DNA from: Bacteroidaceae bacterium
GTDB taxonomy: Bacteria > Bacteroidota > Bacteroidia > Bacteroidales > Bacteroidaceae
DNA length: 64,000 nt
Reading direction: 5' to 3'
Assembly (NCBI GenBank): GCA_024697785.1
Contig: JAILEU010000037.1
Span: 1-64,000 of the forward strand
Part shown: positions 1-64,000 of the stretch, one piece after another
How the letters are laid out: every line of letters begins with the position of its first letter
How positions within the stretch are numbered: the first letter of the stretch is position 1
Notes under the pieces: model-generated
What the model saw: only the letters and a program-made list of their open reading frames with translations
Database searches by the model: none
What the model was told of the DNA's origin: nothing
Made by a program: the position numbers and the translations under genes

Positions 1-537
1 ACATTCTCGTTCTCTCGCAAAGTGCTTGACAGAGCCATGACTATAGAGATGAATGAGGTTGATTTAGCTGGAGGATTGGATAGTCATTATGAGAAAATCG
101 GAAAACTTGGAGTGGCAGAACTGATAGGGACTGCCGTTGAAGGTGTGGATGTTTATAGCCAATACAAGAGCGTATGCGACAACGTGATAAAGTATCTTGA
201 AGCTATTAACAGGGAGTTGGACAAAACTCCATTCAAGATTGCATATCGTACCAGAAACGAAGCCCTGCTCTATGTGGTTAACAACCTCCCTTACAAAAAA
301 GAAGAAGAATCGGAGGAAGAGGTGATTCGCCGTGCCTTGGACGAGATAACCAACATGAAGATTCTTTCTCGCATAGAGGGTGATGCTGACAAGATTGGCA
401 ATCTTTTGGAACGGCTCTCAAAGGCTATAAAAGAGCAACTCGGAGAGCAATACACGGCCGACAATTCCGTCTCACTAAAGAAACTTGAAGAGATGGATGG
501 TAGGCTCAAGAGCGGCTATACCAGTTTCTGGAGCTAA
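1..537 (+). CDS. McrB-like AAA+ ATPase, C-terminal fragment (5' end outside window)
   Basis: Frame is open from position 1 (TFSFSRKVLDRAMTIEMNEVDL), resembling the McrB C-terminal 'LDRA.TIE' region; followed 6 bp later by a DUF2357 nuclease gene. Confidence 0.65.
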   Translation, partial: TFSFSRKVLDRAMTIEMNEVDLAGGLDSHYEKIGKLGVAELIGTAVEGVDVYSQYKSVCDNVIKYLEAINRELDKTPFKIAYRTRNEALLYVVNNLPYKKEEESEEEVIRRALDEITNMKILSRIEGDADKIGNLLERLSKAIKEQLGEQYTADNSVSLKKLEEMDGRLKSGYTSFWS

Positions 538-543
538 CGGGCT

Positions 544-2724
544 ATGGAGCTGCTGACGATACACCACGAGGACTTCACGATGTATGTGGAGTGCTCGAAG
601 TATGAAGCCATCTGGGGAAAGGCTGTGAGGAATGTGGGCAGCAAGAGCCTGCTCACAACCTACACCTGGACGGACGGCGTGAAGTCGGCGGCGATCAATG
701 ACGAACCCATCGAAAACGGAGGACAGGCAAGGGCCGTCTTCTTCGACAACGCGGAGTACCCCATCTGGGTGGAGTTTGACTCTCATGTCAGTAATGCACA
801 ATTCGGCTCGATGCTCCAAACGGATAATGACCGCTTCAGCTTCAGAGGGAAAACGTTGGCCGGCTTCATCAACTACGGTAACGAAATCGGGCGAAGTGAA
901 ATACAGATAGCCTATACCTTGGGCAAGGAGCAACGGCACTTCAAACTGGGCTACGAGGTGCTGTGCACCAAGCTGAACTACCACGAACATTGGAAGAAGA
1001 TTGTCGAGGACATTGAGGCTGAATACCGCATGCTGGCACTCGACTACATGAAGCGGACGTTTCATGGTTTCTCGCCCGACACGAAGGGCGATACGCCTGA
1101 GCTGATATGGTGGAGCATCTTTGCGGATGAACAGAAGAAGTTCGTGAAGGCTTGCCGCAGCATCATAGAAAGGCCTCGGCGCAGATTGCGTGGCTATGAG
1201 GTCTATCTGAGGGCAGACAAGCTGAAACGGGTACCCACCAACATCGAAAACGAGTTGGCAGAGCATCGGAAGGAGCAGGCCCATCTCTATCGTGTGGAGG
1301 AGCATATCCAGTCGAACGACACGCAGGAGAACCGGTTCCTGAAATATGCACTAAACCAAATAGCAGCCAAATACGTAACGCTTAAAAAACGCATCGAGGC
1401 TATCGAGAATACAACGGAATCGCTGAGGCAGGAAATGAATGAAGTGGAAATGACGTTGACACACTTGCAGCGGAATCCATTCTTCAGAACTGTCGGACGT
1501 TTCAAGGGAATGACGCAGGAGAGTCTTGTCTTGCAAAGGGCTACGGGCTATAGTCAGGTTTATAGGACTTGGCAGATTTTGAGGCGTGCCTATTCGCTGT
1601 TCGACGGTATGTACAGGCTGCAGACGAAGGACATCGCCACGCTGTATGAGATATGGTGTTTCATCGAAGTGAGCCATATCGTGAGGGAACAGCTGGAGGG
1701 CGATGTAGAAGTGGACCATCGCAACCGCATGGAAATGAACGGCGTTTTCACATGGGAACTGGGTAAAGGCGAACATTCGCGAATCCTGTTCCGCAAAGAC
1801 GGCGTGGAGTTGGCCGAACTGGTCTATAATCCCAAGCATACAGAAAAGGAGAACGACTCCATCAGCATGGAGCATCTGGTTGTTCCGACTGTTCCCCAAA
1901 AGCCAGACATCGTGCTGCAGCTGACGAAGGACGATATTGAGAAGGGCATGAAGATGACCTACCTGTTCGATGCAAAATACCGCATCAACGACAGAACAGA
2001 AGCAGGCGTTGATACGCCTCCCGACGATGCCATCAACCAGATGCATAGATACAGGGATGCCATTTATTATAAGGATAATAAAGATGCAGATTCTGGGTTG
2101 AAGAAGGAGGTGATAGGCGGCTACATCCTTTTCCCTGGCAATGGCGACCCGATGGAGGTGGCCAAAGCCAAGTTCCAAAAGTCGCTTGACGAAGTAAATA
2201 TCGGCGCTTTCCCTTTGCGGCCCAATGATGTTGAGAACAGGAAGCTATTGGAGGATTTCATAGCGGAGCTTATAGACATGAAGTCCGCGGCTACCATTTC
2301 AAAGGTAATACCACAAAAGGGCTCCTTTATGGAGGTTGGCGACAGAGTGCTGGTCGGCTTGGTGAAAGAGAGTAGCAGAAGGAACTATCTGAAGAAGTTC
2401 GAGGATGGAGAGGCAGACCTTTATTACACTGGGCCATCGTTCCCGACGACTATTGCCCTACACAACTTACACTATTTCATACCCTATTTCAAAGGGAAAG
2501 GAATCCGTGACGTGTATGAGATAACAAGAGTGAGAACGATCAAGGGGAGCGAGGCGAAACAAATCGACTTGGAAGAAGGAAAGGATGACCTGCGACTGGC
2601 TTTCCACCTAAAGCCTCATCATCGGTTGTCAGAAGATTATCAAAATCTGAAACCTCATGTTCTGATAGAACATACTTTCCTGGATACCACGTTTGGCAAA
2701 TTGGAGGATTTTTTTGCAAAGTAG
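544..2724 (+). CDS. DUF2357 / McrC-like PD-(D/E)XK nuclease-domain protein
   Basis: 726 aa; N-terminal DUF2357-like region and C-terminal 'LFDAKYRI' nuclease-like motif; directly downstream of McrB-like gene. Confidence 0.7.
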   Translation: MELLTIHHEDFTMYVECSKYEAIWGKAVRNVGSKSLLTTYTWTDGVKSAAINDEPIENGGQARAVFFDNAEYPIWVEFDSHVSNAQFGSMLQTDNDRFSFRGKTLAGFINYGNEIGRSEIQIAYTLGKEQRHFKLGYEVLCTKLNYHEHWKKIVEDIEAEYRMLALDYMKRTFHGFSPDTKGDTPELIWWSIFADEQKKFVKACRSIIERPRRRLRGYEVYLRADKLKRVPTNIENELAEHRKEQAHLYRVEEHIQSNDTQENRFLKYALNQIAAKYVTLKKRIEAIENTTESLRQEMNEVEMTLTHLQRNPFFRTVGRFKGMTQESLVLQRATGYSQVYRTWQILRRAYSLFDGMYRLQTKDIATLYEIWCFIEVSHIVREQLEGDVEVDHRNRMEMNGVFTWELGKGEHSRILFRKDGVELAELVYNPKHTEKENDSISMEHLVVPTVPQKPDIVLQLTKDDIEKGMKMTYLFDAKYRINDRTEAGVDTPPDDAINQMHRYRDAIYYKDNKDADSGLKKEVIGGYILFPGNGDPMEVAKAKFQKSLDEVNIGAFPLRPNDVENRKLLEDFIAELIDMKSAATISKVIPQKGSFMEVGDRVLVGLVKESSRRNYLKKFEDGEADLYYTGPSFPTTIALHNLHYFIPYFKGKGIRDVYEITRVRTIKGSEAKQIDLEEGKDDLRLAFHLKPHHRLSEDYQNLKPHVLIEHTFLDTTFGKLEDFFAK

Positions 2725-2763
2725 AGAGCCTTTCTCAAAAAACTTCGTATCTTTGCCGTCAAT

Positions 2764-3192
2764 ATGAGACGCAAAATATACGTAGCAAGCAGTTGGCGGA
2801 ATGAATACTACCCTGAAGTAGTAGCCAAGTTGAGGGAGGCTGGACACGACGTCTATGACTTCCGCAATCCCCCATCGGGCGACCCCGGATTTAAGTGGAG
2901 CAGTATCAGCGAGGACTATTTGACTTGGAGCGCCCAGGAATATCGGGAGCAGTTGCAGCACCCTAATGCAGTAAGACAGTTTGCTAACGACATAGAAGCG
3001 ATGGAGTCTTGTGATACTTGCGTATTGGTGTTGCCCTGCGGCAGGAGTGCGCATACAGAAGCGGGATGGTTTGCTGGGAAAGGTCGTAAGACCATCGCCT
3101 ACATTCCCGAGAAGCAGGAACCGGAACTGATGTACAAGCTGTTCAGCGGTATTTGTTGCTCAATGGAAGAACTGATTGATGCATTGAAGTAA
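2764..3192 (+). CDS. nucleoside 2-deoxyribosyltransferase-like protein
   Basis: 142 aa; 'KIYVASSWRNEYYPEVVAKLREAGHDVYDFRNP', 'LPCGRSAHTEAGWFAGKGRKTIAY' typical of the NDT family; TATCTTTG box at 2748-2755. Confidence 0.75.
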   Translation: MRRKIYVASSWRNEYYPEVVAKLREAGHDVYDFRNPPSGDPGFKWSSISEDYLTWSAQEYREQLQHPNAVRQFANDIEAMESCDTCVLVLPCGRSAHTEAGWFAGKGRKTIAYIPEKQEPELMYKLFSGICCSMEELIDALK

Positions 3193-3239
3193 TATGGACA
3201 TGGGACTGATATGGAAAATGAAAAAAGAAATAGATTATT

Positions 3240-3539
3240 ATGGAAACAAGAATTCCTACCCATCCTGGCGAAGTGCTGAAGGAAGAACTTGAAAGCAGAA
3301 ACATTTCGCAAAAGCAGTTTGCGGAACTGATAAATATGCCCAGAACCAAGCTGAACGAGATATTAAACGGAAAACGTAGCGTTTCCGCAGACTTTGCCGT
3401 GATGATTGAGGCGGCACTCGGAATAAACCCCGACCTTCTCATCAACATGCAAAACCGCTACAACATGTCCGTAGCGCGTCGCAAACCGTCGTTGCTGACG
3501 AAGCTCAACGATATCCGTAGGGCTTGTGCTGCATTATGA
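3240..3539 (+). CDS. HigA-family XRE-type HTH antitoxin-like regulator
   Basis: 'THPGEVLKEELESRNISQKQFAELINMPRTKLNEILNGKRSVSADFAVMIEAALG'. Confidence 0.85.
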   Translation: METRIPTHPGEVLKEELESRNISQKQFAELINMPRTKLNEILNGKRSVSADFAVMIEAALGINPDLLINMQNRYNMSVARRKPSLLTKLNDIRRACAAL

Positions 3540-3903
3540 TCAACGTTATTATATCGGCAGACGGAAAAGGTGGAGCCTTTTGTTGGCCGAGCCACACGTC
3601 TCGGACGACTTAGGCAGAGTCGTTGATGACGTCACGAAGCAAAATCGCGATGGAAAATACGTCGGTATGCCTCACTACCGCTTCGGCGATGTTTATGAGG
3701 ACGACAACGGCTCAAAGCTTACATTGGTTAAGGCCATTGATTTCTGGGATGATGCATTCGAACTTGATGAATACTACGACTATAACAAAACGATTTTCGA
3801 AGTGGCATTCGGCGACCTGAAGAAGTTCGGCATGCTCAACGGAAAGAAAGGTCTCATCGACATTGAGGAGGATCAGCTCCCGCAATACATCTTGCAGAAA
3901 TAA
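3526..3903 (+). CDS. hypothetical protein (N-terminus uncertain, possible frameshift)
   Basis: 125 aa ORF overlapping the HigA-like gene end; alternative start at 3536 gives MINVIISADGKGGAFCWP... but stops after 25 aa. Confidence 0.45.
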   Translation: MLHYDQRYYIGRRKRWSLLLAEPHVSDDLGRVVDDVTKQNRDGKYVGMPHYRFGDVYEDDNGSKLTLVKAIDFWDDAFELDEYYDYNKTIFEVAFGDLKKFGMLNGKKGLIDIEEDQLPQYILQK

Positions 3904-3974
3904 ACCCGCTTCTCAAGTACGTCTTGCAGAAATAAAATCCATTCCCGCAACACGTCTTGCAGAAATAACCACCA
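3878..3974. repeat. 3-copy imperfect tandem repeat, about 32-33 bp, each with CTTGCAGAAATAA
   Basis: Copies begin about 3878, 3911 and 3943; the first encodes the ORF C-terminus and stop. Confidence 0.8.
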
Positions 3975-4034
3975 AGGGGGTTGTGCCACCGCACAACCCC
4001 CTTTATATTACCCCCAATAATACCTCCAATATCG

Positions 4035-4262
4035 CGCCCCGAAGGGGCATAAATCACCCAGCCCAGGGCAACGCCCTGGGTACAATCGGCAAAAGTAACT
4101 TTCGCCCTGAAAGGGCAGAAGAATTAATTTTGAATGCTTTTGCCCTTTTAGGGCGTGAAAATGAAGGGTGCCCGGATATTCCCAGGGCGTTGCCCTGGGC
4201 TGGGTTCTTCTGGCCTTTCAGGCAGTTAAAACAATCATCGGGGCGTGCGCGGCACGTCCCGA
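4035..4262. repeat. composite GC-rich inverted-repeat intergenic element
   Basis: CCCAGCCCAGGGCAACGCCCTGGG (4057-4080) is the exact reverse complement of 4181-4204; further hairpins GCCCCGAAGGGGC, GCCCTGAAAGGGC, GCCCTTTTAGGGC and ATCGGGGCGTGC..GCACGTCCCGAT. Confidence 0.85.
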
Positions 4263-4298
4263 TGACATCTTGTTGTGGGGTTAGTATGGGTGAGGGGA

Positions 4299-4451
4299 TT
4301 ACTTCTTCACGTAGTCCTGAACCTTTTCGGCGGGAACCATCTCTTCCTGGAAGATGTAGGCACCGGTCTTGGGCGACTTCACCATCTTGATGACCTTTGC
4401 ATAGGAACTGGCCTTGCCGGTTTGGAGGGTAGCAACTGCTTTCTTTGCCAT
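4299..4451 (-). CDS. DUF4295 domain protein (ribosomal-operon small protein)
   Basis: 50 aa MAKKAVATLQTGKASSYAKVIKMVKSPKTGAYIFQEEMVPAEKVQDYVKK; conserved downstream of rpmG in Bacteroidota. Confidence 0.9.
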   Translation of the reverse strand: MAKKAVATLQTGKASSYAKVIKMVKSPKTGAYIFQEEMVPAEKVQDYVKK

Positions 4452-4482
4452 AGTTGTAGGGTGTTATTACGTTTTGTTTCTC

Positions 4483-4671
4483 TTACTTAATCTCCTTGTG
4501 AACGGTCATGCGCTTCAGATAGGGGTTGTACTTCTTCAGCTCAAGACGCTCGGTGGTGTTCTTGCGGTTCTTGGTGGTGATGTAGCGGCTCATGCCGGGA
4601 ACGCCACTCTCTTTCTGCTCGGTGCACTCGAGGATAACCTGCACGCGATTTCCTTTAACTTTCTTTGCCAT
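4483..4671 (-). CDS. rpmG: 50S ribosomal protein L33
   Basis: [50 protein letters not shown]. Confidence 0.95.
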
Positions 4672-4702
4672 AATCTGTTTTTTTCTTGAACGGTGAAACG
4701 TG

Positions 4703-4963
4703 TTATCCTACGACGGCAATTTCATTCCAATTGCAGTAGCCCTTGGCAACGGCTTCGTTGAGGGCGGCATCGAGGCCTTTCTTGTTGATGATGCGCAGAC
4801 CAGCGGCACTCAGGCGAAGCTGAATCCAGCAGTCCTTCTCTACATAGTAGAATTTCTTCTTGAACAGGTTCACATCGAACGTGCGCTTTGTGCGGCGCTT
4901 GGAATGTGACACATTGTTGCCAACCATGGCTTTCTTACCGGTAATTTGACAAATCTTAGACAT
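4703..4963 (-). CDS. rpmB: 50S ribosomal protein L28
   Basis: [33 protein letters not shown]. Confidence 0.95.
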
Positions 4964-5133
4964 CTCTATCTTTCTTTAGTGTTACGAATTCGTTGTGCGG
5001 ATCCTGCAACGGCCAAAAACGGTGCATTTAGCATCCAATGCGCTGATTTGTGGCGCGTTACCGATATCCAACTGACTTCTACCTCGAAATCAGCGTGCAA
5101 AATAACAGCTTTTTCGTGAGATATGCAAATAAA

Positions 5134-6261
5134 TCAGCAACTTTTTTTGTTTGACGGCGTTGAAAAGTGTGTTTTATCGTCGTTCCATGCTATTTCGGCC
5201 GAACCGAAGCAGCGGTGGTGGTCGATGTCGTAGAGCACGCAGAACTGCCCGGGTGCCACGCCTTGTATGGGGGCGTCGGCGTGAATCTGATAGGTGGCGG
5301 CGTCTGACGCCGGCTCCAATGTCGCCCGCGTCCAATGGGGGGTGTGGCGAATCTTGAAGGTGACCTCGGAGGGTAGGGTGCAGGGGGTGAGCAGATGGAC
5401 GTCGCGAATCAGGAAGTCGGTCTGGCATACGCTCTCGGGCTCGTAGCCCCGGATGACGTAGAGGATGTTGCGCTCCATGTCTTTACGGATGACGTTCCAG
5501 GGACCTCCGCCCAGACCGAGCCCTTTCCGCTGGCCGATGGTGTGGAACCATAGGCCGCGATGCTGCCCGATGACTTTGCCTGTTTCGTAATCGACGACGT
5601 CGCCCGGCTGTTCGCCGAGATAACGGCGGACGTAGTCGTTATAGTTGATTTTTCCGAGGAAGCAGATACCCTGTGAATCCTTGCGGTGGGCGCTGACAAG
5701 GTGTTCGCGCTCGGCGATGGCGCGTACCTCTTCCTTGTACAGGTGTCCGATAGGGAAGAGAGCCTTACGAAGCTGCCAGTCGTAGATCTGGGCGAGGAAG
5801 TCGGTCTGGTCCTTCACGGGGTCGGGGCTGGTGGTAAGCCACTTCTGTCCGTCAATCCATTCGGTCTGCGCGTAGTGGCCCGTAGCGATGAGATCGTAGC
5901 AAAAACCTGCCTTTTCATCGAAGGCGCCGAACTTGATGAGCCGGTTGCACATGACGTCGGGGTTGGGGGTGTAGCCGGCTCGGACCTTCTCCATGGTGTA
6001 GCGCGTCACCTGGTCCCAGTATTCGCGATGGCAGTCCACGACGCGAAGCGAAAGACCATAGCGTTGGGCGACGGAGGTGGCCATCTCCATGTCCTCCTCG
6101 GAGGTGCAGTCCCACTCCTCGGTTTCGTCAGGGCCGATGCGGATGTAGAAGCAGTCGGGCTTCAGGCCCTGGCTGACGAGCTGGTACACGGCAACGGAGC
6201 TGTCCACGCCTCCCGAGAGGAGGACGGCGATGCGCTTATCCTTTAATGGGCTGAAATCCAT
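5134..6261 (-). CDS. mnmA: tRNA 2-thiouridine(34) synthase MnmA
   Basis: 'IAVLLSGGVDSSVAVYQL', 'PNPDVMCNRLIKFGAF', 'KDSQGICFLGKI'. Confidence 0.95.
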   Translation of the reverse strand: MDFSPLKDKRIAVLLSGGVDSSVAVYQLVSQGLKPDCFYIRIGPDETEEWDCTSEEDMEMATSVAQRYGLSLRVVDCHREYWDQVTRYTMEKVRAGYTPNPDVMCNRLIKFGAFDEKAGFCYDLIATGHYAQTEWIDGQKWLTTSPDPVKDQTDFLAQIYDWQLRKALFPIGHLYKEEVRAIAEREHLVSAHRKDSQGICFLGKINYNDYVRRYLGEQPGDVVDYETGKVIGQHRGLWFHTIGQRKGLGLGGGPWNVIRKDMERNILYVIRGYEPESVCQTDFLIRDVHLLTPCTLPSEVTFKIRHTPHWTRATLEPASDAATYQIHADAPIQGVAPGQFCVLYDIDHHRCFGSAEIAWNDDKTHFSTPSNKKSC

Positions 6262-6266
6262 CGGCT

Positions 6267-6569
6267 CTACTTTTGGGTTAGTTTTGAAGCTGATTTTGCC
6301 AGACGGACGTTGAGCTCGCGGCTGTCTGAAAGCAGGTTCCAGACGGCGTCTTCGGAGAGTACGCCGCGTTTCAGCCCGGCAGGGAGGCGGCCTTCTTCGT
6401 CGGCCTTGAGGTCGGCACGCCAGGTCGGGCTGCCGTAGTATTTGTCAAGGGCTGCAAGGTCTTTCTGGGCCGCCAGATAGGTGTCGAGGGCTGCGGACAG
6501 CCCTTGAACGGCGGCTGACACCTGATTGAGCCTGAGCTCCATTTGCTGGATGCGTTCTTCGCGTTTCAT
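6267..6569 (-). CDS. DUF4298-like small protein
   Basis: 100 aa; 'RIQQMELRLNQVSAAVQGL..LAALDKYYGSPTWRADLKADEEGRLPAGLKRGVLSEDAVWNLL'. Confidence 0.6.
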   Translation of the reverse strand: MKREERIQQMELRLNQVSAAVQGLSAALDTYLAAQKDLAALDKYYGSPTWRADLKADEEGRLPAGLKRGVLSEDAVWNLLSDSRELNVRLAKSASKLTQK

Positions 6570-6733
6570 CGGTTAGGGTGCATGCTTGTGGTGCAAAGGT
6601 ACGAGTAAGCGAGAGAAAAACCAAATATATTTGAGTTTTTAACGAGCGGGAGTACCTGAAAGCCCCGTAAGGGATTAAAGATAGTGGATTATTGAGGAAA
6701 AATGAGCCGATGCGAAAAAAAATCTCATTTTTA

Positions 6734-6765
6734 TTTGGTACTTTTAACAGATTGCCGTATCTTTG
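6734..6765 (+). promoter_or_regulatory. Bacteroidota-type promoter for tRNA operon
   Basis: TTTG (6734-6737), 20-nt spacer, TATCTTTG (6758-6765), just upstream of tRNA-Val. Confidence 0.8.
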
Positions 6766-6782
6766 CAGCCGAATTTGAAAAC

Positions 6783-6860
6783 GGTCCTTTAGCTCAGTTG
6801 GTTCAGAGCGCTTGCTTGACAGGCAAGAGGTCCGCAGTTCGAACCTGCGAAGGGCCACCA
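6783..6860 (+). tRNA. tRNA-Val(GAC)
   Basis: Cloverleaf GGTCCTT...AAGGGCC-A-CCA; anticodon arm CTTGC-TTGACAG-GCAAG. Confidence 0.95.
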
Positions 6861-6915
6861 CAATTCGAAAAACTATGGATTCTGTAGAAGGAATTCATAG
6901 TTTGTTTTCGAGAAA

Positions 6916-6998
6916 GGGTGAATTCCAGAGTGGCCAAATGGGGCAGACTGTAAATCTGCTGTCTCTCGACTTCGGTGGTTCGAATCCATCTTCACCCA
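6916..6998 (+). tRNA. tRNA-Tyr(GTA)
   Basis: Acceptor GGGTGAA/TTCACCC, anticodon arm GCAGA-CTGTAAA-TCTGC, long variable arm. Confidence 0.95.
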
Positions 6999-7062
6999 CA
7001 AGATTAAAAAAAGGAGGAATGAAGCGATTCACTCCTCCTTTTTCATATTATCCGGTTGGTGT

Positions 7063-7767
7063 TTACTCTTCTTCGAGCTGAGGTGCAATGAGTTTGTAGC
7101 CCTTGCCGTGGATGTTGATGATTTCCACCGCGGGGTCGGCCTTCAGCAGCTTGCGCAGCTTGGTGATATAGACGTCCATGCTGCGGGCATTGAAGTAGTT
7201 GTCGTCAATCCAGATGGTCTTCAGGGCATACTCGCGCTGGAGGATGTCGTTAGCATGTGCGCAGAGCAGGGTCAGCAGCTCGGACTCCTTGGTGGTCAGC
7301 TTCTGCTGTTCGTTGCCGATGCAGAGCATCTGCTTCTGGGTGTCGAATGTGAAGGAACCGAATTTATAGACGGTGACAGCTTTGGTCTTCTGTCCGCGGA
7401 CGCGGCGCAGGATGGCCTCGATGCGAAGGGTAAGCTCTTCCATGCTGAAAGGCTTGGGGATGTAGTCGTCGGCTCCGAGACGGAAGCCCTCCTGCACGTC
7501 TTCCTTCAGGGTCTTGGCGGTGAGGAAGATGATGGGGACCTCGACGTTGATTTCGCGGATTTCCTTGGCCAGGGTGAAACCGTCTTTCTTCGGCATCATG
7601 ACGTCGAACACGCACACGTCATATCTGCTCTTCACGAAAGTCTTGTATCCGATTTCTCCGTCGGGACAGAGGTCGGTTTCGTAGCCTTTGGCGTTAAGGT
7701 ACTCTCTCAGCAGCATGCCGAGGTTCTCGTCGTCTTCACAAAGAAGGATTTTAAGTTTGTCGCCCAT
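7063..7767 (-). CDS. rprY: OmpR-family response regulator RprY
   Basis: Receiver plus winged HTH; 'LLCEDDENLGMLLREYLNAKGYETDLCPDGEIGY...VCVFDVMMPKKDGF'; paired with kinase. Confidence 0.88.
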   Translation of the reverse strand: MGDKLKILLCEDDENLGMLLREYLNAKGYETDLCPDGEIGYKTFVKSRYDVCVFDVMMPKKDGFTLAKEIREINVEVPIIFLTAKTLKEDVQEGFRLGADDYIPKPFSMEELTLRIEAILRRVRGQKTKAVTVYKFGSFTFDTQKQMLCIGNEQQKLTTKESELLTLLCAHANDILQREYALKTIWIDDNYFNARSMDVYITKLRKLLKADPAVEIINIHGKGYKLIAPQLEEE

Positions 7768-7832
7768 AGTTGATAAGAATTAAGGGTTAATAATGATTGA
7801 ATTGTTTTTTATGATTCTGCTTGATGGTGTCG

Positions 7833-9347
7833 TCAGGAGCCTTCCAGAAGGGGAAGGGTGATGATGAATGTGGTGCCTGCTCCCAGCTCGCTTTCGGCGC
7901 GGATGGTGCCTTTGAGGTCTGTGACAATTTTCTTCACGTAGGCCAGTCCGAGGCCAAAGCCCTTCACGTCGTGCTGGTTGCCTGTATGGACGCGGTAGAA
8001 GCGGTCGAAGATGTGCTTGAGGTTCTCTTTCTTGATGCCTATGCCATTGTCCTTAACGGCGATACACAGCTTGCCGCCATCGTTCCAGGTGCTGACATTC
8101 AGCTCAAGCGGGGTGTCCTCACGGCGGTACTTCACGGCATTGTCGAGCAGGTTGAAGATGACGTTGGTGAAGTGCATCTCGTCGGCCGCCACGATGGAGT
8201 CGGCGGCATCCAACGAGGATGTCAGCTCGCCGTATTTTTTGGCTTTGAGTTCAAACGTATGTACCACGCCGGCGATGACGTCGTTGGCATCGAGGTCGCG
8301 CAGCTTCAAGGAGGTGTTCTGGCGGTCGAACATGGACATCTGCAGCACCTTCTCAACCAGCAGCCGCAGGCGTTTGGTCTCGTCGTTGATGACGCCTGAT
8401 ATGTGGCGCGCCATCTCGGGTGACTTGGTGACACCTGAGTCGCCCAGCATCTGCGCAGCAAGGGAGATGGTGCTGATGGGCGTCTTCAGCTCGTGCGTCA
8501 TGTTGTTGATGAAGTCGTTCTTCACCTCGGTCAGCTTCTTCTGACGCGTGATGGTCCAGATGGCATAGCTGAAGGTAACCATCAGGATGAGGGTGAAGAT
8601 GATGGCCGGTATGACGTAGCGGATGGTACTGAACATGTAGGCATTGGCTTCGGGAAAGTGAATCTTCAGGATGCCCATGCGGTTCGGGGGGTCGTTGCGG
8701 AAGAGGATCTGGGAGTAGGTGGCGCCGTGGCGCTTCTCCTCGTAGTCGGGGCAGCTATAGACCATGCGGCCGTCGGAGGTCGTGACGGAGAAATGGTATT
8801 TCAGCGTGATGCCGTTGTTGAGCAGTTCGGTCTGCAGGTCGCGGTCGAGGCGCTGGAAGTTAATGCGCTGGCTGAGTGGCTTGTTGCTGGCGGTGTAGAG
8901 GATGTTGTAGATGACCTCGTCCATAAGCGCCCGCTGGTTGGCATAGCGCTTGCGGATGATGTCTTGCAACGACTGCGAGGCCTGCGGGATGGGCGAATCG
9001 CCCTTCACCTGTCCCTGCTGGGGCTTCGGCGGGAGGGTGATGGAGTGGAATTCGAAGGCTGAGATACGCCCGTCCTTCATTTGGATGTTGACTTCGTGGC
9101 TTTCCTTGTTTCCCTGGCTGCGCTGGGCGTTGCGCTCGGTCTGTATGGCATCTTTTTCGAGATAGTCCATGGTCTCATACACCTCAAGGTTGTGGGCCGT
9201 AGCATAGAGGCTGCGCTTGACGGACTCTTCAAACTGATCACGCCGCATCGAACGCATCTCGTCGATGTAGCGCACCTGCAGTACGAGAAGGGCTACGCAC
9301 GACAGCCCAATCACGATACTCAATAGCCAGATGACATGTTTTTTCAT
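7833..9347 (-). CDS. rprX: sensor histidine kinase RprX
   Basis: 'FINNMTHELKTPISTISLAAQML', 'VKDNGIGIKKENLKHIFDRFYRV', 'GFGLGLAYVKKI'. Confidence 0.88.
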   Translation of the reverse strand: MKKHVIWLLSIVIGLSCVALLVLQVRYIDEMRSMRRDQFEESVKRSLYATAHNLEVYETMDYLEKDAIQTERNAQRSQGNKESHEVNIQMKDGRISAFEFHSITLPPKPQQGQVKGDSPIPQASQSLQDIIRKRYANQRALMDEVIYNILYTASNKPLSQRINFQRLDRDLQTELLNNGITLKYHFSVTTSDGRMVYSCPDYEEKRHGATYSQILFRNDPPNRMGILKIHFPEANAYMFSTIRYVIPAIIFTLILMVTFSYAIWTITRQKKLTEVKNDFINNMTHELKTPISTISLAAQMLGDSGVTKSPEMARHISGVINDETKRLRLLVEKVLQMSMFDRQNTSLKLRDLDANDVIAGVVHTFELKAKKYGELTSSLDAADSIVAADEMHFTNVIFNLLDNAVKYRREDTPLELNVSTWNDGGKLCIAVKDNGIGIKKENLKHIFDRFYRVHTGNQHDVKGFGLGLAYVKKIVTDLKGTIRAESELGAGTTFIITLPLLEGS

Positions 9348-9489
9348 ACGATGCAAATTTAGCGAACTCTTAAAAAAGCAACCGTTGTTTTATAAAAAAA
9401 TCCGTTATTTTTGGCTATAATTAACAAAAAACAAACAAAGAGATTGCAAAATCTGCAACCTCTATGCTTGCTCTGGTTAGGAGAAGGGC

Positions 9490-10110
9490 TTATTTATATA
9501 CGACGGTTTCGTCGAGACTGCGGTAGGTGGTGTGCATGGCGGATGGCTTGGCGTCGTCGGCTGCATAGCCAAAGGGCATCAGCAGAATGGGGTGGATGTT
9601 GTCGGGAAGATCGAACACCTTTTTCGCATCGTCGGGGTTGAAAGCACCGACGGGGCAGGTGCCGAGTCCGAGGTTGTAGGCCTCGAGCATCATGTGGGTG
9701 AGGACGATGGTGACGTCAATATCGCCGTAGTTGTCGTTTTCGCCTCGGCGGCAGACGCGGTTGTCGTCGTAGCAGAACATGAAGGCCTGTGGGGCACCGT
9801 AGATGCAGCGGGTGATCTGGTTGGCTTTGGCAATAGCCTCCTCAGAGCGAAGCACATAAATCATCTGCGGCTGGCTGTTGACAGCTGTGGGGGCCAGTTT
9901 ACCGGCTTCAAGAATGAGATCGATTTTCTCCTGCTCGACGGGCTTCGGCGAGAAATGGCGCACCGAATAACGTCCAGCGGCAAGATCCATGAAATCCTTG
10001 TTCACTTTTGTTTCCATGTCGGGTTCGTTTTTCTGTTCTTTTTTCTGCCCGCAGCAGGCGCACAGAGGCAAGGCAAGTGCCAAAAGGATGATAAATGAGA
10101 GCTTTTTCAT
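9490..10110 (-). CDS. nitroreductase-family protein with lipoprotein-type signal peptide
   Basis: MKKLSFIILLALALPLCACCGQ signal and lipobox, then 'RYSVRHFSPKPVEQEKIDLILEAGKLAPTAVNSQP'. Confidence 0.85.
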   Translation of the reverse strand: MKKLSFIILLALALPLCACCGQKKEQKNEPDMETKVNKDFMDLAAGRYSVRHFSPKPVEQEKIDLILEAGKLAPTAVNSQPQMIYVLRSEEAIAKANQITRCIYGAPQAFMFCYDDNRVCRRGENDNYGDIDVTIVLTHMMLEAYNLGLGTCPVGAFNPDDAKKVFDLPDNIHPILLMPFGYAADDAKPSAMHTTYRSLDETVVYK

Positions 10111-10180
10111 GTTGTTTGAGTTTGAATCTATCGGCAAAGATAGGTCATATTTTGGAATTTATAAAGTTTTGCGGATTTTT

Positions 10181-10212
10181 TTTGCGCGTTTCGCCAAAGT
10201 GGACTAACTTTG
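10181..10212 (+). promoter_or_regulatory. Bacteroidota-type promoter upstream of SPFH gene
   Basis: TTTG (10181-10184), 20-nt spacer, TAACTTTG (10205-10212). Confidence 0.75.
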
Positions 10213-10251
10213 CCGTTCGATAAACGTTATACCTTTTTAAATATAGAGCGT

Positions 10252-11091
10252 ATGAAAAAGAAATTCTTGTTTGGAAGTCTGGGCGTCGTATGCCTGCTGG
10301 TTGTTTTACTGATGAACTGCTGCACCGTGATTGACTCGGGCGACATCGGCGTGAAGTTCCATAAATGGTCGAGCAGGGCAAACATGCATGGAGGCGTGGA
10401 GGGCACCTGCCGCGGCTGGGTGTTCTACAATCCCATCACCACGCGCATCTACAAATACCCCACCTATGTGCAGCGTAAGAACTACGAGCCTTTCAACGTG
10501 AATGCCAAGGATGCCTCAATTTTCTCCATGGACCCGACGATTGCCTACCGCATCGACGAGGACAAAGTGTGCAACATCTTCGTGAAGTACCGTAAGGGCG
10601 TGCGAGAACTGGAGAGCGGCTATATCCGTACGTGCATCTACGAGGCCTACCGCACCTGCGCCAACCAGTATTCGTCTGACTCGCTGATGTCCAACCGCGA
10701 GAAGTTCGAGAACGATGTCCGCACGCGTCTCGATGCCACCATGCGCGACGAGGGCTTCATCGTCGAGGAGTTTACTTCGCAGATTACACCTCCCGAGTCG
10801 CTCACACAGATGATCAACGAGAAGAACATCGCCATCCAGTCGGCTCTGAAGGCTGAGAACAAGGTGAAGGAAGCAGAGGCTATGGCCAAGATTGCTGTGG
10901 CCGAGGCTCGTGGTAACGCTGAAGCTATGAAGGTCAAGGCCGATGCCGAAGCCTATTACAACCGTACCATCAGCGCTTCGCTCTCGGAACAGATTGTGCA
11001 GGAAGACTGGATTGAGAAATGGGATGGCAAACTGCCTACCTACATGACGGGCTCCAACGGCGCCGTCATGATCATGCCGGAGAAGAAATAA
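10252..11091 (+). CDS. SPFH/prohibitin-family membrane protein
   Basis: 'VIDSGDIGVKFHKWSSRANMHGGVEGTCRGWVFYNP'; coiled coil 'ALKAENKVKEAEAMAKIAVAEARGNAEAMKVKADAEAYY'. Confidence 0.85.
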   Translation: MKKKFLFGSLGVVCLLVVLLMNCCTVIDSGDIGVKFHKWSSRANMHGGVEGTCRGWVFYNPITTRIYKYPTYVQRKNYEPFNVNAKDASIFSMDPTIAYRIDEDKVCNIFVKYRKGVRELESGYIRTCIYEAYRTCANQYSSDSLMSNREKFENDVRTRLDATMRDEGFIVEEFTSQITPPESLTQMINEKNIAIQSALKAENKVKEAEAMAKIAVAEARGNAEAMKVKADAEAYYNRTISASLSEQIVQEDWIEKWDGKLPTYMTGSNGAVMIMPEKK

Positions 11092-11569
11092 CGTCCAGCA
11101 GCAGCTGAAGAGCCGTTTGTACGGCACGCTGGGTGTTTCTCGCCCGCCCTAAGTCGTCACCTTTCAAACAATGGGTGACGACTTTTCCATTGGACGAAGC
11201 TACTGCCATCCACACGGTACCGACGGGGATTTCCGGCGTGCCCCCCGTGGGGCCTGCAACGCCAGAGGTGGAGACGGTAAAGTCGGCTTTCAGGGCTTTC
11301 AGAGCTCCTTGTGCCATTTCAACGACGACAGGCTCGCTCACGACATCGTGCCGACGGAGCGTGTCGGACTTCACGTGCAGAAGGTCGTGCTTCACTTCGG
11401 TGGCATACGATACGATGCCGCCACGCACCACAGCCGAGCTGCCGCTTATGGAGGTCAACGCAGCGGCAATGCCACCACCTGTGCAGCTTTCGGCTGTACC
11501 TACGGTTTGTGCAGTTTCTGCCAGTTTTTTAACGATGGAACGGGCCAGTTGCGTGATTTCTCGTTTCAT
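11072..11569 (-). CDS. CinA C-terminal family nicotinamide-nucleotide amidohydrolase
   Basis: 'TVGTAESCTGGGIAAALTSISGSSAVVRGGIVSYATEVK', 'TSGVAGPTGGTPEIPVGTVW'. Confidence 0.92.
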   Translation of the reverse strand: MKREITQLARSIVKKLAETAQTVGTAESCTGGGIAAALTSISGSSAVVRGGIVSYATEVKHDLLHVKSDTLRRHDVVSEPVVVEMAQGALKALKADFTVSTSGVAGPTGGTPEIPVGTVWMAVASSNGKVVTHCLKGDDLGRARNTQRAVQTALQLLLDVISSPA

Positions 11570-11573
11570 GCTG

Positions 11574-12599
11574 TTATAGGGTTACGCGTGAATAGGCGGG
11601 CAGGTCGATAGGGCAAAAGTCGTTGTCCAAGAATTTATAGTAGCCCGTGATGGCTATCATAGCTGCGTTGTCGGTCGTATAGCCGAACTTGGGGATGAAT
11701 ACATTCCAACGATAGCGACGGGCATGGTCGAGGAAGGCGTTCCTCAGCCCTGTGTTGGCGCTGACTCCTCCCGCTACGGCAACCTCGCGGATGTTGAGGT
11801 CGCGAGCGGCACGACGCAGCTTTTCCATCAGGATCTCCACCACCGTCCTTTCCAGCGAAGCGGCAAGGTCGGCTTTGTTTTGCTCGATGAAATCGGGGTT
11901 TTCTTTGATTTGGTCGCGCAGGAAATAGAGAAACGAGGTCTTCAACCCGCTGAAGCTGTAGTCGTAGCCGTCGATGTGGGGCTTGCTAAACGTGAAAGCC
12001 TTTGCGTTGCCTTGCCGGGCCAGTTTATCGATGATCGGGCCGCCCGGGTAACCCAGCCCCATCACTTTTGAGCATTTGTCGATGGCTTCGCCCGCTGCGT
12101 CGTCGATGGTTTGGCCGATGACCTCCATCTGGTTGTATGCCTTGACGAGCACAATCTGCGAGTTGCCGCCCGACACCAACAAGCATAGGAACGGAAAGGT
12201 GGGGTGGGGCGTTTCGACGCCCTCTTCTTCGATGAAATGGGCCAAAACATGCCCTTGCAAATGGTTTACGTCAACAAGGGGGATGTCCAGCGAGCGGGCA
12301 AAGCCCTTGGCAAACGACACGCCCACCAGCAACGACCCCATGAGCCCGGGACCCCGCGTGAAAGCAACGGCAGACAGCTGTTCCTTTCTGACGTCAGCCC
12401 GCTTGAGGGCTTCGCTGACTACGGGCACAATGTTCTGCTCGTGGGCGCGCGATGCCAGTTCGGGCACCACGCCGCCGTAGCTCTCGTGCACCGCCTGGCT
12501 GGCTGTGACGTTGGAGAGCAGCTTACCATTTCTGATGACAGCTGCCGATGTGTCGTCGCACGACGACTCTATGCCAAGTATGATGACATCCTTTTCCAT
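11574..12599 (-). CDS. tsaD: tRNA N6-adenosine threonylcarbamoyltransferase
   Basis: 'ILGIESSCDDTSAAVI', 'GGVVPELASRAHEQNI', 'AVAGGVSANTGLR'. Confidence 0.96.
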   Translation of the reverse strand: MEKDVIILGIESSCDDTSAAVIRNGKLLSNVTASQAVHESYGGVVPELASRAHEQNIVPVVSEALKRADVRKEQLSAVAFTRGPGLMGSLLVGVSFAKGFARSLDIPLVDVNHLQGHVLAHFIEEEGVETPHPTFPFLCLLVSGGNSQIVLVKAYNQMEVIGQTIDDAAGEAIDKCSKVMGLGYPGGPIIDKLARQGNAKAFTFSKPHIDGYDYSFSGLKTSFLYFLRDQIKENPDFIEQNKADLAASLERTVVEILMEKLRRAARDLNIREVAVAGGVSANTGLRNAFLDHARRYRWNVFIPKFGYTTDNAAMIAITGYYKFLDNDFCPIDLPAYSRVTL

Positions 12600-12603
12600 G
12601 GAA

Positions 12604-13251
12604 TTACACCTCTTCCTCTTCCTTTTTCTTCTTGCTCTTCCTCGATTTCAGGATGAGATAGCCAATGACGAGGACGACAAGGGCGAGGAGGCCGTAACCG
12701 ACTTCGTGAGAGTATTTGGTGACGGTATCAACCAGCTGGTCTTCGGGCAGAATACGCTGCAGATAGTAGCCGAGGGCAGCAAGGAAACAATTCCAGATGC
12801 CGGCGCCGAGAGCAGTAAAGGCGATGAAGCGGCCAAAAGGCATCTTAGCCAGGCCGGCAGGGATGGAGATGAGATGGCGGATGACGGGTATCAGACGGCC
12901 GATAAACGTTGAGACTGATCCATGCGCATTGAAATAACGCTCTGCCTTCTGCACCTTTTCCTTATTAAGCAGGAACATGTGGCCTACCTTGCTGTCGGCA
13001 AAGGCATAGACGATGGGCTTTCCGACGAGCAGGGAGACGGTGTAGTTGATGGTTGCTCCGAGACATGCGCCAAGCGTGGCAAAGAGAATGAGCAGGAATA
13101 CGTTAAGCTCGCCGGTGGCAGCTGCGTGGTAGGCTGCGGGCGGCACGACAATTTCAGAAGGGATGGGGAACACGGTGCTCTCGAGGGTCATCAGGAAGAG
13201 GACGGTGTAGTAGTTGAGGTGCGCAAGGCACCATTGGATGAATGCTGACAC
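12604..13251 (-). CDS. DedA-family membrane protein
   Basis: 'PSEIVVPPAAYHA', 'FIGRLIPVIRHLISIPAGLAKMPFGRFIAFTALGAGIWN'. Confidence 0.9.
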   Translation of the reverse strand: MSAFIQWCLAHLNYYTVLFLMTLESTVFPIPSEIVVPPAAYHAAATGELNVFLLILFATLGACLGATINYTVSLLVGKPIVYAFADSKVGHMFLLNKEKVQKAERYFNAHGSVSTFIGRLIPVIRHLISIPAGLAKMPFGRFIAFTALGAGIWNCFLAALGYYLQRILPEDQLVDTVTKYSHEVGYGLLALVVLVIGYLILKSRKSKKKKEEEEV

Positions 13252-13363
13252 GGGGAGGGATGGGGATTAAGAATTAATAATATAATGAAGAATGAAAAAT
13301 GAAAAATAAAAAGCTTTGTTGGCAGCTTGAATGGTGAATAGTGATCGTTGGGTTAATGATGAG

Positions 13364-14266
13364 TTATTCTTTTTTGTTCTTCAGATGCATCTTGCACAAC
13401 TCTATCTTGGACCGTATGAAATCGGTGTCGATGGCGGGTGGGGGAGTGATGGTGGAGTCGGAATAGTTAGCCATAGCCGAATGGTACAGCCGGTTTGCCT
13501 CGGCATAGTGGCCTAAGGCAAAGTGGCAGTCGGCCATGTTTTGCTCAGAGAGCATCTCGTCGGGGCGGATGACCTTGACATAATCATACGCTTCGAGTGC
13601 CTGCGTGTAGTCGCCGAAGTCATGATAGATGTCGCCCAGAATTCCCCACGAACGTGCGTTATAGGGGTCGAGGTCGATGAGCTTGTTGGCGAGGTCGATG
13701 GCTTCGCGGGCTCGTCCCTGGAGGGCATAGCAGAGGGCTGCGGCATCGAGGATCGCCGGATGGTCGGGGTGTAGAGCAAAAGCACGGTCAATCCAGCGGT
13801 TGGCTTTGTCAAAAAGCTCTTCGCGGCTATGCTGGCTGATGACAGAGCTGAAGAACCCCGGGTCGTTGTCGGCGAGCAGGATGGTGTGCTCGTATGCTTT
13901 CTCGGAAAGTTCAATCAGGGGTTCGCGGTAGGTGACGTCCTGGCAAGTGTTGGCCCGATGGAGCAGCAAATCGCTGGCCAGAAGGCTAACCTCCGGATCG
14001 TCGGTAAGCTCAAAGTCATTCATGATTTTTGCGGCTGCATCGTAGTCGCCCTGATAGATGCGCAGACGTGCTTCGGCCAGATCGATATCGGCATTGGACG
14101 GATGGAGGTGGCGCGCAAAGCGAATGGCTTTGTCGGCATCGGCGTCACGTTCCTCTTCCATATACCAGTCGATGATGTCGAGCATGTCGTCAGCATCGAA
14201 GTAGGCACTTTTCCCGGAGCGCTCTGCTTTCTCGTATCGTTTCAGTATTTCCTGAAATTCGTCCAT
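13364..14266 (-). CDS. tetratricopeptide-repeat protein
   Basis: Repeated TPR-like helices, 'PYNARSWGILGDIYHDFGDYTQALEAYDYVKVIRPD'. Confidence 0.85.
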   Translation of the reverse strand: MDEFQEILKRYEKAERSGKSAYFDADDMLDIIDWYMEEERDADADKAIRFARHLHPSNADIDLAEARLRIYQGDYDAAAKIMNDFELTDDPEVSLLASDLLLHRANTCQDVTYREPLIELSEKAYEHTILLADNDPGFFSSVISQHSREELFDKANRWIDRAFALHPDHPAILDAAALCYALQGRAREAIDLANKLIDLDPYNARSWGILGDIYHDFGDYTQALEAYDYVKVIRPDEMLSEQNMADCHFALGHYAEANRLYHSAMANYSDSTITPPPAIDTDFIRSKIELCKMHLKNKKE

Positions 14267-14339
14267 ACTAATATAAGTATAAAGGGTGACAAGCCGCTAA
14301 GCGTCTTGTAGAAAGCTACGTACCTTGCTTACTCCTTTC

Positions 14340-16070
14340 TCACACCTTCATTTTTGAATCTTTGAGTGAGACGGTGCGGTTGAAGACGAGATGGTCGGGC
14401 GTGGAATCCTTGTCGGTGCAGAAGTAGCCTATGCGCTGGAACTGGAAGTGGTCGAGAGGCTTGGTGCCGGCCAGGAAATCTTCGACATAGCAGCAGGGGC
14501 GCACTTCGAGCGAATCGGGATTCATCATCTGCTTCATGGCCTCCACGGGCTCCAGTCCTTCTTCGCGCAGCCGGGCAAGCTCGTCGCGCGGATTCTCGAC
14601 TTTCCACAGACGGTCGTAAAGCCGTACCTCGGCCTTCACGGCGTGGGCTACGCTCACCCAGTGGATGGTGCCGCGCACACGGCGGTTCGACTCGCTCTCG
14701 CCCGTCTTGGTGTTGGGGATATACTCGCAATAGACTTCTTCAACCCTTCCGTCGGCATCCTTCTTACATCCTGTGCAAAGGACGATGTAGGCATTCTTCA
14801 GACGAACCTCCTGCCCAGGAGTCAGGCGGAAGTATTTCTTCGGAGCATCCTCCATGAAGTCCTCGCGCTCAATCCACAGTTCGCGGCAGAAGGCAATCTG
14901 ATGGGTGCCAGCTTCGGGGTCCTCGGGGTTGTTGATGGCTTCGAGCATCTCGGTTTTGTCTTCGGGATAGTTTGTGACCACGAGCTTGACCGGGTCGATG
15001 ACGGCGCTGACACGCGTGGCGTGGCGGTTGAGGTCCTCGCGGCACGATGCTTCCATGAGCGCCATGTCGTTGAGTGCGTCGTAGAGCGTGTAGCCGATTT
15101 TATCCACGAAGAGCTTGATGGCTTCGGGTGTGTAGCCGCGACGGCGATAGCCGCAGATGGTCGGCATGCGCGGGTCGTCCCAGCCGTCCACCATGTGGTT
15201 TTGGACAAGAGCCAGCAGATTGCGCTTGGAAAGGAGGGTGTAGTTGAGGTTCAGCTTATTGAACTCGCGCTGTTTGGGACGGTTGTCGTCGAGGTCCTCG
15301 CCCTTTTTGAGCCAGTCGATGAAAAGGTCGTAGAGGGGACGATGGGGCACGAACTCAAGCGTGCAGAGGCTGTGGGTGACCCCTTCGAAGAAGTCGCTCT
15401 GACCGTGAGCGAAGTCGTACATCGGGTAGGCCTTCCACTTGTCGCCCGTGCGGTGATGGGGCGTCTTGACGATGCGATAGATGATGGGGTCACGGAAGAG
15501 CATGTTGTTGTGGCTCATGTCGATCTTGGCGCGCAGCACCATCGAGCCCTCCTCCAGTTCGCCGCTGTTCATTTTCTCAAACAGGGCGAGGCTTTCCTCA
15601 ATGGGGCGGTTGCGATAGGGGCTTTCGATGCCCGGCTGCGTGGGCGTGCCCTTCTGCGAGAGGATGACCTCCTGCGGCTGCTCGTCGACGTAAGCCTTGC
15701 CCTCCTTGATGAGCTCGACGGCAAAGTCCCAGAGCTGCTGGAAATAGTCGCTGGCATAGAATACGTTGGCCCACTTGAAGCCCAGCCATTGGATGTCCTC
15801 CATGATGGCATCGACATATTCCACATTCTCCTTCGTCGGGTTGGTGTCGTCGAAACGGAGGTTGCAGATGCCGCCATAGCGCTCGGCGATGCCAAAGTCC
15901 ATGCAGATGGCTTTGGCGTGTCCGATGTGCAGGTAGCCGTTGGGTTCTGGCGGGAAACGCGTCTGAATGCGTCCTCCGTTCTTTCCTGCTGCCAGGTCTT
16001 CCTCCACGATTTGCTCTATGAAGTTCAAACTTTTCTTCTCCTGATTCTCTGTAGATTTAATTTCTGTCAT
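14340..16070 (-). CDS. glnS: glutaminyl-tRNA synthetase
   Basis: 'TRFPPEPNGYLHIGHAKAICMDFGIAERYGG', 'LSKRNLLALV'. Confidence 0.96.
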   Translation of the reverse strand: MTEIKSTENQEKKSLNFIEQIVEEDLAAGKNGGRIQTRFPPEPNGYLHIGHAKAICMDFGIAERYGGICNLRFDDTNPTKENVEYVDAIMEDIQWLGFKWANVFYASDYFQQLWDFAVELIKEGKAYVDEQPQEVILSQKGTPTQPGIESPYRNRPIEESLALFEKMNSGELEEGSMVLRAKIDMSHNNMLFRDPIIYRIVKTPHHRTGDKWKAYPMYDFAHGQSDFFEGVTHSLCTLEFVPHRPLYDLFIDWLKKGEDLDDNRPKQREFNKLNLNYTLLSKRNLLALVQNHMVDGWDDPRMPTICGYRRRGYTPEAIKLFVDKIGYTLYDALNDMALMEASCREDLNRHATRVSAVIDPVKLVVTNYPEDKTEMLEAINNPEDPEAGTHQIAFCRELWIEREDFMEDAPKKYFRLTPGQEVRLKNAYIVLCTGCKKDADGRVEEVYCEYIPNTKTGESESNRRVRGTIHWVSVAHAVKAEVRLYDRLWKVENPRDELARLREEGLEPVEAMKQMMNPDSLEVRPCCYVEDFLAGTKPLDHFQFQRIGYFCTDKDSTPDHLVFNRTVSLKDSKMKV

Positions 16071-16150
16071 AGCTCATTCTGATTTCGGCGTGCAAAAGTA
16101 CTACATTCTTTCCGAAAATGAAAGAATGAACCGCGAAAAATGCGCTAATC

Positions 16151-16822
16151 CTACCAGACGAAAGGGATGACCTTATACTTCACCCGCTTCTTATAATCTT
16201 TATATCCCTCCAGGCCCTCTTCAAGGACTGCCTCTTCGTTCCTGATTCTTTTTGCCAGAATGGGAAGGTAGAGCAGGCTGACGAGAAACGAAGGCAGCGA
16301 GCCCAGCACCAGCGGCATCATCAGGAACATCACCAGCGTGGCCATATACATCGGATGGCGAACGATGGCGTAGAGGCCCGTGTCGATAACCTTCTGGCCC
16401 TCCTGCACTTCGATTGTCCGGGAAAGGAAGGTATTCTCCCTGAGCACCTCGGCATACAGCAGATAGGACGCCAGAAACAGGATTGCAGCAGCGCACACCA
16501 CCCAGTGGGGGAGTATCAGCCAGCGGAACCTCCAGTTCAGTCCTGCAAGGACGAAAGAAACGATAAACATCCCTCCGCTCAAGGCGACCACCGTCCGTTG
16601 CTCTTTATGTTCCTCTTTCGCGTTCAGCCGTTTACGCAGCAGCTCGGGGTTGGCCGAAAGCATGATGATGCCGGCGACGAACATCGGTACAAACAGGATT
16701 CCCATCAGCAGCCAGCCGTTCCAGAAGCGCATCGAGCCTGCAGGCAGGAAAATCAGTAGGCCTAGAAATAGTACGCCCGAGAAGAACTTCATCAGGGCCT
16801 GGGTCAAAAGTTTTTTATCCAT
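16151..16822 (-). CDS. isoprenylcysteine carboxyl methyltransferase-family membrane protein
   Basis: 'IDTGLYAIVRHPMYMATLVMFLMMPLVLGS', 'RIRNEEAVLEEGLEGYKDYKKRVKYKVIPFVW'. Confidence 0.85.
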   Translation of the reverse strand: MDKKLLTQALMKFFSGVLFLGLLIFLPAGSMRFWNGWLLMGILFVPMFVAGIIMLSANPELLRKRLNAKEEHKEQRTVVALSGGMFIVSFVLAGLNWRFRWLILPHWVVCAAAILFLASYLLYAEVLRENTFLSRTIEVQEGQKVIDTGLYAIVRHPMYMATLVMFLMMPLVLGSLPSFLVSLLYLPILAKRIRNEEAVLEEGLEGYKDYKKRVKYKVIPFVW

Positions 16823-16856
16823 GATTCAGATGTTTATGGTTATGTTTGAATAGTTA

Positions 16857-16878
16857 AGGGCCTCTTCACAGAGGCCCT
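16857..16878. terminator. perfect 9-bp stem-loop, candidate terminator
   Basis: AGGGCCTCT-TCAC-AGAGGCCCT in the gap between two minus-strand genes. Confidence 0.5.
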
Positions 16879-16986
16879 ATAACGATTCTAATAGGTATTA
16901 GTCTTTTAAGGTAAAAAGATTGTTTTTAGGATAACGGCAGCAAAGGTAAGGCGGTTTTTTGATGTGACAAAACTTTTTTATATGTC

Positions 16987-17562
16987 CTACAACATGTTTT
17001 TGAAAAAGTCTGTCAGCACCTGCCACACTTTGGGCTGCACCTTCTGCTGGCAGACGGTGGCCCAGTCGCCAAGCGAACCGCTGCCATCGTCGGAGATAAC
17101 TTTCACGATACTAAGCGTTTTCACGTCGGCATCGCGGCAGATGTCAAGGAGCGTTTCGCTCTCCATGTCGAAGCATGTCCCGGGGACGTGAAGTTCGGGA
17201 TGAGGGTTTTCGGGCGAGACAAATTCGTGGACGCAGACGATTTCGCCTTGTTCATACCCCGAATCCCACGCGGGATATCCCGAGCGGCATTGCACGGTGT
17301 GGAGAACCGGCAGAGCGTATGAGCCCGCTGAACCGGCCAGCAGCACATCGGCTCCGGAAAAACAGCCCTTTTCCTTCATCCACAGCAGCGAGGGACGAGC
17401 CTCGCCCGCCCCGATGCCGATGATGGCAACGACGCTGTCCTCACGCTCGTACATGATGGGCAGGGGGCTTTCTGAGGCCTGGATGCGGTTGAAGCCTTCT
17501 TTTTCAAGCCTCTCAAGGCCAATCTCATACGGGTGGGCAACGATGAAAATATTTCGGTTCAT
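16987..17562 (-). CDS. MTA/SAH-nucleosidase-like phosphorylase family protein
   Basis: 'SVVAIIGIGAGEARPSL', 'VLLAGSAGSYALPV', 'TCFDMESETLLDICRDADVKTLSIVKVISD'. Confidence 0.75.
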   Translation of the reverse strand: MNRNIFIVAHPYEIGLERLEKEGFNRIQASESPLPIMYEREDSVVAIIGIGAGEARPSLLWMKEKGCFSGADVLLAGSAGSYALPVLHTVQCRSGYPAWDSGYEQGEIVCVHEFVSPENPHPELHVPGTCFDMESETLLDICRDADVKTLSIVKVISDDGSGSLGDWATVCQQKVQPKVWQVLTDFFKNML

Positions 17563-17695
17563 TTTTAAAATTATTAAATTAGGAATTAGAAATTAGAAAT
17601 TAGGAATTTATTATTATTTTGACGGCGAAGATAAGGCTTTTCTTTCTTTTCTGCAAATTTATGCGCATCGAGTTGCATGTTTATTTAAAAAGGAG

Positions 17696-17703
17696 TACTT
17701 TTG
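17696..17703 (+). promoter_or_regulatory. -7 promoter box (TACTTTTG) upstream of yccF
   Basis: Matches TAnnTTTG; immediately precedes the 26-bp repeats. Confidence 0.55.
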
Positions 17704-17788
17704 CAAGACAAAATAACAACGTAATTCTGAAAGACAAAACAACAACGTAATTCTGCAAGACAAAATAACAACGTAATTCTGAAAGACA
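17704..17788. repeat. 26-bp tandem repeat, 3 full copies plus partial fourth
   Basis: (C/A)AAGACAAAA(T/C)AACAACGTAATTCTG at 17704, 17730 and 17756; partial copy runs into the ATG at 17789. Confidence 0.95.
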
Positions 17789-18157
17789 ATGAAATTCATC
17801 GGCAATATCCTCTGGTTTGTTTTGGGCGGCTTTCTTACGGCCCTGATGTATTGGCTCGCCGGTTTCCTTTTCTGCATCACCATCGTCGGCATCCCCTTCG
17901 GTGCCCAGCTGATGAAGTTCGGCACGTTTGCCCTATGGCCTTTCGGACGGAAGGTGGAAGACGGCAAAAGCCTGACGGGCTTTTTCAACCTGCTGTTCAA
18001 CGTCCTGTGGATCATTCTGGGATGGTGGGAGATTGCCGCCACGCATCTGGCCTTTGGCATCCTGTGTTGCATCACCATCGTCGGCATCCCCTTCGGCATA
18101 CAGCACTTCAAGCTTGCCTGGCTTTCGCTGATGCCTTTCGGGAAAAAGATTGTTTAA
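17789..18157 (+). CDS. yccF: YccF-domain inner membrane protein
   Basis: Two 'CITIVGIPFG.QLMKFG/QHFKLAW' repeats characteristic of YccF. Confidence 0.9.
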   Translation: MKFIGNILWFVLGGFLTALMYWLAGFLFCITIVGIPFGAQLMKFGTFALWPFGRKVEDGKSLTGFFNLLFNVLWIILGWWEIAATHLAFGILCCITIVGIPFGIQHFKLAWLSLMPFGKKIV

Positions 18158-18863
18158 CCGCATCGGGATGGCACCTGTCTTGACGGACTCCTTATTTTAT
18201 TATAATCTCGGCGAAGGCGTGACGGCCTTTTCGTCAGGGCGCGACGCCGTGCTGCCGTTCCCCGTCGTGCAGGCCCATCAGGTGCATGGCGACAGGATAG
18301 CGTATGTCGATAGCCCGTCGCTCACCCGCGAGGACCTGGAGGGCATCGACGCCCTCCTGACCGATGTGCCCGGCTGTGCCGTCGGAGCTCGGACTGCCGA
18401 CTGCGTGCCCGTCCTGCTCTTTGACGCTGTGCATCATGCCGTTGCTGCGGTGCATGCCGGATGGAAGGGGACGGTGCTGGCTATCACCTCAAAGGCCGTG
18501 CAGGCCATGAGCGAGCGCTTCGGAACGAACCCCGCCGACGTCAGGGCTGCCATCGGCCCCAGCATCGGCCCCAACAGCTTTCAGGTGGGGGAGGAGGTCG
18601 TCGAGCAGTTCCGGCACGCTGGCTTCCCGATGGACGTGGTTCACTCCTACCGTGGACCGCGCAGCGACGTGCCGATGCAGGGCGGCCACCACATCGACCT
18701 CTGGGCTGCCAACCGCTGGCTGCTCACGTCGTCGGGCGTGCCTGGCGGGCAGATCTACACAGCGCGCATCTGCACCTATCTCCGTAACGACCTTTTTAAT
18801 TCAGCGCGTCGCGAGGGCGTCAGCTGCCCGCGCATCATCAATGCCATTCGGCTGAATCCCTAA
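18150..18863 (+). CDS. YfiH/PgeF-family multicopper-oxidase-like purine nucleoside phosphorylase
   Basis: 'VVQAHQVHGDRI', 'TADCVPVLLFDAVHHAVAAVHAGWKGT', 'IGPSIGPNSFQVG'. Confidence 0.93.
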   Translation: MFNRIGMAPVLTDSLFYYNLGEGVTAFSSGRDAVLPFPVVQAHQVHGDRIAYVDSPSLTREDLEGIDALLTDVPGCAVGARTADCVPVLLFDAVHHAVAAVHAGWKGTVLAITSKAVQAMSERFGTNPADVRAAIGPSIGPNSFQVGEEVVEQFRHAGFPMDVVHSYRGPRSDVPMQGGHHIDLWAANRWLLTSSGVPGGQIYTARICTYLRNDLFNSARREGVSCPRIINAIRLNP

Positions 18864-18876
18864 TCGCCAACCCGTC

Positions 18877-19932
18877 ATGCACCTTGTTCTGGCCATCGAC
18901 TCCTTCAAGGGGTGCCTCACGTCGGCCGAGGCAAATGCCGCTGCCCGCGAGGGAGTGCTGCGTGCCCTGCCCCAGGCCGAGGTGACGGCTATACCCGTCA
19001 GCGATGGGGGCGAAGGGTGGCTGGAGGCTTTCCATGCGGCCAAAGGAGGGGCATACGTAGAGTCAACGGTCCTCGACCCCCTGATGCGCCCCGTTCGTGC
19101 CTCCTATCTGATGCAGGGCGAGCGGGCTGTTGTCGAGATGGCCCGTGCCAGCGGCCTGACGCTGCTCCGTCCCGAGGAACGCAACCCCTTGCTGGCTACC
19201 AGCTATGGCACGGGGCAGCTCGTTGCCGATGCTGTCCGACGGGGCTGTCGCGACATTCTTGTCGGTCTGGGCGGGAGCGCCACCAGCGATGCAGGCTGCG
19301 GCATGCTCCGTGCGCTGCGTGATGCCTTTGGCGAGGCGCTGGAGCCCCTTCGGGCTGTGCGCTTCACGATTGCCACCGATGTGGACAACCCGCTATATGG
19401 TCCTGAGGGGGCAGCGGAGGTCTTTGGCCCGCAGAAGGGCGCCACGCCCGCTATGATAGACGAACTCGACCGACGTGCCCAAGCCCTTGCCTTCGAATCC
19501 GCACGGCGCATGGGCTACGACTGTTCCCGTGAGCCAGGAGCCGGAGCCGCAGGAGGCTTGGGCTACGCTTTCATGCAACACCTTCATGCCCAGCGCCGTT
19601 CCGGCATAGAGCTGCTGCTCGACGCCTATCGTGCAGATGACGTGTTTGCCCATGCCGCCCTTGTCATCACCGGCGAAGGGAAAGCCGACGCCCAGACGCT
19701 GCGAGGCAAAGTCCCTGCGGGCATCCTTCGCAGGGCCCGCGGGCACCATCTCCCCGTCGTCCTCATTGCCGGACAAGTGGAGGACCGCAAACAGCTGCTC
19801 GCTGCCGGCTTCGCCCAGGTAGAGTGCATCCACCCCGTAGGCACCCCCCTCAACGAAGCCCTACGCCCCGACGTCTGCCGCAAAAACATCGCCAACAAAA
19901 TAGAGGATTTCCTCCTTGACAAGCTATATTGA
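18877..19932 (+). CDS. glycerate kinase
   Basis: 'LVLAIDSFKGCLTSAEAN', 'PVSDGGEGWLEAF', 'ILVGLGGSATSDAGCGM', 'VITGEGKADAQTLRGKVPAGI'. Confidence 0.94.
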   Translation: MHLVLAIDSFKGCLTSAEANAAAREGVLRALPQAEVTAIPVSDGGEGWLEAFHAAKGGAYVESTVLDPLMRPVRASYLMQGERAVVEMARASGLTLLRPEERNPLLATSYGTGQLVADAVRRGCRDILVGLGGSATSDAGCGMLRALRDAFGEALEPLRAVRFTIATDVDNPLYGPEGAAEVFGPQKGATPAMIDELDRRAQALAFESARRMGYDCSREPGAGAAGGLGYAFMQHLHAQRRSGIELLLDAYRADDVFAHAALVITGEGKADAQTLRGKVPAGILRRARGHHLPVVLIAGQVEDRKQLLAAGFAQVECIHPVGTPLNEALRPDVCRKNIANKIEDFLLDKLY

Positions 19933-20535
19933 TAGCAAACGAGGTTTATATACTAATTGATACTGGTCATTGACGACTGAAGCATTTGAGAAGATTGTTT
20001 CTCCCAATTTCATTATACCATTGGAATTATGCACATGGCCGAAAAGATGTAATTTCGGTTGTACATCTTTTTTTATTTTTTTGAACAGAACAGCATCTCC
20101 CCAATATGTCACATCCGAACTATCCAGAACGCCCAGCGGAGGTTGGTGGGTTATAAGTACATCCGTTTCCATCGGAATCTGAGCAACCATTTCTTCGTAG
20201 CGGTTTCCGTTTGTAGGTGTTGCTGTCAGCAGCTGCGTAAACATCGGAATCCCATAGAAACGAACTCCTTCAAGGGTTACGCCTGAACCATATAAATAGT
20301 GTGTGTCATCAGGTAGCCCATCAATATCTGCTCCATATAAACAAACATCATGATTGCCTGCGACAAAAGCTTTATGCTTATAGGGAAGGGCTATAAACCA
20401 GTTCAAGAAATCCATTACTTCTGCTTCAGTTCCATTCTTGGTGAAATCTCCAGAATGTACAATCACATCTGCATTTGGAAGGTCATTTAGCTGGCCATGA
20501 AAGCCGTGTGTGTCGGAAAGGTGTAAGATTTTCAT
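19924..20535 (-). CDS. metallophosphoesterase
   Basis: 'HLSDTHGFHGQL', 'VHSGDF', 'AGNHD', 'ITHQPP', 'LFGHVHNSNG'. Confidence 0.9.
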   Translation of the reverse strand: MKILHLSDTHGFHGQLNDLPNADVIVHSGDFTKNGTEAEVMDFLNWFIALPYKHKAFVAGNHDVCLYGADIDGLPDDTHYLYGSGVTLEGVRFYGIPMFTQLLTATPTNGNRYEEMVAQIPMETDVLITHQPPLGVLDSSDVTYWGDAVLFKKIKKDVQPKLHLFGHVHNSNGIMKLGETIFSNASVVNDQYQLVYKPRLLSI

Positions 20536-20540
20536 CCTTC

Positions 20541-21443
20541 TTATTTATATCGTTTAAGGATGGAACGGGCCTCTTTTATCATTTCTTCGCGTAGATGTTG
20601 TGGCTCCAGTACCTCAATATTGTTCGCCTTTGCAAGCAGTTCGCGTTTCAGTTCCGAGTTGATGCGTAGATTATACTCAAAGTCACAATACCCCTCGCCT
20701 GTCTCCACTACACGCTGGGACTTATGCAATGGAAGCGAACGGAAAAGGCCTACTTGCTTGCCGAACACGCGGATCCGGATTGTCTCAACCGGCTTGTTTT
20801 CTTCAACGGTAACTCCGATATCGTTTGAATAGTATGCCTCAGGATTGAAATCTACGGGATAGACAAACGTTTCGGTTGTCATTTCCGCGCTGATCATCCT
20901 GTCGAAGGCCAGTTGGCGCATTCCGTCCCTTTCTTTCGCCCATCCTAGCACATACCAACGTTGATGATGTTCCTTCATGCAGTACGGGTGTATATGGAAG
21001 GTCTGCTGATTATCTGTTCCCAAAGGTTTGTAGGTAATCATCAAAACTCGATTAAGCCGCATGGCTCCGATGACGGTAGAAAGAAACTCGGCACCTCCTG
21101 GCACGTCATCAAGCAAAATGCGTTCTGGCATCTGCTTACCTTCGTCAATCATGTTCCCAACGCTGAACGAATTGATGAGCCATTGCTTGGCTCGGTCTTT
21201 CTTGAGCGATTCCATATCCTCTATATAATACTTGTACCCGTCCGATGCATCACATTCGATGTTGATGTCAAACATTTCCTCTATCGCCTGACGATGCATG
21301 TGAAAAGTTCGGAGTGCAAGAGGTCTTCCGTCGCTGATGGCAGAAGTCTGCCAACGGCTGTTTATTTCCTCGAAACTGATTTTTTTGAACTGGAATATCG
21401 TATTGTATAACCAGATGTACCGTCCTAATGTTTTATTCGCCAT
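20541..21443 (-). CDS. WYL-domain transcriptional regulator
   Basis: 300 aa; 'RVLMITYKPLGTDNQQTFHIHPYCMKEHHQRWYVLGWAKERDGMRQLAFDRMISAEM'. Confidence 0.85.
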   Translation of the reverse strand: MANKTLGRYIWLYNTIFQFKKISFEEINSRWQTSAISDGRPLALRTFHMHRQAIEEMFDINIECDASDGYKYYIEDMESLKKDRAKQWLINSFSVGNMIDEGKQMPERILLDDVPGGAEFLSTVIGAMRLNRVLMITYKPLGTDNQQTFHIHPYCMKEHHQRWYVLGWAKERDGMRQLAFDRMISAEMTTETFVYPVDFNPEAYYSNDIGVTVEENKPVETIRIRVFGKQVGLFRSLPLHKSQRVVETGEGYCDFEYNLRINSELKRELLAKANNIEVLEPQHLREEMIKEARSILKRYK

Positions 21444-21625
21444 TTTGTATGTTCTATATCTTTGAGACTACAAAAATACAATGTTCCAATGCAAAAACCT
21501 TGCATATCAACAAAAATTTGTGATAATTCCCAAAAACTACGATGGTGTGAAGGGTTTTTGCACACCCACGTAGTTATTTCGCAGCAAAAAAGTTAATCAA
21601 CATCATTTCAAAAATTACTACAACA

Positions 21626-22177
21626 ATGAAAAGAAAACAGAAAAGAAACAACTCGCGTCGCAAGTTTACGCTTGATGAATGGATTGTGGTTCCTCGAAAC
21701 AGATTCATCGAATGTCCATTCGCATACAGTTACGGCGATGATGTAGATTACGACCGTTGGCTTGATTCTGAGAGTCGCATCGATCGTTGGAGACTTGCAA
21801 AAGTGAGATATGGGCTGGACGAGCTCGCTCACGATTCTGAACGGCTCGTACGCAAGGCTGTTGCCGAGATGGGTTATGCACAAGAAATCCTCTCGAAGGA
21901 TACCGATAAAGAGGTTCGCGAAGCAGTTGCCCGCACACAAGAACGCATGCGTAGGAAGTTGCATACTCAAGACCCTATAGCTCGTGCTGATGCCATAATG
22001 GCTTACGAATGGAAAGGGAAGAGAGAAAACAGACTCGTTAGAATAATAAGGAGAAAGTACAAGATAGACAGGAACATTATCGACCGCATCACTTTTGTAG
22101 ACGACGATGAGAGGTTTGGGAAAGCCCTCTTCACCAACTGGATGTATCCAGACTATCCGGAAGAATTCAAACAATAA
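21626..22177 (+). CDS. HEAT/LRV-like repeat protein, otherwise hypothetical
   Basis: 'ELAHDSERLVRKAVAEMGYAQEILSKDTDKEVREAVA' repeat-like helices. Confidence 0.6.
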   Translation: MKRKQKRNNSRRKFTLDEWIVVPRNRFIECPFAYSYGDDVDYDRWLDSESRIDRWRLAKVRYGLDELAHDSERLVRKAVAEMGYAQEILSKDTDKEVREAVARTQERMRRKLHTQDPIARADAIMAYEWKGKRENRLVRIIRRKYKIDRNIIDRITFVDDDERFGKALFTNWMYPDYPEEFKQ

Positions 22178-22183
22178 AACAGT

Positions 22184-22462
22184 ATGGACATAAAACCGAC
22201 AGACAAGAAAGACAAGCTCATCATCTTCTTTGATGAGATTAAGAGCGGCTCAGTTGAGTCGGCCGTCAAAGATCTATGCAAGATTAACATCGAAGACAGG
22301 GAGTATGAAAGGAAAAAAAGAAATCAAGCAGGAAGCGTTAGTCCACAGCCGGAAGTTTTTTTAGCCGTTTGTGTAAGCTGTGTGTGTCGGAAAAATGGAG
22401 CTTTTTGTCCCGTTTTTTTGATTTTAGTGTACAAATACGCACTATTCCCATTAAAACAATGA
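22184..22462 (+). pseudogene. truncated duplicate of the N-terminus of the ClpP-like gene
   Basis: First about 45 aa nearly identical to 22916-23503, then divergence to an unrelated tail. Confidence 0.8.
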
Positions 22463-22612
22463 TAATCAAATAATAGAATCAAAATAAGCCATTGTTGAAA
22501 TGTAATCAAAATATAAATAATGTTAACGCCTGTGAAAATCAGGCCGAAATTAACGTAAAAACGGCCTTCTCTGAAGAGGCTTTTCGTATTATATTATGCA
22601 CATATTTTAAAA

Positions 22613-22906
22613 ATGGTATTTATGAACGAGAGAAAAGAGAACTCAAATGAACAAAATCTTCGTGGAAAGGAGAAGGTGGAGAATCGCAAGTCAGGGGTGA
22701 AAAACTGGTGGGAAGAATTAAAGAAAGCTCAGCAGAGACATGCAGAACCGGAAGAAACCCTTGAAATCCTCAAAAATCTCGAGAAACAGCTCGAAGCAGA
22801 AAAAAAGCTCAGATTTTATGGTCGAGTAGCAGGGGGAGGAACATGGAGAGGTACGAGTGACCTCTCTGCCTCAAATTCCGATTTGATTATAAACAATTAT
22901 TGTTGA
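22613..22906 (+). CDS. hypothetical coiled-coil-prone protein
   Basis: 97 aa; ends 10 bp before the ClpP-like ORF. Confidence 0.5.
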   Translation: MVFMNERKENSNEQNLRGKEKVENRKSGVKNWWEELKKAQQRHAEPEETLEILKNLEKQLEAEKKLRFYGRVAGGGTWRGTSDLSASNSDLIINNYC

Positions 22907-22915
22907 GACATCGCT

Positions 22916-23503
22916 ATGGACATCAAACCTACAGACAAAAAAGACAAGCTCATTATCTTCTTTGATGATATTAAGAGCGGCTCAGTTGAGTCGGCCGTCA
23001 AAGACCTCTGCAAGATTAACATCGAAGACAGGGAGTATGAAAGGAAAAACAGAGAATGGGCAGAGAAGAACGGGCTCACGATTGAGTCCGTCCGTCTCGA
23101 CCCCATCCAGTTTCATTTCTCCACTTGTGGGGGCTCTTGCTACGACGGTCTTTCGCTCTACGACGCCATTGAGTCATCTTCCACACCCGTGGAGATCACG
23201 TGCTATGGCCGTATTATGTCAATGGGTATCGTTGTCCTATTAGCATCCAACGTGCGGAGGGCGCACAAGAATACCACCTTCCTCATTCACCAGGCAATGG
23301 GACTTGCCTTGGGCAGCCTCTCTGAAATGAAGGCAAGCGTAGAAGAGGTCAGCCGTGTAAACGCCATCCTTTTCAACATCATCACTACCAAGACCAAAGT
23401 AACCCAAGAACGGCTGAACGAAGTGCTGGAATACAAGCAGAACTGGATTCTCACAGCACAAGAGGCCTTAGAGTTGGGAATAATAACAGAAATCATTCAA
23501 TAA
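22916..23503 (+). CDS. ClpP-like serine protease-family protein
   Basis: 'CYGRIMSMGIVVLLAS' (Ser) and 'NTTFLIHQAMG' (His) align to ClpP; 'QNWILTAQEALELGI' C-terminal motif. Confidence 0.8.
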   Translation: MDIKPTDKKDKLIIFFDDIKSGSVESAVKDLCKINIEDREYERKNREWAEKNGLTIESVRLDPIQFHFSTCGGSCYDGLSLYDAIESSSTPVEITCYGRIMSMGIVVLLASNVRRAHKNTTFLIHQAMGLALGSLSEMKASVEEVSRVNAILFNIITTKTKVTQERLNEVLEYKQNWILTAQEALELGIITEIIQ

Positions 23504-23524
23504 CCATTTAAAAAATTAGCGATT

Positions 23525-23836
23525 ATGTTAGCAATTATCAACAACGGAAACCCCTGCATTTGCAACGACTATGGATCTATTATGACTCGTCTCTATCCCA
23601 ATGGAGCGCGATGTGTCTGCATGTCACCCAATCAGAAATACCTGGTTGCAGGCTTCGATGACGGTGTTCGTGTTTTTTCCCTTCCTTATGGAAGCCTGCA
23701 AAGTATCATCACGAGTATTCACGGGCCGGTCTGTGCCATCTCATTCAGGGATGAACAGTCTTTTGCTATCTCTTACAGCAAAGGAGGTGGAAGCATTTAT
23801 AATGTAAACGGAGGACAATTAGCATGTTTTATATAG
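23525..23836 (+). CDS. small WD40/beta-propeller-like protein
   Basis: 103 aa; 'CVCMSPNQKYLVAGFDDGVRVFSLPYGSLQSIITSIHGPVCAISFRDEQSFAISYSKGGGSIYNV' propeller blade-like repeats. Confidence 0.55.
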   Translation: MLAIINNGNPCICNDYGSIMTRLYPNGARCVCMSPNQKYLVAGFDDGVRVFSLPYGSLQSIITSIHGPVCAISFRDEQSFAISYSKGGGSIYNVNGGQLACFI

Positions 23837-24243
23837 GGAAAAATAAAAAAGCACTTTCGTTGGGGCTGAAGCCCAAACCTCGGCCTGCTTTTTATACGAT
23901 GAAGCCTGAAGAATACGAAGCAGCTTGCACGTATTTCTATTCCCATGCCTGGTTTTTCTTCAAGCATGCTGACATTATTTTAAAGGACAGCCGTCTCTAT
24001 CTTGCCCACGTACCCGCTCATAATGGGTTGATGTATTCTGGCGATTTCCCCGATGGAAATCTGTGGGTCTATCTCCAATGGTGGCTTAACGGACCTAAAT
24101 GCGTTCGAACAGACGAAGAGGGTAATCCAGCTTTAACGGTCCAGTTTGGAGGAAGCGAGTTGTCCGGATTAAATGAGTGCTTTCATGTAAGGCCTGATGG
24201 TAGGATAGAGGAGTATCGTACGAATTACTTTTCAAATATATGA
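23824..24243 (+). CDS. hypothetical protein
   Basis: 139 aa ORF overlapping the previous stop by 13 bp. Confidence 0.55.
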   Translation: MFYIGKNKKALSLGLKPKPRPAFYTMKPEEYEAACTYFYSHAWFFFKHADIILKDSRLYLAHVPAHNGLMYSGDFPDGNLWVYLQWWLNGPKCVRTDEEGNPALTVQFGGSELSGLNECFHVRPDGRIEEYRTNYFSNI

Positions 24244-24424
24244 CTTTCGTTTTCGAAGACAATAAAAGCGTTTGCTGCTATCAACCATCGGACGGGAAGG
24301 GTCTTTACCCTTCAGCAGGTTGTTAGCTATTTAGAAAGAAAAGACAGAATAAGGTTTTTACTTGGTTTTAAAAAAGAGTAAGAAACATAAACTAATTGTA
24401 TTCAATTGTTTAAAACGTATTATT

Positions 24425-26098
24425 ATGGGTGAGAAGAAAGAAACTGTTTGTTTTGAGAATACGAAAGCAGAACAGTCGAAGACGCTACTAGAGGCAATGG
24501 AGAACATTGTAGAAGAATCCTATAATTCGAGTATGAATGACCTTTTCAAAACCGTTGTGGCCAAAGACGTGCTGTTCCTCCGTCAGAGTTTCGGCATCAC
24601 CGAAGATCAGGCTATACTTTTTTCTATTTGCATGGAGAAAGGTCCGAGGAATGTACATTTCAACGACTTGGCCGAACACCTGAATCTTAGAAAAATCCGA
24701 ATCCTTAGCTATGCTGAAGACATAGACGCGCTGGTACATCGCCGATTGCTGCGCTACCGAAACGAGAAGTTCGAAAACTCCTTTGATGTTCCCGAAGCCG
24801 TAGTTAAAGCACTTAAGCACAACGAAGTTCTCACGATACCTAAGCACACAGACTTAGGCTGTTATGAACTGTTTGATGCAATGAACCAGTTGTTCGAAGA
24901 CCGTGATGATGACGCAATTTCACAAGAAACGCTGTATGTAGAACTGCAAGCTCTATTCAACGACAACCCGCAGGTTGATTTCGTAAGGAAAATCCAGAAT
25001 ATAGACTTTTTCAATCGTGAAGATTGGTTGCTGTTGCTTTTCTTTTGCCACATGTTGGTTAATAAAGATGACAATGACATTCGTTTTGGACAGATAGAGG
25101 ATGTCTTTGAATCTCGCTTGGATTTTATAATTGCTAAGAATGAATTGCGCTCCGGTGGACATAATCTGATTCGCGCGGGTCTAATTGAAAACGTCTGTGA
25201 GGACGGAATAGCTTCCACTTACCGTTTCAAACTCACGGAGCATACAAAGCGAAATTTACTTAGTGAAATAATGACGAACTTCTCTGAAAATAACACCTTG
25301 GATGTTATCAAGGCAGGGAATATGGTGAAGAAAGAGATGTTTTATGACGAAGAAAATCGCAAGCAGATAGATGAACTGCAATCTTTCCTCACGCCTGGGA
25401 AATACGATGAGATTCGCGAGCGCATGCAAGAAAAAGGTTTCCGCACAGGTTTTGCCTGCCTGTTTTACGGTGGACCTGGAACGGGGAAAACCGAAACTGC
25501 CTACCAACTGGCGCGCAAGACAGGACGCGACATCATGATTGTCGATGTGCCGCAAGTCAAGAGTAAATGGGTGGGCGATTCAGAGAAGAACATCAAGGAA
25601 ATCTTTGACCGATATCGCGAACAGGTGAAAAGGTCACAGGTAGCGCCCATCCTGCTCTTCAACGAAGCTGATGCCATCATCGGTATTCGCATGCAGGGTG
25701 CAGAAAGAGCTGTCGATAAGATGGAGAACAGTATCCAGAACATCATCCTGCAGGAGATGGAAACGTTGGATGGTATCATGATAGCCACTACGAACCTGAC
25801 GCAGAACCTTGACAAAGCCTTCGAGCGCCGCTTCCTCTATAAGATCAAATTCAATAAGCCTACTGTAGAAGCCCGAACTCAGATATGGCATTCCATGATT
25901 CCTGAACTTAGTGACAAGGACGTTCGCACGCTTGCATCAAACTACGATTTTAGTGGAGGACAGATTGAGAATATTGCCCGTCACTATGCCATCGACAACA
26001 TTCTGAATGGCCAGAGGGATGATGTTTTACCCATGCTCATCCGTCATTGTGACAATGAGCGATTAGACGATAGGAGTGCGAAAAGGATTGGTTTTTGA
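24425..26098 (+). CDS. AAA+ ATPase (CDC48/FtsH-type ATPase domain, C-terminal)
   Basis: Walker A 'GGPGTGKTETA', Walker B-like 'PILLFNEADAIIG', 'IATTNLTQNLDKAFERRFLYKIKF'. Confidence 0.9.
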   Translation: MGEKKETVCFENTKAEQSKTLLEAMENIVEESYNSSMNDLFKTVVAKDVLFLRQSFGITEDQAILFSICMEKGPRNVHFNDLAEHLNLRKIRILSYAEDIDALVHRRLLRYRNEKFENSFDVPEAVVKALKHNEVLTIPKHTDLGCYELFDAMNQLFEDRDDDAISQETLYVELQALFNDNPQVDFVRKIQNIDFFNREDWLLLLFFCHMLVNKDDNDIRFGQIEDVFESRLDFIIAKNELRSGGHNLIRAGLIENVCEDGIASTYRFKLTEHTKRNLLSEIMTNFSENNTLDVIKAGNMVKKEMFYDEENRKQIDELQSFLTPGKYDEIRERMQEKGFRTGFACLFYGGPGTGKTETAYQLARKTGRDIMIVDVPQVKSKWVGDSEKNIKEIFDRYREQVKRSQVAPILLFNEADAIIGIRMQGAERAVDKMENSIQNIILQEMETLDGIMIATTNLTQNLDKAFERRFLYKIKFNKPTVEARTQIWHSMIPELSDKDVRTLASNYDFSGGQIENIARHYAIDNILNGQRDDVLPMLIRHCDNERLDDRSAKRIGF

Positions 26099-26150
26099 TA
26101 TTCTACAAAAAAAAAATAAAAGAAAGTCTGATATTGAACGAATAATGTAC

Positions 26151-26158
26151 TATCTTTG
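26151..26158 (+). promoter_or_regulatory. -7 promoter box TATCTTTG
   Basis: Consensus TAnnTTTG upstream of the truncated phosphoesterase. Confidence 0.5.
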
Positions 26159-26356
26159 CAAATAGTTTATTATTCCTGGGTTTATAATGACATGAATATG
26201 CTTGATTTCCCGAAGGCGAAGGGCATCGTGGTGAGTGGTGACATTCATGGCGAGTTCACGAAGCTTGTGTATAAGTGCTGCGTGCAATATGGTATGACGG
26301 ACACGGTGGTTATCGTGGCTGGCGACTGCGGCTTCGGGTTCGAGAATCATTTTTAA
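26156..26356 (+). pseudogene. truncated metallophosphoesterase
   Basis: 'GIVVSGDIHGEFTKLVYKCCVQYGMTDTVVIVAGDCGFGF' then early stop; 66 aa, lacks the rest of the catalytic domain. Confidence 0.7.
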
Positions 26357-26390
26357 TTAGTAACATTTTTATAACTTATAAAAAAGAAGT

Positions 26391-27305
26391 ATGAAAAAGG
26401 TTAATAAAAAAACATTTGACTTAGCTATTAAACAATCGTTTCTTGAACATGCCCCAATACTTCCAGATATATTTATTACTGGTGAAGAGGTGTTCGGTCG
26501 TTATGTTACGACGAGAGGAATAACAAAATATCATGATATTTATTTCTCTGAAGACTTTGGAAAGGAGTTGAAATCTAGACTATCTGAAGATATTCTGAAA
26601 CGCTACAAAAAAGGAAACGGAAATGAATTAATTAGTAAGTTTTTCAGCGTGGCTTCATCAAGCCGCTTTGCTGTTTCCAACTTCACAACAAATGAGAATG
26701 GTGTTATCAAATACATCAACAGCTATAAAGGAGAGAAAATTGAAAAAATCGAATTTGAACATGGTTTACCTATTCAAAATGTAGAAGGAACACCCCCTCA
26801 ACTAGATGTTTGGTTTAAGACATCAGTTGATCACTTTGTGGAGGTGAAATGCCATGAAATATTTGACACTCACAAAATAGAATTTCGTACATCATATTCT
26901 AATAATTGTATTTTTAAGGAAATCCAAAATCATTATAAATTAGACCGTTCGAAAATTGTCGAGAGAAGAACTAACAATGAAAGAGTGAACACCTTTTTTT
27001 CTTTTCCAAGAGAAGCATTTGGCATAAGAACAAAGACAAACCATTTTGATTTGAAACAGTTTATCTGCCACCTAATGGGTATTGTATCAAATACAGAAAA
27101 GAAGGCAACAAAAGAATTCTGTTATTTGTTTTATCATCTTGACAATAGAGAATTTGATTCTATATATGAAGAACTCAATGCGGAAATAGAGGAAGTGAAA
27201 ACATCTTTTTCTTGGTTTTTTGAAAAATACAACATCAAATTCCATGTAATATTTAACAACCGTTTTTCAACTTTGCATACACATGTAAACCAGATGGAAC
27301 ATTAG
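26391..27305 (+). CDS. PD-(D/E)XK nuclease-like protein (PGN_0703-type putative restriction endonuclease)
   Basis: 'PPQLDVWFKTSVDHFVEVKCHE' = D-x(n)-ExK motif. Confidence 0.7.
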   Translation: MKKVNKKTFDLAIKQSFLEHAPILPDIFITGEEVFGRYVTTRGITKYHDIYFSEDFGKELKSRLSEDILKRYKKGNGNELISKFFSVASSSRFAVSNFTTNENGVIKYINSYKGEKIEKIEFEHGLPIQNVEGTPPQLDVWFKTSVDHFVEVKCHEIFDTHKIEFRTSYSNNCIFKEIQNHYKLDRSKIVERRTNNERVNTFFSFPREAFGIRTKTNHFDLKQFICHLMGIVSNTEKKATKEFCYLFYHLDNREFDSIYEELNAEIEEVKTSFSWFFEKYNIKFHVIFNNRFSTLHTHVNQMEH

Positions 27306-27369
27306 TCATTAGCAAGAAACTTGACTGTAAATGATGGTACATCCACTATATACCAACTATTTGAATTAA

Positions 27370-28674
27370 ATGAAAATTCAATTTCATCGTGGCCTAGAAC
27401 AGATTGGGGGCTGTATAACAGAAATCAGCACAGAGACGTCTCGTGTCTTTATTGATATGGGGCGGAATCTTCCTGGTTGTGGGGAGAAAATGACTCCAGA
27501 ACAGGAGACGACTATGGTGGAGAACATTTTTGCCAGCAATCCCAAAGAGCATGAGGCTGTCGTTTACACTCACGCCCACGAAGACCACGTGGGGTTGTTT
27601 GACGAGGTGCCCGAAAATGTGCCTCAGTATTTGGGTGAGGGTGGAAAGTTAATCCTTCTGACAAAATATAAATTGCTGAAGAAAAGGGATGAACAACTTC
27701 TAAAAAAAGAATTGGAAACAAGTCATTCTTTGTACGAAGGAAGTGGCGAAGTCTATGACAGATTGCTGGCACGTCTGAGTCAGTTCCACACCTGGGAACG
27801 CTCCAAGAGCCCAAAACCTTTTCGGATTGGCGACATCCAGATTACCCCATTCTTCAACTGCCATTCCATCTACGATTCCTATATGTTTCTGATTGAGGCA
27901 GAGGGGAAACGGATTTGGCACATGGGGGATTTCCGCAAGCATGGCTATCTGGGCAAACGCCTCTTTGATGTGCTTAGAATCTATGCCCGAAATATCGATG
28001 TCCTGATTACCGAGGGAACCATGCTGGGACGCTCCGACGAGTGCGTCCACGAAAGCGTCATATCAAATAAGATGGCTAACGTCATGCAAGCGTTCAAATA
28101 TGTCTTCGTCTTGGCGTCCTCCACAGACATCGAACGGCTCGCCGCTATCAAAGAGGCTACAAAGAAGGCACATAAAAGCCTGTATGTATGCTCTTCGATG
28201 ACAAGGGAAATGATGCGCCTGTTCACGGAACGGGAGAGCAGGATTTCAAAGGGACTATTCGACTTCCATCCTCATTTTTATAGAGAGGGCAGTTCATTGG
28301 AGCCGATGATGAAAAAAGGCTTTGTGATGGTTGTGGGAACAGGAGTGATGGAACGTGTTCAGGAGTTGTCTGCCAAGCTGCCAGAAGAAGAGACTCTGCT
28401 TATCTATTCCTCTTGGGACGGCTACTACAAGGACCCAGAGCAAATAAAAGTCAATCCCAGCTATCAACTCTTCCGTAGCCTTTTCCACAATGTGGTCGAT
28501 ATTCACACCTCCGGCCATGCAGACAGAAAAACGATTGAAGAGGTCGTAAGGATAGTCAATCCGAGGAAAGCTGTCGTCTGCATACATAAAGAGAAAGGAC
28601 TGTCTCTTGAGTCGTTGAACCTAAGTGAAGAGATAAAGAAAAAGATTGTAAACGAAAAGACGGTTTCATTATAG
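27370..28674 (+). CDS. MBL-fold hydrolase, RNase J / beta-CASP-like
   Basis: 'FHRGLEQIGGCITEI', 'VVYTHAHEDHVGL', 'RIWHMGDFRKHG', 'IHTSGHADRKTIEEVVRIVNPRKAVVCIH'. Confidence 0.8.
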   Translation: MKIQFHRGLEQIGGCITEISTETSRVFIDMGRNLPGCGEKMTPEQETTMVENIFASNPKEHEAVVYTHAHEDHVGLFDEVPENVPQYLGEGGKLILLTKYKLLKKRDEQLLKKELETSHSLYEGSGEVYDRLLARLSQFHTWERSKSPKPFRIGDIQITPFFNCHSIYDSYMFLIEAEGKRIWHMGDFRKHGYLGKRLFDVLRIYARNIDVLITEGTMLGRSDECVHESVISNKMANVMQAFKYVFVLASSTDIERLAAIKEATKKAHKSLYVCSSMTREMMRLFTERESRISKGLFDFHPHFYREGSSLEPMMKKGFVMVVGTGVMERVQELSAKLPEEETLLIYSSWDGYYKDPEQIKVNPSYQLFRSLFHNVVDIHTSGHADRKTIEEVVRIVNPRKAVVCIHKEKGLSLESLNLSEEIKKKIVNEKTVSL

Positions 28675-28720
28675 TTGGAATAGGGGAGAGGTATGAGCAT
28701 AAAGGGGTAGGATATAGATA

Positions 28721-29045
28721 GTGACGGGTTGCGAAGGGGCGTTTCAACGTTAGAAGTGGCGTTTGCTGAGCGGTTTGGTTTTTAACCCGTCACAACTATC
28801 ATCAGCCTTCAGCGACTATCGTCTCATTTCGCAAAAAAGTCTAAATCTATAACGACAACGATTCTACGGTAGCGACGTTTGATTCTACGGTAGCGACGTT
28901 TGATTCTATTCCGCCAGCGTAGTGGGCTGTGAAATTAACGCACTACGCTGGCGAAATAACGTAGTGCGTTGACAGATTAACGCTCTACGCGGAGGGAGTA
29001 ACCGAAGCTCTATTCTGCGAGAAGCTGCCTATTGCGTGACGGGTT
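28721..29045. repeat. complex intergenic repeat/hairpin region
   Basis: GTGACGGGTT at 28721 and 29036 with inverted copy AACCCGTCAC at 28784; 21-bp direct repeat GATTCTACGGTAGCGACGTTT x2; 13-bp and 11-bp perfect hairpins at 28912-28970. Confidence 0.9.
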
Positions 29046-29092
29046 GAAAAGAAAACTGCGCAGGAGAGGGCACTTTGTTATAACAAACTACC

Positions 29093-30154
29093 TCATTCGT
29101 AGTGGCGGATGCGGACGTCGATGTCGTCGTTCTTCAGCAGGGTGGGGATGACGGTGACGTCGGTCTGGCCGTAATGATAGGGGAAGAGGACGCGGGGGCG
29201 GACGATGCGCGCGGCGCGGACGAGCTGCCCGGGCGTCATGGTGTAGGGCTGGTTGCAGGGCATGAAGGCGATGTCGATGTCGCGGATGTCCTTCATCTCG
29301 GGGATGTCCTCGGTGTCGCCGGCGACGTAGATGCGGAGGCCGTCGATGGTGAGGACGAAGCCGTTGTCGCGCCCCTGGGGGTGGAACTGGGTGCGGCCCT
29401 CGGTGTAGTTGTAGGCGGGCACGGCCTTGACGTAGAGGTCGTCGGACAGCTTCAGGCGGTCGCCGTTGGCCATCACCTCGCCCTTGCCGAGCTTGTCGGC
29501 ACAGCGCTGGTTGGTGATGAGACGCGTCGCCTCACCGGTGAGCAGCCGGATGGCCTCGGCGTCGAGGTGGTCGCCGTGCTCGTGGGTGACGAAGATGTAG
29601 TCGGCCTTGGGCAGGGCGGCAAAGTCAACGGTGCGCTCGCCCAGCTTGCGGACGGGGTCAACCTCGATTTCCTTGCCGTCGTATTCGATGCGGATGCTGC
29701 CGTGCATGAGGGCGTGGAAACGGATGAGCTTGCCACCCTTGGTCTTGAAGACGTCCCTCTCGGCTGCCAGCGTCGTGAGGGGCATCTGGGCCTGCTGCCA
29801 GGCGAGGATGCCGCCCGACAGGTTGGTGACGTCGAACCCCTTGGCGGTGAGGAGCTTGGCGGCGTCGGCTGAGCGGCGACCGCTGCGGCAATAGACCAGC
29901 ACGGGACGTGCCGTGTCGAGCTGAAGCATGGCCTGCTCGATAAACGCGCTGTCGCGGACATCGATGTTCGAGGCTCCCTCGAGATGCCCTTCGGCAAACT
30001 CATCCGTGGTCCGGACGTCAACGAGCTGCACGCCGGGCTGACCGGCAAGGTCGGCAAACTGCGGGACACTGGCTTCCTTGTAAGAGGTTCCGTTACACGA
30101 GGAAAATGCGTTCATGCCCAGCAGGGCAAGGAGGCAGGAGAGGATTTTTTTCAT
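29093..30154 (-). CDS. rhodanese-domain / MBL-fold (UPF0173-like) metallohydrolase fusion, probable lipoprotein
   Basis: 'VYCRSGRRSADAAKLL' rhodanese loop; 'FVTHEHGDHLDAEAIRLL' and 'LFPYHYGQTDV' MBL motifs; signal 'MKKILSCLLALLGMNAFSSCNG'. Confidence 0.85.
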   Translation of the reverse strand: MKKILSCLLALLGMNAFSSCNGTSYKEASVPQFADLAGQPGVQLVDVRTTDEFAEGHLEGASNIDVRDSAFIEQAMLQLDTARPVLVYCRSGRRSADAAKLLTAKGFDVTNLSGGILAWQQAQMPLTTLAAERDVFKTKGGKLIRFHALMHGSIRIEYDGKEIEVDPVRKLGERTVDFAALPKADYIFVTHEHGDHLDAEAIRLLTGEATRLITNQRCADKLGKGEVMANGDRLKLSDDLYVKAVPAYNYTEGRTQFHPQGRDNGFVLTIDGLRIYVAGDTEDIPEMKDIRDIDIAFMPCNQPYTMTPGQLVRAARIVRPRVLFPYHYGQTDVTVIPTLLKNDDIDVRIRHYE

Positions 30155-30206
30155 TGTCGTCGGTCGATTTTTTGATTCTGGCGACAAATTTATAAAGAAT
30201 TTGGCG

Positions 30207-30214
30207 TATCTTTG
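30207..30214 (+). promoter_or_regulatory. -7 promoter box TATCTTTG
   Basis: TAnnTTTG upstream of the symporter gene. Confidence 0.5.
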
Positions 30215-30256
30215 TCGAGTTGGCGACAAAAAAATCGAATAATCATAGAAAAAACA

Positions 30257-31441
30257 ATGAAAAAGAGAATCAAACTGGCGTTGCTGCCCCGCATCCTCGT
30301 GGCCATCGGCCTGGGCGTGGTGTGCTCGCTGTTCTTCCCGGCCTGGGCGGTGCGTGTGTTTGTGACGGTGAACGGCATCTTCGGCAACTTCCTCGGGATG
30401 TTCATCCCGCTGCTCATCGTCGGCCTAATCGCCCCGGGCATAGCCGACCTGGGGCGAGGCGCGGGACGGCTGCTGCTGATTACGGCCGTGCTGGCGTATG
30501 TCTCGACGGTGCTGTCGGGGCTGTTTTCGTGGGCTACCTGCTCGCTGGTCTATCCCTCGCTGATAGGCCGTGCGGCCCCGGCGCTGGCGGGCGTGGACAT
30601 GAGCGGAGGGCTGACGCCCTTCTTCACGGTCGAGATGCCGCCGTTCATCAACGTCACCACGGCGCTGGTGCTCGCCTTCATCATCGGCCTGGGCATCGTG
30701 GCCACGGGCGGCACGGCCCTGAAGCGGGGCATGGAGGACTTCCGCGGCGTGGTGACGATGGTCATCACGCGGGTCATCATCCCCCTGCTGCCTCTGTACA
30801 TCTACGGCATCTTCCTGAAGATGGGCGCCGAGGGGAATGTGGCCACGGTGATGGGCATGTTCATCAAGATTATCCTTGTCATCATAGCCATGCACGTGAC
30901 GGTGCTGCTGCTGCAGTTCGGTCTGGCGGGCATCGTTGCGCATCGCAACCCCCTGAAGGCGCTGTGGACGATGATGCCGGCCTACGTGACGGCGCTGGGC
31001 ACGTCGTCGAGCGCTGCCACCATCCCCGTGACGCTAGCGCAGACGAAGAAAAACGGGGTGACGGTGGACGTGGCGGACTTCACGGTGCCTCTCTGTGCCA
31101 CCATCCACATGCCGTGCAGCATCCTGAAGATAGTGGCATGCTGCATGGCCATCTCGCTCAGCCTGGGCATGCCGGTGGACTTCCGGACGTATGCGGGCTT
31201 TGTGCTGATGTGCGGCATCACGATGGTGGCTGCCCCCGGAGTGCCCGGCGGGGCGGTGATGGCCGCACTGGGGCTCATCGGCTCCATGCTGGGCTTCGAT
31301 GCCAGCATGCAGGGCATCGTCATTGCCATCTACATGGCCATCGACAGCTTCGGAACGGCGGGCAACGTCACGGGCGACGGAGCCATAGCGCTGATTGTCG
31401 ATACCATCCGTGCCCGGAAAACAGACGCTGGGGCTGAATAG
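30257..31441 (+). CDS. dicarboxylate/amino acid:cation symporter (DAACS family)
   Basis: Multiple TM helices; 'TALGTSSSAATIPVTL', 'VPLCATIHMPCSI', 'GVPGGAVMAALGLIGSMLGF'. Confidence 0.9.
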   Translation: MKKRIKLALLPRILVAIGLGVVCSLFFPAWAVRVFVTVNGIFGNFLGMFIPLLIVGLIAPGIADLGRGAGRLLLITAVLAYVSTVLSGLFSWATCSLVYPSLIGRAAPALAGVDMSGGLTPFFTVEMPPFINVTTALVLAFIIGLGIVATGGTALKRGMEDFRGVVTMVITRVIIPLLPLYIYGIFLKMGAEGNVATVMGMFIKIILVIIAMHVTVLLLQFGLAGIVAHRNPLKALWTMMPAYVTALGTSSSAATIPVTLAQTKKNGVTVDVADFTVPLCATIHMPCSILKIVACCMAISLSLGMPVDFRTYAGFVLMCGITMVAAPGVPGGAVMAALGLIGSMLGFDASMQGIVIAIYMAIDSFGTAGNVTGDGAIALIVDTIRARKTDAGAE

Positions 31442-31454
31442 AGAAATGCTTTGC

Positions 31455-31550
31455 TTTATCCCACTTTACATTATCCCACTTTACATTATCCCACTTTGCC
31501 TTAGCTCACTTGGCTTTAGCTCACTTGGCTTTAGCTCTCTTTTCCTTAGC
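31455..31550. repeat. two adjacent 15-16 bp tandem repeat blocks
   Basis: TTATCCCACTTTACA x3 followed by TTAGCTCACTTGGCT x3, between convergent genes. Confidence 0.85.
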
Positions 31551-32044
31551 TAATCATAGAGCTTAATCCATTCGTAGCCGTTGCCCGTGTCGTCCATATA
31601 TCGGATGAAGTCCTCCAGACGGATGTTGAGCGAGGCGCGGTTGTCGTTGGGATGGAAGGATAGGTGGGTGTAGTTCTTCAGATTCTCGTCAAGGAACACA
31701 TAGACGTGGTGCTCGGCATCGTTGACAAGTCCGAAGGGGCTGACGGAGCCGGGCTTCAGGCCGAGGTATTTCTCCATGCGCCACTCGGAAGCCAGGCTGA
31801 GCTTGCCCTGATGGAGCAGGTGCTCGAGGTCGTGGATGCCCATGGTGTGGTCGCACTGGAAGACGACGAGGTAGTGACGGTTGCCCTTGTGGTTGCGGAA
31901 GAAGAGGTTCTTGCAGTGGGTCCCAGGCAGGTTGCCCCAGTAGGGACGTCCGTCCTCGATGGTGGGAGTGGCAGGGTGCTCGGTGTAGGTGAAGGGGATG
32001 CCGAGCCGCTCGAGCCGCTCATAGACTTGTGGCTGGCCTATCAT
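31550..32044 (-). CDS. YbaK/ProX-type prolyl-tRNA deacylase-like protein
   Basis: 'FTYTEHPATPTIEDGRPYWGNLPGTHCKNLFFRNHKGNRHYLVVFQCDH'. Confidence 0.85.
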   Translation of the reverse strand: MIGQPQVYERLERLGIPFTYTEHPATPTIEDGRPYWGNLPGTHCKNLFFRNHKGNRHYLVVFQCDHTMGIHDLEHLLHQGKLSLASEWRMEKYLGLKPGSVSPFGLVNDAEHHVYVFLDENLKNYTHLSFHPNDNRASLNIRLEDFIRYMDDTGNGYEWIKLYD

Positions 32045-32048
32045 GACG

Positions 32049-33023
32049 TCAGATGGAGAGCACGGTGAGGACGTTGATGAGCTCGCGGTCGATGGGCTTG
32101 TTGATCTTGATAGCCCGCTCGATGGGTACATAGACAATCTGGTCGTTCTTGACGCCGATCATCACGTTGCGCTGTCCCTCCTTGAGGGCTTCGATGGCTG
32201 CCACGCCGAGGCGCGAGGCCAGGATGCGGTCGTGTGCCGTGGGTGTGCCGCCGCGCTGCAAGTGGCCGAGGATGGTGACGCGGACGTCATACTGGGGGTA
32301 CTCCTTGCGTACGCGCTCGGCATAGTGCATGGCGCCGCCGTCTTTTTCGGAGACGATGACGATGCTGCTGTTCTTGCTCTTGCGGATGCCCCGCCCGATG
32401 AACTGTGCCAGCTGGTCGATGTCGGTGTCGTCCTCGGGGATGATGGCTGCCTCGGCGCCCGCGGCGATGGCGCTGTTCTGGGCAAGGAAACCGGCATCGC
32501 GCCCCATCACCTCGACGAAGAAGATGCGGTCGTGCGACGTGGCGGTATCGCGGATTTTATCGACGCAGTCCATGATGGTGTTGAGGGCGGTGTCGTAGCC
32601 GATGGTGCTGTCGGTGCCGTAGAGGTCGTTGTCGATGGTCCCGGGCAGGCCTATGCAGGGCATGTCATATTCGCGGGCAAAAGCCTGTGCGCCAGCCAGC
32701 GAGCCGTTGCCGCCAATGACGATGAGGGCGTCGATGCCGTGAGAACGCATGTTGGCATGGGCTTTCTTTCGTCCTTCGGGCGTCATGAACTCTTTGCTGC
32801 GGGCTGTTTTCAGGATGGTGCCGCCGCGCTGGATGGTGTTGCTGACGCTCTCGGTGGTGAAGTCCTTGATTTCATTGTTGATAAGGCCTTCGTAGCCGCG
32901 GTAGATGGCCTTTACCTTCCAGCCGTTGGAGATGGCTGCACGCGTCACCGCACGTATGGCGGCGTTCATACCCGGAGCATCGCCTCCGGAAGTGAGGATA
33001 CCGATTGTCTTGATTTCTTTCAT
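32049..33023 (-). CDS. pfkA: ATP-dependent 6-phosphofructokinase
   Basis: '[20 protein letters not shown]', '[25 protein letters not shown]', '[11 protein letters not shown]'. Confidence 0.96.
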
Positions 33024-33077
33024 AACGAGGATATTTGGGGGATTATGGGAGCTTTTGGAGCTATAGCTACTAAAGAT

Positions 33078-33113
33078 ACTATAGGAACTATAGGTACTAT
33101 AGGAACTATAGAA
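33078..33113. repeat. 9-bp tandem repeat (ACTATAGGN)4
   Basis: actatagga|actataggt|actatagga|actatagaa; each unit contains the palindrome CTATAG. Confidence 0.9.
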
Positions 33114-33114
33114 T

Positions 33115-35682
33115 CTACAGGGGGGCGGCGGCTTTTACTTCCAGCTGAAGCTTGGTGGCTTCGGGGGCAGCCGTGACAACGATGGTGGCGTCGGAGGCTG
33201 GCATCTGCTCGACAAGCAGCTCTGACAGCTCGTCCTCGAGGTAGTTTTGCACGGCACGCTTCAGGGGACGGGCACCGAACTGCGGGTCGTAGCCCTTCGT
33301 GGCCAGAAACTCGCGCGCCGACGGCTCAACATCCACATGGGTGCCCAGGGCTTCCATGCGCTTGATGAGCTTGTCCACCTCGATGTCAACAATCCTGGCG
33401 ATGGCGGGTTTGTCGAGCGGGTCGAAGGTGATGATCTCGTCGATGCGGTTGATGAACTCGGGCGAGAAGGTCTTGTTGAGAGCTTTCTGTATGACGCTGC
33501 GCGACAGTTCTTTGTCGCTGACCTGTGCCTGTGTGCTGAATCCGATGCCGCGTCCGAAGTCCTTTAGCTGACGCGAACCGACATTGCTGGTCATGATGAT
33601 GACGGTGTTGCGGAAATCGACAAGACGCCCGTAACTGTCGGTGAGACGTCCTTCGTCGGTGACCTGCAGCAGGATGTTGAAGACGTCGGGATGAGCTTTC
33701 TCAATCTCGTCGAGCAACACGATGGAGTAGGGGCGACGGCGTACGCGCTCGGTGAGCTGTCCGCCCTCTTCGTAGCCCACGTAGCCCGGAGGGGCGCCGA
33801 TGAGACGGCTGACGGTGAACTTCTCCATGTACTCACTCATGTCGATGCGGATGAGGGCATCGGCAGTTCCGAACATATAGGCAGCCAATTCCTTGGCTAA
33901 TAGCGTCTTGCCAACACCCGTGGGGCCGAGGAACATAAAGGTGCCGATGGGGTGGTTGGGGTCTTTCAACCCCACACGGTTGCGCTGGATGGCACGGACA
34001 AGCTTCTCAATGGCGGTCTCCTGAGCGATGACGCATTTGTTCAGCTCGGCCTTCATGCCTTTCAGACGGATGCCTTCAGCCTGAGCGATGCGCTGAACGG
34101 GGATGCCCGACATCATGGAGACGACCTCGGCGACCCGTTCGGCATCGATGGTGATGCACTCTTCCTTATGCTGCTCGTCCCACTGTTCTTTCAGCTGCTT
34201 CAGCTCTTCCTGCAGGTGCTTCTCCTTGTCACGCAGTTCGGCTGCCACTTCAAAGTGCTGTGCCTTGACAGCCGCGTTCTTCTGGGCGGTGGTGTCAGAA
34301 AGCTCGCGCTCCTTTTCTTCCATCTCCGGCGAGGCGGTGATGTGGCTCAAGTGGGCTCGCGAGCCTGTCTCGTCCAGCACATCGATGGCCTTGTCGGGGA
34401 ACGAGCGGTCGGTGATGTAGCGCTCGGCCAGTTTAGCGCAGGCCTCCAGCGCATCGTCGGTGTAGCGTACGTTGTGGTGCTCCTCGTAACGGTCACGTAT
34501 GTTGCGGAGGATCTGCACAGTCTCGTCGAGCGTAGTCTGCTCCACCAGAACCTTCTGGAAACGGCGTTCCAGTGCCCCGTCCTTCTCGATGCTGTTGCGG
34601 TATTCGTTCAGCGTGGTGGCACCGATGCACTTTATCTCGCCACGGGCAAGTGCGGGTTTCAGCAGGTTGGCAGCATCCATCGAACCGGCAGCGTTTCCGG
34701 CACCGACGATGTTATGGATTTCATCGATGAAAAGGATGATATTGGGATTGCTCTTCAGTTCGTTGATGATGGAACGGATGCGCTCCTCAAACTGTCCGCG
34801 GTACTTCGTGCCGGCCACTACGGCGCCCATGTCGAGCGAGACAACACGTTTGTTGTAGAGCATGCGCGAGATGTCGTGCGACACGATGCGCATAGCCAGC
34901 CCCTCGACAATGGCCGACTTGCCAACGCCAGGTTCGCCGATGAGCATGGGGTTGTTCTTCTTACGGCGGCTGAGAATCTGGGCCAGACGCTCAATTTCCT
35001 TCTCACGTCCGACGACGGGGTCGAGCTTTCCCTGGGCTGCGGCTGCTGTCATGTCAACGCTGAAGTTATCCAGTACGGGGGTGTCGTTGTCGCCTTCCAC
35101 CTCGGTGGCGTGCGGGGCGGACGGGGCCTTTCGCGGGCTGTTGTCCATGCGGGGTGAGAAGAGGAGGTCTTCCTCGTCGTCCTCGTCGTTGTCGTTACTG
35201 TCGTTCGTGCGCCGGTTGTTCAAGCCGGTGTGTAGGTCTATCTCATTTCGGACGCGATTGTAAGTGATGCCCATAGCTGTCAGAGCCTGATTGGCCTGAG
35301 TGCCCTGTTGCTTCAGCAGAGCCAGCAGCAGATGTTGGGTGTCGGCGATGTCCTCGTGGCTCAGACGGGCCTCGAGCTGGGCAATTTTCATAATCTGGCT
35401 GGCAGCAAAGTCAAGTGACATTTCGTCAGCGGGGCTGTCAGACGGCGAAACGTCGGGCAGGGTTGGGCTCTTCATCTGTGTAGCGTCTTGCAACACCCGC
35501 TCGCGCAGCCGGCGCAAGTCAACCTGAATGGCTTGCAACAGGGTGGTGGCAGCATTGTCGCCGTCACGTAAAAGCCCCAGCAACAGGTGCTCAGGGGCAA
35601 TGACGGGACTGCACATACGCCGAGCTTCCTCGGCACTGTATGCGAGAACTTCTGCTATCTTGGTAGTGAATGAATTGTTCAT
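33115..35682 (-). CDS. clpC: ClpC-type AAA+ Clp protease ATP-binding subunit
   Basis: Clp N-domains, two AAA modules '[17 protein letters not shown]' and '[17 protein letters not shown]', UVR-like middle. Confidence 0.95.
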
Positions 35683-35771
35683 TTACGATTGTCTTATTTT
35701 TCGAATAGTCTTTTACCGGCTACAACTGCAAACCGCGTGCCAAAGGGAAGGAAAGGGGGTGTATGGCAGGT

Positions 35772-37067
35772 TCATTCCTGCGAGTAGTGGACGGTTTCAA
35801 CGGCTATCAGTTTGTCGTAACGAGATCCGAAAGGACGGTGATAGACACTGATGACGTATTCGTTTTCGGTTTCGTAGAAGCTGCCGTCAAAAACAGCCTC
35901 AGGCTTTTTGGCGGGTTGGTCGGGCACAAAGACGTATTGGTAGTCGTAGGCACCCATCTTCAGCAACACGGCACATTCGTAGGTGTGGGTGGCGGGATTG
36001 TACAACATCCTGTAATTGTCAGAGTAACTGTAGTTTGAGAAACATCCTGCCACATAAAGTGTGCCGCCTTCGAGCGGGTAGGGGAGGCCGAGTGTGAAGT
36101 GGGCGAAGAAGTAATCAGCCTCAGTATCAACGTCTTCGGCAAGGTTATAGCGGACGAGAAAGCGCCCGTTGTGATCGGCATCGAAGCTATAGGCACGGCG
36201 CTGAGCATCGGGCATCAGAACGGCGTGATAATATGGCTCGTAGAAGTCAATTTTGTCTACGTTCTGTGAACCGTAGTGCATGTTGATAACTTCGAAACGG
36301 CGGAACTCGTTGTTTCCGTGAAAGATGAGGTTCTTGTTATGCTCATACTCCAGCATGCCAGGACGGATATAGGTGGGCTGAATATCTGTCACTGTCATGT
36401 CGGGCCGATTGTTCTGGCTGACAATCACTTTAAGCTCCTGTCCAGGACGTTCGATGGCGTAGTCGGGATGAGCGATGCGAAACGACACCTGCTGGTGCGA
36501 GGCATAGGTGTCCACATCTGTATTTGAAGTAACACTGGCAGAGACTGTTACTAGTGGCTCAAGTACTTGGAAACAGGCTTCGGCAAGAACGGGGTGTCCT
36601 TTATAGTTAGGCTGTTCGTCCGAGGAAACGGCGCTTGACTCTTCATCGTATATCTGCACACGGTAGTTGCCGGAAACTTTAAGACTTACGTTGTCGTTTG
36701 GAAAGTCAATAGCATAGTGTGTGTATAAGAACGTAGTGTTCAATGAGTTGAGATAGTATTCTATAGGCTGGTCGTTGAATCCCTCCATATATTCAGACTG
36801 CATGAGGTCAGAGGGCGAACCGTCTGAATTGCAGTGTACAAGATGGAAGCAAAGGCGATGGTATTCATGTGAGAAGTAGTCGAAGGAAACGGTCACGTGG
36901 TCGTCGCTATCAAGCACCACAACAGGCTGTTGCATCCAATCGCCGTTACAGATGGTCTGTAGTGTATGTACCAATGGCGTGAAAATGCGATTGGAGGGAA
37001 CAGCCAAGGCATGAGCCAAACAACTGCATAATATAAAAAAGTATAGGAAGAGTCTTTTTCTATGCAT
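35772..37067 (-). CDS. DUF5103 / type IX secretion system plug protein
   Basis: 'NRIFTPLVHTLQTICNGDWMQQPVVVLDSDDHVTVSFDYFSHEYHRLCFHLVHCNSDGS', 'SEYMEGFNDQPI'. Confidence 0.85.
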   Translation of the reverse strand: MHRKRLFLYFFILCSCLAHALAVPSNRIFTPLVHTLQTICNGDWMQQPVVVLDSDDHVTVSFDYFSHEYHRLCFHLVHCNSDGSPSDLMQSEYMEGFNDQPIEYYLNSLNTTFLYTHYAIDFPNDNVSLKVSGNYRVQIYDEESSAVSSDEQPNYKGHPVLAEACFQVLEPLVTVSASVTSNTDVDTYASHQQVSFRIAHPDYAIERPGQELKVIVSQNNRPDMTVTDIQPTYIRPGMLEYEHNKNLIFHGNNEFRRFEVINMHYGSQNVDKIDFYEPYYHAVLMPDAQRRAYSFDADHNGRFLVRYNLAEDVDTEADYFFAHFTLGLPYPLEGGTLYVAGCFSNYSYSDNYRMLYNPATHTYECAVLLKMGAYDYQYVFVPDQPAKKPEAVFDGSFYETENEYVISVYHRPFGSRYDKLIAVETVHYSQE

Positions 37068-37486
37068 GGGTGTTACGTTGTCGGTTTCAATCGACTGCAA
37101 AAGTAATTGTTTTTTGGATATTTCAGCAACCCAAAGGGATATTTTTTTTTAACGCATTAGAAATTCGTTTAAAGAAAAAACTAATTCAAACGCATTTTCA
37201 TTTTCAAACGCTTTTTCACTTCGGAACGAACTTACGTTCCCTTAACGACCTAATGAATTGAATTAATGCCCTAGAAAACTATCCGAATGGAATTTGACGA
37301 AAATTGTTTTAATCGGCATTATGTTTAATTTGTAATTTGAGTTTTTTGAGACTATTAATATGTCACTACTCCATGCTGTTTAAAACTTTGAAAAATTCTG
37401 TTTAACACCTACTACATACGCCATTCCGAATAGATAATACTATTGGAACAGCGTAATAATCAAAAGAGTTTCGACCAACGGGGTCG

Positions 37487-37741
37487 TTAGGACTTCTCTT
37501 CTTGAAGGATGGCTAAGGCCTTGTCGAGCACCGTGGTATCGTCAATGCAGACAAGGCCTCCATCGGGACCGGGCTCAAGATGGATGCCGACACTCTCGCC
37601 AAGGCTGAAATTCTGGCCACCAAAGAAATTGCGAACGGTTTCGACGGTCATGTTCAGCTCGTCGGCTATGCGGTGCATACTTCCCTCGGGCAGTGAATCC
37701 TTAATGGCCCGAAGTTCATTGAATGTCATTAACTTGCTCAT
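37487..37741 (-). CDS. small helix-turn-helix-like DNA-binding protein
   Basis: 84 aa; 'GSMHRIADELNMTVETVRNFFGGQNF'. Confidence 0.7.
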   Translation of the reverse strand: MSKLMTFNELRAIKDSLPEGSMHRIADELNMTVETVRNFFGGQNFSLGESVGIHLEPGPDGGLVCIDDTTVLDKALAILQEEKS

Positions 37742-38439
37742 AAGAAATTATTTTGAATGTAAATGAATGCGTAAATGGCGATGAAAACATACGTCAGGTA
37801 CATGACGAGACGAATGAAAGTGATATCTTGCATGAGGTATCCGGAAGACGTGTAGAAATTTGTAATTTTCTTAGGTTCATGGTTGAAACGTCTGCTGAAC
37901 AGATGATAAATCAAATAGACGAGGCCTCCGACAGTTATGCCGAACAACGCCCCGCAAAGGACATCGCCCGGATAGTGCACACCAAGGTAGATGCGCGAGA
38001 AAGATGTGATGATTGCCCAAACAAGTATAGTGAAAGTCAATCCTTTATGTCGAAACAATAACGCAAAGAACATGAATAGTCCAAAACTGTTGGCAGCATG
38101 CGACGAGATGAACCCGAACTTGCCTGATCGCCCTGCGTTTACGATGTCAATCTGGCCAAGGATGGCTGGATCCTGACAAGGGCGCAGGCGGCTCACCCAA
38201 GGCTTAATGACGCCCGACGAGACGCGGTCGCAGACATAGACAGTCGCAGCTATCATCAGTACCAGCAACAAGAAATTGCGGAAGCTGTTGTTCTTGAACA
38301 ATATGAACAGAATCGTAACGGCCAAGGGCATCCAGATCCACGTGCCAGTGAAGAGTTTCATGACGCCGTCCATGTAGAGGGAGTCACTTCCGTTTAAGAA
38401 GAGCATCAGACGTTGGTCGAGGGCGATGAGTTCGTTCAT
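37738..38439 (-). CDS. PAP2-family phosphatase
   Basis: 'KPWVSRLRPCQDP', 'FGFISSHAANSFGLFMF', 'SRIYLGVHYPGDVLCGALFG'. Confidence 0.93.
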   Translation of the reverse strand: MNELIALDQRLMLFLNGSDSLYMDGVMKLFTGTWIWMPLAVTILFILFKNNSFRNFLLLVLMIAATVYVCDRVSSGVIKPWVSRLRPCQDPAILGQIDIVNAGRSGKFGFISSHAANSFGLFMFFALLFRHKGLTFTILVWAIITSFSRIYLGVHYPGDVLCGALFGITVGGLVYLIYHLFSRRFNHEPKKITNFYTSSGYLMQDITFIRLVMYLTYVFIAIYAFIYIQNNFL

Positions 38440-38476
38440 TGTACTGAATTTCAGTTGTTCAATAGGTTCAGGGGAA

Positions 38477-39310
38477 TCAGATGACCGTAAGTGACTTTGT
38501 TTCAATCCAGCCCACGTTGCCATCCTCAAGGGCTATTTGTTTCCATGCTTGCATGGCATCATCAGTGATGGTGACTTTCCGCCCCTCGTGGAGCACGAAG
38601 AGCTCGGTGCCACTGGGGCTGGGGGTGCTTCGGACGACGACACTCGGATCCATGACGATGGCCTCAGTACGATTGTTGAGGCGGCGTTTCTGCCCGTAGC
38701 CGATGCCGTTGGAGCAGACCGTCAGAAACAGCAAGATGAGGGCAAGGATGAGGGAGGTCTTACGGAGACTGCGCTTCCGGCCGAACACAAAGAGCGCCAC
38801 GGCAAACAGGAAGAGCAGGAACGTGACAATGGCAACGCGTGCCCAGCCGTCAAGCGAAAGAAGGCTGGTGAGGGAGCGAAACCAGCGAACAAAGAAAATC
38901 TCTACCCTATCATTCACACGGTCTATAGTCTTGCTGCGGGCAAGGTCGAGGTTGAAGCGGACGTCCTTGTCCGATGGGTTGAGGCGCAAGGCACGCTCGT
39001 AGTTAAGAATGGCGCGCGACATGTCGTCAACTTTGTAGTAGGCATTGCCGAGGTTGTAGTAGAGTACAGCCGACTCGCCGTCGATGAGCAGACGCTCGTA
39101 GAGGTCAATGGCCGTTGCATATTCACCAGCCGAGTAGGCGCTGTCAGCCAAGGCTTTTGATACTTCGGCATGGGTGCTGTCGGAAGCAAAACTGAACGAC
39201 TGGGCATCAGCCGCTATCGTGTCGGCACTCGTTTGTGCTGGCAATGAGATGCTGACAAACAGCGCGACAAACAGGACGGTGAGAGACGGAAGGGATGCTA
39301 TTCTTTTCAT
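38477..39310 (-). CDS. batE: BatE-like TPR/SH3 protein of the aerotolerance operon
   Basis: TPR region, two TM helices, C-terminal SH3-like; position in bat operon. Confidence 0.88.
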   Translation of the reverse strand: MKRIASLPSLTVLFVALFVSISLPAQTSADTIAADAQSFSFASDSTHAEVSKALADSAYSAGEYATAIDLYERLLIDGESAVLYYNLGNAYYKVDDMSRAILNYERALRLNPSDKDVRFNLDLARSKTIDRVNDRVEIFFVRWFRSLTSLLSLDGWARVAIVTFLLFLFAVALFVFGRKRSLRKTSLILALILLFLTVCSNGIGYGQKRRLNNRTEAIVMDPSVVVRSTPSPSGTELFVLHEGRKVTITDDAMQAWKQIALEDGNVGWIETKSLTVI

Positions 39311-39331
39311 ATTACAGATGCTTTATGGGAT

Positions 39332-41194
39332 TTAACTTTTCAGACAGCCTTCCAGCTTGTCCATGAGATTGACGGTACGTTCGTAGATATCCTGCATCTT
39401 CACGCCTGAGATGGCGGGTGCATATCGGGCAAACTCGCAGTCGCTCAGAAGGGCTGTGAACTCCCCTACCGTGGTTTCGGGTGCGCCCTTGGCTGCCAGC
39501 TCGGTGGCGATGTTGTCCTTGGAGAGGCTGGCGACGGGGATGCCGAGTTTGTCGCTGGTATAGCCCCATAATGCCTTGAGCGTCTCGTCATAGAAGGCAG
39601 CCTCGTTACCGCCGGCCATGAGGGCCTTGGCAGCCTTCAGACGTTTGGAGGCCACCTTGTTAGCCTTCTTCGTCTTAACCTTGGCAACGTTGGCGTTTTC
39701 AATGGCCTTCTTACGCCAGACTAGGATGGTTGTTAGCAGAATCAGAACAGGGATGAGGTAGAACAACCAGTAGGACGTTGAACCGAAGAAACTGACGCCC
39801 CGCTGCTGCAGGTGCGCGTCCTTCAGATGGATGTAGCGGATGTCCTCGCCCAGCAGGCGCAGATCTTCCTTGTTCACATAGCCCGATGTGACGGCTGTCG
39901 TGGAGCCGTTGCCGCGGTTGACTTTCAGGGTGTAGGGGGATGTGGTGAGAGTTTTGTACTCCTTGGACTTGGTGTCGAAATAAGAGAACTGGAAGCCTGG
40001 AATCTGGTAGTCGCCAGCATGGCGTGGAATGGCAAGGTACTCGATGACCTTGTTGCCCGACAGACCGCCTGTCTTCAGCTTGAAATTGTTTTCTACTTTA
40101 GGGTCATAAACCTCAAAATCAGTCGGGAAAGCCAGCTCTGGCGTCTTCAACAGCTTCATGTTTCCTGTGCCGGAGATGACGAGGCGGACAGTTACGGCTT
40201 CGTTCTCTTTCAGCTCCTGCGTGCTGATGTCAGAGGAGATGCTGAAGTCCCCCACCCCGCCATAATAAGATGCCGGGCGCCCAGCTGGTAATGGACTGAC
40301 CTCGATGTTTAGCTTGGGAGTACGAAGTGTCTTTTCGACATTGGTGTAGGTGCTGCCGCCGTTGAAGAAGATGTCGAAGGGGTCAGCGGTGCGTACCTGC
40401 TGGCGGATGGTGGCCTCGTAAGTGACAGAGGGGATTTCGAGCGTGCCCGTTTGCTGGGGGAAGAGCACGAACTGACGCCACACAAGGGTTTTGTAGTTGC
40501 GCCCACGATAGTGTTCGAGCGTGAACTCCTTGTTTGTCGGCAAATCGACTTCCTGCATGTGGAATCCTTTCAGGTCGGGCATATTGCCATTCAGCTGCAC
40601 GAGGTTGAGGGTCGTATAAACCTTGTATGTCAGCAGGATGGCCTCTTGTTCAAAGACCTTGGTCTTGTTGGCGGATGTCACCAGGAAGAGATCACTCTCG
40701 CTGATCTGTCCGCTGCCGGATGACTGAGCACTACTACCCGACCCGCTGCCCGAACCCGTCGAACTGCCGGATGACGTGCCTCCACCCTGCCCTGCAGAAG
40801 GCTCATCTGGAGGAAGAACTTTTATTTTCACACTTTTGGATTCGAGCGTCTTGCCTCCAGCTGTGATGGTGGCAGGAGGTATGGTGTAGGTTCCTTCTTT
40901 ACGCCCACGCAACACGTATGTGTACGTGATGGACGAGCTTTTCTTGCCATTAATGATGGAGATTTGAGACGAGCGGCTCGGACCCATCAGGACGTCAAAG
41001 TCGCTGATGTTGCCTATACGGAAGTCCTTAACGGTTTGCGTGTTAATGGAATAAGCCAACTGAAACTGGTTGCCCTGCACCACGGTACTCGGGGCCTGAA
41101 CGGTGAAACTCAATTCGTCGGCATAGACCCGGCCTGATGTCAGCAGGATGAGGGCCAAGAGCACTATGTTGTTACATGTCGTTCTTCTTTTCAT
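39332..41194 (-). CDS. batD: BatD
   Basis: 'LSFTVQAPSTVVQGNQFQLAYSINTQTVKDFRI'; BatD-type protein upstream of BatE. Confidence 0.9.
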   Translation of the reverse strand: MKRRTTCNNIVLLALILLTSGRVYADELSFTVQAPSTVVQGNQFQLAYSINTQTVKDFRIGNISDFDVLMGPSRSSQISIINGKKSSSITYTYVLRGRKEGTYTIPPATITAGGKTLESKSVKIKVLPPDEPSAGQGGGTSSGSSTGSGSGSGSSAQSSGSGQISESDLFLVTSANKTKVFEQEAILLTYKVYTTLNLVQLNGNMPDLKGFHMQEVDLPTNKEFTLEHYRGRNYKTLVWRQFVLFPQQTGTLEIPSVTYEATIRQQVRTADPFDIFFNGGSTYTNVEKTLRTPKLNIEVSPLPAGRPASYYGGVGDFSISSDISTQELKENEAVTVRLVISGTGNMKLLKTPELAFPTDFEVYDPKVENNFKLKTGGLSGNKVIEYLAIPRHAGDYQIPGFQFSYFDTKSKEYKTLTTSPYTLKVNRGNGSTTAVTSGYVNKEDLRLLGEDIRYIHLKDAHLQQRGVSFFGSTSYWLFYLIPVLILLTTILVWRKKAIENANVAKVKTKKANKVASKRLKAAKALMAGGNEAAFYDETLKALWGYTSDKLGIPVASLSKDNIATELAAKGAPETTVGEFTALLSDCEFARYAPAISGVKMQDIYERTVNLMDKLEGCLKS

Positions 41195-41262
41195 TCTATC
41201 CTTATTCTATATAAGATTCACAAATGATTTTTTAGCTTGGGAGGATGGCATATAGAGGCAGA

Positions 41263-42036
41263 TTACCAATCCTTATCCAGCTTTCGGTTCTTCTGATTCT
41301 CAATTTTCTGTGCCTTTTCCTGAAGGTCTTTCTCGTCTTGCATCAGCGCCTGCAGAATCTGCTCGGCATTCTCTTTGGAGATGTCGCGCTCGTCCTCGTT
41401 CTGTTGCTGTTGTTGCTGTTGCTGATCCTGCTGCGGCTGCTGCTGGTCGTCCTGACTGTTTTGTTGCTGTTGCTGCTGATCCTGCTGGTTCTCGTTGTTG
41501 CCTGGCGGTACAGCGTTGTAAATGGCCTTGGCCTTGGCGAGGTTGAAACGGGTTTCATGGTCGGCAGGATTTGCCTTCAATGCTTCCTTGTAGGCGGCGA
41601 TGCAGTCGGCATACGTCTGTTTGACACCTTGGCTTTGGGTGTTCATCTCAAAAAGTCCGCGCAAATAGAGCGTGTTGCCGATGTTGTGGCTGATAGCAGC
41701 CTTAGCCATCGGGTCGTTCTCGTTGGCAGCCGAGGCGTTGTAGAGGTCGATGATTTCTTGGCAGACCTCACTGAACTGGGCGTTGGGAACGCTGTCGGTG
41801 ATCAGATGGCTGTAGAGCGTGTTAGCTAGGTCGTATTTGGCATCGGCGTAAGCAGGGCTCATGTCGGCAGCCTTGCGGAATTTTATTTCAGCACCGTTCC
41901 AGTGGTTGTGGGCATACGATCGATTGCCGCTGCGGACATAGCTGCGGTCCGTGCGACGCTGTGCCTGAGCAGGCTCGGCAAGCATACAAAGGAGTAAGCC
42001 TACAAGAATATATGACAAGGTGTTATGCTTTCTCAT
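41263..42036 (-). CDS. batC: BatC-like TPR protein with polyglutamine tract
   Basis: TPRs, 'NHWNGAEIKFRKAADMSPAYADAKYDLANTLY', Q-rich C-terminus; next to batB. Confidence 0.88.
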   Translation of the reverse strand: MRKHNTLSYILVGLLLCMLAEPAQAQRRTDRSYVRSGNRSYAHNHWNGAEIKFRKAADMSPAYADAKYDLANTLYSHLITDSVPNAQFSEVCQEIIDLYNASAANENDPMAKAAISHNIGNTLYLRGLFEMNTQSQGVKQTYADCIAAYKEALKANPADHETRFNLAKAKAIYNAVPPGNNENQQDQQQQQQNSQDDQQQPQQDQQQQQQQQNEDERDISKENAEQILQALMQDEKDLQEKAQKIENQKNRKLDKDW

Positions 42037-43054
42037 CTCGAAACAGTTTAATGTTTTTGAACAAGGGGTTTTTCTTCAGCAGAATCAGCATTTCCATCGC
42101 CAGCAGCACGAGAGCAATCCAAGCCAGCACCTGGAACTGTTCATCGAAGTCGGAATAGACAGTTGTCTCCAAGTCGGCTTTCGCCAGCTTGTCTATCTCC
42201 TTCTGCAGCAGCTTCTGGGCGGCGTTGGTGTTATCGACGCGGATGTATGCCCCTCCGCCGGCCTTGGCAATCTCCTGGCACATTTGTTCGTTCAGGCGGG
42301 TGACGATGACGTTGCCCTCCTTGTCCTTGCGGTACTCGTTGGCTTTGTCACCGGGAATGGGTGCACCTTCAGGTGAGCCAACGCCCAGCACATACACCAT
42401 CATGCCCTTCTCGGCAGCGGCTTTAGCGGCCTCTTCTGCCCCACCCTCGTGGTTCTCACCATCGGTGATGATGATGATGGCGCGTCCCACATCCTCGCGG
42501 GGGGTGAAGCTGCGCGTTGCCATGTTGATGGCTGCTCGGATGTCGGTGCCCTGCGTCGTGATGAGGTTAGGTTCGATGGTCTCAAGGAACATTTTTGCAG
42601 AGATGAAGTCGCTGGTGATGGGCAGTTGAATGAATGCCTCGCCTGCAAAGACGATAAGGCCGATTTTGTCGTCCTGCATTTCATCGACAAGCTTGGCAAT
42701 AATCTTCTTCGACTTCTCGAGCCGGCTGGGAGCGACGTCTTGTGCCAGCATGGAGTTTGAGATGTCGAGCGCTATCACCGTCTCGATGCCCTGACGCTTG
42801 ATGGTCTCCATCTTTGTTCCGAACTGGGGACGAGCTGCGACAAGTATCAAGAAGAACAACGCGGCAAACGTAAGCCAAAACTTCAGTTTGTAGCGCAACG
42901 ACGACACCTCGGGCATCATATTCTTCAGCAAATCGGGGTCGCCATACGTTTTCAGATTGCGCTTCCGACGCAGATTCGAGCCGATGAAAAGAGCTATCAG
43001 CACGGGCAGCACTATCAGTAGAAAGAGGTATGTAGGATTTTCGAATCTAAACAT
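42023..43054 (-). CDS. batB: BatB VWA-domain protein
   Basis: 'TVIALDISNSMLAQDVAPSRLEKSK' MIDAS; N-terminal TM pair. Confidence 0.92.
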   Translation of the reverse strand: MFRFENPTYLFLLIVLPVLIALFIGSNLRRKRNLKTYGDPDLLKNMMPEVSSLRYKLKFWLTFAALFFLILVAARPQFGTKMETIKRQGIETVIALDISNSMLAQDVAPSRLEKSKKIIAKLVDEMQDDKIGLIVFAGEAFIQLPITSDFISAKMFLETIEPNLITTQGTDIRAAINMATRSFTPREDVGRAIIIITDGENHEGGAEEAAKAAAEKGMMVYVLGVGSPEGAPIPGDKANEYRKDKEGNVIVTRLNEQMCQEIAKAGGGAYIRVDNTNAAQKLLQKEIDKLAKADLETTVYSDFDEQFQVLAWIALVLLAMEMLILLKKNPLFKNIKLFRDEKA

Positions 43055-43091
43055 GGTGGGATATCATTGCACAGATGAACAATTCATGGGG

Positions 43092-44093
43092 TTAGGGAAT
43101 ACGACGCAGAATGGTCAGACGAAGTAGCAACTCAAGCAAGATGCAGAGTGCGGCGGCCAGGGCAAAGGGCACGAACTCTTCGTTCTTTCGACTGAAGTCC
43201 TTTACGTTGAGCTTGGCCTTCTCGAGCTTATCAATTTCCTCATAGACCTCTTTCAGTTTGCTGTTGCTGGTGGCACGGTAGTATTGCCCGTCAGCTGTCT
43301 GGGCAATCTGCTGCAGCGTGTTTTCGTCGATTTCAACGGGCACATTCTGATAGATGGTAGTGCCGGCATAGGTTTGGAAGGGATACGGAGCTGTGCCGTT
43401 TGTGCCCACGCCGATGGTATAGACGCGGATGCCGAAGGTCTTGGCAATCTCAGCAGCCGTCAGCGGCGAGATGACGCCTCGGTTGTTCGAGCCATCCGTC
43501 AAGAGGATGATGACCTTCGACTTGGCCTTACTGTCCTTCAGACGGGTGACAGCATTAGCGATGCCGTCGCCGATGGCGGTGCCGTCCATGATGGTACCCT
43601 TCTGCACCATGTCGCACGACACATTGTTGAAGATGTTCAGCAGAACAGCATGGTCCGTCGTCAGGGGCGACTGTGTGAAGCTCTGTCCAGCAAAGATGGT
43701 GAGGCCGATGTTGTCGTTGGGACGCCCGTTGATGAAGTCTGCAGCCACCTGCTTAGCAGCTTCCAGACGGTTGGGCTTAAGGTCTTCGGCAAGCATACTG
43801 GTGGAGATATCGACAGCCATCATGATGTCGATGCCTTCGACTTCGCTGCGCTGCCAACTGTGGGTAGACTGCGGTCGGGCAAGGACAACGATGAGCAGGA
43901 CAAGCCCGGCCACACGCAACACAAACGGCAGATGTCTTAGCCACGTGAGGGGGCTTGGGGGCAGCGAGGCGTACATGGATGTTGTGGAGACCTGCATGTC
44001 AGGCTCGCTGCGGTCGTTGCGAAGCAGGTACCAGACGATGTAGCCGACAACGGGGAGAATCAGAAGGAAGTATCCTGGATTTGCAAATGTCAT
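43092..44093 (-). CDS. batA: BatA VWA-domain protein
   Basis: 'IMMAVDISTSMLAEDLKPNRLEAAK' MIDAS; 'MTFANPGYFLLILP' start. Confidence 0.92.
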   Translation of the reverse strand: MTFANPGYFLLILPVVGYIVWYLLRNDRSEPDMQVSTTSMYASLPPSPLTWLRHLPFVLRVAGLVLLIVVLARPQSTHSWQRSEVEGIDIMMAVDISTSMLAEDLKPNRLEAAKQVAADFINGRPNDNIGLTIFAGQSFTQSPLTTDHAVLLNIFNNVSCDMVQKGTIMDGTAIGDGIANAVTRLKDSKAKSKVIILLTDGSNNRGVISPLTAAEIAKTFGIRVYTIGVGTNGTAPYPFQTYAGTTIYQNVPVEIDENTLQQIAQTADGQYYRATSNSKLKEVYEEIDKLEKAKLNVKDFSRKNEEFVPFALAAALCILLELLLRLTILRRIP

Positions 44094-44107
44094 TTCTTTT
44101 TCCTCCT

Positions 44108-45289
44108 TTATATAAACAGATAGATAAAGTTGGCCAGCACCCAGGCGGCAATGAGCAGGGCGGCAAGGCCAATGACAATGATGCCCACCAGCAGCCAACG
44201 CTTCTGCGTTAGCGACATGCCCTTTACAACCTCGACGTACTCTATCACCTGCTCCTGGCCTTCAACCTCCTCGGGCTTTGTCTGGTCAACAAAGTCGGTG
44301 ACAACACCATAGTGGTGCATCTTCTCATTCTCGAAAGGCTGGAACTTGGCAAACTTGACGAAGTCGGAAGTGGAGAGCAAGTTCTGCATCTCGTCATACT
44401 GCTCGGGGGTGACAATGTCTTTCATCTTTTCCAGCACCTCGGCTGAGGTCATCTCGGTGGCATTGATGCCAAAACGGTTCTGAATATAGACACGCAGTGC
44501 ATCGGTGAGGTCGGTGTAGTAGGCCTTCGCATCCTCTTTAGCCCAACCTTTGTTCTCGTTTATCTCGCCGAGCGACATGCTGGCCTGCACATGGGCAGGA
44601 ATCTTGGGCTCTAGCGTCACACGCCTGAGGATAGGTTGATTCTTGAGATAGTGCTGCAAGAGATAGATGAACAGGAAGACCAGCACGGCAACACCCAACA
44701 GAGTGAACAGCAGCGGCTTTACCTCGCGGAACAGCAGCGGCGCCTTTCGGATGTCCTTGATGCCGCAGATGGTGTAGAGGTACTCTTCGGTGATGGTATT
44801 GTTCTCGGGCAGGACATCGTCAACCATCCACACCTTCAGGGCCAGCGCATTCGAGCAGTAGGTCATGCTGTCGGCCACTACTTCGAAGCTGTTGATGTGG
44901 TAGAGACCAGGGTTGAAGGAAGTGATGGTGATGTCCTGATGAAGGGTCATACGACTGCCGTCGTTCAGATAGATGGTGTCGATGGGCGTTGTGCTGACAA
45001 CCTCGATGTCTGCCGAAAGGGAGTCGCGGATCTGAGGCATCAGGGCCTCTTCCAGCACAAACGAAATGCTGTCGTTCACGTCAGGCATCTGAACAGCCTG
45101 TCCTTTGCCGCAGGTGACATTCAAGTGGATGCACGTCTGTTCGCCGATAAGCAGATTCAGGCTGTCGATGGTGGCTTCAACCTTGATAGCTGTCTGTCCC
45201 CACGAAGGGCTGAGTCCGAACAAGCCCGACAACAGAAGGGCCAGGACCGGCATTCTCTTATGATGAAGCAAGAACTTCATACGGCTCAT
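44108..45289 (-). CDS. bat-operon membrane protein of unknown function
   Basis: Signal peptide, beta-rich region, TM helices; located between DUF58 gene and batA. Confidence 0.75.
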   Translation of the reverse strand: MSRMKFLLHHKRMPVLALLLSGLFGLSPSWGQTAIKVEATIDSLNLLIGEQTCIHLNVTCGKGQAVQMPDVNDSISFVLEEALMPQIRDSLSADIEVVSTTPIDTIYLNDGSRMTLHQDITITSFNPGLYHINSFEVVADSMTYCSNALALKVWMVDDVLPENNTITEEYLYTICGIKDIRKAPLLFREVKPLLFTLLGVAVLVFLFIYLLQHYLKNQPILRRVTLEPKIPAHVQASMSLGEINENKGWAKEDAKAYYTDLTDALRVYIQNRFGINATEMTSAEVLEKMKDIVTPEQYDEMQNLLSTSDFVKFAKFQPFENEKMHHYGVVTDFVDQTKPEEVEGQEQVIEYVEVVKGMSLTQKRWLLVGIIVIGLAALLIAAWVLANFIYLFI

Positions 45290-45329
45290 TTCATATCTTT
45301 TGTAATTCGTTCTTATTCCTTTTTATCAA

Positions 45330-46220
45330 TCACACGCCTCTTTTGGCAAACAGCGCCAGAAGGGCTTTCACATAGTCTTCGTCCGTACGTACAGACACGC
45401 TGTCCACGTTGCACTTCAACAGCGTGTCGGTGAGTTTTTGCTGGCGATCAACCCACCAAGCATGGTGCGAATTACGCACGCGGGCAGACGATGTGTCGAT
45501 GTACTGTGTGGCACTTGTCTCAGCATCGCGTACCTTCATCAGTCCGACATTGGGTAACTCCTCCACCCGACGGTCGTACACCTGAATGGCTACCACATCG
45601 TGTTTGCGGTTGGCAATCGTCAGGGCATCCTTGAGGTCGTGACTATCGATGAAATCGCTCATCAGGAAGCACGTGCAACGTTTCTTGATAGCATTGGTAA
45701 GGTATTGGAGGGGGACGTTGATGTCCGTCAGGCGGCTTTCGGCATGGAAGTCGAGCAGCTCACGAATGATGTAGAGGATGTGCTTGCGGCCCTTCTGAGG
45801 CGGAATGAAGCGCTCCACCTTGTCCGTAAAGAAGATGACACCGATTTTATCGTTGTTCTGGATAGCCGAGAAGGCAAGCGTTGCAGCAATCTCGGCAACC
45901 ATGTCCTTTTTATACTGGACAGCCGTGCCGAAGTCGAGGCTTTGCGACATGTCAACCAACAGCATGACGGTGAGTTCGCGTTCCTCTTCATAGACTTTCA
46001 CGTATGGATGGTTGAAGCGGGCCGTGACGTTCCAGTCGATGTCACGTACATCGTCGCCGTACTGATACTCACGCACTTCAGAGAAGGCCATACCACGCCC
46101 CTTGAAAGCCGTGTGGTACTGTCCGGCAAACAGGTTGTTGGACAGTCCGCGCGCCTTTATCTCTATCTTGCGTACTTTTTCTATCAGTTCGTTTGCATCC
46201 ATGTCATCAGGGCACTTCAA
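45330..46220 (-). CDS. DUF58 domain protein
   Basis: 'GRGMAFSEVREYQYGDDVRDIDWNVTARFNHPYVKVYEEERELTVMLLVDMSQS'. Confidence 0.93.
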   Translation of the reverse strand: MKCPDDMDANELIEKVRKIEIKARGLSNNLFAGQYHTAFKGRGMAFSEVREYQYGDDVRDIDWNVTARFNHPYVKVYEEERELTVMLLVDMSQSLDFGTAVQYKKDMVAEIAATLAFSAIQNNDKIGVIFFTDKVERFIPPQKGRKHILYIIRELLDFHAESRLTDINVPLQYLTNAIKKRCTCFLMSDFIDSHDLKDALTIANRKHDVVAIQVYDRRVEELPNVGLMKVRDAETSATQYIDTSSARVRNSHHAWWVDRQQKLTDTLLKCNVDSVSVRTDEDYVKALLALFAKRGV

Positions 46221-47202
46221 CCTTGTTCAGAATCTTGCTGACGATTTCCTCGGCAGCGATGTTGCTGGCTTCGGCTTCGTAGGTGAGCCCGATGCGGTGG
46301 CGCAGCACGTCGTGGGCAACGGCACGTACGTCCTCGGGAACGACATATCCGCGACGCTTGATGAAGGCGTAGGCACGGGCGGCAAGGGCGAGGTTGATGG
46401 AGGCACGGGGCGAGCCGCCGAAGGATATCATGTTCTTCAGTTCCTTCAGGTCGTACTTGTCGGGATAGCGTGTGGCAAACACGATGTCGGCAATGTACTG
46501 CTCAATCTTTTCGTCGATATAGACTTCGCGGACAATGTTGCGGGCGGCAAGAATCTCATCGGCCTTCATAATGGGCTTAACGGTCATCTTCTCGCCGCTG
46601 ATATTCTGACGGATAATCTTCTTCTCCTCGTCGAGCTTCGGATAGTCGATGACAACTTTCATCATGAAACGGTCCACCTGAGCTTCGGGAAGCGGATAGG
46701 TACCCTCCTGCTCGATGGGGTTCTGCGTAGCCATCACCAGGAAGGGCTCGGGCAGCTTGTAGGTCTCCTTGCCGATGGTCACCTGACGCTCCTGCATGGC
46801 TTCGAGCAATGCGCTCTGCACCTTGGCGGGGGCTCGGTTGATTTCATCAGCCAGCACGAAGTTGGCAAACACGGGACCTTTGTTGGGAAGGAACGTCTCG
46901 TCCTTTTGGCTATAGATCATAGTGCCGGTGACATCGGCAGGTAACAGGTCAGGAGTAAACTGGATGCGGCTGTACTTGGCATCGATAAGGGATGAAAGCG
47001 TCTTGATGGCAAGCGTCTTGGCCAAGCCGGGAACACCTTCGAGCAGGACGTGTCCATCGGAAAGCAGACCGATGAGAAGCGATTCCACGAGGTGTTTCTG
47101 ACCGACGATTACCTGGTCCATGCCCGCCATCAGGTTGGTGACAAAAGCACTCTGTCTTTCAATTTTTTCGTTCAGTTCACGAATGTCAATGGTAGTGGTC
47201 AT
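46207..47202 (-). CDS. MoxR-family AAA+ ATPase
   Basis: 'LLEGVPGLAKTLAIKTLS', 'NFVLADEINRAPAKVQSALLEAMQERQVTI'. Confidence 0.95.
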   Translation of the reverse strand: MTTTIDIRELNEKIERQSAFVTNLMAGMDQVIVGQKHLVESLLIGLLSDGHVLLEGVPGLAKTLAIKTLSSLIDAKYSRIQFTPDLLPADVTGTMIYSQKDETFLPNKGPVFANFVLADEINRAPAKVQSALLEAMQERQVTIGKETYKLPEPFLVMATQNPIEQEGTYPLPEAQVDRFMMKVVIDYPKLDEEKKIIRQNISGEKMTVKPIMKADEILAARNIVREVYIDEKIEQYIADIVFATRYPDKYDLKELKNMISFGGSPRASINLALAARAYAFIKRRGYVVPEDVRAVAHDVLRHRIGLTYEAEASNIAAEEIVSKILNKVEVP

Positions 47203-47239
47203 ATTTTTTTTTATTGTATGGGTTTATGCTATGATTTTT

Positions 47240-48646
47240 TTATTTGGCTTTCAGTTCAGGGATGGCGATGCTCTTACCCACTTGTACGCTGTTGGGGTTC
47301 TTCAGGCCATTATGTTTGACGATGTAGGGCCAGAGGCGTTTGTCGTTGTAGTATTTGCGTGCCAGCTGGACAATGGTTTCGCCCTCCTGCACGGTATGCG
47401 TCGCTTTCGTGCCGAGGATAACGTAGCCCGTAGTGTCAGCCATCGTGATGTCTTTGAGGCTCTTTTCGCCTGAACGGGCTGGCTGGACAGTTGTTTTCTG
47501 CTGTGCAGGCTTAGCTTCCGCTGACTTAGCTTCGGCAGGCTCAGCCCCGGCTGGCTTCACTTCCAACGTCTTTGCCTCTTCAGGGACGGCTTGGGTGGTC
47601 TTGACTTCGAGCGTCTTTCCCTCCTCTGAAGATATTTGTGTACTATCATGAACGATGCTTGCCGTAGTAGAGCATGCCGCGGGGGTTGGTTTGGGCGAAT
47701 CCGTCTTTATGACGATATTAGGCTTTTTGTCGCTGAAATCGACGTGTTCGACCTTAATGCTGTTCTCTTTCTCTCCTGCTGCATGAGCATATGTAGGCTT
47801 TTCAAACCCCTTTCCAAAGGTGATGTAGATATAGAGACAGACTGAAACGAGGAGTAACAAGACGATGGGCAGCCAGTAATGCCACGAACGGCGCGGTCTT
47901 CTCGTCCTCTTTACGTTGTCTGGCTCTCGCTTCAAGGCCTCTGGTTCAGGAGTGCCGGTTTCCTTCCTTACTGGCTCATCCTCAGGTACAAGAATCGGTT
48001 CTGGCTCTATGGCTATCTCGGTCTCTGGCTCTGTCGTTGCCTCTGGCCGGGCAGCTTCCCCTGAATCCGCTTTTGTCCCGGCTGATTCCACAGGCTCGGG
48101 TTCTGTCATTGTTTCTACATCAGCCGCAGCTTCGTATACTGAAGGCGTTTCTGACTCCGATTCTGTCCCTGCCGGCATTTCCAGCGCAGTCGTCTCTTCC
48201 TGTACTTCCGGCTTTTCTTCTGCAGCAGAAGAGAACGTCTCATTCACTTCATCAGCATGCAGCAGAGCACCCGCGTCCAAACCGGCATCTTCCACTCTGT
48301 CAGTTTCTTCCTGGGTGGAGTAACCGTCGTTTAGCTCCGTTGTTTCGAACTGGGCAAAGGGCTTGTTAATGCGTTCCTTCAGCGCTGTTTCGGGCAGGAA
48401 CGTCACTTTGCGGTAGCCCTTGATGACGATGCGCTCACCGGTGTTGACATCGACGCTCTCCCTGCCCATGACGGCTGAGAGCTTAAATGTCCCCCACCCC
48501 TTCACTTTAACAATGTCATCCTGTGCAAGGCCGTCGGCAAGCACATCGAAGAAGGCGCGGACGAAGCCCTCGGCTTGCGATGCCGTGAGGCTGCTCTTCT
48601 CAGCAAGCTCTTCCGCGAGGTTCAGTACAGATAATTTCTTCTCCAT
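47240..48646 (-). CDS. HU/IHF-domain - transmembrane - LysM fusion protein
   Basis: N-terminal HU-like fold ('VKGWGTFKLSAVMGRESVDVNTGERIVIKGYRKVTFLPETALKERIN'), acidic linker, 'RTRRPRRSWHYWLPIVLLLLVSVCLYIYITFG' TM, C-terminal LysM ('THTVQEGETIVQLARKYYNDKRLWPYIVKHNGLKNPNSVQVGKSIAIP'). Confidence 0.9.
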   Translation of the reverse strand: MEKKLSVLNLAEELAEKSSLTASQAEGFVRAFFDVLADGLAQDDIVKVKGWGTFKLSAVMGRESVDVNTGERIVIKGYRKVTFLPETALKERINKPFAQFETTELNDGYSTQEETDRVEDAGLDAGALLHADEVNETFSSAAEEKPEVQEETTALEMPAGTESESETPSVYEAAADVETMTEPEPVESAGTKADSGEAARPEATTEPETEIAIEPEPILVPEDEPVRKETGTPEPEALKREPDNVKRTRRPRRSWHYWLPIVLLLLVSVCLYIYITFGKGFEKPTYAHAAGEKENSIKVEHVDFSDKKPNIVIKTDSPKPTPAACSTTASIVHDSTQISSEEGKTLEVKTTQAVPEEAKTLEVKPAGAEPAEAKSAEAKPAQQKTTVQPARSGEKSLKDITMADTTGYVILGTKATHTVQEGETIVQLARKYYNDKRLWPYIVKHNGLKNPNSVQVGKSIAIPELKAK

Positions 48647-48656
48647 GTCGTTTCAC

Positions 48657-48980
48657 TTATTGCCTTGATACATGGTCTTCTGCCGACGCTTCCATGTTGT
48701 CTGCGTCTGCGTTGAATCTCTCTTTCAGCGAGGCGCTTTGCTTGAAGCTCAGGGCCAGTTTGGGCGGAATCAGGTAGCGCTTGCCCGTGGTGGGATTGAC
48801 GGAGACGCGCTCCATCTTCTTCTTCACTTCGAAGGTGCCGAACCCCACAGCGGCAATGGTGTCGTTTTCCTCCAGATGGCTCGTCATCAATGCCTCGAAA
48901 TCCTCTATAAGCTTCAGCGTGTCGGACGGCGTACGTCCCGTGCGCTTGGAGAGCGCTGTGATAAATTCCTTGTTGTTCAT
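48657..48980 (-). CDS. HU/IHF-family DNA-binding protein
   Basis: 'VGFGTFEVKKKMERVSVNPTTGKRYLIPPKLALSFKQSASLKERF'. Confidence 0.92.
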   Translation of the reverse strand: MNNKEFITALSKRTGRTPSDTLKLIEDFEALMTSHLEENDTIAAVGFGTFEVKKKMERVSVNPTTGKRYLIPPKLALSFKQSASLKERFNADADNMEASAEDHVSRQ

Positions 48981-48983
48981 GTT

Positions 48984-50318
48984 TCAGATGGTTTTTGCGT
49001 AGAGGTCAAATTCGTCGGCATCGGTGACGAGGACGTTGTAGAATTGTCCTGCCGTCAGCTTGTTTCCATTCTTTTCTATCAACACTTCGGGGTCAACCTC
49101 TGGCGAGTCGTATTCCGTACGTCCGATGTAGTAGTCTCCCTCCTGGCGGTCTATGATGACGCGGATAGTTTTGCCTATCATCGAATGGCTTACCTCGCCG
49201 GCAATCTCCTGCTGGACGGCCATCAGCTCGTTAAGACGTTGCTGCTTGACATCGTCGGGAACATCGTCGGCGTAGTGTTCAGCGGCATAGGTGCCCTCTT
49301 CCTCGCTATAGGCAAACGCACCCATTCGCTCGAAGCGAGCATGCCGCACAAACGTTTTCAGTTGCTCGAAATCATCGTCTGTCTCGCCTGGGAAACCTAC
49401 CATCAGCGTCGTACGGAGGAAGATGCCGGGCACCTCGCGACGAAGGGTCGCAAGCAGGTTGTAGGTCTCCTGAGAGGTGATGTGACGGCGCATGCGCTTC
49501 AGCACGGGGTTGCTGATGTGCTGCAAGGCGATGTCGAGGTAGTTGCACACGTTGGGGCGCTCGCGCATCACGCGCAACAGGTCGAAGGGAAAGCCCGTGG
49601 GATAGGCATAGTGAAGCCTGAGCCACTCCACGCCGCGGATATCGGCCATCTTCTCCGTCAGCTCGGCAATGCTGCGCTTATGATAGAGGTCCAGCCCATA
49701 GTACGTCAGATCCTGCGCAATAAGCTGTATCTCCTTGACCCCCTGATTAGTCAGCCAACGCACTTCGTCCAGAATCTCTTCCATCGGACGGGAGACGTGA
49801 TGGCCTGTAATGATGGGAATGGCGCAATAGGCACACAGACGGTTACAGCCCTCGCCGATTTTCACGTATGCATAGTGCGAAGGCGTCGTTATCACTCGCT
49901 GAAAACGAAGGCTTTGTTCCGAAGTCTGGCCGTCTGAAGCCGGACCGTCTGCTTTCCTGAGCAGCCTAACCTCTTCAACCAGTTCGTTCCAGTTGAACTT
50001 GCCGAAGTATCGGTCCACTTCGGGAATCTCATCGTTGAGTTCCTGGAAGAAGCGCTCCGAGAGGCAGCCCATCACGTACACCTTGCGGACGTGACGATGT
50101 GCCTTCTGCTCACAGACTTCGAGTATCATGTTGACGGATTCCTCCTTGGCGTCGCCGATGAATCCGCAGGTATTGATGACCACAATCTCGCCGCTCACAT
50201 TGTCGGGATTATGACAGACGGTGTAGCCCAACGCCTCCAATCGCTTCATCAGCTTCTCCGAATCTACCAGATTCTTTGAGCAGCCCAGCGTGATGACGTC
50301 TATGCGGTTACGGATCAT
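48984..50318 (-). CDS. rimO: ribosomal protein S12 methylthiotransferase
   Basis: 'DVITLGCSKNLVDSEKLM', 'IGEGCNRLCAYCAIPIITGHHVSRPMEEI', TRAM domain. Confidence 0.96.
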   Translation of the reverse strand: MIRNRIDVITLGCSKNLVDSEKLMKRLEALGYTVCHNPDNVSGEIVVINTCGFIGDAKEESVNMILEVCEQKAHRHVRKVYVMGCLSERFFQELNDEIPEVDRYFGKFNWNELVEEVRLLRKADGPASDGQTSEQSLRFQRVITTPSHYAYVKIGEGCNRLCAYCAIPIITGHHVSRPMEEILDEVRWLTNQGVKEIQLIAQDLTYYGLDLYHKRSIAELTEKMADIRGVEWLRLHYAYPTGFPFDLLRVMRERPNVCNYLDIALQHISNPVLKRMRRHITSQETYNLLATLRREVPGIFLRTTLMVGFPGETDDDFEQLKTFVRHARFERMGAFAYSEEEGTYAAEHYADDVPDDVKQQRLNELMAVQQEIAGEVSHSMIGKTIRVIIDRQEGDYYIGRTEYDSPEVDPEVLIEKNGNKLTAGQFYNVLVTDADEFDLYAKTI

Positions 50319-50324
50319 TGGAAA

Positions 50325-51323
50325 TTAGTTGAAGAGTGAATCGACAAATTCTTCTTTGTCAAACAACTGCAAATCGTTTATGCCTTCGCCCAGTCCAACG
50401 TATTTGACCGGAATCTGGAACTGATCGCTGACGCCAATGACGACGCCTCCCTTAGCCGTGCCGTCAAGTTTGGTGATGGCAAGGGCTGTCACTTCGGTAG
50501 CCTTGGTGAACTGTTTGGCCTGCTCGAAGGCGTTCTGTCCTGTGCTTCCGTCAAGCACCAGCAGCACCTCGTCAGGGGCATGGGGAACGACTTTTTTCAT
50601 GACGTTCTTTATCTTCGTCAGCTCGTTCATCAGGCCGATTTTGTTGTGCAGGCGTCCGGCTGTGTCGATGATGACGACATCGGCGTTGTTGGCAACGGCC
50701 GACTTCATGGTGTCGAAGGCCACCGACGCAGGGTCGGCACCCATATTCTGCTTGACGACAGGCACATCGGCTCTCCTGCCCCACTCCACAAGCTGCTCAA
50801 CGGCAGCTGCACGGAACGTGTCGGCGGCACCCAGATAGACGTTTAGACCGGCTGTCTTGAACTTATTGGCCAGTTTTCCAATCGTAGTGGTCTTGCCTAC
50901 GCCGTTCACACCTACCACCATGATGACATAGGGCTTCTGGTCGGTGTCAAAGACGAAATTGTCGGCATCGCCCGAGCGGTTCTCGGTGAGCAGAGCCGCT
51001 ATCTCTTCTTTCAGAATGCGGTTCAGCTCGTTGGTGTTGAGGTATTTGTCGCGTGCCACGCGTGCTTCGATGCGTTTGATGATTTTAAGCGTGGTCTCAA
51101 TACCTACATCGCTGGTGATGAGGGCTTCTTCAAGGTTGTCCAGCACTTCGTCATCGACTTTCGACTTGCCGGCAACGGCACGGGCCACTTTCGACAGGAC
51201 GCTCTCTTTCGAGCGCGCCAGTCCCTTGTCGTAAACCGCTTTGGCCTCTGCAGCCTGAGCAGCCTCTTCCGTGCTCAGGCTCTTATCCTTCCTGGATTTC
51301 GTGAAAAAAGAAAATAAGCCCAT
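50325..51323 (-). CDS. ftsY: signal recognition particle receptor FtsY
   Basis: 'VVGVNGVGKTTTIGKLANKFK', 'DTFRAAAVEQL', 'DTAGRLHNK', 'TKLDGTAKGG'. Confidence 0.96.
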   Translation of the reverse strand: MGLFSFFTKSRKDKSLSTEEAAQAAEAKAVYDKGLARSKESVLSKVARAVAGKSKVDDEVLDNLEEALITSDVGIETTLKIIKRIEARVARDKYLNTNELNRILKEEIAALLTENRSGDADNFVFDTDQKPYVIMVVGVNGVGKTTTIGKLANKFKTAGLNVYLGAADTFRAAAVEQLVEWGRRADVPVVKQNMGADPASVAFDTMKSAVANNADVVIIDTAGRLHNKIGLMNELTKIKNVMKKVVPHAPDEVLLVLDGSTGQNAFEQAKQFTKATEVTALAITKLDGTAKGGVVIGVSDQFQIPVKYVGLGEGINDLQLFDKEEFVDSLFN

Positions 51324-51507
51324 CTGTCGAATCTCTTGTTACATTCAATATGCGTGCTGTCACGTCTCCTTGTTAATAAAGGACTGCAAAGTTAGGCATT
51401 TTTTTTCACATTACAAGTTATAATTTCTTAAAATGCGAAAAAACTCCTTTTCATCGGCAAAAATCTCTCGATTATTCCAAAAAACTACGCGATTTTGGGC
51501 AGAATCA

Positions 51508-51539
51508 TTTGCTCGCTTCAAAAAATGTTACTATTTTTG
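51508..51539 (+). promoter_or_regulatory. Bacteroidota-type promoter
   Basis: TTTG (51508-51511), 20-nt spacer, TATTTTTG (51532-51539). Confidence 0.7.
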
Positions 51540-51565
51540 CAAGCGTAACATAAATCAGCTTTTAT

Positions 51566-52759
51566 ATGCAGAAGAAATTTTGGCCGAAATTATTAGCTCT
51601 CGTATTGGGAGTATGTGTGGGATTTGCTGTAAAGTACTTCCTTCATGCTGTTGACCAACAGCCACCTTTGGTGTATGAAAAGGAAAATACGGGCAGTCAT
51701 TATGCCAAGCCTGAGCTGCCCTCGCCCGACCTGCTGCCTGTCATCCGTTCGCTTCCCGATGCGCTCGAAGGGGTGAACGGTTTCTCGGGCTGGGAGCGTC
51801 GCCGAAACGTCATAGCGGCTCAGATTCAGCATTATGGCATTGGCGAAAAGCCTACGGTTGAGCCGAATCAGGTGAAAGCACGTATGGAGGGCGACACGCT
51901 CATTGTGGATGTGACGGTAAATGGGCAGACGTTGACGCTACGCTCCACCATCCACTATCCCAAGACGGGCGATGCACCTTATGCCCTAATGATTGGCACC
52001 AGCATGATGTCCCTTCCCTTTCAGCTGTTTGCCGATCGTCCAATCGCCATTATGACTTATCACGAGAAGCAGGTGAACGATTACGGACAATGGGGCAAGC
52101 ACCACGAACGGGGCGAGCACGATTTCGACCGCCTCTACCCTCACCTAAAGGACAACGGCGCTTACAGCGAATGGGCGTGGGGTTTGAGCCGTCTATTGGA
52201 TGGTCTGCAGCAGCTGGGGCCTGAAGTGACAAAAATCGACATGAGTCATATAGGCGTGACAGGCTGTTCCTATGCCGGAAAAATGGCTCTCTATTGTGGA
52301 GCCTTCGACGAGCGTGTGGCGTTGACGATTGCCCAGGAGCCTGGAGGAGGGGGTGCGGCTGCTTGGCGCGCGTCCCATGAATCGACGAAAAACGTGGAGG
52401 ACCTGGACAAGACCGACTACCATTGGTTCTTGGAGAGCCAGAAAGAGTATTTTCACGGAGACAGCGTCTATCGCCTGCCTTACGACCAGCACGAGCTTTG
52501 CGCGATGGTTTGCCCGCGAGCCCTTCTCCTGCTTGGCAATCCTGACTATGAGTGGCTGTCCGACGAGTCGATGCGCGTATCGGCAGAGGCGGCTTGCAAG
52601 GTTTGGGAGCGTTTCGGCATAGCCGACCGCATGGGCTGGAGCATCGTCGGAGGACACGGCCATTGCCAGTTGCCCGAAAGCCAGTTACCCGAGGTTCAGG
52701 CATTTATCGACCGCTTCCTGCTGGGACGCGATGTTGATACAGGCAACGTGCGGAAATAG
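51566..52759 (+). CDS. CE15 glucuronoyl esterase-like alpha/beta hydrolase
   Basis: 'IGVTGCSYAGKMALYCGAFDERVALTIAQEPGGGGAAAWR' and 'GGHGHCQLPE' resemble CE15 motifs. Confidence 0.75.
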   Translation: MQKKFWPKLLALVLGVCVGFAVKYFLHAVDQQPPLVYEKENTGSHYAKPELPSPDLLPVIRSLPDALEGVNGFSGWERRRNVIAAQIQHYGIGEKPTVEPNQVKARMEGDTLIVDVTVNGQTLTLRSTIHYPKTGDAPYALMIGTSMMSLPFQLFADRPIAIMTYHEKQVNDYGQWGKHHERGEHDFDRLYPHLKDNGAYSEWAWGLSRLLDGLQQLGPEVTKIDMSHIGVTGCSYAGKMALYCGAFDERVALTIAQEPGGGGAAAWRASHESTKNVEDLDKTDYHWFLESQKEYFHGDSVYRLPYDQHELCAMVCPRALLLLGNPDYEWLSDESMRVSAEAACKVWERFGIADRMGWSIVGGHGHCQLPESQLPEVQAFIDRFLLGRDVDTGNVRK

Positions 52760-52768
52760 CCGTTCTGC

Positions 52769-53137
52769 TTACTTACGGAACATGAAGTAGACGGCAGCAA
52801 TCAGGCAAAGGAATGCTGCCACATGATTCCAATGCAAGTGCTCGCCTTTGAACATGAACGTTATCATTACCGTAAACACGGTAAGCGAGATAACCTCTTG
52901 CATGATTTTCAGCTGAAAGAGTGAAAAAGGTCCGCCGTTTATGCTCGACCCCATACGGTTAGCAGGAATCATGAAACAATATTCCAGCAAGGCCACACCC
53001 CACGAGGCTAAAATAATCAGAATCAACGGCCAGTTGGTGATGATATTCATCTCCTGAAGTTTCAGGTTACCATACCAAGCCAACGTCATAAAGATGTTAG
53101 AAACTACTAACAGTAAAATAGTCCAAACTCCTGTCAT
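52769..53137 (-). CDS. DMT-family (DUF486) membrane protein
   Basis: 'ILLVVSNIFMTLAWYGNLK..WPLILIILASWGVALLEYCFMIPANRMG'. Confidence 0.9.
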   Translation of the reverse strand: MTGVWTILLLVVSNIFMTLAWYGNLKLQEMNIITNWPLILIILASWGVALLEYCFMIPANRMGSSINGGPFSLFQLKIMQEVISLTVFTVMITFMFKGEHLHWNHVAAFLCLIAAVYFMFRK

Positions 53138-53416
53138 ACAATTTTATATTATCAAATCTTCTTTATCTGTTTTCTTTCCATTCGCGACGTTTTTTCGAAT
53201 CGTCAAGATACGTTCGATTTTTTCGGCTGCAAAGATAGTGCAAGGCTAGAGAAATGCCAAATTTATTTGTGCGTTTCCAAGACGCAGCCTATCTAAAACA
53301 AAGTTTAAGATAGTTCAAGAATGCGATTAAAAGAAGGCAAGGAGAAAAGTTTTTTTCCGAGCAAAGCGGATGGCCATGAAAAACACGCGGGTACAGCATA
53401 AAACGTATTTTTCCAA

Positions 53417-53610
53417 GAGGTATCGGTGGTGTCGGAAGTAGTCTGTAATAAGAAGATTTTCAATCGCAAACCCACCGCCCCTTTCTTTGGTAATGGTGGA
53501 GATATTCGGTTTTTCAATGCCTTATCTTACAGAGTCACCGACACTCCTCTGTAAGGGGTATCGTTGGCAAACAATTTGGATGACAGAAGATTGCATCACA
53601 TCACCGATAC
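53417..53610. repeat. imperfect inverted-repeat intergenic element with internal hairpin
   Basis: GAGGTATCGGTGGTGT near 53417 versus ACATCACCGATACCCTC near 53594; internal CTTACAGAG (53527-53535)/CTCTGTAAG (53548-53556). Confidence 0.55.
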
Positions 53611-53745
53611 CCTCTACTCCCGTTGGAACAAACTACTATTATAAAGCGTACTTGCATTAACCTGTGTCCACAACTTAAAATTTGGCGCTGTGCTCAAGGC
53701 GTTAAATTCTGCTTTCACAGCCCAATGGGCTACGCTCACAGACCA

Positions 53746-53808
53746 AGCAACTGGCAAATTAGAATAAGCATCTGGCAAGATAGAATAAGCATCTGAGAAG
53801 ATAGAAAG
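53746..53808. repeat. 21-bp tandem repeat x3
   Basis: agcaactggcaaattagaata|agcatctggcaagatagaata|agcatctgagaagatagaaag. Confidence 0.9.
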
Positions 53809-53908
53809 ACTTTAAGATGAAAGCATGATTATTCGCGAGAAACCCCTTTAAGCCTTTTGGGACGTTATAGGATATTTTTCGGATAATCATAAATTTTTGG
53901 CGATTTTA

Positions 53909-53940
53909 CTTGCTTTTATGCTATCCGTGCACTATCTTTG
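53909..53940 (+). promoter_or_regulatory. Bacteroidota-type promoter
   Basis: CTTG, 20-nt spacer, TATCTTTG (53933-53940); supports CDS start at 53972. Confidence 0.65.
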
Positions 53941-53971
53941 CCTTTTAAAAAAAGGAAAAAGGAAACAAGCG

Positions 53972-55441
53972 ATGAAATCTCACATCATAAAAATGGCCCT
54001 TTCGGCAACGACGGCGTTGATGTTCTGTTGTGGAATGGCTCATGCCCAAACCTTGGAGCAGCTGGCACGACAGAACTTCCTGGCTGGAAACTACGCCGAA
54101 GCCTTGCCGCAGTTTAAACGTTGCCTTAAGACGGCTCCACGTGACTCGCGCATCAACTTTTGGTATGGCGCCTGCTGCATCGAGACGGGCGAAATCGACG
54201 AGGCACTCCCCTATCTAGAGTTTGCCGTCAGCAAAAAAGTGCAGAATGCCTACCGTTATCTGGCCCGCTACTATTACCTGAAGGGCAACTATGCCGAAGC
54301 CGAGGAGAACCTCGAGACTTTTCTGGACAACGCCACTCCTGGCGACTCCATTTATGTTCAGGCTACCGGCTTTCTGCAGGACATCCGCTCTCGGCTGAAG
54401 TTCATGCGCCGTGTGGAAAAGGTCATCTTCATCGATAGCATAGTGGTGGACAAACCTTCTTTCCTGAAGGCTTATCATCCGGGCAGCGAGGCCGGTGCGG
54501 TCTATTCGCTAAAGGAGTATTTTGGCGATGACTACGCGTTGGATGGCGCCATATTCCTTTCTGAGATGGGCAACCGACGTTTCTACACCTGTGCCGCCGA
54601 CAGCGGACGCATTAGCCTCTGCACCAGCTACCGCATGACAGACACCTGGAGCGCACCACAACCCTTGGAAGGATTGCCCGACGACGGTGACAATAACTAT
54701 CCCTTCATGCTCTCCGACGGCATCACCTTCTACTATGCCAACAACGGTCCTGAGAGCATGGGAGGCTACGACATCTTCGTCACCCGCTACAATTCCGACA
54801 CGGATCGTTTCCTGCGCTCCGACAACATCGGCATGCCCTTTAACTCTCCTTCCAACGACTACATGATGGTTGTGGATGAACTGAACGGACTCGGCTGGTT
54901 TGCCTCCGACCGCCGGCAGCCGGAAGGCTGGGTCTGCATCTACACCTTCATCTGGAACGAAGGGAAGAAAAGCTACTTCGACATGGATGCCGACGACCCT
55001 GACGCCATCCGCCGTGCAGCCGACATCATCTCCATCGCCGAATCACAGACCGACGACGAAGCCGTCCGCAAAGCCTCTCAAAGCCTTTTCAAGCTGATGC
55101 TCGGCGAGCAGAACATGCTGAACGGCAGCCAGCCCACCAGCAGAGGCGAATTCACCTTTGTGCTCGACGACATGAAGGACTATCATCATCTCACCGACTT
55201 CCACAGCCCCGAAGCGCGCAAGCTGTTCGAGAGCTACCTGAAGGCGAAGAACGAGCTGGACATCGTCGCCGCCAAGCTCGACAGCAAGCGCGACGCCTAT
55301 GCCACAGCCTCCGCCAGCAAGCGCGATGACCTAGCAGCCGAACTTCTCATCCTCGAAGCTGACTACGACACGCTGACCGACGAGGTCATCGAGCTGGAAA
55401 AGCAAGCCCGCAACACCGAAAAAACCTTCCTTTCCCAATAA
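53972..55441 (+). CDS. secreted TPR / PD40 beta-propeller-like protein
   Basis: Signal peptide, TPRs, then 'DGDNNYPFMLSDGITFYYANNGPESMGGYDIFVTRYN' WD40-like/PD40 repeats. Confidence 0.8.
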   Translation: MKSHIIKMALSATTALMFCCGMAHAQTLEQLARQNFLAGNYAEALPQFKRCLKTAPRDSRINFWYGACCIETGEIDEALPYLEFAVSKKVQNAYRYLARYYYLKGNYAEAEENLETFLDNATPGDSIYVQATGFLQDIRSRLKFMRRVEKVIFIDSIVVDKPSFLKAYHPGSEAGAVYSLKEYFGDDYALDGAIFLSEMGNRRFYTCAADSGRISLCTSYRMTDTWSAPQPLEGLPDDGDNNYPFMLSDGITFYYANNGPESMGGYDIFVTRYNSDTDRFLRSDNIGMPFNSPSNDYMMVVDELNGLGWFASDRRQPEGWVCIYTFIWNEGKKSYFDMDADDPDAIRRAADIISIAESQTDDEAVRKASQSLFKLMLGEQNMLNGSQPTSRGEFTFVLDDMKDYHHLTDFHSPEARKLFESYLKAKNELDIVAAKLDSKRDAYATASASKRDDLAAELLILEADYDTLTDEVIELEKQARNTEKTFLSQ

Positions 55442-55556
55442 GACCCTCTCCCTCCTCTACCCCCCCCGTAATTCCTGATAATCCTATACAAATCCTATTG
55501 TCCTTATCGTTTCTACAGTTCCTATACAGTCCCTATTACCCCCTAACCCCATTGCC

Positions 55557-56426
55557 ATGAAGTATTTCGCACCCTCCGAACTGATCATCAACGAAGACGG
55601 CTCCGTCTTCCACCTCCACGTGCGTCCCGAACAGATTGCCCATAAAGTCATTCTCGTTGGCGATCCAGGCCGCGTTGACCTCGTAGCCTCACACTTCGAG
55701 ACACGAGAATGTGAAATTCAGAGCCGCGAGTTCCGCACCATCACGGGCACCTATCAGGGTAAGCGCGTCTCCGTCCTCTCTACGGGCATCGGTTGCGACA
55801 ACATCGACATCGTCATGAACGAGCTCGACGCCCTTGTCAACATCGACTTCTCCACGCGTACGGAGAAGGAAACCCTGACATCCCTGGAGGTTGTCCGCAT
55901 CGGAACATGCGGCGGACTGCAGCCCTTCACACCTGTCGGCACATTCATCTGCTCCGACAAATCCATCGGCTTCGACGGCCTCCTCAACTACTATGGCGGA
56001 CGGGATGACGTCTGCGATCTGGCCTTCGAAGAAGCCTTCAAGCGCCACATGGAATGGAATCCGCAGAAAGGCGCTCCCTATGTTATCGACAACAATCCCG
56101 AGCTCACCACCCGCATCGGAGGCGACGTGATGGTGCACGGCGTCACCATCGCCTGCGGAGGATTCTTCGGTCCTCAGGGCCGTGAGCTACGCGTTCCCCT
56201 TGCCGACCCGCGACAGAACGAGAAAATCATGTCGTTCGAATATGAAGGACGCCGCATCACCAACTTCGAAATGGAGGGGTCGGCTCTTGCAGGACTGGCT
56301 GCCCTTCAGGGGCATCGTGCCATGACATGCTGCATGGTTATCGCTAACCGTGTTGCCCACGAGGCCAACACAGCTTACAAGTCTTCCATTGACGACCTCA
56401 TTCGCATCGTTCTCGACCGCATCTGA
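55557..56426 (+). CDS. uridine phosphorylase-like nucleoside phosphorylase
   Basis: 'HKVILVGDPGRVDLVASHFE', 'VRIGTCGGLQ', 'NFEMEGSALAGLAALQGHRAMTCCMVIANR'. Confidence 0.9.
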   Translation: MKYFAPSELIINEDGSVFHLHVRPEQIAHKVILVGDPGRVDLVASHFETRECEIQSREFRTITGTYQGKRVSVLSTGIGCDNIDIVMNELDALVNIDFSTRTEKETLTSLEVVRIGTCGGLQPFTPVGTFICSDKSIGFDGLLNYYGGRDDVCDLAFEEAFKRHMEWNPQKGAPYVIDNNPELTTRIGGDVMVHGVTIACGGFFGPQGRELRVPLADPRQNEKIMSFEYEGRRITNFEMEGSALAGLAALQGHRAMTCCMVIANRVAHEANTAYKSSIDDLIRIVLDRI

Positions 56427-56433
56427 ACACCAC

Positions 56434-57795
56434 ATGTTGGACTCCGGCACCATCTGCGCCCCAGCCACAGCCCCTGGTGGCGCTCTCGCCATCATCCGCG
56501 TCAGCGGCCCGAAGGCTCTTTCCGCCGTAGGCTCTCTATGCAAGGGCATTACAGCTGACACTCCTGCCAATACCGTTCATTTCGTCCGTCTTACTGACGG
56601 CGAAGGCAGCGTTCTCGATGAAGTGCTGGTGTCTGTCTTCCATGCCCCTCATTCCTATACCGGCGAGGACGCTGTTGAAATCTCTTGTCATGGTTCCCGC
56701 TATATTATTAATAAGGTGTTGGAAGAGCTTGTCCGCAAGGGATGTCGCATGGCCCGGCCAGGAGAGTTCACCGAGCGAGCTTTCTTGAACGGAAAGATGG
56801 ACCTTGCACAGGCCGAAGCCGTCGCCGACCTCATAGCCAGCACCAATCGCGCCACCCACCAGTTGGCCATGTCCCAACTGCGTGGCCATTTCTCTTCCGA
56901 GCTGACTGTGATGAGGGAACAACTGCTGAAACTCACCACCTTGTTGGAACTCGAACTTGACTTTTCCGACCACGAAGACCTGGAGTTTGCCGAACGCAGC
57001 GAGCTGCTCGCTCTTGCCCTTTCCACAGATGCCCACATCACCCGTCTTGCCCAAACCTTCGAAGCAGGCCAGGCTCTGAAGAAAGGCATCCCCGTTGCCA
57101 TCGTAGGCAAGACGAACGTTGGCAAGTCCACCCTGCTCAACCGCCTTCTGAGGGACGATCGTGCTATCGTTTCCGACATTCACGGCACTACGCGCGACAC
57201 CATCGAAGACGTCATAGACCTTCAAGGCATCTCCTTCCGTTTCATCGACACAGCCGGCATACGTCAGACCAACGACAAAGTAGAGCAAATCGGCATCAAC
57301 CGCACCTATGCCGCCATAGACAAAGCCCACATCATCCTTTGGCTGATAGATGAAACACCAACCCAAGCAGAGATGTCAGAAATGCAGGCACGTTGTGCCG
57401 ACAAAAAACTTCTCATCGTACAAAACAAAATCGACCTCACTCATATCCCCCAGGCACGAGAAGAACTACTCCCCTCCTCACCCATTATTCGCATTTCCGC
57501 CAAGCGCGGCACAAACCTCAATCTCCTTGAAAACGCCATAGTATCAGCAGCCGACATTCTCACCTTTTCCGCGGGTGACGTCATCGTCACCAACGCCCGT
57601 CATTACGAAGCCCTAATCAGAGCCAAGGCTAATCTTCAACGCGTCATAAGCGGCCTGCAAAACCAACTTTCAGGCGACCTCATAGCCGAAGACCTCCGCA
57701 TAGTCCTCTCCGACCTCTCCGAAATCACCGGCGGCCTAATCACCTCCCAAGAAACCCTTAACAACGTTTTCTCCCATTTTTGCGTGGGAAAGTAG
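56434..57795 (+). CDS. mnmE: tRNA uridine-5-carboxymethylaminomethyl(34) synthesis GTPase MnmE
   Basis: 'TICAPATAPGGALAIIRVSGP', 'GKTNVGKSTLLNRLL', 'GTTRDTIEDVI', terminal 'FCVGK'. Confidence 0.96.
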   Translation: MLDSGTICAPATAPGGALAIIRVSGPKALSAVGSLCKGITADTPANTVHFVRLTDGEGSVLDEVLVSVFHAPHSYTGEDAVEISCHGSRYIINKVLEELVRKGCRMARPGEFTERAFLNGKMDLAQAEAVADLIASTNRATHQLAMSQLRGHFSSELTVMREQLLKLTTLLELELDFSDHEDLEFAERSELLALALSTDAHITRLAQTFEAGQALKKGIPVAIVGKTNVGKSTLLNRLLRDDRAIVSDIHGTTRDTIEDVIDLQGISFRFIDTAGIRQTNDKVEQIGINRTYAAIDKAHIILWLIDETPTQAEMSEMQARCADKKLLIVQNKIDLTHIPQAREELLPSSPIIRISAKRGTNLNLLENAIVSAADILTFSAGDVIVTNARHYEALIRAKANLQRVISGLQNQLSGDLIAEDLRIVLSDLSEITGGLITSQETLNNVFSHFCVGK

Positions 57796-57812
57796 ATTTT
57801 GCGTGGGAAAGT
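57776..57812. repeat. direct duplication of the mnmE 3' end
   Basis: ATTTTTGCGTGGGAAAGT / ATTTTGCGTGGGAAAGT flanking the stop codon. Confidence 0.85.
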
Positions 57813-57951
57813 GAATCATGTACACGTGTTGAGGGCATTCATTCAATGAATGTCTGATAACAGCGTGTGACTGTTTGTTTAAATCGATGAACGTAATGTT
57901 CAAATCATTCACCAGGCGAATTTTAATATCGTATCTTTCAGAATTAACAGC

Positions 57952-58024
57952 TATCTTTGCATATGAATTCGACTTCGGCAAAAATGAACAATATCTTTGC
58001 ATATGAATTCGACTTCGGCAAAAA
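57952..58024 (+). repeat. 33-bp direct repeat (period 40 bp), each copy starting with a TATCTTTG promoter box
   Basis: TATCTTTGCATATGAATTCGACTTCGGCAAAAA at 57952 and 57992. Confidence 0.95.
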
Positions 58025-58034
58025 AAAGAAAAAG

Positions 58035-59849
58035 ATGAAAGTATTATTGATTTTTTTGATGTCCTTTTTGGGCATTCTGAGCGTAAATGCGGATGATGGG
58101 CATATTCCCTATTTAAAGCGGGTGCATAACAGCACACAGTTATTCGTTGATGGCAAACCGTTTCTGATGCTTGCAGGTGAAGTACACAACTCTGCAACAG
58201 GAAGTGCAGAAAGCATGCGTACCATATGGCCACACCTGGCCAAGATGAATTACAACACGGTCATTGCACCCGTCTCATGGGAACTGGTTGAACCAGAGGA
58301 AGGAGAGTTTCACTTTGAACTTGTTGACAGTATGGTGGTTGGTGCTCGGATGAATAATCTCCGTCTTGTCATTCTATGGTTCGGCAGTTGGAAGAATGCC
58401 AAATCGTCATACGCACCTGCATGGGTAAAGCAGGATCGTGACCGTTTTCCACTGGCTGTCAGAAAAGACGGAAGTTGCAACTATACGCTATCAGCCCACA
58501 GTCGGCATACGTTGGAAGCCGACAAGAAAGCATTCTGCGAACTGATGGCGCATATCAAGTCCATCGACAGCAATCATCACACGGTCATCATGGTACAGGT
58601 GGAAAACGAGGTAGGCACTCTGACGGAATCAGAGGGATACCCCCCTGCGCCAAACATAGCCATGCGTGACTACTCGCCTGCAGCCAACAAAGCCTTTAGC
58701 AGCGATGTGCCGACGTCACTAATGAATTGGCTGAAAATGCATCAGGAACAGCTTCATCCTGCCATTGCCAATGCGTGGGCAGCCAATGGAAAAAAGAGGA
58801 AGGGCACCTGGGAACAAGTTTTTGGGACGGGTAAGGCCGGAAGAGTCTATACACAGGAAGAGACAGTCAGAATCTTGAAGCATTTATTCATGCCGTCAAA
58901 TGACAACCAGCTCAGCACGGAAGAACTTACTGCATGGATGAACGACTATCCCTATCTGACGGAAGAGATATTCAATGCCTGGTATTATGCCACGTATATC
59001 AACGAGATAGCAGCTGCAGGAAAAGCTGTTTATCCATTGCTTATGTATGTGAATGCCTGGCAGAAAACCATTATGGCCCGTGAGCCGGGGCGCTATCCCT
59101 CAGGTGGACCGCAAGGGCATCTCGTTCAGATCTGGCAGGCTGCAGCACCTGATATCGACCTCTTTGCACCAGACATCTATATGACTGATTTTTATTCAGA
59201 GATATGTGATGGATACGCAGCCGGGGGCAGACCATTGTTTGTTCCTGAGACAACGGCCACCCCCGACGGCGCGGCCAGAGCGTTCTATACGTTCGGGAAA
59301 TACTGCGCGTTGGGCTACTCACCTTTTGGTGTGAATGGTGGAGGTTTGTTTCTTTCGGCTGACACGACAGACACCACGTACCAGCAAGTGTATCAGTATC
59401 TGTCATACCTGACGCCCGAGATTACAAAACATCAGGGAACATCCCAAATAGCAGGCCTGCTGATTGACAGGCGGCATACTACTGACGAGGTTGTGATGGG
59501 CGACTATACCATCCGCATCAGGCCCTATACAAACGCTGAAGTGTTCGGTACAACGGGTGCCTTGCCAGAGGATGAGACAAGGAATGAAGAAAATGTTGCC
59601 GGACTCTTGGTCATCAGACTGGGCAGGAACGACTTTCTTGTTGCCGGTGGCGTCGGCGAACTGGCCGTCAACATTCGTCATAACAAGGCTGCCAGGACGG
59701 AGTACCTTTCAGTCGATGAGCTCCGCTTTGACAAGGGAGGAAATGCATATTATCACCGCTTGAATGGTGACGAGATTTCAAGTGCCAGTGGCCCTGTCAT
59801 TCAGAGTGGGCAGGTGAAGGCTTTCAGAATAAAGGTTTTTGAATATTAA
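58035..59849 (+). CDS. DUF5597-type glycoside hydrolase (GH35/GH42-like TIM barrel), secreted
   Basis: Signal peptide; 'LFVDGKPFLMLAGEVHNSATGSAESMRTIWPHLAKMNYNTVIAPVSWELVEPEEGEFHFELVD', 'MVQVENEVG'. Confidence 0.85.
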   Translation: MKVLLIFLMSFLGILSVNADDGHIPYLKRVHNSTQLFVDGKPFLMLAGEVHNSATGSAESMRTIWPHLAKMNYNTVIAPVSWELVEPEEGEFHFELVDSMVVGARMNNLRLVILWFGSWKNAKSSYAPAWVKQDRDRFPLAVRKDGSCNYTLSAHSRHTLEADKKAFCELMAHIKSIDSNHHTVIMVQVENEVGTLTESEGYPPAPNIAMRDYSPAANKAFSSDVPTSLMNWLKMHQEQLHPAIANAWAANGKKRKGTWEQVFGTGKAGRVYTQEETVRILKHLFMPSNDNQLSTEELTAWMNDYPYLTEEIFNAWYYATYINEIAAAGKAVYPLLMYVNAWQKTIMAREPGRYPSGGPQGHLVQIWQAAAPDIDLFAPDIYMTDFYSEICDGYAAGGRPLFVPETTATPDGAARAFYTFGKYCALGYSPFGVNGGGLFLSADTTDTTYQQVYQYLSYLTPEITKHQGTSQIAGLLIDRRHTTDEVVMGDYTIRIRPYTNAEVFGTTGALPEDETRNEENVAGLLVIRLGRNDFLVAGGVGELAVNIRHNKAARTEYLSVDELRFDKGGNAYYHRLNGDEISSASGPVIQSGQVKAFRIKVFEY

Positions 59850-59852
59850 TAT

Positions 59853-61787
59853 TCACGGGGCTCCCTGATTCTTGTCTTTTACGTATTTCAAGACAGCCTC
59901 GGGACTTAGGCCCATCCGCTTGGAGAAATATTTCATCAGCGTCCTGGGACCCTCATAATCCTCTTCAAGGGTTTCTACAGCGACCTTCTCCTGATGGACT
60001 ACAAGACGGTTGATGAAAGAGAGCATCTCTTCGCCACAGGTCTCGAAGGGGATGTTTGACATCACATGATCGTACTGCTGTCCGACGCAGAGCATATAGG
60101 GAACCTTCATCGCCCTCAGGCTTTTGGCAATCTGCTTTGACCCCACGAACTTATATCCGCCGTCGGGAAGCACCATCTCGTCGAACGGCACCTGGTCGTC
60201 GGCATCGCCATGATACATCATGACGGGGCAGGGCCTGTTTTTCCACGTCAGGCTGTCATCCATGCTAAGCATGATGGCACATGCCCCGCCGATGACCCCG
60301 GCATAGCGGAAATCCTTCGGAAGATGCTGTGCCGCCAGTTCCGTCTCATTGCAGAGCCAGTTCTCGGCCATCACGCTGTTGATGGCTCCTGCGCTGCCGC
60401 CACCGATGATGATCTTCGTCACATCCGCATTCCATTGGTCAGCATGAGCCACCAGAAAACCGGTGGCATCATAGAGGTATTCCACCGATGTCCGGATGGC
60501 ATCCCGGATGATGTCTGAATAAACTTTGTCGTTCCACACGTCGGCCGACTTTCCGAACATCGGGACGTGGTCCAGTTTCCCCTGGCTTCGGGCGATGGCA
60601 ATTCCGAGGGGATAGTCCATCGAAGCCACTATCATGCCGGCATCCACCATCTTGCCGAACACGCCGGCGCTATCGACGTCGATGGTCCTGTCGCCGCCGC
60701 CCCACCCCCCGCCATGGACATGGAGGAACACAGGCCGTCTGCCTGTCACTTTGGCGGATGGGTTCCAGTATATATCCACCTTGAAGGTGTCGCGGAAAGC
60801 ATACGTCTCTTTGCGCACGGACGATGCGGACGTCTGAGGTAAGAACTTCACGTCCCTCATGAAGCCTACCATCAACGCCACCCAGTTGTCCACGTTCTTT
60901 TCGGTCGTCGAGGCGCCAAAGCCATGATTGCAGTCCCAGAAGGTGTGCAGTTCTGTCGGCACCTTAGCCTCGCGCCAGGCATGATAGACATTCTCGGGCT
61001 CTTCGGCATGGAATATGTCATTGACCGGCGAACAAATCCACACAGGTCCTGCGCCGGCCGGAACCTTGATGTCGGCGGTCCAGCCGCCATAGATGATTCC
61101 CGTAAAATCAGGCTGTGTCTCGGGCGTGTTGAAGAGCGTCTGGTGCATGGACGTTATGGCCCCGGCCGAGAAGCCCATGATGCCTATCTTATCCTCACGA
61201 AGGTTCCATTCCCTTGCATGCTGACGGACCGTCTTCATAGCCTGATTGGCATCAGCAAACGCCATTTCCTGATAGGGCACCTCCCCACACCACTCCGTGA
61301 CCGTGGGTTCCTGGCCGTTATGTTTGTCTTTGAAGTTCTGTTTACAAACTTCTGTCAGAGGCATATAGACCTCCATGAACTCGCGTGCATCTTTTGGTGC
61401 ACGTCCGTCTTTCATCAGCATCGGGCAGGTGCGATACGTCAGCACGAAGGCTGTGATGCCCTGCTTTGCCAGCTGCCGTGCGGCCAGTTCACCCTCCGTG
61501 CGGACGGACAGCATGCAGAAGCCACCGCCCGGACAGACGATCATGGCTGTGCCGTTGGGCTTTTCCGGCAGAAACACTTTCATGGTCGGCTCGGTGACAT
61601 TGAACGTGATGGGGTTTGAGGTGTTGGTGAGCGTCACCTCATGATGCGTCCAGTCCTCCGAGCCAGGTGCTTTTCCCTGATAGAGCCTGATCACCTGGCC
61701 GTCGGTCAGACCGCCCCCAGGATGATCTCCGTTTGCCCATGCAGACAAACCGCATATCAATGTCACTAATAATAAGATTTTTCTCAT
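59853..61787 (-). CDS. tandem alpha/beta-hydrolase (two esterase modules), secreted
   Basis: Module 1 'CPGGGF' and 'GIMGFSAGA'; module 2 'HVHGGGWGGG' and 'IIGGGSAGA'; signal peptide. Confidence 0.85.
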   Translation of the reverse strand: MRKILLLVTLICGLSAWANGDHPGGGLTDGQVIRLYQGKAPGSEDWTHHEVTLTNTSNPITFNVTEPTMKVFLPEKPNGTAMIVCPGGGFCMLSVRTEGELAARQLAKQGITAFVLTYRTCPMLMKDGRAPKDAREFMEVYMPLTEVCKQNFKDKHNGQEPTVTEWCGEVPYQEMAFADANQAMKTVRQHAREWNLREDKIGIMGFSAGAITSMHQTLFNTPETQPDFTGIIYGGWTADIKVPAGAGPVWICSPVNDIFHAEEPENVYHAWREAKVPTELHTFWDCNHGFGASTTEKNVDNWVALMVGFMRDVKFLPQTSASSVRKETYAFRDTFKVDIYWNPSAKVTGRRPVFLHVHGGGWGGGDRTIDVDSAGVFGKMVDAGMIVASMDYPLGIAIARSQGKLDHVPMFGKSADVWNDKVYSDIIRDAIRTSVEYLYDATGFLVAHADQWNADVTKIIIGGGSAGAINSVMAENWLCNETELAAQHLPKDFRYAGVIGGACAIMLSMDDSLTWKNRPCPVMMYHGDADDQVPFDEMVLPDGGYKFVGSKQIAKSLRAMKVPYMLCVGQQYDHVMSNIPFETCGEEMLSFINRLVVHQEKVAVETLEEDYEGPRTLMKYFSKRMGLSPEAVLKYVKDKNQGAP

Positions 61788-61810
61788 ATTGTCTGTTGAT
61801 TTAGAGTGGT

Positions 61811-62965
61811 TCAGTATTTTTTATCTATCAAATCGAGGCCGTAGGAATGTGTGTGTCCTTTGACGGCGTCGTCAATCCACTTGGCAAAACTGACGCCAGC
61901 GCTTCGGTCGGTAAAAAAGTCCCTCGTCAGCAGAATGGTATGCTGCGTCAGCGCCTCTTCAGGCTGGGTGACGATGTCGTCCCACAGGAATACGCCGCAC
62001 GAGGGTATGCTGTCCTGCAGCTGGCGCACAAACCGCTTTAGGTTCCGCTGCTGCACGTCGCCGTCAGTCCGTGTGGGCTTGCCGTTGCGCTTAGCGTCGA
62101 AATAGGTCTGCACATTGGCCAGGGCCTCGTCACGCACCGAACAGCCATACAGAATCTTAACCCTGCCGCCATAATCTCTGTCGAGCGCAAGCAGACAGTC
62201 CATGATGATGTTGTCCGACACGATTCGTCCCGCTATCTCCCGCGGAGCCTTCCACACGTTCTCGGCGACATACCGCCAGTCCTGATACAAGCCGAGCGAG
62301 CCGTCGATGCAGACCGTGACGTCCGGCAGGTTTGGGAAATGAGCGATGACATCCTCGGCCAGCAACGCCGTGCCCCACCCTCCTGCGCTGTATCCGCATA
62401 CCAGCAGCGCCTCAGGCTGGCCCATGAAAGGCATCACCATGCTCAGCGCCCCTGCATAGTTGGTGTATCCGTGATGATGCAGCACCCTCGGCTCACCATC
62501 CAGTGAGGTGTAGGGGAAGTCACCCGTGCCGCAATGGAAATCGCCGCAGCCGTAGGGGATGGCAAGGACAGTCCAGTCCTTGAAGGGATTCCTGCCGTCC
62601 TGTGAGCCGATGCCCCATGTGGCCACGAAGTCCTGATACTTCACGTTGTCCGCATAGAACCCGCCTTCCCTGACCACCGACCTGCCCCGTGCTGCCGTAT
62701 ATTCATCGATGCTTACCCCGCCGCCGAGGAAATAGACCATGACTCTGTTTGCCGTCCCCTTCCTGAAGAAAGCCCTCCATGGCGAGCCGTCGGCCGACAC
62801 GGCACCCTCGGGGGCCACCTCGTACCACGTCCCCGTTTCGGGCGTCCCCCGCAGCTCGGGGAACTCCATGAGAAACGTCTTCTTCAAGGCTATGCCGCCC
62901 CCCAGGACGACCAGACTGGCTATGACAACCGCCACGACCAGCCCTGTTCTCTTCCGTCTTCTCAT
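61811..62965 (-). CDS. pectin acetylesterase/Notum-like hydrolase with N-terminal TM
   Basis: 'VMVYFLGGGVSIDEYTA', 'VLAIPYGCGDFHCGTGD', 'LLVCGYSAGGWGTALLAEDV'. Confidence 0.75.
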   Translation of the reverse strand: MRRRKRTGLVVAVVIASLVVLGGGIALKKTFLMEFPELRGTPETGTWYEVAPEGAVSADGSPWRAFFRKGTANRVMVYFLGGGVSIDEYTAARGRSVVREGGFYADNVKYQDFVATWGIGSQDGRNPFKDWTVLAIPYGCGDFHCGTGDFPYTSLDGEPRVLHHHGYTNYAGALSMVMPFMGQPEALLVCGYSAGGWGTALLAEDVIAHFPNLPDVTVCIDGSLGLYQDWRYVAENVWKAPREIAGRIVSDNIIMDCLLALDRDYGGRVKILYGCSVRDEALANVQTYFDAKRNGKPTRTDGDVQQRNLKRFVRQLQDSIPSCGVFLWDDIVTQPEEALTQHTILLTRDFFTDRSAGVSFAKWIDDAVKGHTHSYGLDLIDKKY

Positions 62966-63882
62966 AGTCCCTTTCTTTTGACGTTCGTCCAGCGCTCGCT
63001 GTTCCTCACTATCTCTGCATCGTCGCCTACGAAGGCTTCGCCGGCAGCCATGTCGCCCTTCAGGAAATAGGCCAGCCATGCCGTCATGTAGGCGTCGCCC
63101 TCACCCCCCATCTCCTCGTGGTCCTTGCTGGTGTGGCGTGCAGCCACTACGGGGTACGCTCCCGTCGTTTCGTCGAAATTTGCCTGGAAGGCCTCTTCGG
63201 GACTGATGATCGTAGAGTCCCAGTTGCCCGTACCCGCCACCATCAGCAGCGGGGCGGTGATCCTAGCAAAGTCCGTCGCGCCCCACTTCAGGTTGATGCC
63301 CAGCTGTTTCTGCGGACAGCTGCACAGATAGACAGCCTTGTAACGATGGCTGTTAGGGTAGGCCGTTGCCGCCATCACTGCGCCGTACGCCCCTTGCGAA
63401 TAACCGGCAACGGCAATCTTTGTCGTGTCAATCCGGCCATGGAACAGATTGTCTTGCCTTGCGGCAAGGTCAAGGAATTCATCTAACGTCTGCGAGATAG
63501 ATGCGCCTGTCCCCGTCTGCCTGTCCATATTCCCGATGACGACGAACCCCCACGAAGCCAGATGCTCCATGGCCTCCATCAGGTCATAGGCCGTGGTGTT
63601 CGACGCATTGCCGATGCTGACGATCGGCAGCGGGCTGCCGGTCCCCAGCATCGTCTGCGGATAGACGGCCACAATCTTTCCTATGGCCCGACTGTCGCTC
63701 TCGAATTCGGCCGTGGCAACCTCCTCACCGCCCTTTTTTGCATATCGGCCTTCGATGGGCATCTTCGTGTTGATCTCTCCTTTATAAAATCCTCCCTTGT
63801 GCGTGTCCTGACAGCCGGCTGCGACGACCGTCATCGCCAGACACATGACTGCGCGTGACATCTTCTTTGACAATGGTTTCAT
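62962..63882 (-). CDS. alpha/beta hydrolase lipoprotein
   Basis: Lipobox 'VVAAGC'; 'IAVAGYSQGAYGAVMAA'. Confidence 0.85.
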   Translation of the reverse strand: MKPLSKKMSRAVMCLAMTVVAAGCQDTHKGGFYKGEINTKMPIEGRYAKKGGEEVATAEFESDSRAIGKIVAVYPQTMLGTGSPLPIVSIGNASNTTAYDLMEAMEHLASWGFVVIGNMDRQTGTGASISQTLDEFLDLAARQDNLFHGRIDTTKIAVAGYSQGAYGAVMAATAYPNSHRYKAVYLCSCPQKQLGINLKWGATDFARITAPLLMVAGTGNWDSTIISPEEAFQANFDETTGAYPVVAARHTSKDHEEMGGEGDAYMTAWLAYFLKGDMAAGEAFVGDDAEIVRNSERWTNVKRKGL

Positions 63883-63886
63883 TTCT

Positions 63887-64000
63887 TCAGTTGTTTAAAA
63901 CGTTATTGACTGCATATCGGGTTGTTTCCTTTATGTTCAGCGGCAGGCTGATGACCGGGGTTTCGGCGTCCTCGCAGATTTCCACCGTATAGGTTCCGGC
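63887..64000 (-). CDS. C-terminal fragment of a CDS running out of the window
   Basis: Open frame ...AGTYTVEICEDAETPVISLPLNIKETTRYAVNNVLNN-stop. Confidence 0.6.
   Translation of the reverse strand, partial: AGTYTVEICEDAETPVISLPLNIKETTRYAVNNVLNN

Follow-up and report, generated by a model that had tools for sequence, protein, structure and literature searches.

The IGF tripeptide is the ClpP-docking motif of Clp ATPases, and in ClpX, ClpA and ClpC, the Hsp100 motors that work with ClpP, it is carried by an internal loop. PAN/Rpt ATPases and actinobacterial Cpa end in a flexible tail whose last residues form a docking motif, HbYX (PMC6017811, PMC11475706). In IetAS, a classical AAA ATPase (IetA) lies near a serine-type peptidase, the subtilisin-like protease IetS. 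On the regulatory side, WYL regulators of the BrxR family control defence loci and their homologues have been reported mainly in Proteobacteria (PMC9122601), and the WYL regulators PafBC, DriD and SiwR act on DNA damage (PMC11804915, PMC12340889, PMC10693628).

Here we compare with these systems an island in the gut-type genome of a Bacteroidaceae bacterium; the window is the whole stretch analysed, i.e., positions 1-64,000 (64,000 nucleotides, forward strand) of contig JAILEU010000037.1 in assembly GCA_024697785.1. Between 20 and 29 kb the G+C content falls from approximately 0.62 to 0.35-0.46, forming a low-G+C block amid high-G+C core genes, and the island spans approximately 19.92-28.67 kb, with the following features:

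19924-20535, minus strand: calcineurin-like metallophosphoesterase (E=2.7e-14)
20541-21443, minus strand: WYL-WCX transcription regulator (WYL; PF13280 E=1.9e-14, 53.8 bits; WCX 4.6e-12, 46.5 bits)
21444-21625, unstranded: intergenic region between WYL and the plus-strand run, in a divergent gene arrangement
21626-22177, plus strand: HEAT/LRV-like helical-repeat protein, 183 aa (weak HEAT match, E=0.014, below cut-off)
22183-22321, plus strand: truncated 5' copy of the clpP-like gene, 139 nt, 94% identical to 22915-23053
22322-22914, plus strand: 593-bp stretch separating the clpP 5' copies, holding a 97-aa ORF (22613-22906) of doubtful coding status
22916-23503, plus strand: ClpP-like serine peptidase (PF00574 E=4.5e-24)
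23525-23836, plus strand: WD40-like fragment, 103 aa (sub-threshold WD40 match, E=4e-4, covering no more than one or two blades)
23824-24243, plus strand: ORF for a 139-aa domain (U139), stand-alone in the window
24425-26098, plus strand: classical-clade AAA+ ATPase (PF00004 E=1.9e-24)
26156-26356, plus strand: remnant that looks like the beginning of another metallophosphoesterase, distinct from the first
26391-27305, plus strand: NUC, a nuclease-like protein with a PD-(D/E)XK-type motif (LDVWF..FVEVK) recognised by eye, with no Pfam family
27370-28674, plus strand: MBL, a beta-CASP metallo-beta-lactamase nuclease

All ORFs named by the initial annotation, which placed the island at 20541-26098, are present at its coordinates, but the end at 26098 does not stand, since the island runs on into NUC and MBL, which recur with WYL; its list also lacked both of these genes, the clpP 5' duplicate and the drop in G+C. 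Both metallophosphoesterase brackets that it described exist. They are not copies of one gene, because the 26156-26356 remnant, assigned by eye from its translation (GDIHGEF..VAGDCGFGFE) and without a Pfam match, resembles the start of a different metallophosphoesterase, and the intact gene is more than a boundary marker: it recurs in the gene pool, with relatives that adjoin AAA+, WYL or MBL genes at three other loci (L056, L128, L139). The 593-bp stretch was considered as a known repeat and rejected, as 18 further genomes of the genus gave no match.

We read the locus as a horizontally acquired mosaic, drawn from a gene pool that is traded among Bacteroidales around WYL regulators, whose AAA unfoldase would probably serve ClpP in defence against phage or DNA stress. 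On sequence evidence we give this reading as a whole an even chance; that the island is a WYL-linked mosaic is very probable. Both the WYL and WCX domains score above cut-off, which places the regulator in the WYL family, and its gene diverges from the plus-strand island operon, an arrangement that makes 21444-21625 the probable operator/promoter region. The AAA+ cassette (HEAT-like, ClpP-like, WD40-like, U139 and AAA+ genes) sits between WYL on one side and NUC and MBL on the other, three genes that recur together elsewhere: NUC immediately adjoins WYL at L128, L067 and L242, and at L241 a NUC relative approximately 50% identical stands directly beside WYL, with MBL further along on the same strand.

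To survey neighbourhoods we used 251 genomes of the family, counting co-occurrence within 10 kb. WYL genes were found near 14 of 53 AAA+ copies (0.79 expected) and near 7 of 15 MBL copies (0.27 expected), and AAA+ genes near 8 of 10 U139 copies (0.12 expected). Relatives of MBL, often beside WYL, occur in 40 of the 251 genomes, and those of AAA+ in 54, covering 19 of 30 genera, as well as on plasmids of Prevotella, Segatella and Aliarcobacter, megaplasmids among them, and on viral contigs. Annotated phages yielded no AAA+ relative at 1e-20, plasmids no NUC, and plasmids, phages and viral contigs no U139. The AAA+-WYL link far above chance, together with the megaplasmid and viral-contig relatives, bears out the earlier proposal of a gain/loss island. 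Counting against the main reading, 39 of the 53 AAA+ copies have no WYL gene within 10 kb, which contig ends explain for some copies, not for many.

Neighbours of AAA+ vary from locus to locus and include WYL regulators, U139, nucleases, GmrSD pairs and peptidases, the last recurring as a fusion of U139 to an SprT-like metallopeptidase and as a YgjP-like metallopeptidase; where U139 is not stand-alone, it adjoins AAA+ fused either to this peptidase or to a coiled coil. Gene sets differ across the neighbourhoods of 57 AAA+ copies, and a fixed conserved operon was rejected: the combination of clpP, AAA+ and WYL genes recurs at a single other locus (L041/L103). Nor is the island the self-contained unit that had been proposed, as it extends beyond 26098 and neither HEAT nor propeller/WD40 genes were found near other AAA+ copies. 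Relatives of the HEAT-like protein were also absent from plasmids, and it has no similarity to the helical protein whose gene precedes clpP at the second locus. Such variability, along with the truncated clpP copy, the 593-bp stretch, the metallophosphoesterase remnant and the WD40 fragment, is what would be left by unrelated cargo genes that share no function and decay at an insertion hotspot. We consider this explanation improbable: the pairings recur far above chance, U139-AAA+ and WYL-NUC-MBL linkages hold across genera, and WYL, clpP, U139, AAA+, NUC and MBL all retain long intact frames.

A role of the island in defence or DNA stress is moderately favoured. As the initial annotation had suggested checking, AAA+ relatives do lie near defence genes, i.e., GmrSD/DUF262 pairs and a DEDDh exonuclease. 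Within the window island, the known PADLOC systems (2023 set) gave generic WYL and AAA matches alone, with no specific component model matched, and no BREX or other named defence system was found; none of the AAA+ family members has a documented defence activity. The island resembles BrxR-controlled loci in that a WYL regulator adjoins probable defence genes, and differs from them in its Bacteroidales origin and lack of BREX. Because related loci carry DnaE fragments, a DEDDh exonuclease and DinB, and because known WYL regulators respond to DNA damage, WYL might alternatively sense single-stranded DNA and govern repair-like genes together with nucleases, phage defence being at most a side effect. 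We hold this to be rather unlikely, as GmrSD pairs and the prophage cargo position favour defence, and the window island has no repair polymerase.

The AAA+ protein probably starts at the ATG at 24425 and not at the listed TTG at 24362. It has an N-terminal region of approximately 260 residues with two winged-helix-like segments, followed by a motor in which a 21-row alignment reveals Walker A, sensor 1, RR and GGQIEN motifs and a W-V-G pore loop (KWVGDSEK). When predicted structures were compared, the motor model (residues 268-534) was closest to PAN/Rpt, Vps4, spastin and FtsH (Z 20-21), with PAN/Rpt the best motor fold match. In a defence library the best matches to the motor were IetA profiles (1.7e-32), yet at 103.6 bits against an NCBIfam cut-off of 510 the protein falls outside IetA, a result that counts against the main reading; it differs from IetA also in its N-terminal region and IGF tail, and has no subtilisin partner, no Pfam peptidase S8 being present among the window neighbours. 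From PAN/Rpt and Cpa it is set apart by its [IVLM]GF tail in place of HbYX and its winged-helix-like N-terminal region; no 20S proteasome gene was noted beside it.

Its C-terminus reads RIGF. A C-terminal [IVLM]GF tripeptide is present in 56 of 57 family members and in none of 22 IetA-like ATPases, with G537 and F538 invariant in the 21-row alignment. We rejected the motif as a generic AAA feature, since it is absent from these 22 controls and from seven more distant AAA proteins (L141-L147). Residues 529-538 have pLDDT below 50 and are predicted to be disordered, so that by sequence and predicted structure the family bears a docking-type tripeptide on a flexible element. In the same genome, ClpC has an IGF loop and ClpX has VGY at the equivalent place. 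The likeness to ClpX, ClpA and ClpC lies in the tripeptide and in a ClpP-family peptidase nearby, whereas the island motor belongs to the classical clade (PF00004; PAN/Vps4-like fold) and its IGF is C-terminal. We regard the tail as a possible ClpP-docking signal, at somewhat less than even chances.

The peptidase that the tail might engage need not be the one next door. The island ClpP-like protein retains Ser102 and His125 of the catalytic triad; the third residue is Asn176, an Asp in relatives, and Asn also occupies this position in 4jcq, its second-best PDB match. It has a 21-aa insertion, and its structure prediction (pLDDT 43) was too poor for use. Aligned with E. coli ClpP and with the housekeeping ClpP of its own genome, it has neither the axial loop nor the hydrophobic apical IGF pocket of Clp proteases, being mostly polar at the E. 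coli IGF-binding positions (F49K, Y60Q, Y62H, F82S, I90T, F112R, L114H), and these differences, like Asn176, count against the main reading; the docking pocket of the housekeeping ClpP is largely hydrophobic. For this reason the IGF tail appears better suited to the housekeeping enzyme. The proteolytic theme of the initial annotation is plausible, but its premise that Clp-type proteolysis needs an AAA+ partner is not simply transferable to a ClpP-like protein without axial loop and docking pocket.

The initial annotation also envisaged AAA+ and the island ClpP-like protein as a dedicated two-part protease to which the HEAT-like, WD40-like and U139 proteins would supply substrates as adaptors. 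The retained Ser and His and the IGF tail speak for it, as does the second locus, the sole other AAA+ locus with a close ClpP relative, where orthologues of AAA+ (54%) and ClpP-like protein (57%) stand together with WYL, followed by a DEDDh exonuclease and two GmrSD proteins. There, however, clpP and AAA+ do not form one operon, because WYL lies between them. This ClpP-like gene occurs at two AAA+ loci only, the window island included, which counts against the main reading as well; close relatives were absent from viral contigs, were restricted to the RUG11961 locus among genome contigs, and within the order were represented only by G330, where the gene adjoins a reverse transcriptase and a helicase and no AAA+ gene of the island family. 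With the docking surface missing, nearly all other AAA+ copies devoid of a ClpP-like neighbour and no HEAT or WD40 gene found near other AAA+ copies, we judge the dedicated protease unlikely, and degradation of substrates by the island's own ClpP-like protein equally so.

Alternatively, AAA+ may be a non-proteolytic ATPase that remodels its partners or sets a threshold, comparable to TRIP13 or to MoxR in ternary conflict systems. It would toggle partner proteins or nucleases, its IGF binding a neighbouring subunit or another partner. The Walker B motif is LLFNEAD family-wide (Asp to Asn), which again counts against the main reading; the motor fold fits Vps4, spastin and TRIP13 as well as it fits proteasomal ATPases; most copies have no peptidase gene next to them; and bpMoxR-vWA genes adjoin AAA+ on two Prevotella/Segatella plasmids, a likeness to MoxR-vWA systems (PMC7159879), although no MoxR or vWA gene is annotated in the window island. 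The tripeptide, on the other hand, matches the Clp docking motif, and the tail is predicted to be disordered and not packed on the motor, in a single-chain model blind to inter-subunit contacts. We view remodelling as a minority possibility.

Under the preferred reading of a mosaic defence island, WYL would repress the island until a phage-infection or DNA-damage signal binds it and releases repression, as for BrxR, DriD and PafBC. An AAA+ hexamer would then capture proteins through its winged-helix region or through helpers (U139, HEAT-like protein), unfold them with its W-V-G pore loops and dock by its IGF tail on a ClpP chamber, for which the housekeeping enzyme is a likelier candidate than the island ClpP-like protein, while NUC and MBL would attack nucleic acid in parallel. 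More generally, and only tentatively, these proteins may be widespread classical-clade (PAN/Vps4-like) AAA unfoldases of WYL-linked islands, megaplasmids and prophages in Bacteroidota, whose C-terminal IGF, convergent with HbYX, recruits ClpP to degrade proteins in phage infection or DNA stress.

As far as our searches show, the AAA+ family, carried by about one-fifth of the sampled genomes of one bacterial family, is undescribed, and the literature, mostly freely accessible papers, held nothing specific on the island's gene combination. The WYL-NUC-MBL and U139-AAA+ linkages are clear candidates for defence screening, and the tail offers a directly testable three-residue hypothesis for the AAA+ family. 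Should it dock ClpP, this peptidase would have a partner ATPase from beyond the Hsp100 clade, and mobile islands would be able to borrow a host protease chamber for regulated killing or repair.

All genes named in the initial annotation were found in the window at the positions it gave, and the metallophosphoesterase, WYL, ClpP-like, and AAA+ identities have clear Pfam support; HEAT-like and WD40-like proteins have Pfam matches, but weak ones under the curated cut-offs. For the AAA+ gene, ATG at 24425 is a likelier start than the listed TTG at 24362. The proposed island is real but larger and more mosaic than described. G+C content falls from approximately 0.62 to 0.35-0.46 across 20 to 29 kb and then climbs back up to 0.64 (a local dip to 0.39 also occurs at 53000-54000). 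Since this low-G+C block spans 20-29 kb, it includes two genes past the original limit:

26391-27305, + strand, NUC: no Pfam family; by eye, LDVWF...FVEVK resembles a PD-(D/E)XK core
27370-28674, + strand, MBL: beta-CASP metallo-beta-lactamase

Directly past the beta-CASP gene, near the block's right end, lies a perfect 21-nt tandem pair (28860-28901). The metallophosphoesterase remnant (26156-26356) is no copy of the upstream gene; by eye, it is the start of another subfamily. The 5' end of clpP is duplicated (22183-22321 and 22915-23053, 94% identity, 593 bp between). By the tests run, the island combination is no known system, with parts of known kinds; a rival reading of the island is a decaying assembly of cargo.

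Among 251 genomes from the family, 54, spread over 19 of 30 genera, have AAA+ relatives with 30 to 66% identity (the source genome is fragmented, 3.24 Mb). Relatives also occur on Prevotella and Segatella megaplasmids, one Aliarcobacter plasmid, and viral contigs; on one such contig (L150), tail and lysis-type genes surround the relative, a position of the kind that prophages use for cargo. Neighbourhoods differ between loci, yet certain partners recur. When WYL genes were mapped in 39 AAA+-bearing genomes (77 matches), one lay within 10 kb of AAA+ for 14 of 53 copies (0.79 expected) and of the beta-CASP gene in 7 of 15 cases (0.27 expected); an AAA+ copy lay within 10 kb of the 139-aa domain U139 in 8 of 10 (0.12 expected), with a U139 profile partly built from AAA+ loci, and all expected counts presuppose uniform gene placement. 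NUC directly adjoins WYL at L128, L067, L241, and L242, and L241:213-6662 encodes on one strand WYL, NUC, and a sigma-70-like protein, then, after one unknown, a fragment resembling DNA polymerase III alpha and, after another unknown, MBL. This adjacency and order make WYL-NUC-MBL an existing frame, and in the window the HEAT-ClpP-WD40-U139-AAA+ run sits within it. The sigma-70-like protein and polymerase fragment are possible decoys of host transcription and replication proteins. Close to another AAA+ copy, an SprT-like metallopeptidase (PF10263, 1.9e-9) is fused to U139 (L064:12865-13689).

Beyond the second ClpP-AAA+ pair, at L041 (identical in place to L103), come a DEDDh exonuclease gene and two genes for GmrSD/DUF262 proteins, and a like set of AAA+, WYL, and two DUF262 genes occurs on one Prevotella and one Chryseobacterium plasmid. 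Four loci (G175, G178, G139, and G018) have GmrSD_N matches no more than 5 kb from an AAA+ copy, eight genes in total. Further neighbours match PADLOC families HEC-06, MzaA, and SspE-like and candidate PDC families, in counts that are indicative only. Sets of bpMoxR, vWA, and metallopeptidase genes (compare PMC7159879) are also among the neighbours; at L137:11185-14701 and L139, on Prevotella/Segatella plasmids, the metallopeptidase is YgjP-like. Homologous ADP-ribosyltransferase-like proteins (DUF3990 matches, neighbour scan) adjoin distant AAA+ relatives at L066, L130, L132, L133, and L152, and by eye several of these proteins have a YbiA/NADAR-like neighbour.

A 21-member AAA+ alignment contains Walker A GGPGTGKT, Walker B LLFNEAD (Asn replacing the usual Asp family-wide), sensor 1 Asn, RR, GGQIEN, a katanin/Vps4-type pore loop (KWVGDSEK), and an invariant terminal G537-F538. 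In the predicted structure (7 sequences, mean pLDDT 79.8), the N-terminal region is all-helical, with two segments that by secondary structure resemble winged helices (approximately 41-102 and 179-259, numbered from 24482); the motor comes closest to PAN/Rpt, Vps4, spastin, and FtsH (Z 20-21), and the final ten residues are disordered (pLDDT <50). In a rival reading, the protein would be a non-proteolytic remodeller. By a rule-based count, [IVLM]GF stands within 14 residues of the C terminus in 56 of 57 family members versus 0 of 22 IetA-like control ATPases; seven AAA proteins of more distant kinship, of which six are eCIS-type, lack it too. IGF/VGF is the tripeptide docking ClpX, ClpA, and ClpC onto ClpP, and a tripeptide that stays conserved where the disordered tail around it varies looks like a candidate docking motif. 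In this genome, ClpC has IGF, and ClpX has VGY at the corresponding place. The ClpC-type Hsp100 gene (33115-35682), probably a core gene, has an internal IGF loop; it belongs to high-G+C sequence, at a distance of 7 kb from the island.

In the ClpP-like protein, Ser102 and His125 match two residues of the ClpP triad; at the third, the window protein has Asn176 and both relatives have Asp, and the second-best PDB match (4jcq) has Asn too. The protein begins downstream of the axial-loop region and has a 21-residue insertion. Its IGF-pocket residues have mostly turned polar (F49K, Y60Q, Y62H, F82S, I90T, F112R, L114H), whereas most remain hydrophobic in this genome's housekeeping ClpP (Y62, F82, I90, L114, L189); by these alignments, the AAA+ tail thus fits host ClpP better than its neighbour, the rival being a dedicated pair of AAA+ and the island's ClpP-like protein. 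The latter matches phrog_94 (1e-28) and may act alone, as head-maturation ClpP relatives do, or enter a mixed ring. In a genome of another Bacteroidales family (L106:9266-18426), a ClpP-like gene lies 3' of reverse transcriptase, receiver-type, and helicase genes.

Island composition, partner recurrence, conserved motor features, and the tail form the established part of a scheme in which WYL would repress the island and let go on a nucleic-acid signal, with BrxR (PMC9122601), SiwR (PMC10693628), and PafBC (PMC11804915) as precedents; a DNA-damage island is one alternative. The AAA+ protein would unfold bound proteins and pass them to ClpP, and the island nucleases would work in parallel. The IGF tail across the AAA+ family is what deserves pursuit.

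Follow-up and report, generated by a model that had tools for sequence, protein, structure and literature searches.

A conserved HU-family gene pair of Bacteroidales encodes a candidate nucleoid-to-cell-wall tether

We analysed a 64,000-nucleotide stretch of contig JAILEU010000037.1 from a Bacteroidaceae bacterium (the window) and found on its minus strand a gene pair, HU2-HUL, whose products may tether the nucleoid to the cell wall: HU2 would grip DNA, and HUL would anchor the pair to the membrane and to peptidoglycan. We put the probability of this reading at about one half. The unit itself is real, conserved, widespread and apparently unstudied; a literature search, whose coverage stopped short of the text of Burroughs et al. 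2017, returned no experiment on any HUL member and no paper on an HU-LysM protein. To our knowledge, chromosome positioning and segregation have been little studied in the Bacteroidales, which are dominant gut bacteria. A conserved two-gene unit possibly joining nucleoid and wall offers a directly testable entry in genetically tractable Bacteroides and, if the reading is true, HU2-HUL would be an unusually direct link between DNA and envelope. The two genes and the parts of HUL are located in the window as follows.

47240..48646, minus strand: HUL, 468 aa, comprising an HU domain, an acidic linker, one transmembrane (TM) helix, a disordered linker and LysM
48353..48646, minus strand: HU/IHF-like domain of HUL, residues 1-98 (Pfam; pLDDT about 90)
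48422..48463, minus strand: HUL arm motif R62-ESVDVNTGER-I75, with Val67 in place of the intercalating proline (alignment)
48317..48367, minus strand: HUL-specific extension NKPFAQFETxxLND, residues 94-110, right after the HU domain (alignment)
47891..48316, minus strand: cytoplasmic linker of HUL, acidic and disordered, residues 111-252 (composition and low pLDDT)
47816..47884, minus strand: single TM helix of HUL, residues 255-277 (hydropathy and model)
47426..47815, minus strand: presumed periplasmic linker of HUL, disordered, residues 278-407 (low pLDDT)
47246..47425, minus strand: LysM domain of HUL with an extra N-terminal strand, residues 408-467 (Pfam, pLDDT 90-96 and profile)
48657..48980, minus strand: HU2, a free HU protein with an N-P-T-T-G arm, proposed obligate partner of HUL

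The ORF listing of the window showed HUL as an uninterrupted frame with an ATG start. Pfam placed Bac_DNA_binding on residues 10-94 (E 5.9e-18), a full-model match spanning 6-90 of 90 positions, and LysM on residues 417-463 (E 8e-6), both above the curated cut-offs. An AlphaFold2 model using 26 homologues was confident over residues 7-98 (HU) and 408-467 (LysM), placed a helix at 255-277 and left both linkers disordered; the top 19-residue hydropathy window begins at residue 259, and a basic patch, KRTRRPRRSW, closes the acidic linker just N-terminal of the helix. The solved structures nearest to the HU domain are those of IHF alpha (PDB sequence match 8flj_E; fold matches to IHF/HU), and the domain has the two-helix body and long-armed beta saddle of the HU/IHF superfamily. 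In the alignment, the NKPFAxFE extension marks HUL, ordinary HU being without it, and it forms a short strand in the paired model described below. The original prediction had described the protein as HU, acidic linker, basic patch, TM helix and LysM; Pfam, hydropathy and AlphaFold2 bore this out in every testable detail, and Pfam and AlphaFold, the checks it had proposed, recovered both domains. Intact fusions in more than 100 independent genomes rule out an assembly artefact or a split into two ORFs. The architecture is likewise far beyond chance because the same protein is conserved in those >100 genomes.

A single TM segment was scored by hydropathy in 103 of 105 HUL homologues, the other two showing a hydrophobic segment just below threshold. 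The N-terminal flank of the helix is more basic than the C-terminal flank in 70 homologues and less basic in 12, which by the positive-inside rule predicts an N-in/C-out topology and supports the earlier placement of HU in the cytoplasm and LysM in the periplasm. We judged a cleaved signal untenable: the helix is internal, with a folded domain and then a long linker in front of it, and the same holds in the homologues. Across the family the cytoplasmic linker carries a charge of -0.23 per residue and has a median length of 120 aa, but it ranges from 17 to 343 aa, and its geometry is therefore not tightly conserved. Such an acidic linker of variable length would fit a flexible spacer repelled from both DNA and membrane.

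We surveyed the spread of HUL at increasing taxonomic depth. A single-sequence search found matches in 114 of 121 home-family genomes, 107 of them at E <= 1e-8 (count from table), with carriers that include Bacteroides fragilis, B. gallinarum, B. faecis, Phocaeicola massiliensis, Segatella copri, Prevotella and Alloprevotella. Order-wide, about 109 families were sampled, and a profile search gave strong matches (E < 1e-20) in at least 15 of them. The class sample, at E <= 1e-8, held no further strong full-length match outside the order. A phylum-wide sample revealed a second HUL group, made up of 29 genomes that all belong to a single family of a different class. At all seven of the loci read there (L186-L192), an HU2-like gene directly precedes, and usually overlaps, a gene for an HU-acidic linker-TM-LysM protein. 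The HU domain and extension of this group match home HUL over 110 columns (profile columns 1-110, E 1.5e-37), and its C-terminal domain matches the home LysM (E 1.8e-13) as well as solved LysM proteins. Thus the architecture, for which a survey across Bacteroidales had been suggested, is widespread and not peculiar to the source contig. The HUL proteins of the other class carry an extra, helical-looking C-terminal segment beyond LysM.

HU2 belongs to the Pfam HU family (E 4.3e-23), and its ORF lies directly upstream of HUL with ten bases between them. We scored gene neighbours at 107 HUL loci, 79 from named records, mostly of the home family, and 28 from other families. HU2 lies immediately upstream of HUL on the same strand in 105 of the 107 and in 28/28 outside the home family; the two loci without a scored HU2 look like start-codon artefacts of the ORF caller, the HU2 ORF being present there too. 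The two genes are a median of 3 nt apart, and in 93 loci they overlap or are separated by <=15 nt, suggesting translational coupling. In a modest, species-sampled co-evolution test on 57 genomes, HU2 distances correlated with HUL HU-domain distances after RimO, FtsY and MoxR had been removed (partial r 0.52; 0/1000 permutations); against HUL LysM distances there was no such correlation (-0.05).

We also modelled the pair as a single chain from the locus of a close relative (L064), in which the genes share one frame and the HU2 stop was read as glycine. The model reached pLDDT 88.8 and pTM 0.82; being a single chain joined by a read-through linker, it does not discriminate against homodimers. 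Its best structural match is an engineered single-chain IHF, and profile comparison likens the HU2 half to HU and the HUL half to IHF alpha. Taken together, gene pairing in 105/107 loci, co-evolution and a confident paired model support the heterodimer that had been proposed for the two proteins, and on this basis HU2 and HUL are best read as a predicted obligate IHF-like heterodimer.

If the two subunits do pair, their arms suggest a division of labour. The HU2 arm, N-P-T-T-G, keeps the intercalating proline, which is retained in 100% of 49 aligned HU2 domains; a motif count on 105 HU2 sequences gave 76 NP, 8 SP and 4 HP, the remainder probably being motif misses for the most part. R60, the proline and the basic KKK/PPK residues of HU2 are almost invariant in the alignment. 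The HUL arm, R-E-S-V-D-V-N-T-G, has no proline; most Bacteroidales HULs carry Val or Ile at that position and lack R-N-P-x-T-G, and the HULs of the other class retain the proline. Averaged over about 30 residues, the arm charge is +6.6 for HU2 versus -0.3 for HUL. Because of this difference, it is probably HU2 that grips DNA, with HUL serving as the anchor, and the DNA contribution of the near-neutral HUL arm itself may be weak. The missing proline, read originally as D-V-N-T-G, is genuine, but the altered binding it was taken to hint at does not follow from it alone: the loss is Bacteroidales-wide in HUL, and the ordinary HU of the same genome (L179:1492-1767 (-), contig C9) has RNISKNT instead of RNPxTG. 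Since that ordinary HU is also without the proline, its loss alone is no strong sign of lost binding, and the residue is not a strict mark of the HU/IHF superfamily.

The same arm bears on a different view, in which the HU domain of HUL is a protein-protein module, of the sort proposed for HU domains of CCDC81 type and seen in RodZ, through which an envelope scaffold recruits a cytoplasmic partner and binds no DNA. The helix-turn-helix of RodZ binds MreB, and HU folds can also mediate contacts between proteins, an example being the eukaryotic CCDC81 family. The near-neutral HUL arm fits this view, as do weak matches of 7 of 26 HULs to Pfam HU-CCDC81_bac_2 and the presence of eukaryotic doublet-microtubule proteins among the structural matches of the paired model. 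The near-invariance of the HU2 DNA-contact candidates, however, suggests that the pair does contact DNA, and we regard a pure scaffold as unlikely. We favour the tether, in which the HU2-HUL pair would bind DNA.

The gene neighbourhood bears on a second alternative. In the window the HU pair lies between the following genes, ftsY and rimO upstream and moxR/bat downstream, all of them on its own strand and separated by only 3 to about 37 nt.

48984..50318, minus strand: rimO (Pfam; genomic context only)
50325..51323, minus strand: ftsY (ORF; genomic context only)
46207..47202, minus strand: moxR, first gene of the downstream moxR-bat cluster (Pfam AAA_3; genomic context only)

Across the 107 loci, moxR-bat lies downstream of HUL in 76. 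Outside the home family, rimO is near HUL in only 6 of 28 loci and moxR in 18 of 28, and the neighbours of the other-class pair are wholly different from the home ones. The setting between ftsY-rimO and moxR-bat given in the original prediction is thus correct at the locus but does not hold as a functional unit beyond the home family: there the adjacency is often lost while HU2 stays, which weakens rimO, ftsY and moxR as functional partners. The functional unit is the HU pair, and the envelope-gene neighbourhood is secondary. At the other-class loci (L186-L192) the neighbours include a large, aconitase-like gene and a gene for a short protein beginning MIRHIVMWKL.

HUL could alternatively be a one-component regulator in the membrane, resembling ToxR/CadC, in which LysM or the periplasmic linker would sense the state of the wall and HU2-HUL would alter envelope genes, for example moxR-bat, in their expression or local DNA architecture. 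The 76/107 downstream linkage would suit such a role, and so would the kinship of the HUL HU domain to IHF alpha, which is sequence-specific. Yet the moxR link is gone in many loci that keep the HU pair, and in the other class the pair sits among quite different genes; HU-type domains usually show little sequence specificity, and the modelled linkers are disordered and contain no sensor fold. We consider this regulator improbable too.

The LysM assignment holds at the level of fold. The HUL-family profile matches solved proteins with the beta-alpha-alpha-beta LysM fold (best E 1.8e-13), and Pfam detects LysM at E<0.01 in only 13 of 26 HUL homologues. The closest solved structures by profile include the LysM of E. 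coli Kbp, a potassium-binding protein, and for this reason the presence of LysM is no proof of wall binding. A reading in which the HU pair anchors DNA to the inner membrane while the ligand of LysM is an ion, a periplasmic protein or a GlcNAc polymer other than peptidoglycan has some weight because of Kbp but is still quite improbable: the divergence of LysM in many HULs and the Kbp match speak for it, but the domain is always C-terminal across the order and in another class, LysMs of TsaP and cell-wall hydrolases match the profile too, and that of the analogous FimV binds sacculi (PMC12918733). Peptidoglycan remains the putative ligand of LysM under the tether reading.

We propose the following mechanism for the tether. 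HU2 and HUL would form an obligate IHF-like heterodimer sitting at the inner membrane, in which the basic, proline-tipped arm of HU2 provides most of the DNA grip and the HU domain of HUL the other half of the dimer. The long acidic disordered linker would hold the HU pair off the membrane yet within reach of the nucleoid, the TM helix would be the single fixation point in the inner membrane, and the disordered periplasmic linker would bring LysM to peptidoglycan. The outcome would be a flexible tether, present in many copies, that joins the nucleoid to the cell wall and is of use in nucleoid positioning or segregation. The data themselves show the sequence anatomy, its conservation, the gene pairing, the co-evolution and the predicted folds and pairing; the topology, the binding of DNA and of peptidoglycan and the role in chromosome positioning are inferred.

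Three known systems invite comparison. IHF/HU heterodimers share with HU2-HUL the fold, the arm architecture and the pairing of two related subunits, but they are soluble, have no TM helix or LysM, and in IHF both arms are basic with a proline. RodZ and ToxR/CadC-type proteins combine a cytoplasmic fold of DNA-binding type, a TM helix and a periplasmic part; unlike HUL they use helix-turn-helix folds and have neither LysM nor an HU partner. FimV/HubP proteins resemble HUL in a periplasmic LysM, one TM helix and a long acidic cytoplasmic region, and differ in an N-terminal LysM, the lack of a DNA-binding domain and a TPR/FimV C-terminus (PMC12918733); no homology is expected. Pfam matches of HUL included no FimV model, and with HU at its N-terminus and LysM at its C-terminus HUL falls outside that family. 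Some FimV/HubP members act in chromosome segregation, but P. putida FimV is dispensable for it, a caution against over-reading the likeness (PMC12918733).

The closest parallel lies within the same genome, which encodes a protein with two HU-CCDC81 domains, a TM helix and SPOR (Pfam; L185:1375-2505 (+), contig C9). Burroughs and colleagues reportedly described HU-CCDC81 SPOR fusions in 2017. Like HU2-HUL, these proteins (PF18174, PF18175, PF05036) have two HU-type domains, an internal TM helix and a periplasmic peptidoglycan-binding domain; they carry the HU pair on one chain, of CCDC81 type, and end in SPOR, whereas HU2-HUL uses two genes, the standard Bac_DNA_binding/IHF type and LysM. HUL has neither PF18174 nor SPOR, and PF18175 appears weakly in only 7 of 26 members, which sets HUL apart from the HU-CCDC81/SPOR family. 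HU2-HUL is the same plan built from different modules. The title of the 2017 paper names chromosome partitioning (Burroughs et al. 2017 Cell Cycle, doi 10.1080/15384101.2017.1315494, cited in PMC5906684). The HU-CCDC81 domain, the first HU of the SPOR protein, was found in 53 of 61 home-family genomes, and the HU-TM-wall-binding design is present in two forms, LysM and SPOR, within the same cells. We suggest, more tentatively than the tether itself, that HU2-HUL is a dedicated heterodimeric chromosome-to-cell-wall tether acting through one continuous polypeptide, general in the nucleoid organisation of gut Bacteroidales, with an HU-CCDC81/SPOR protein as a second tether beside it.

In Prevotellamassilia timonensis and Alloprevotella rava the usual place of moxR, directly after HU2-HUL, is taken by the HU-CCDC81/TM/SPOR gene (L117:9813-10922 (+) and L098:9309-10310 (+)), and coordinates suggest the same placement in two related genomes (G013, G033). 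On contigs C23 and C111 the source genome also encodes two proteins, each about 220 aa long, in which an HU domain is followed by additional C-terminal domains (L182:1144-1806 (-) and L183:1132-1809 (-)). Each of these genes is divergent from a similar gene, by eye for a VirE/primase-type mobile-element protein, an arrangement reminiscent of the HU-HIG expansion.
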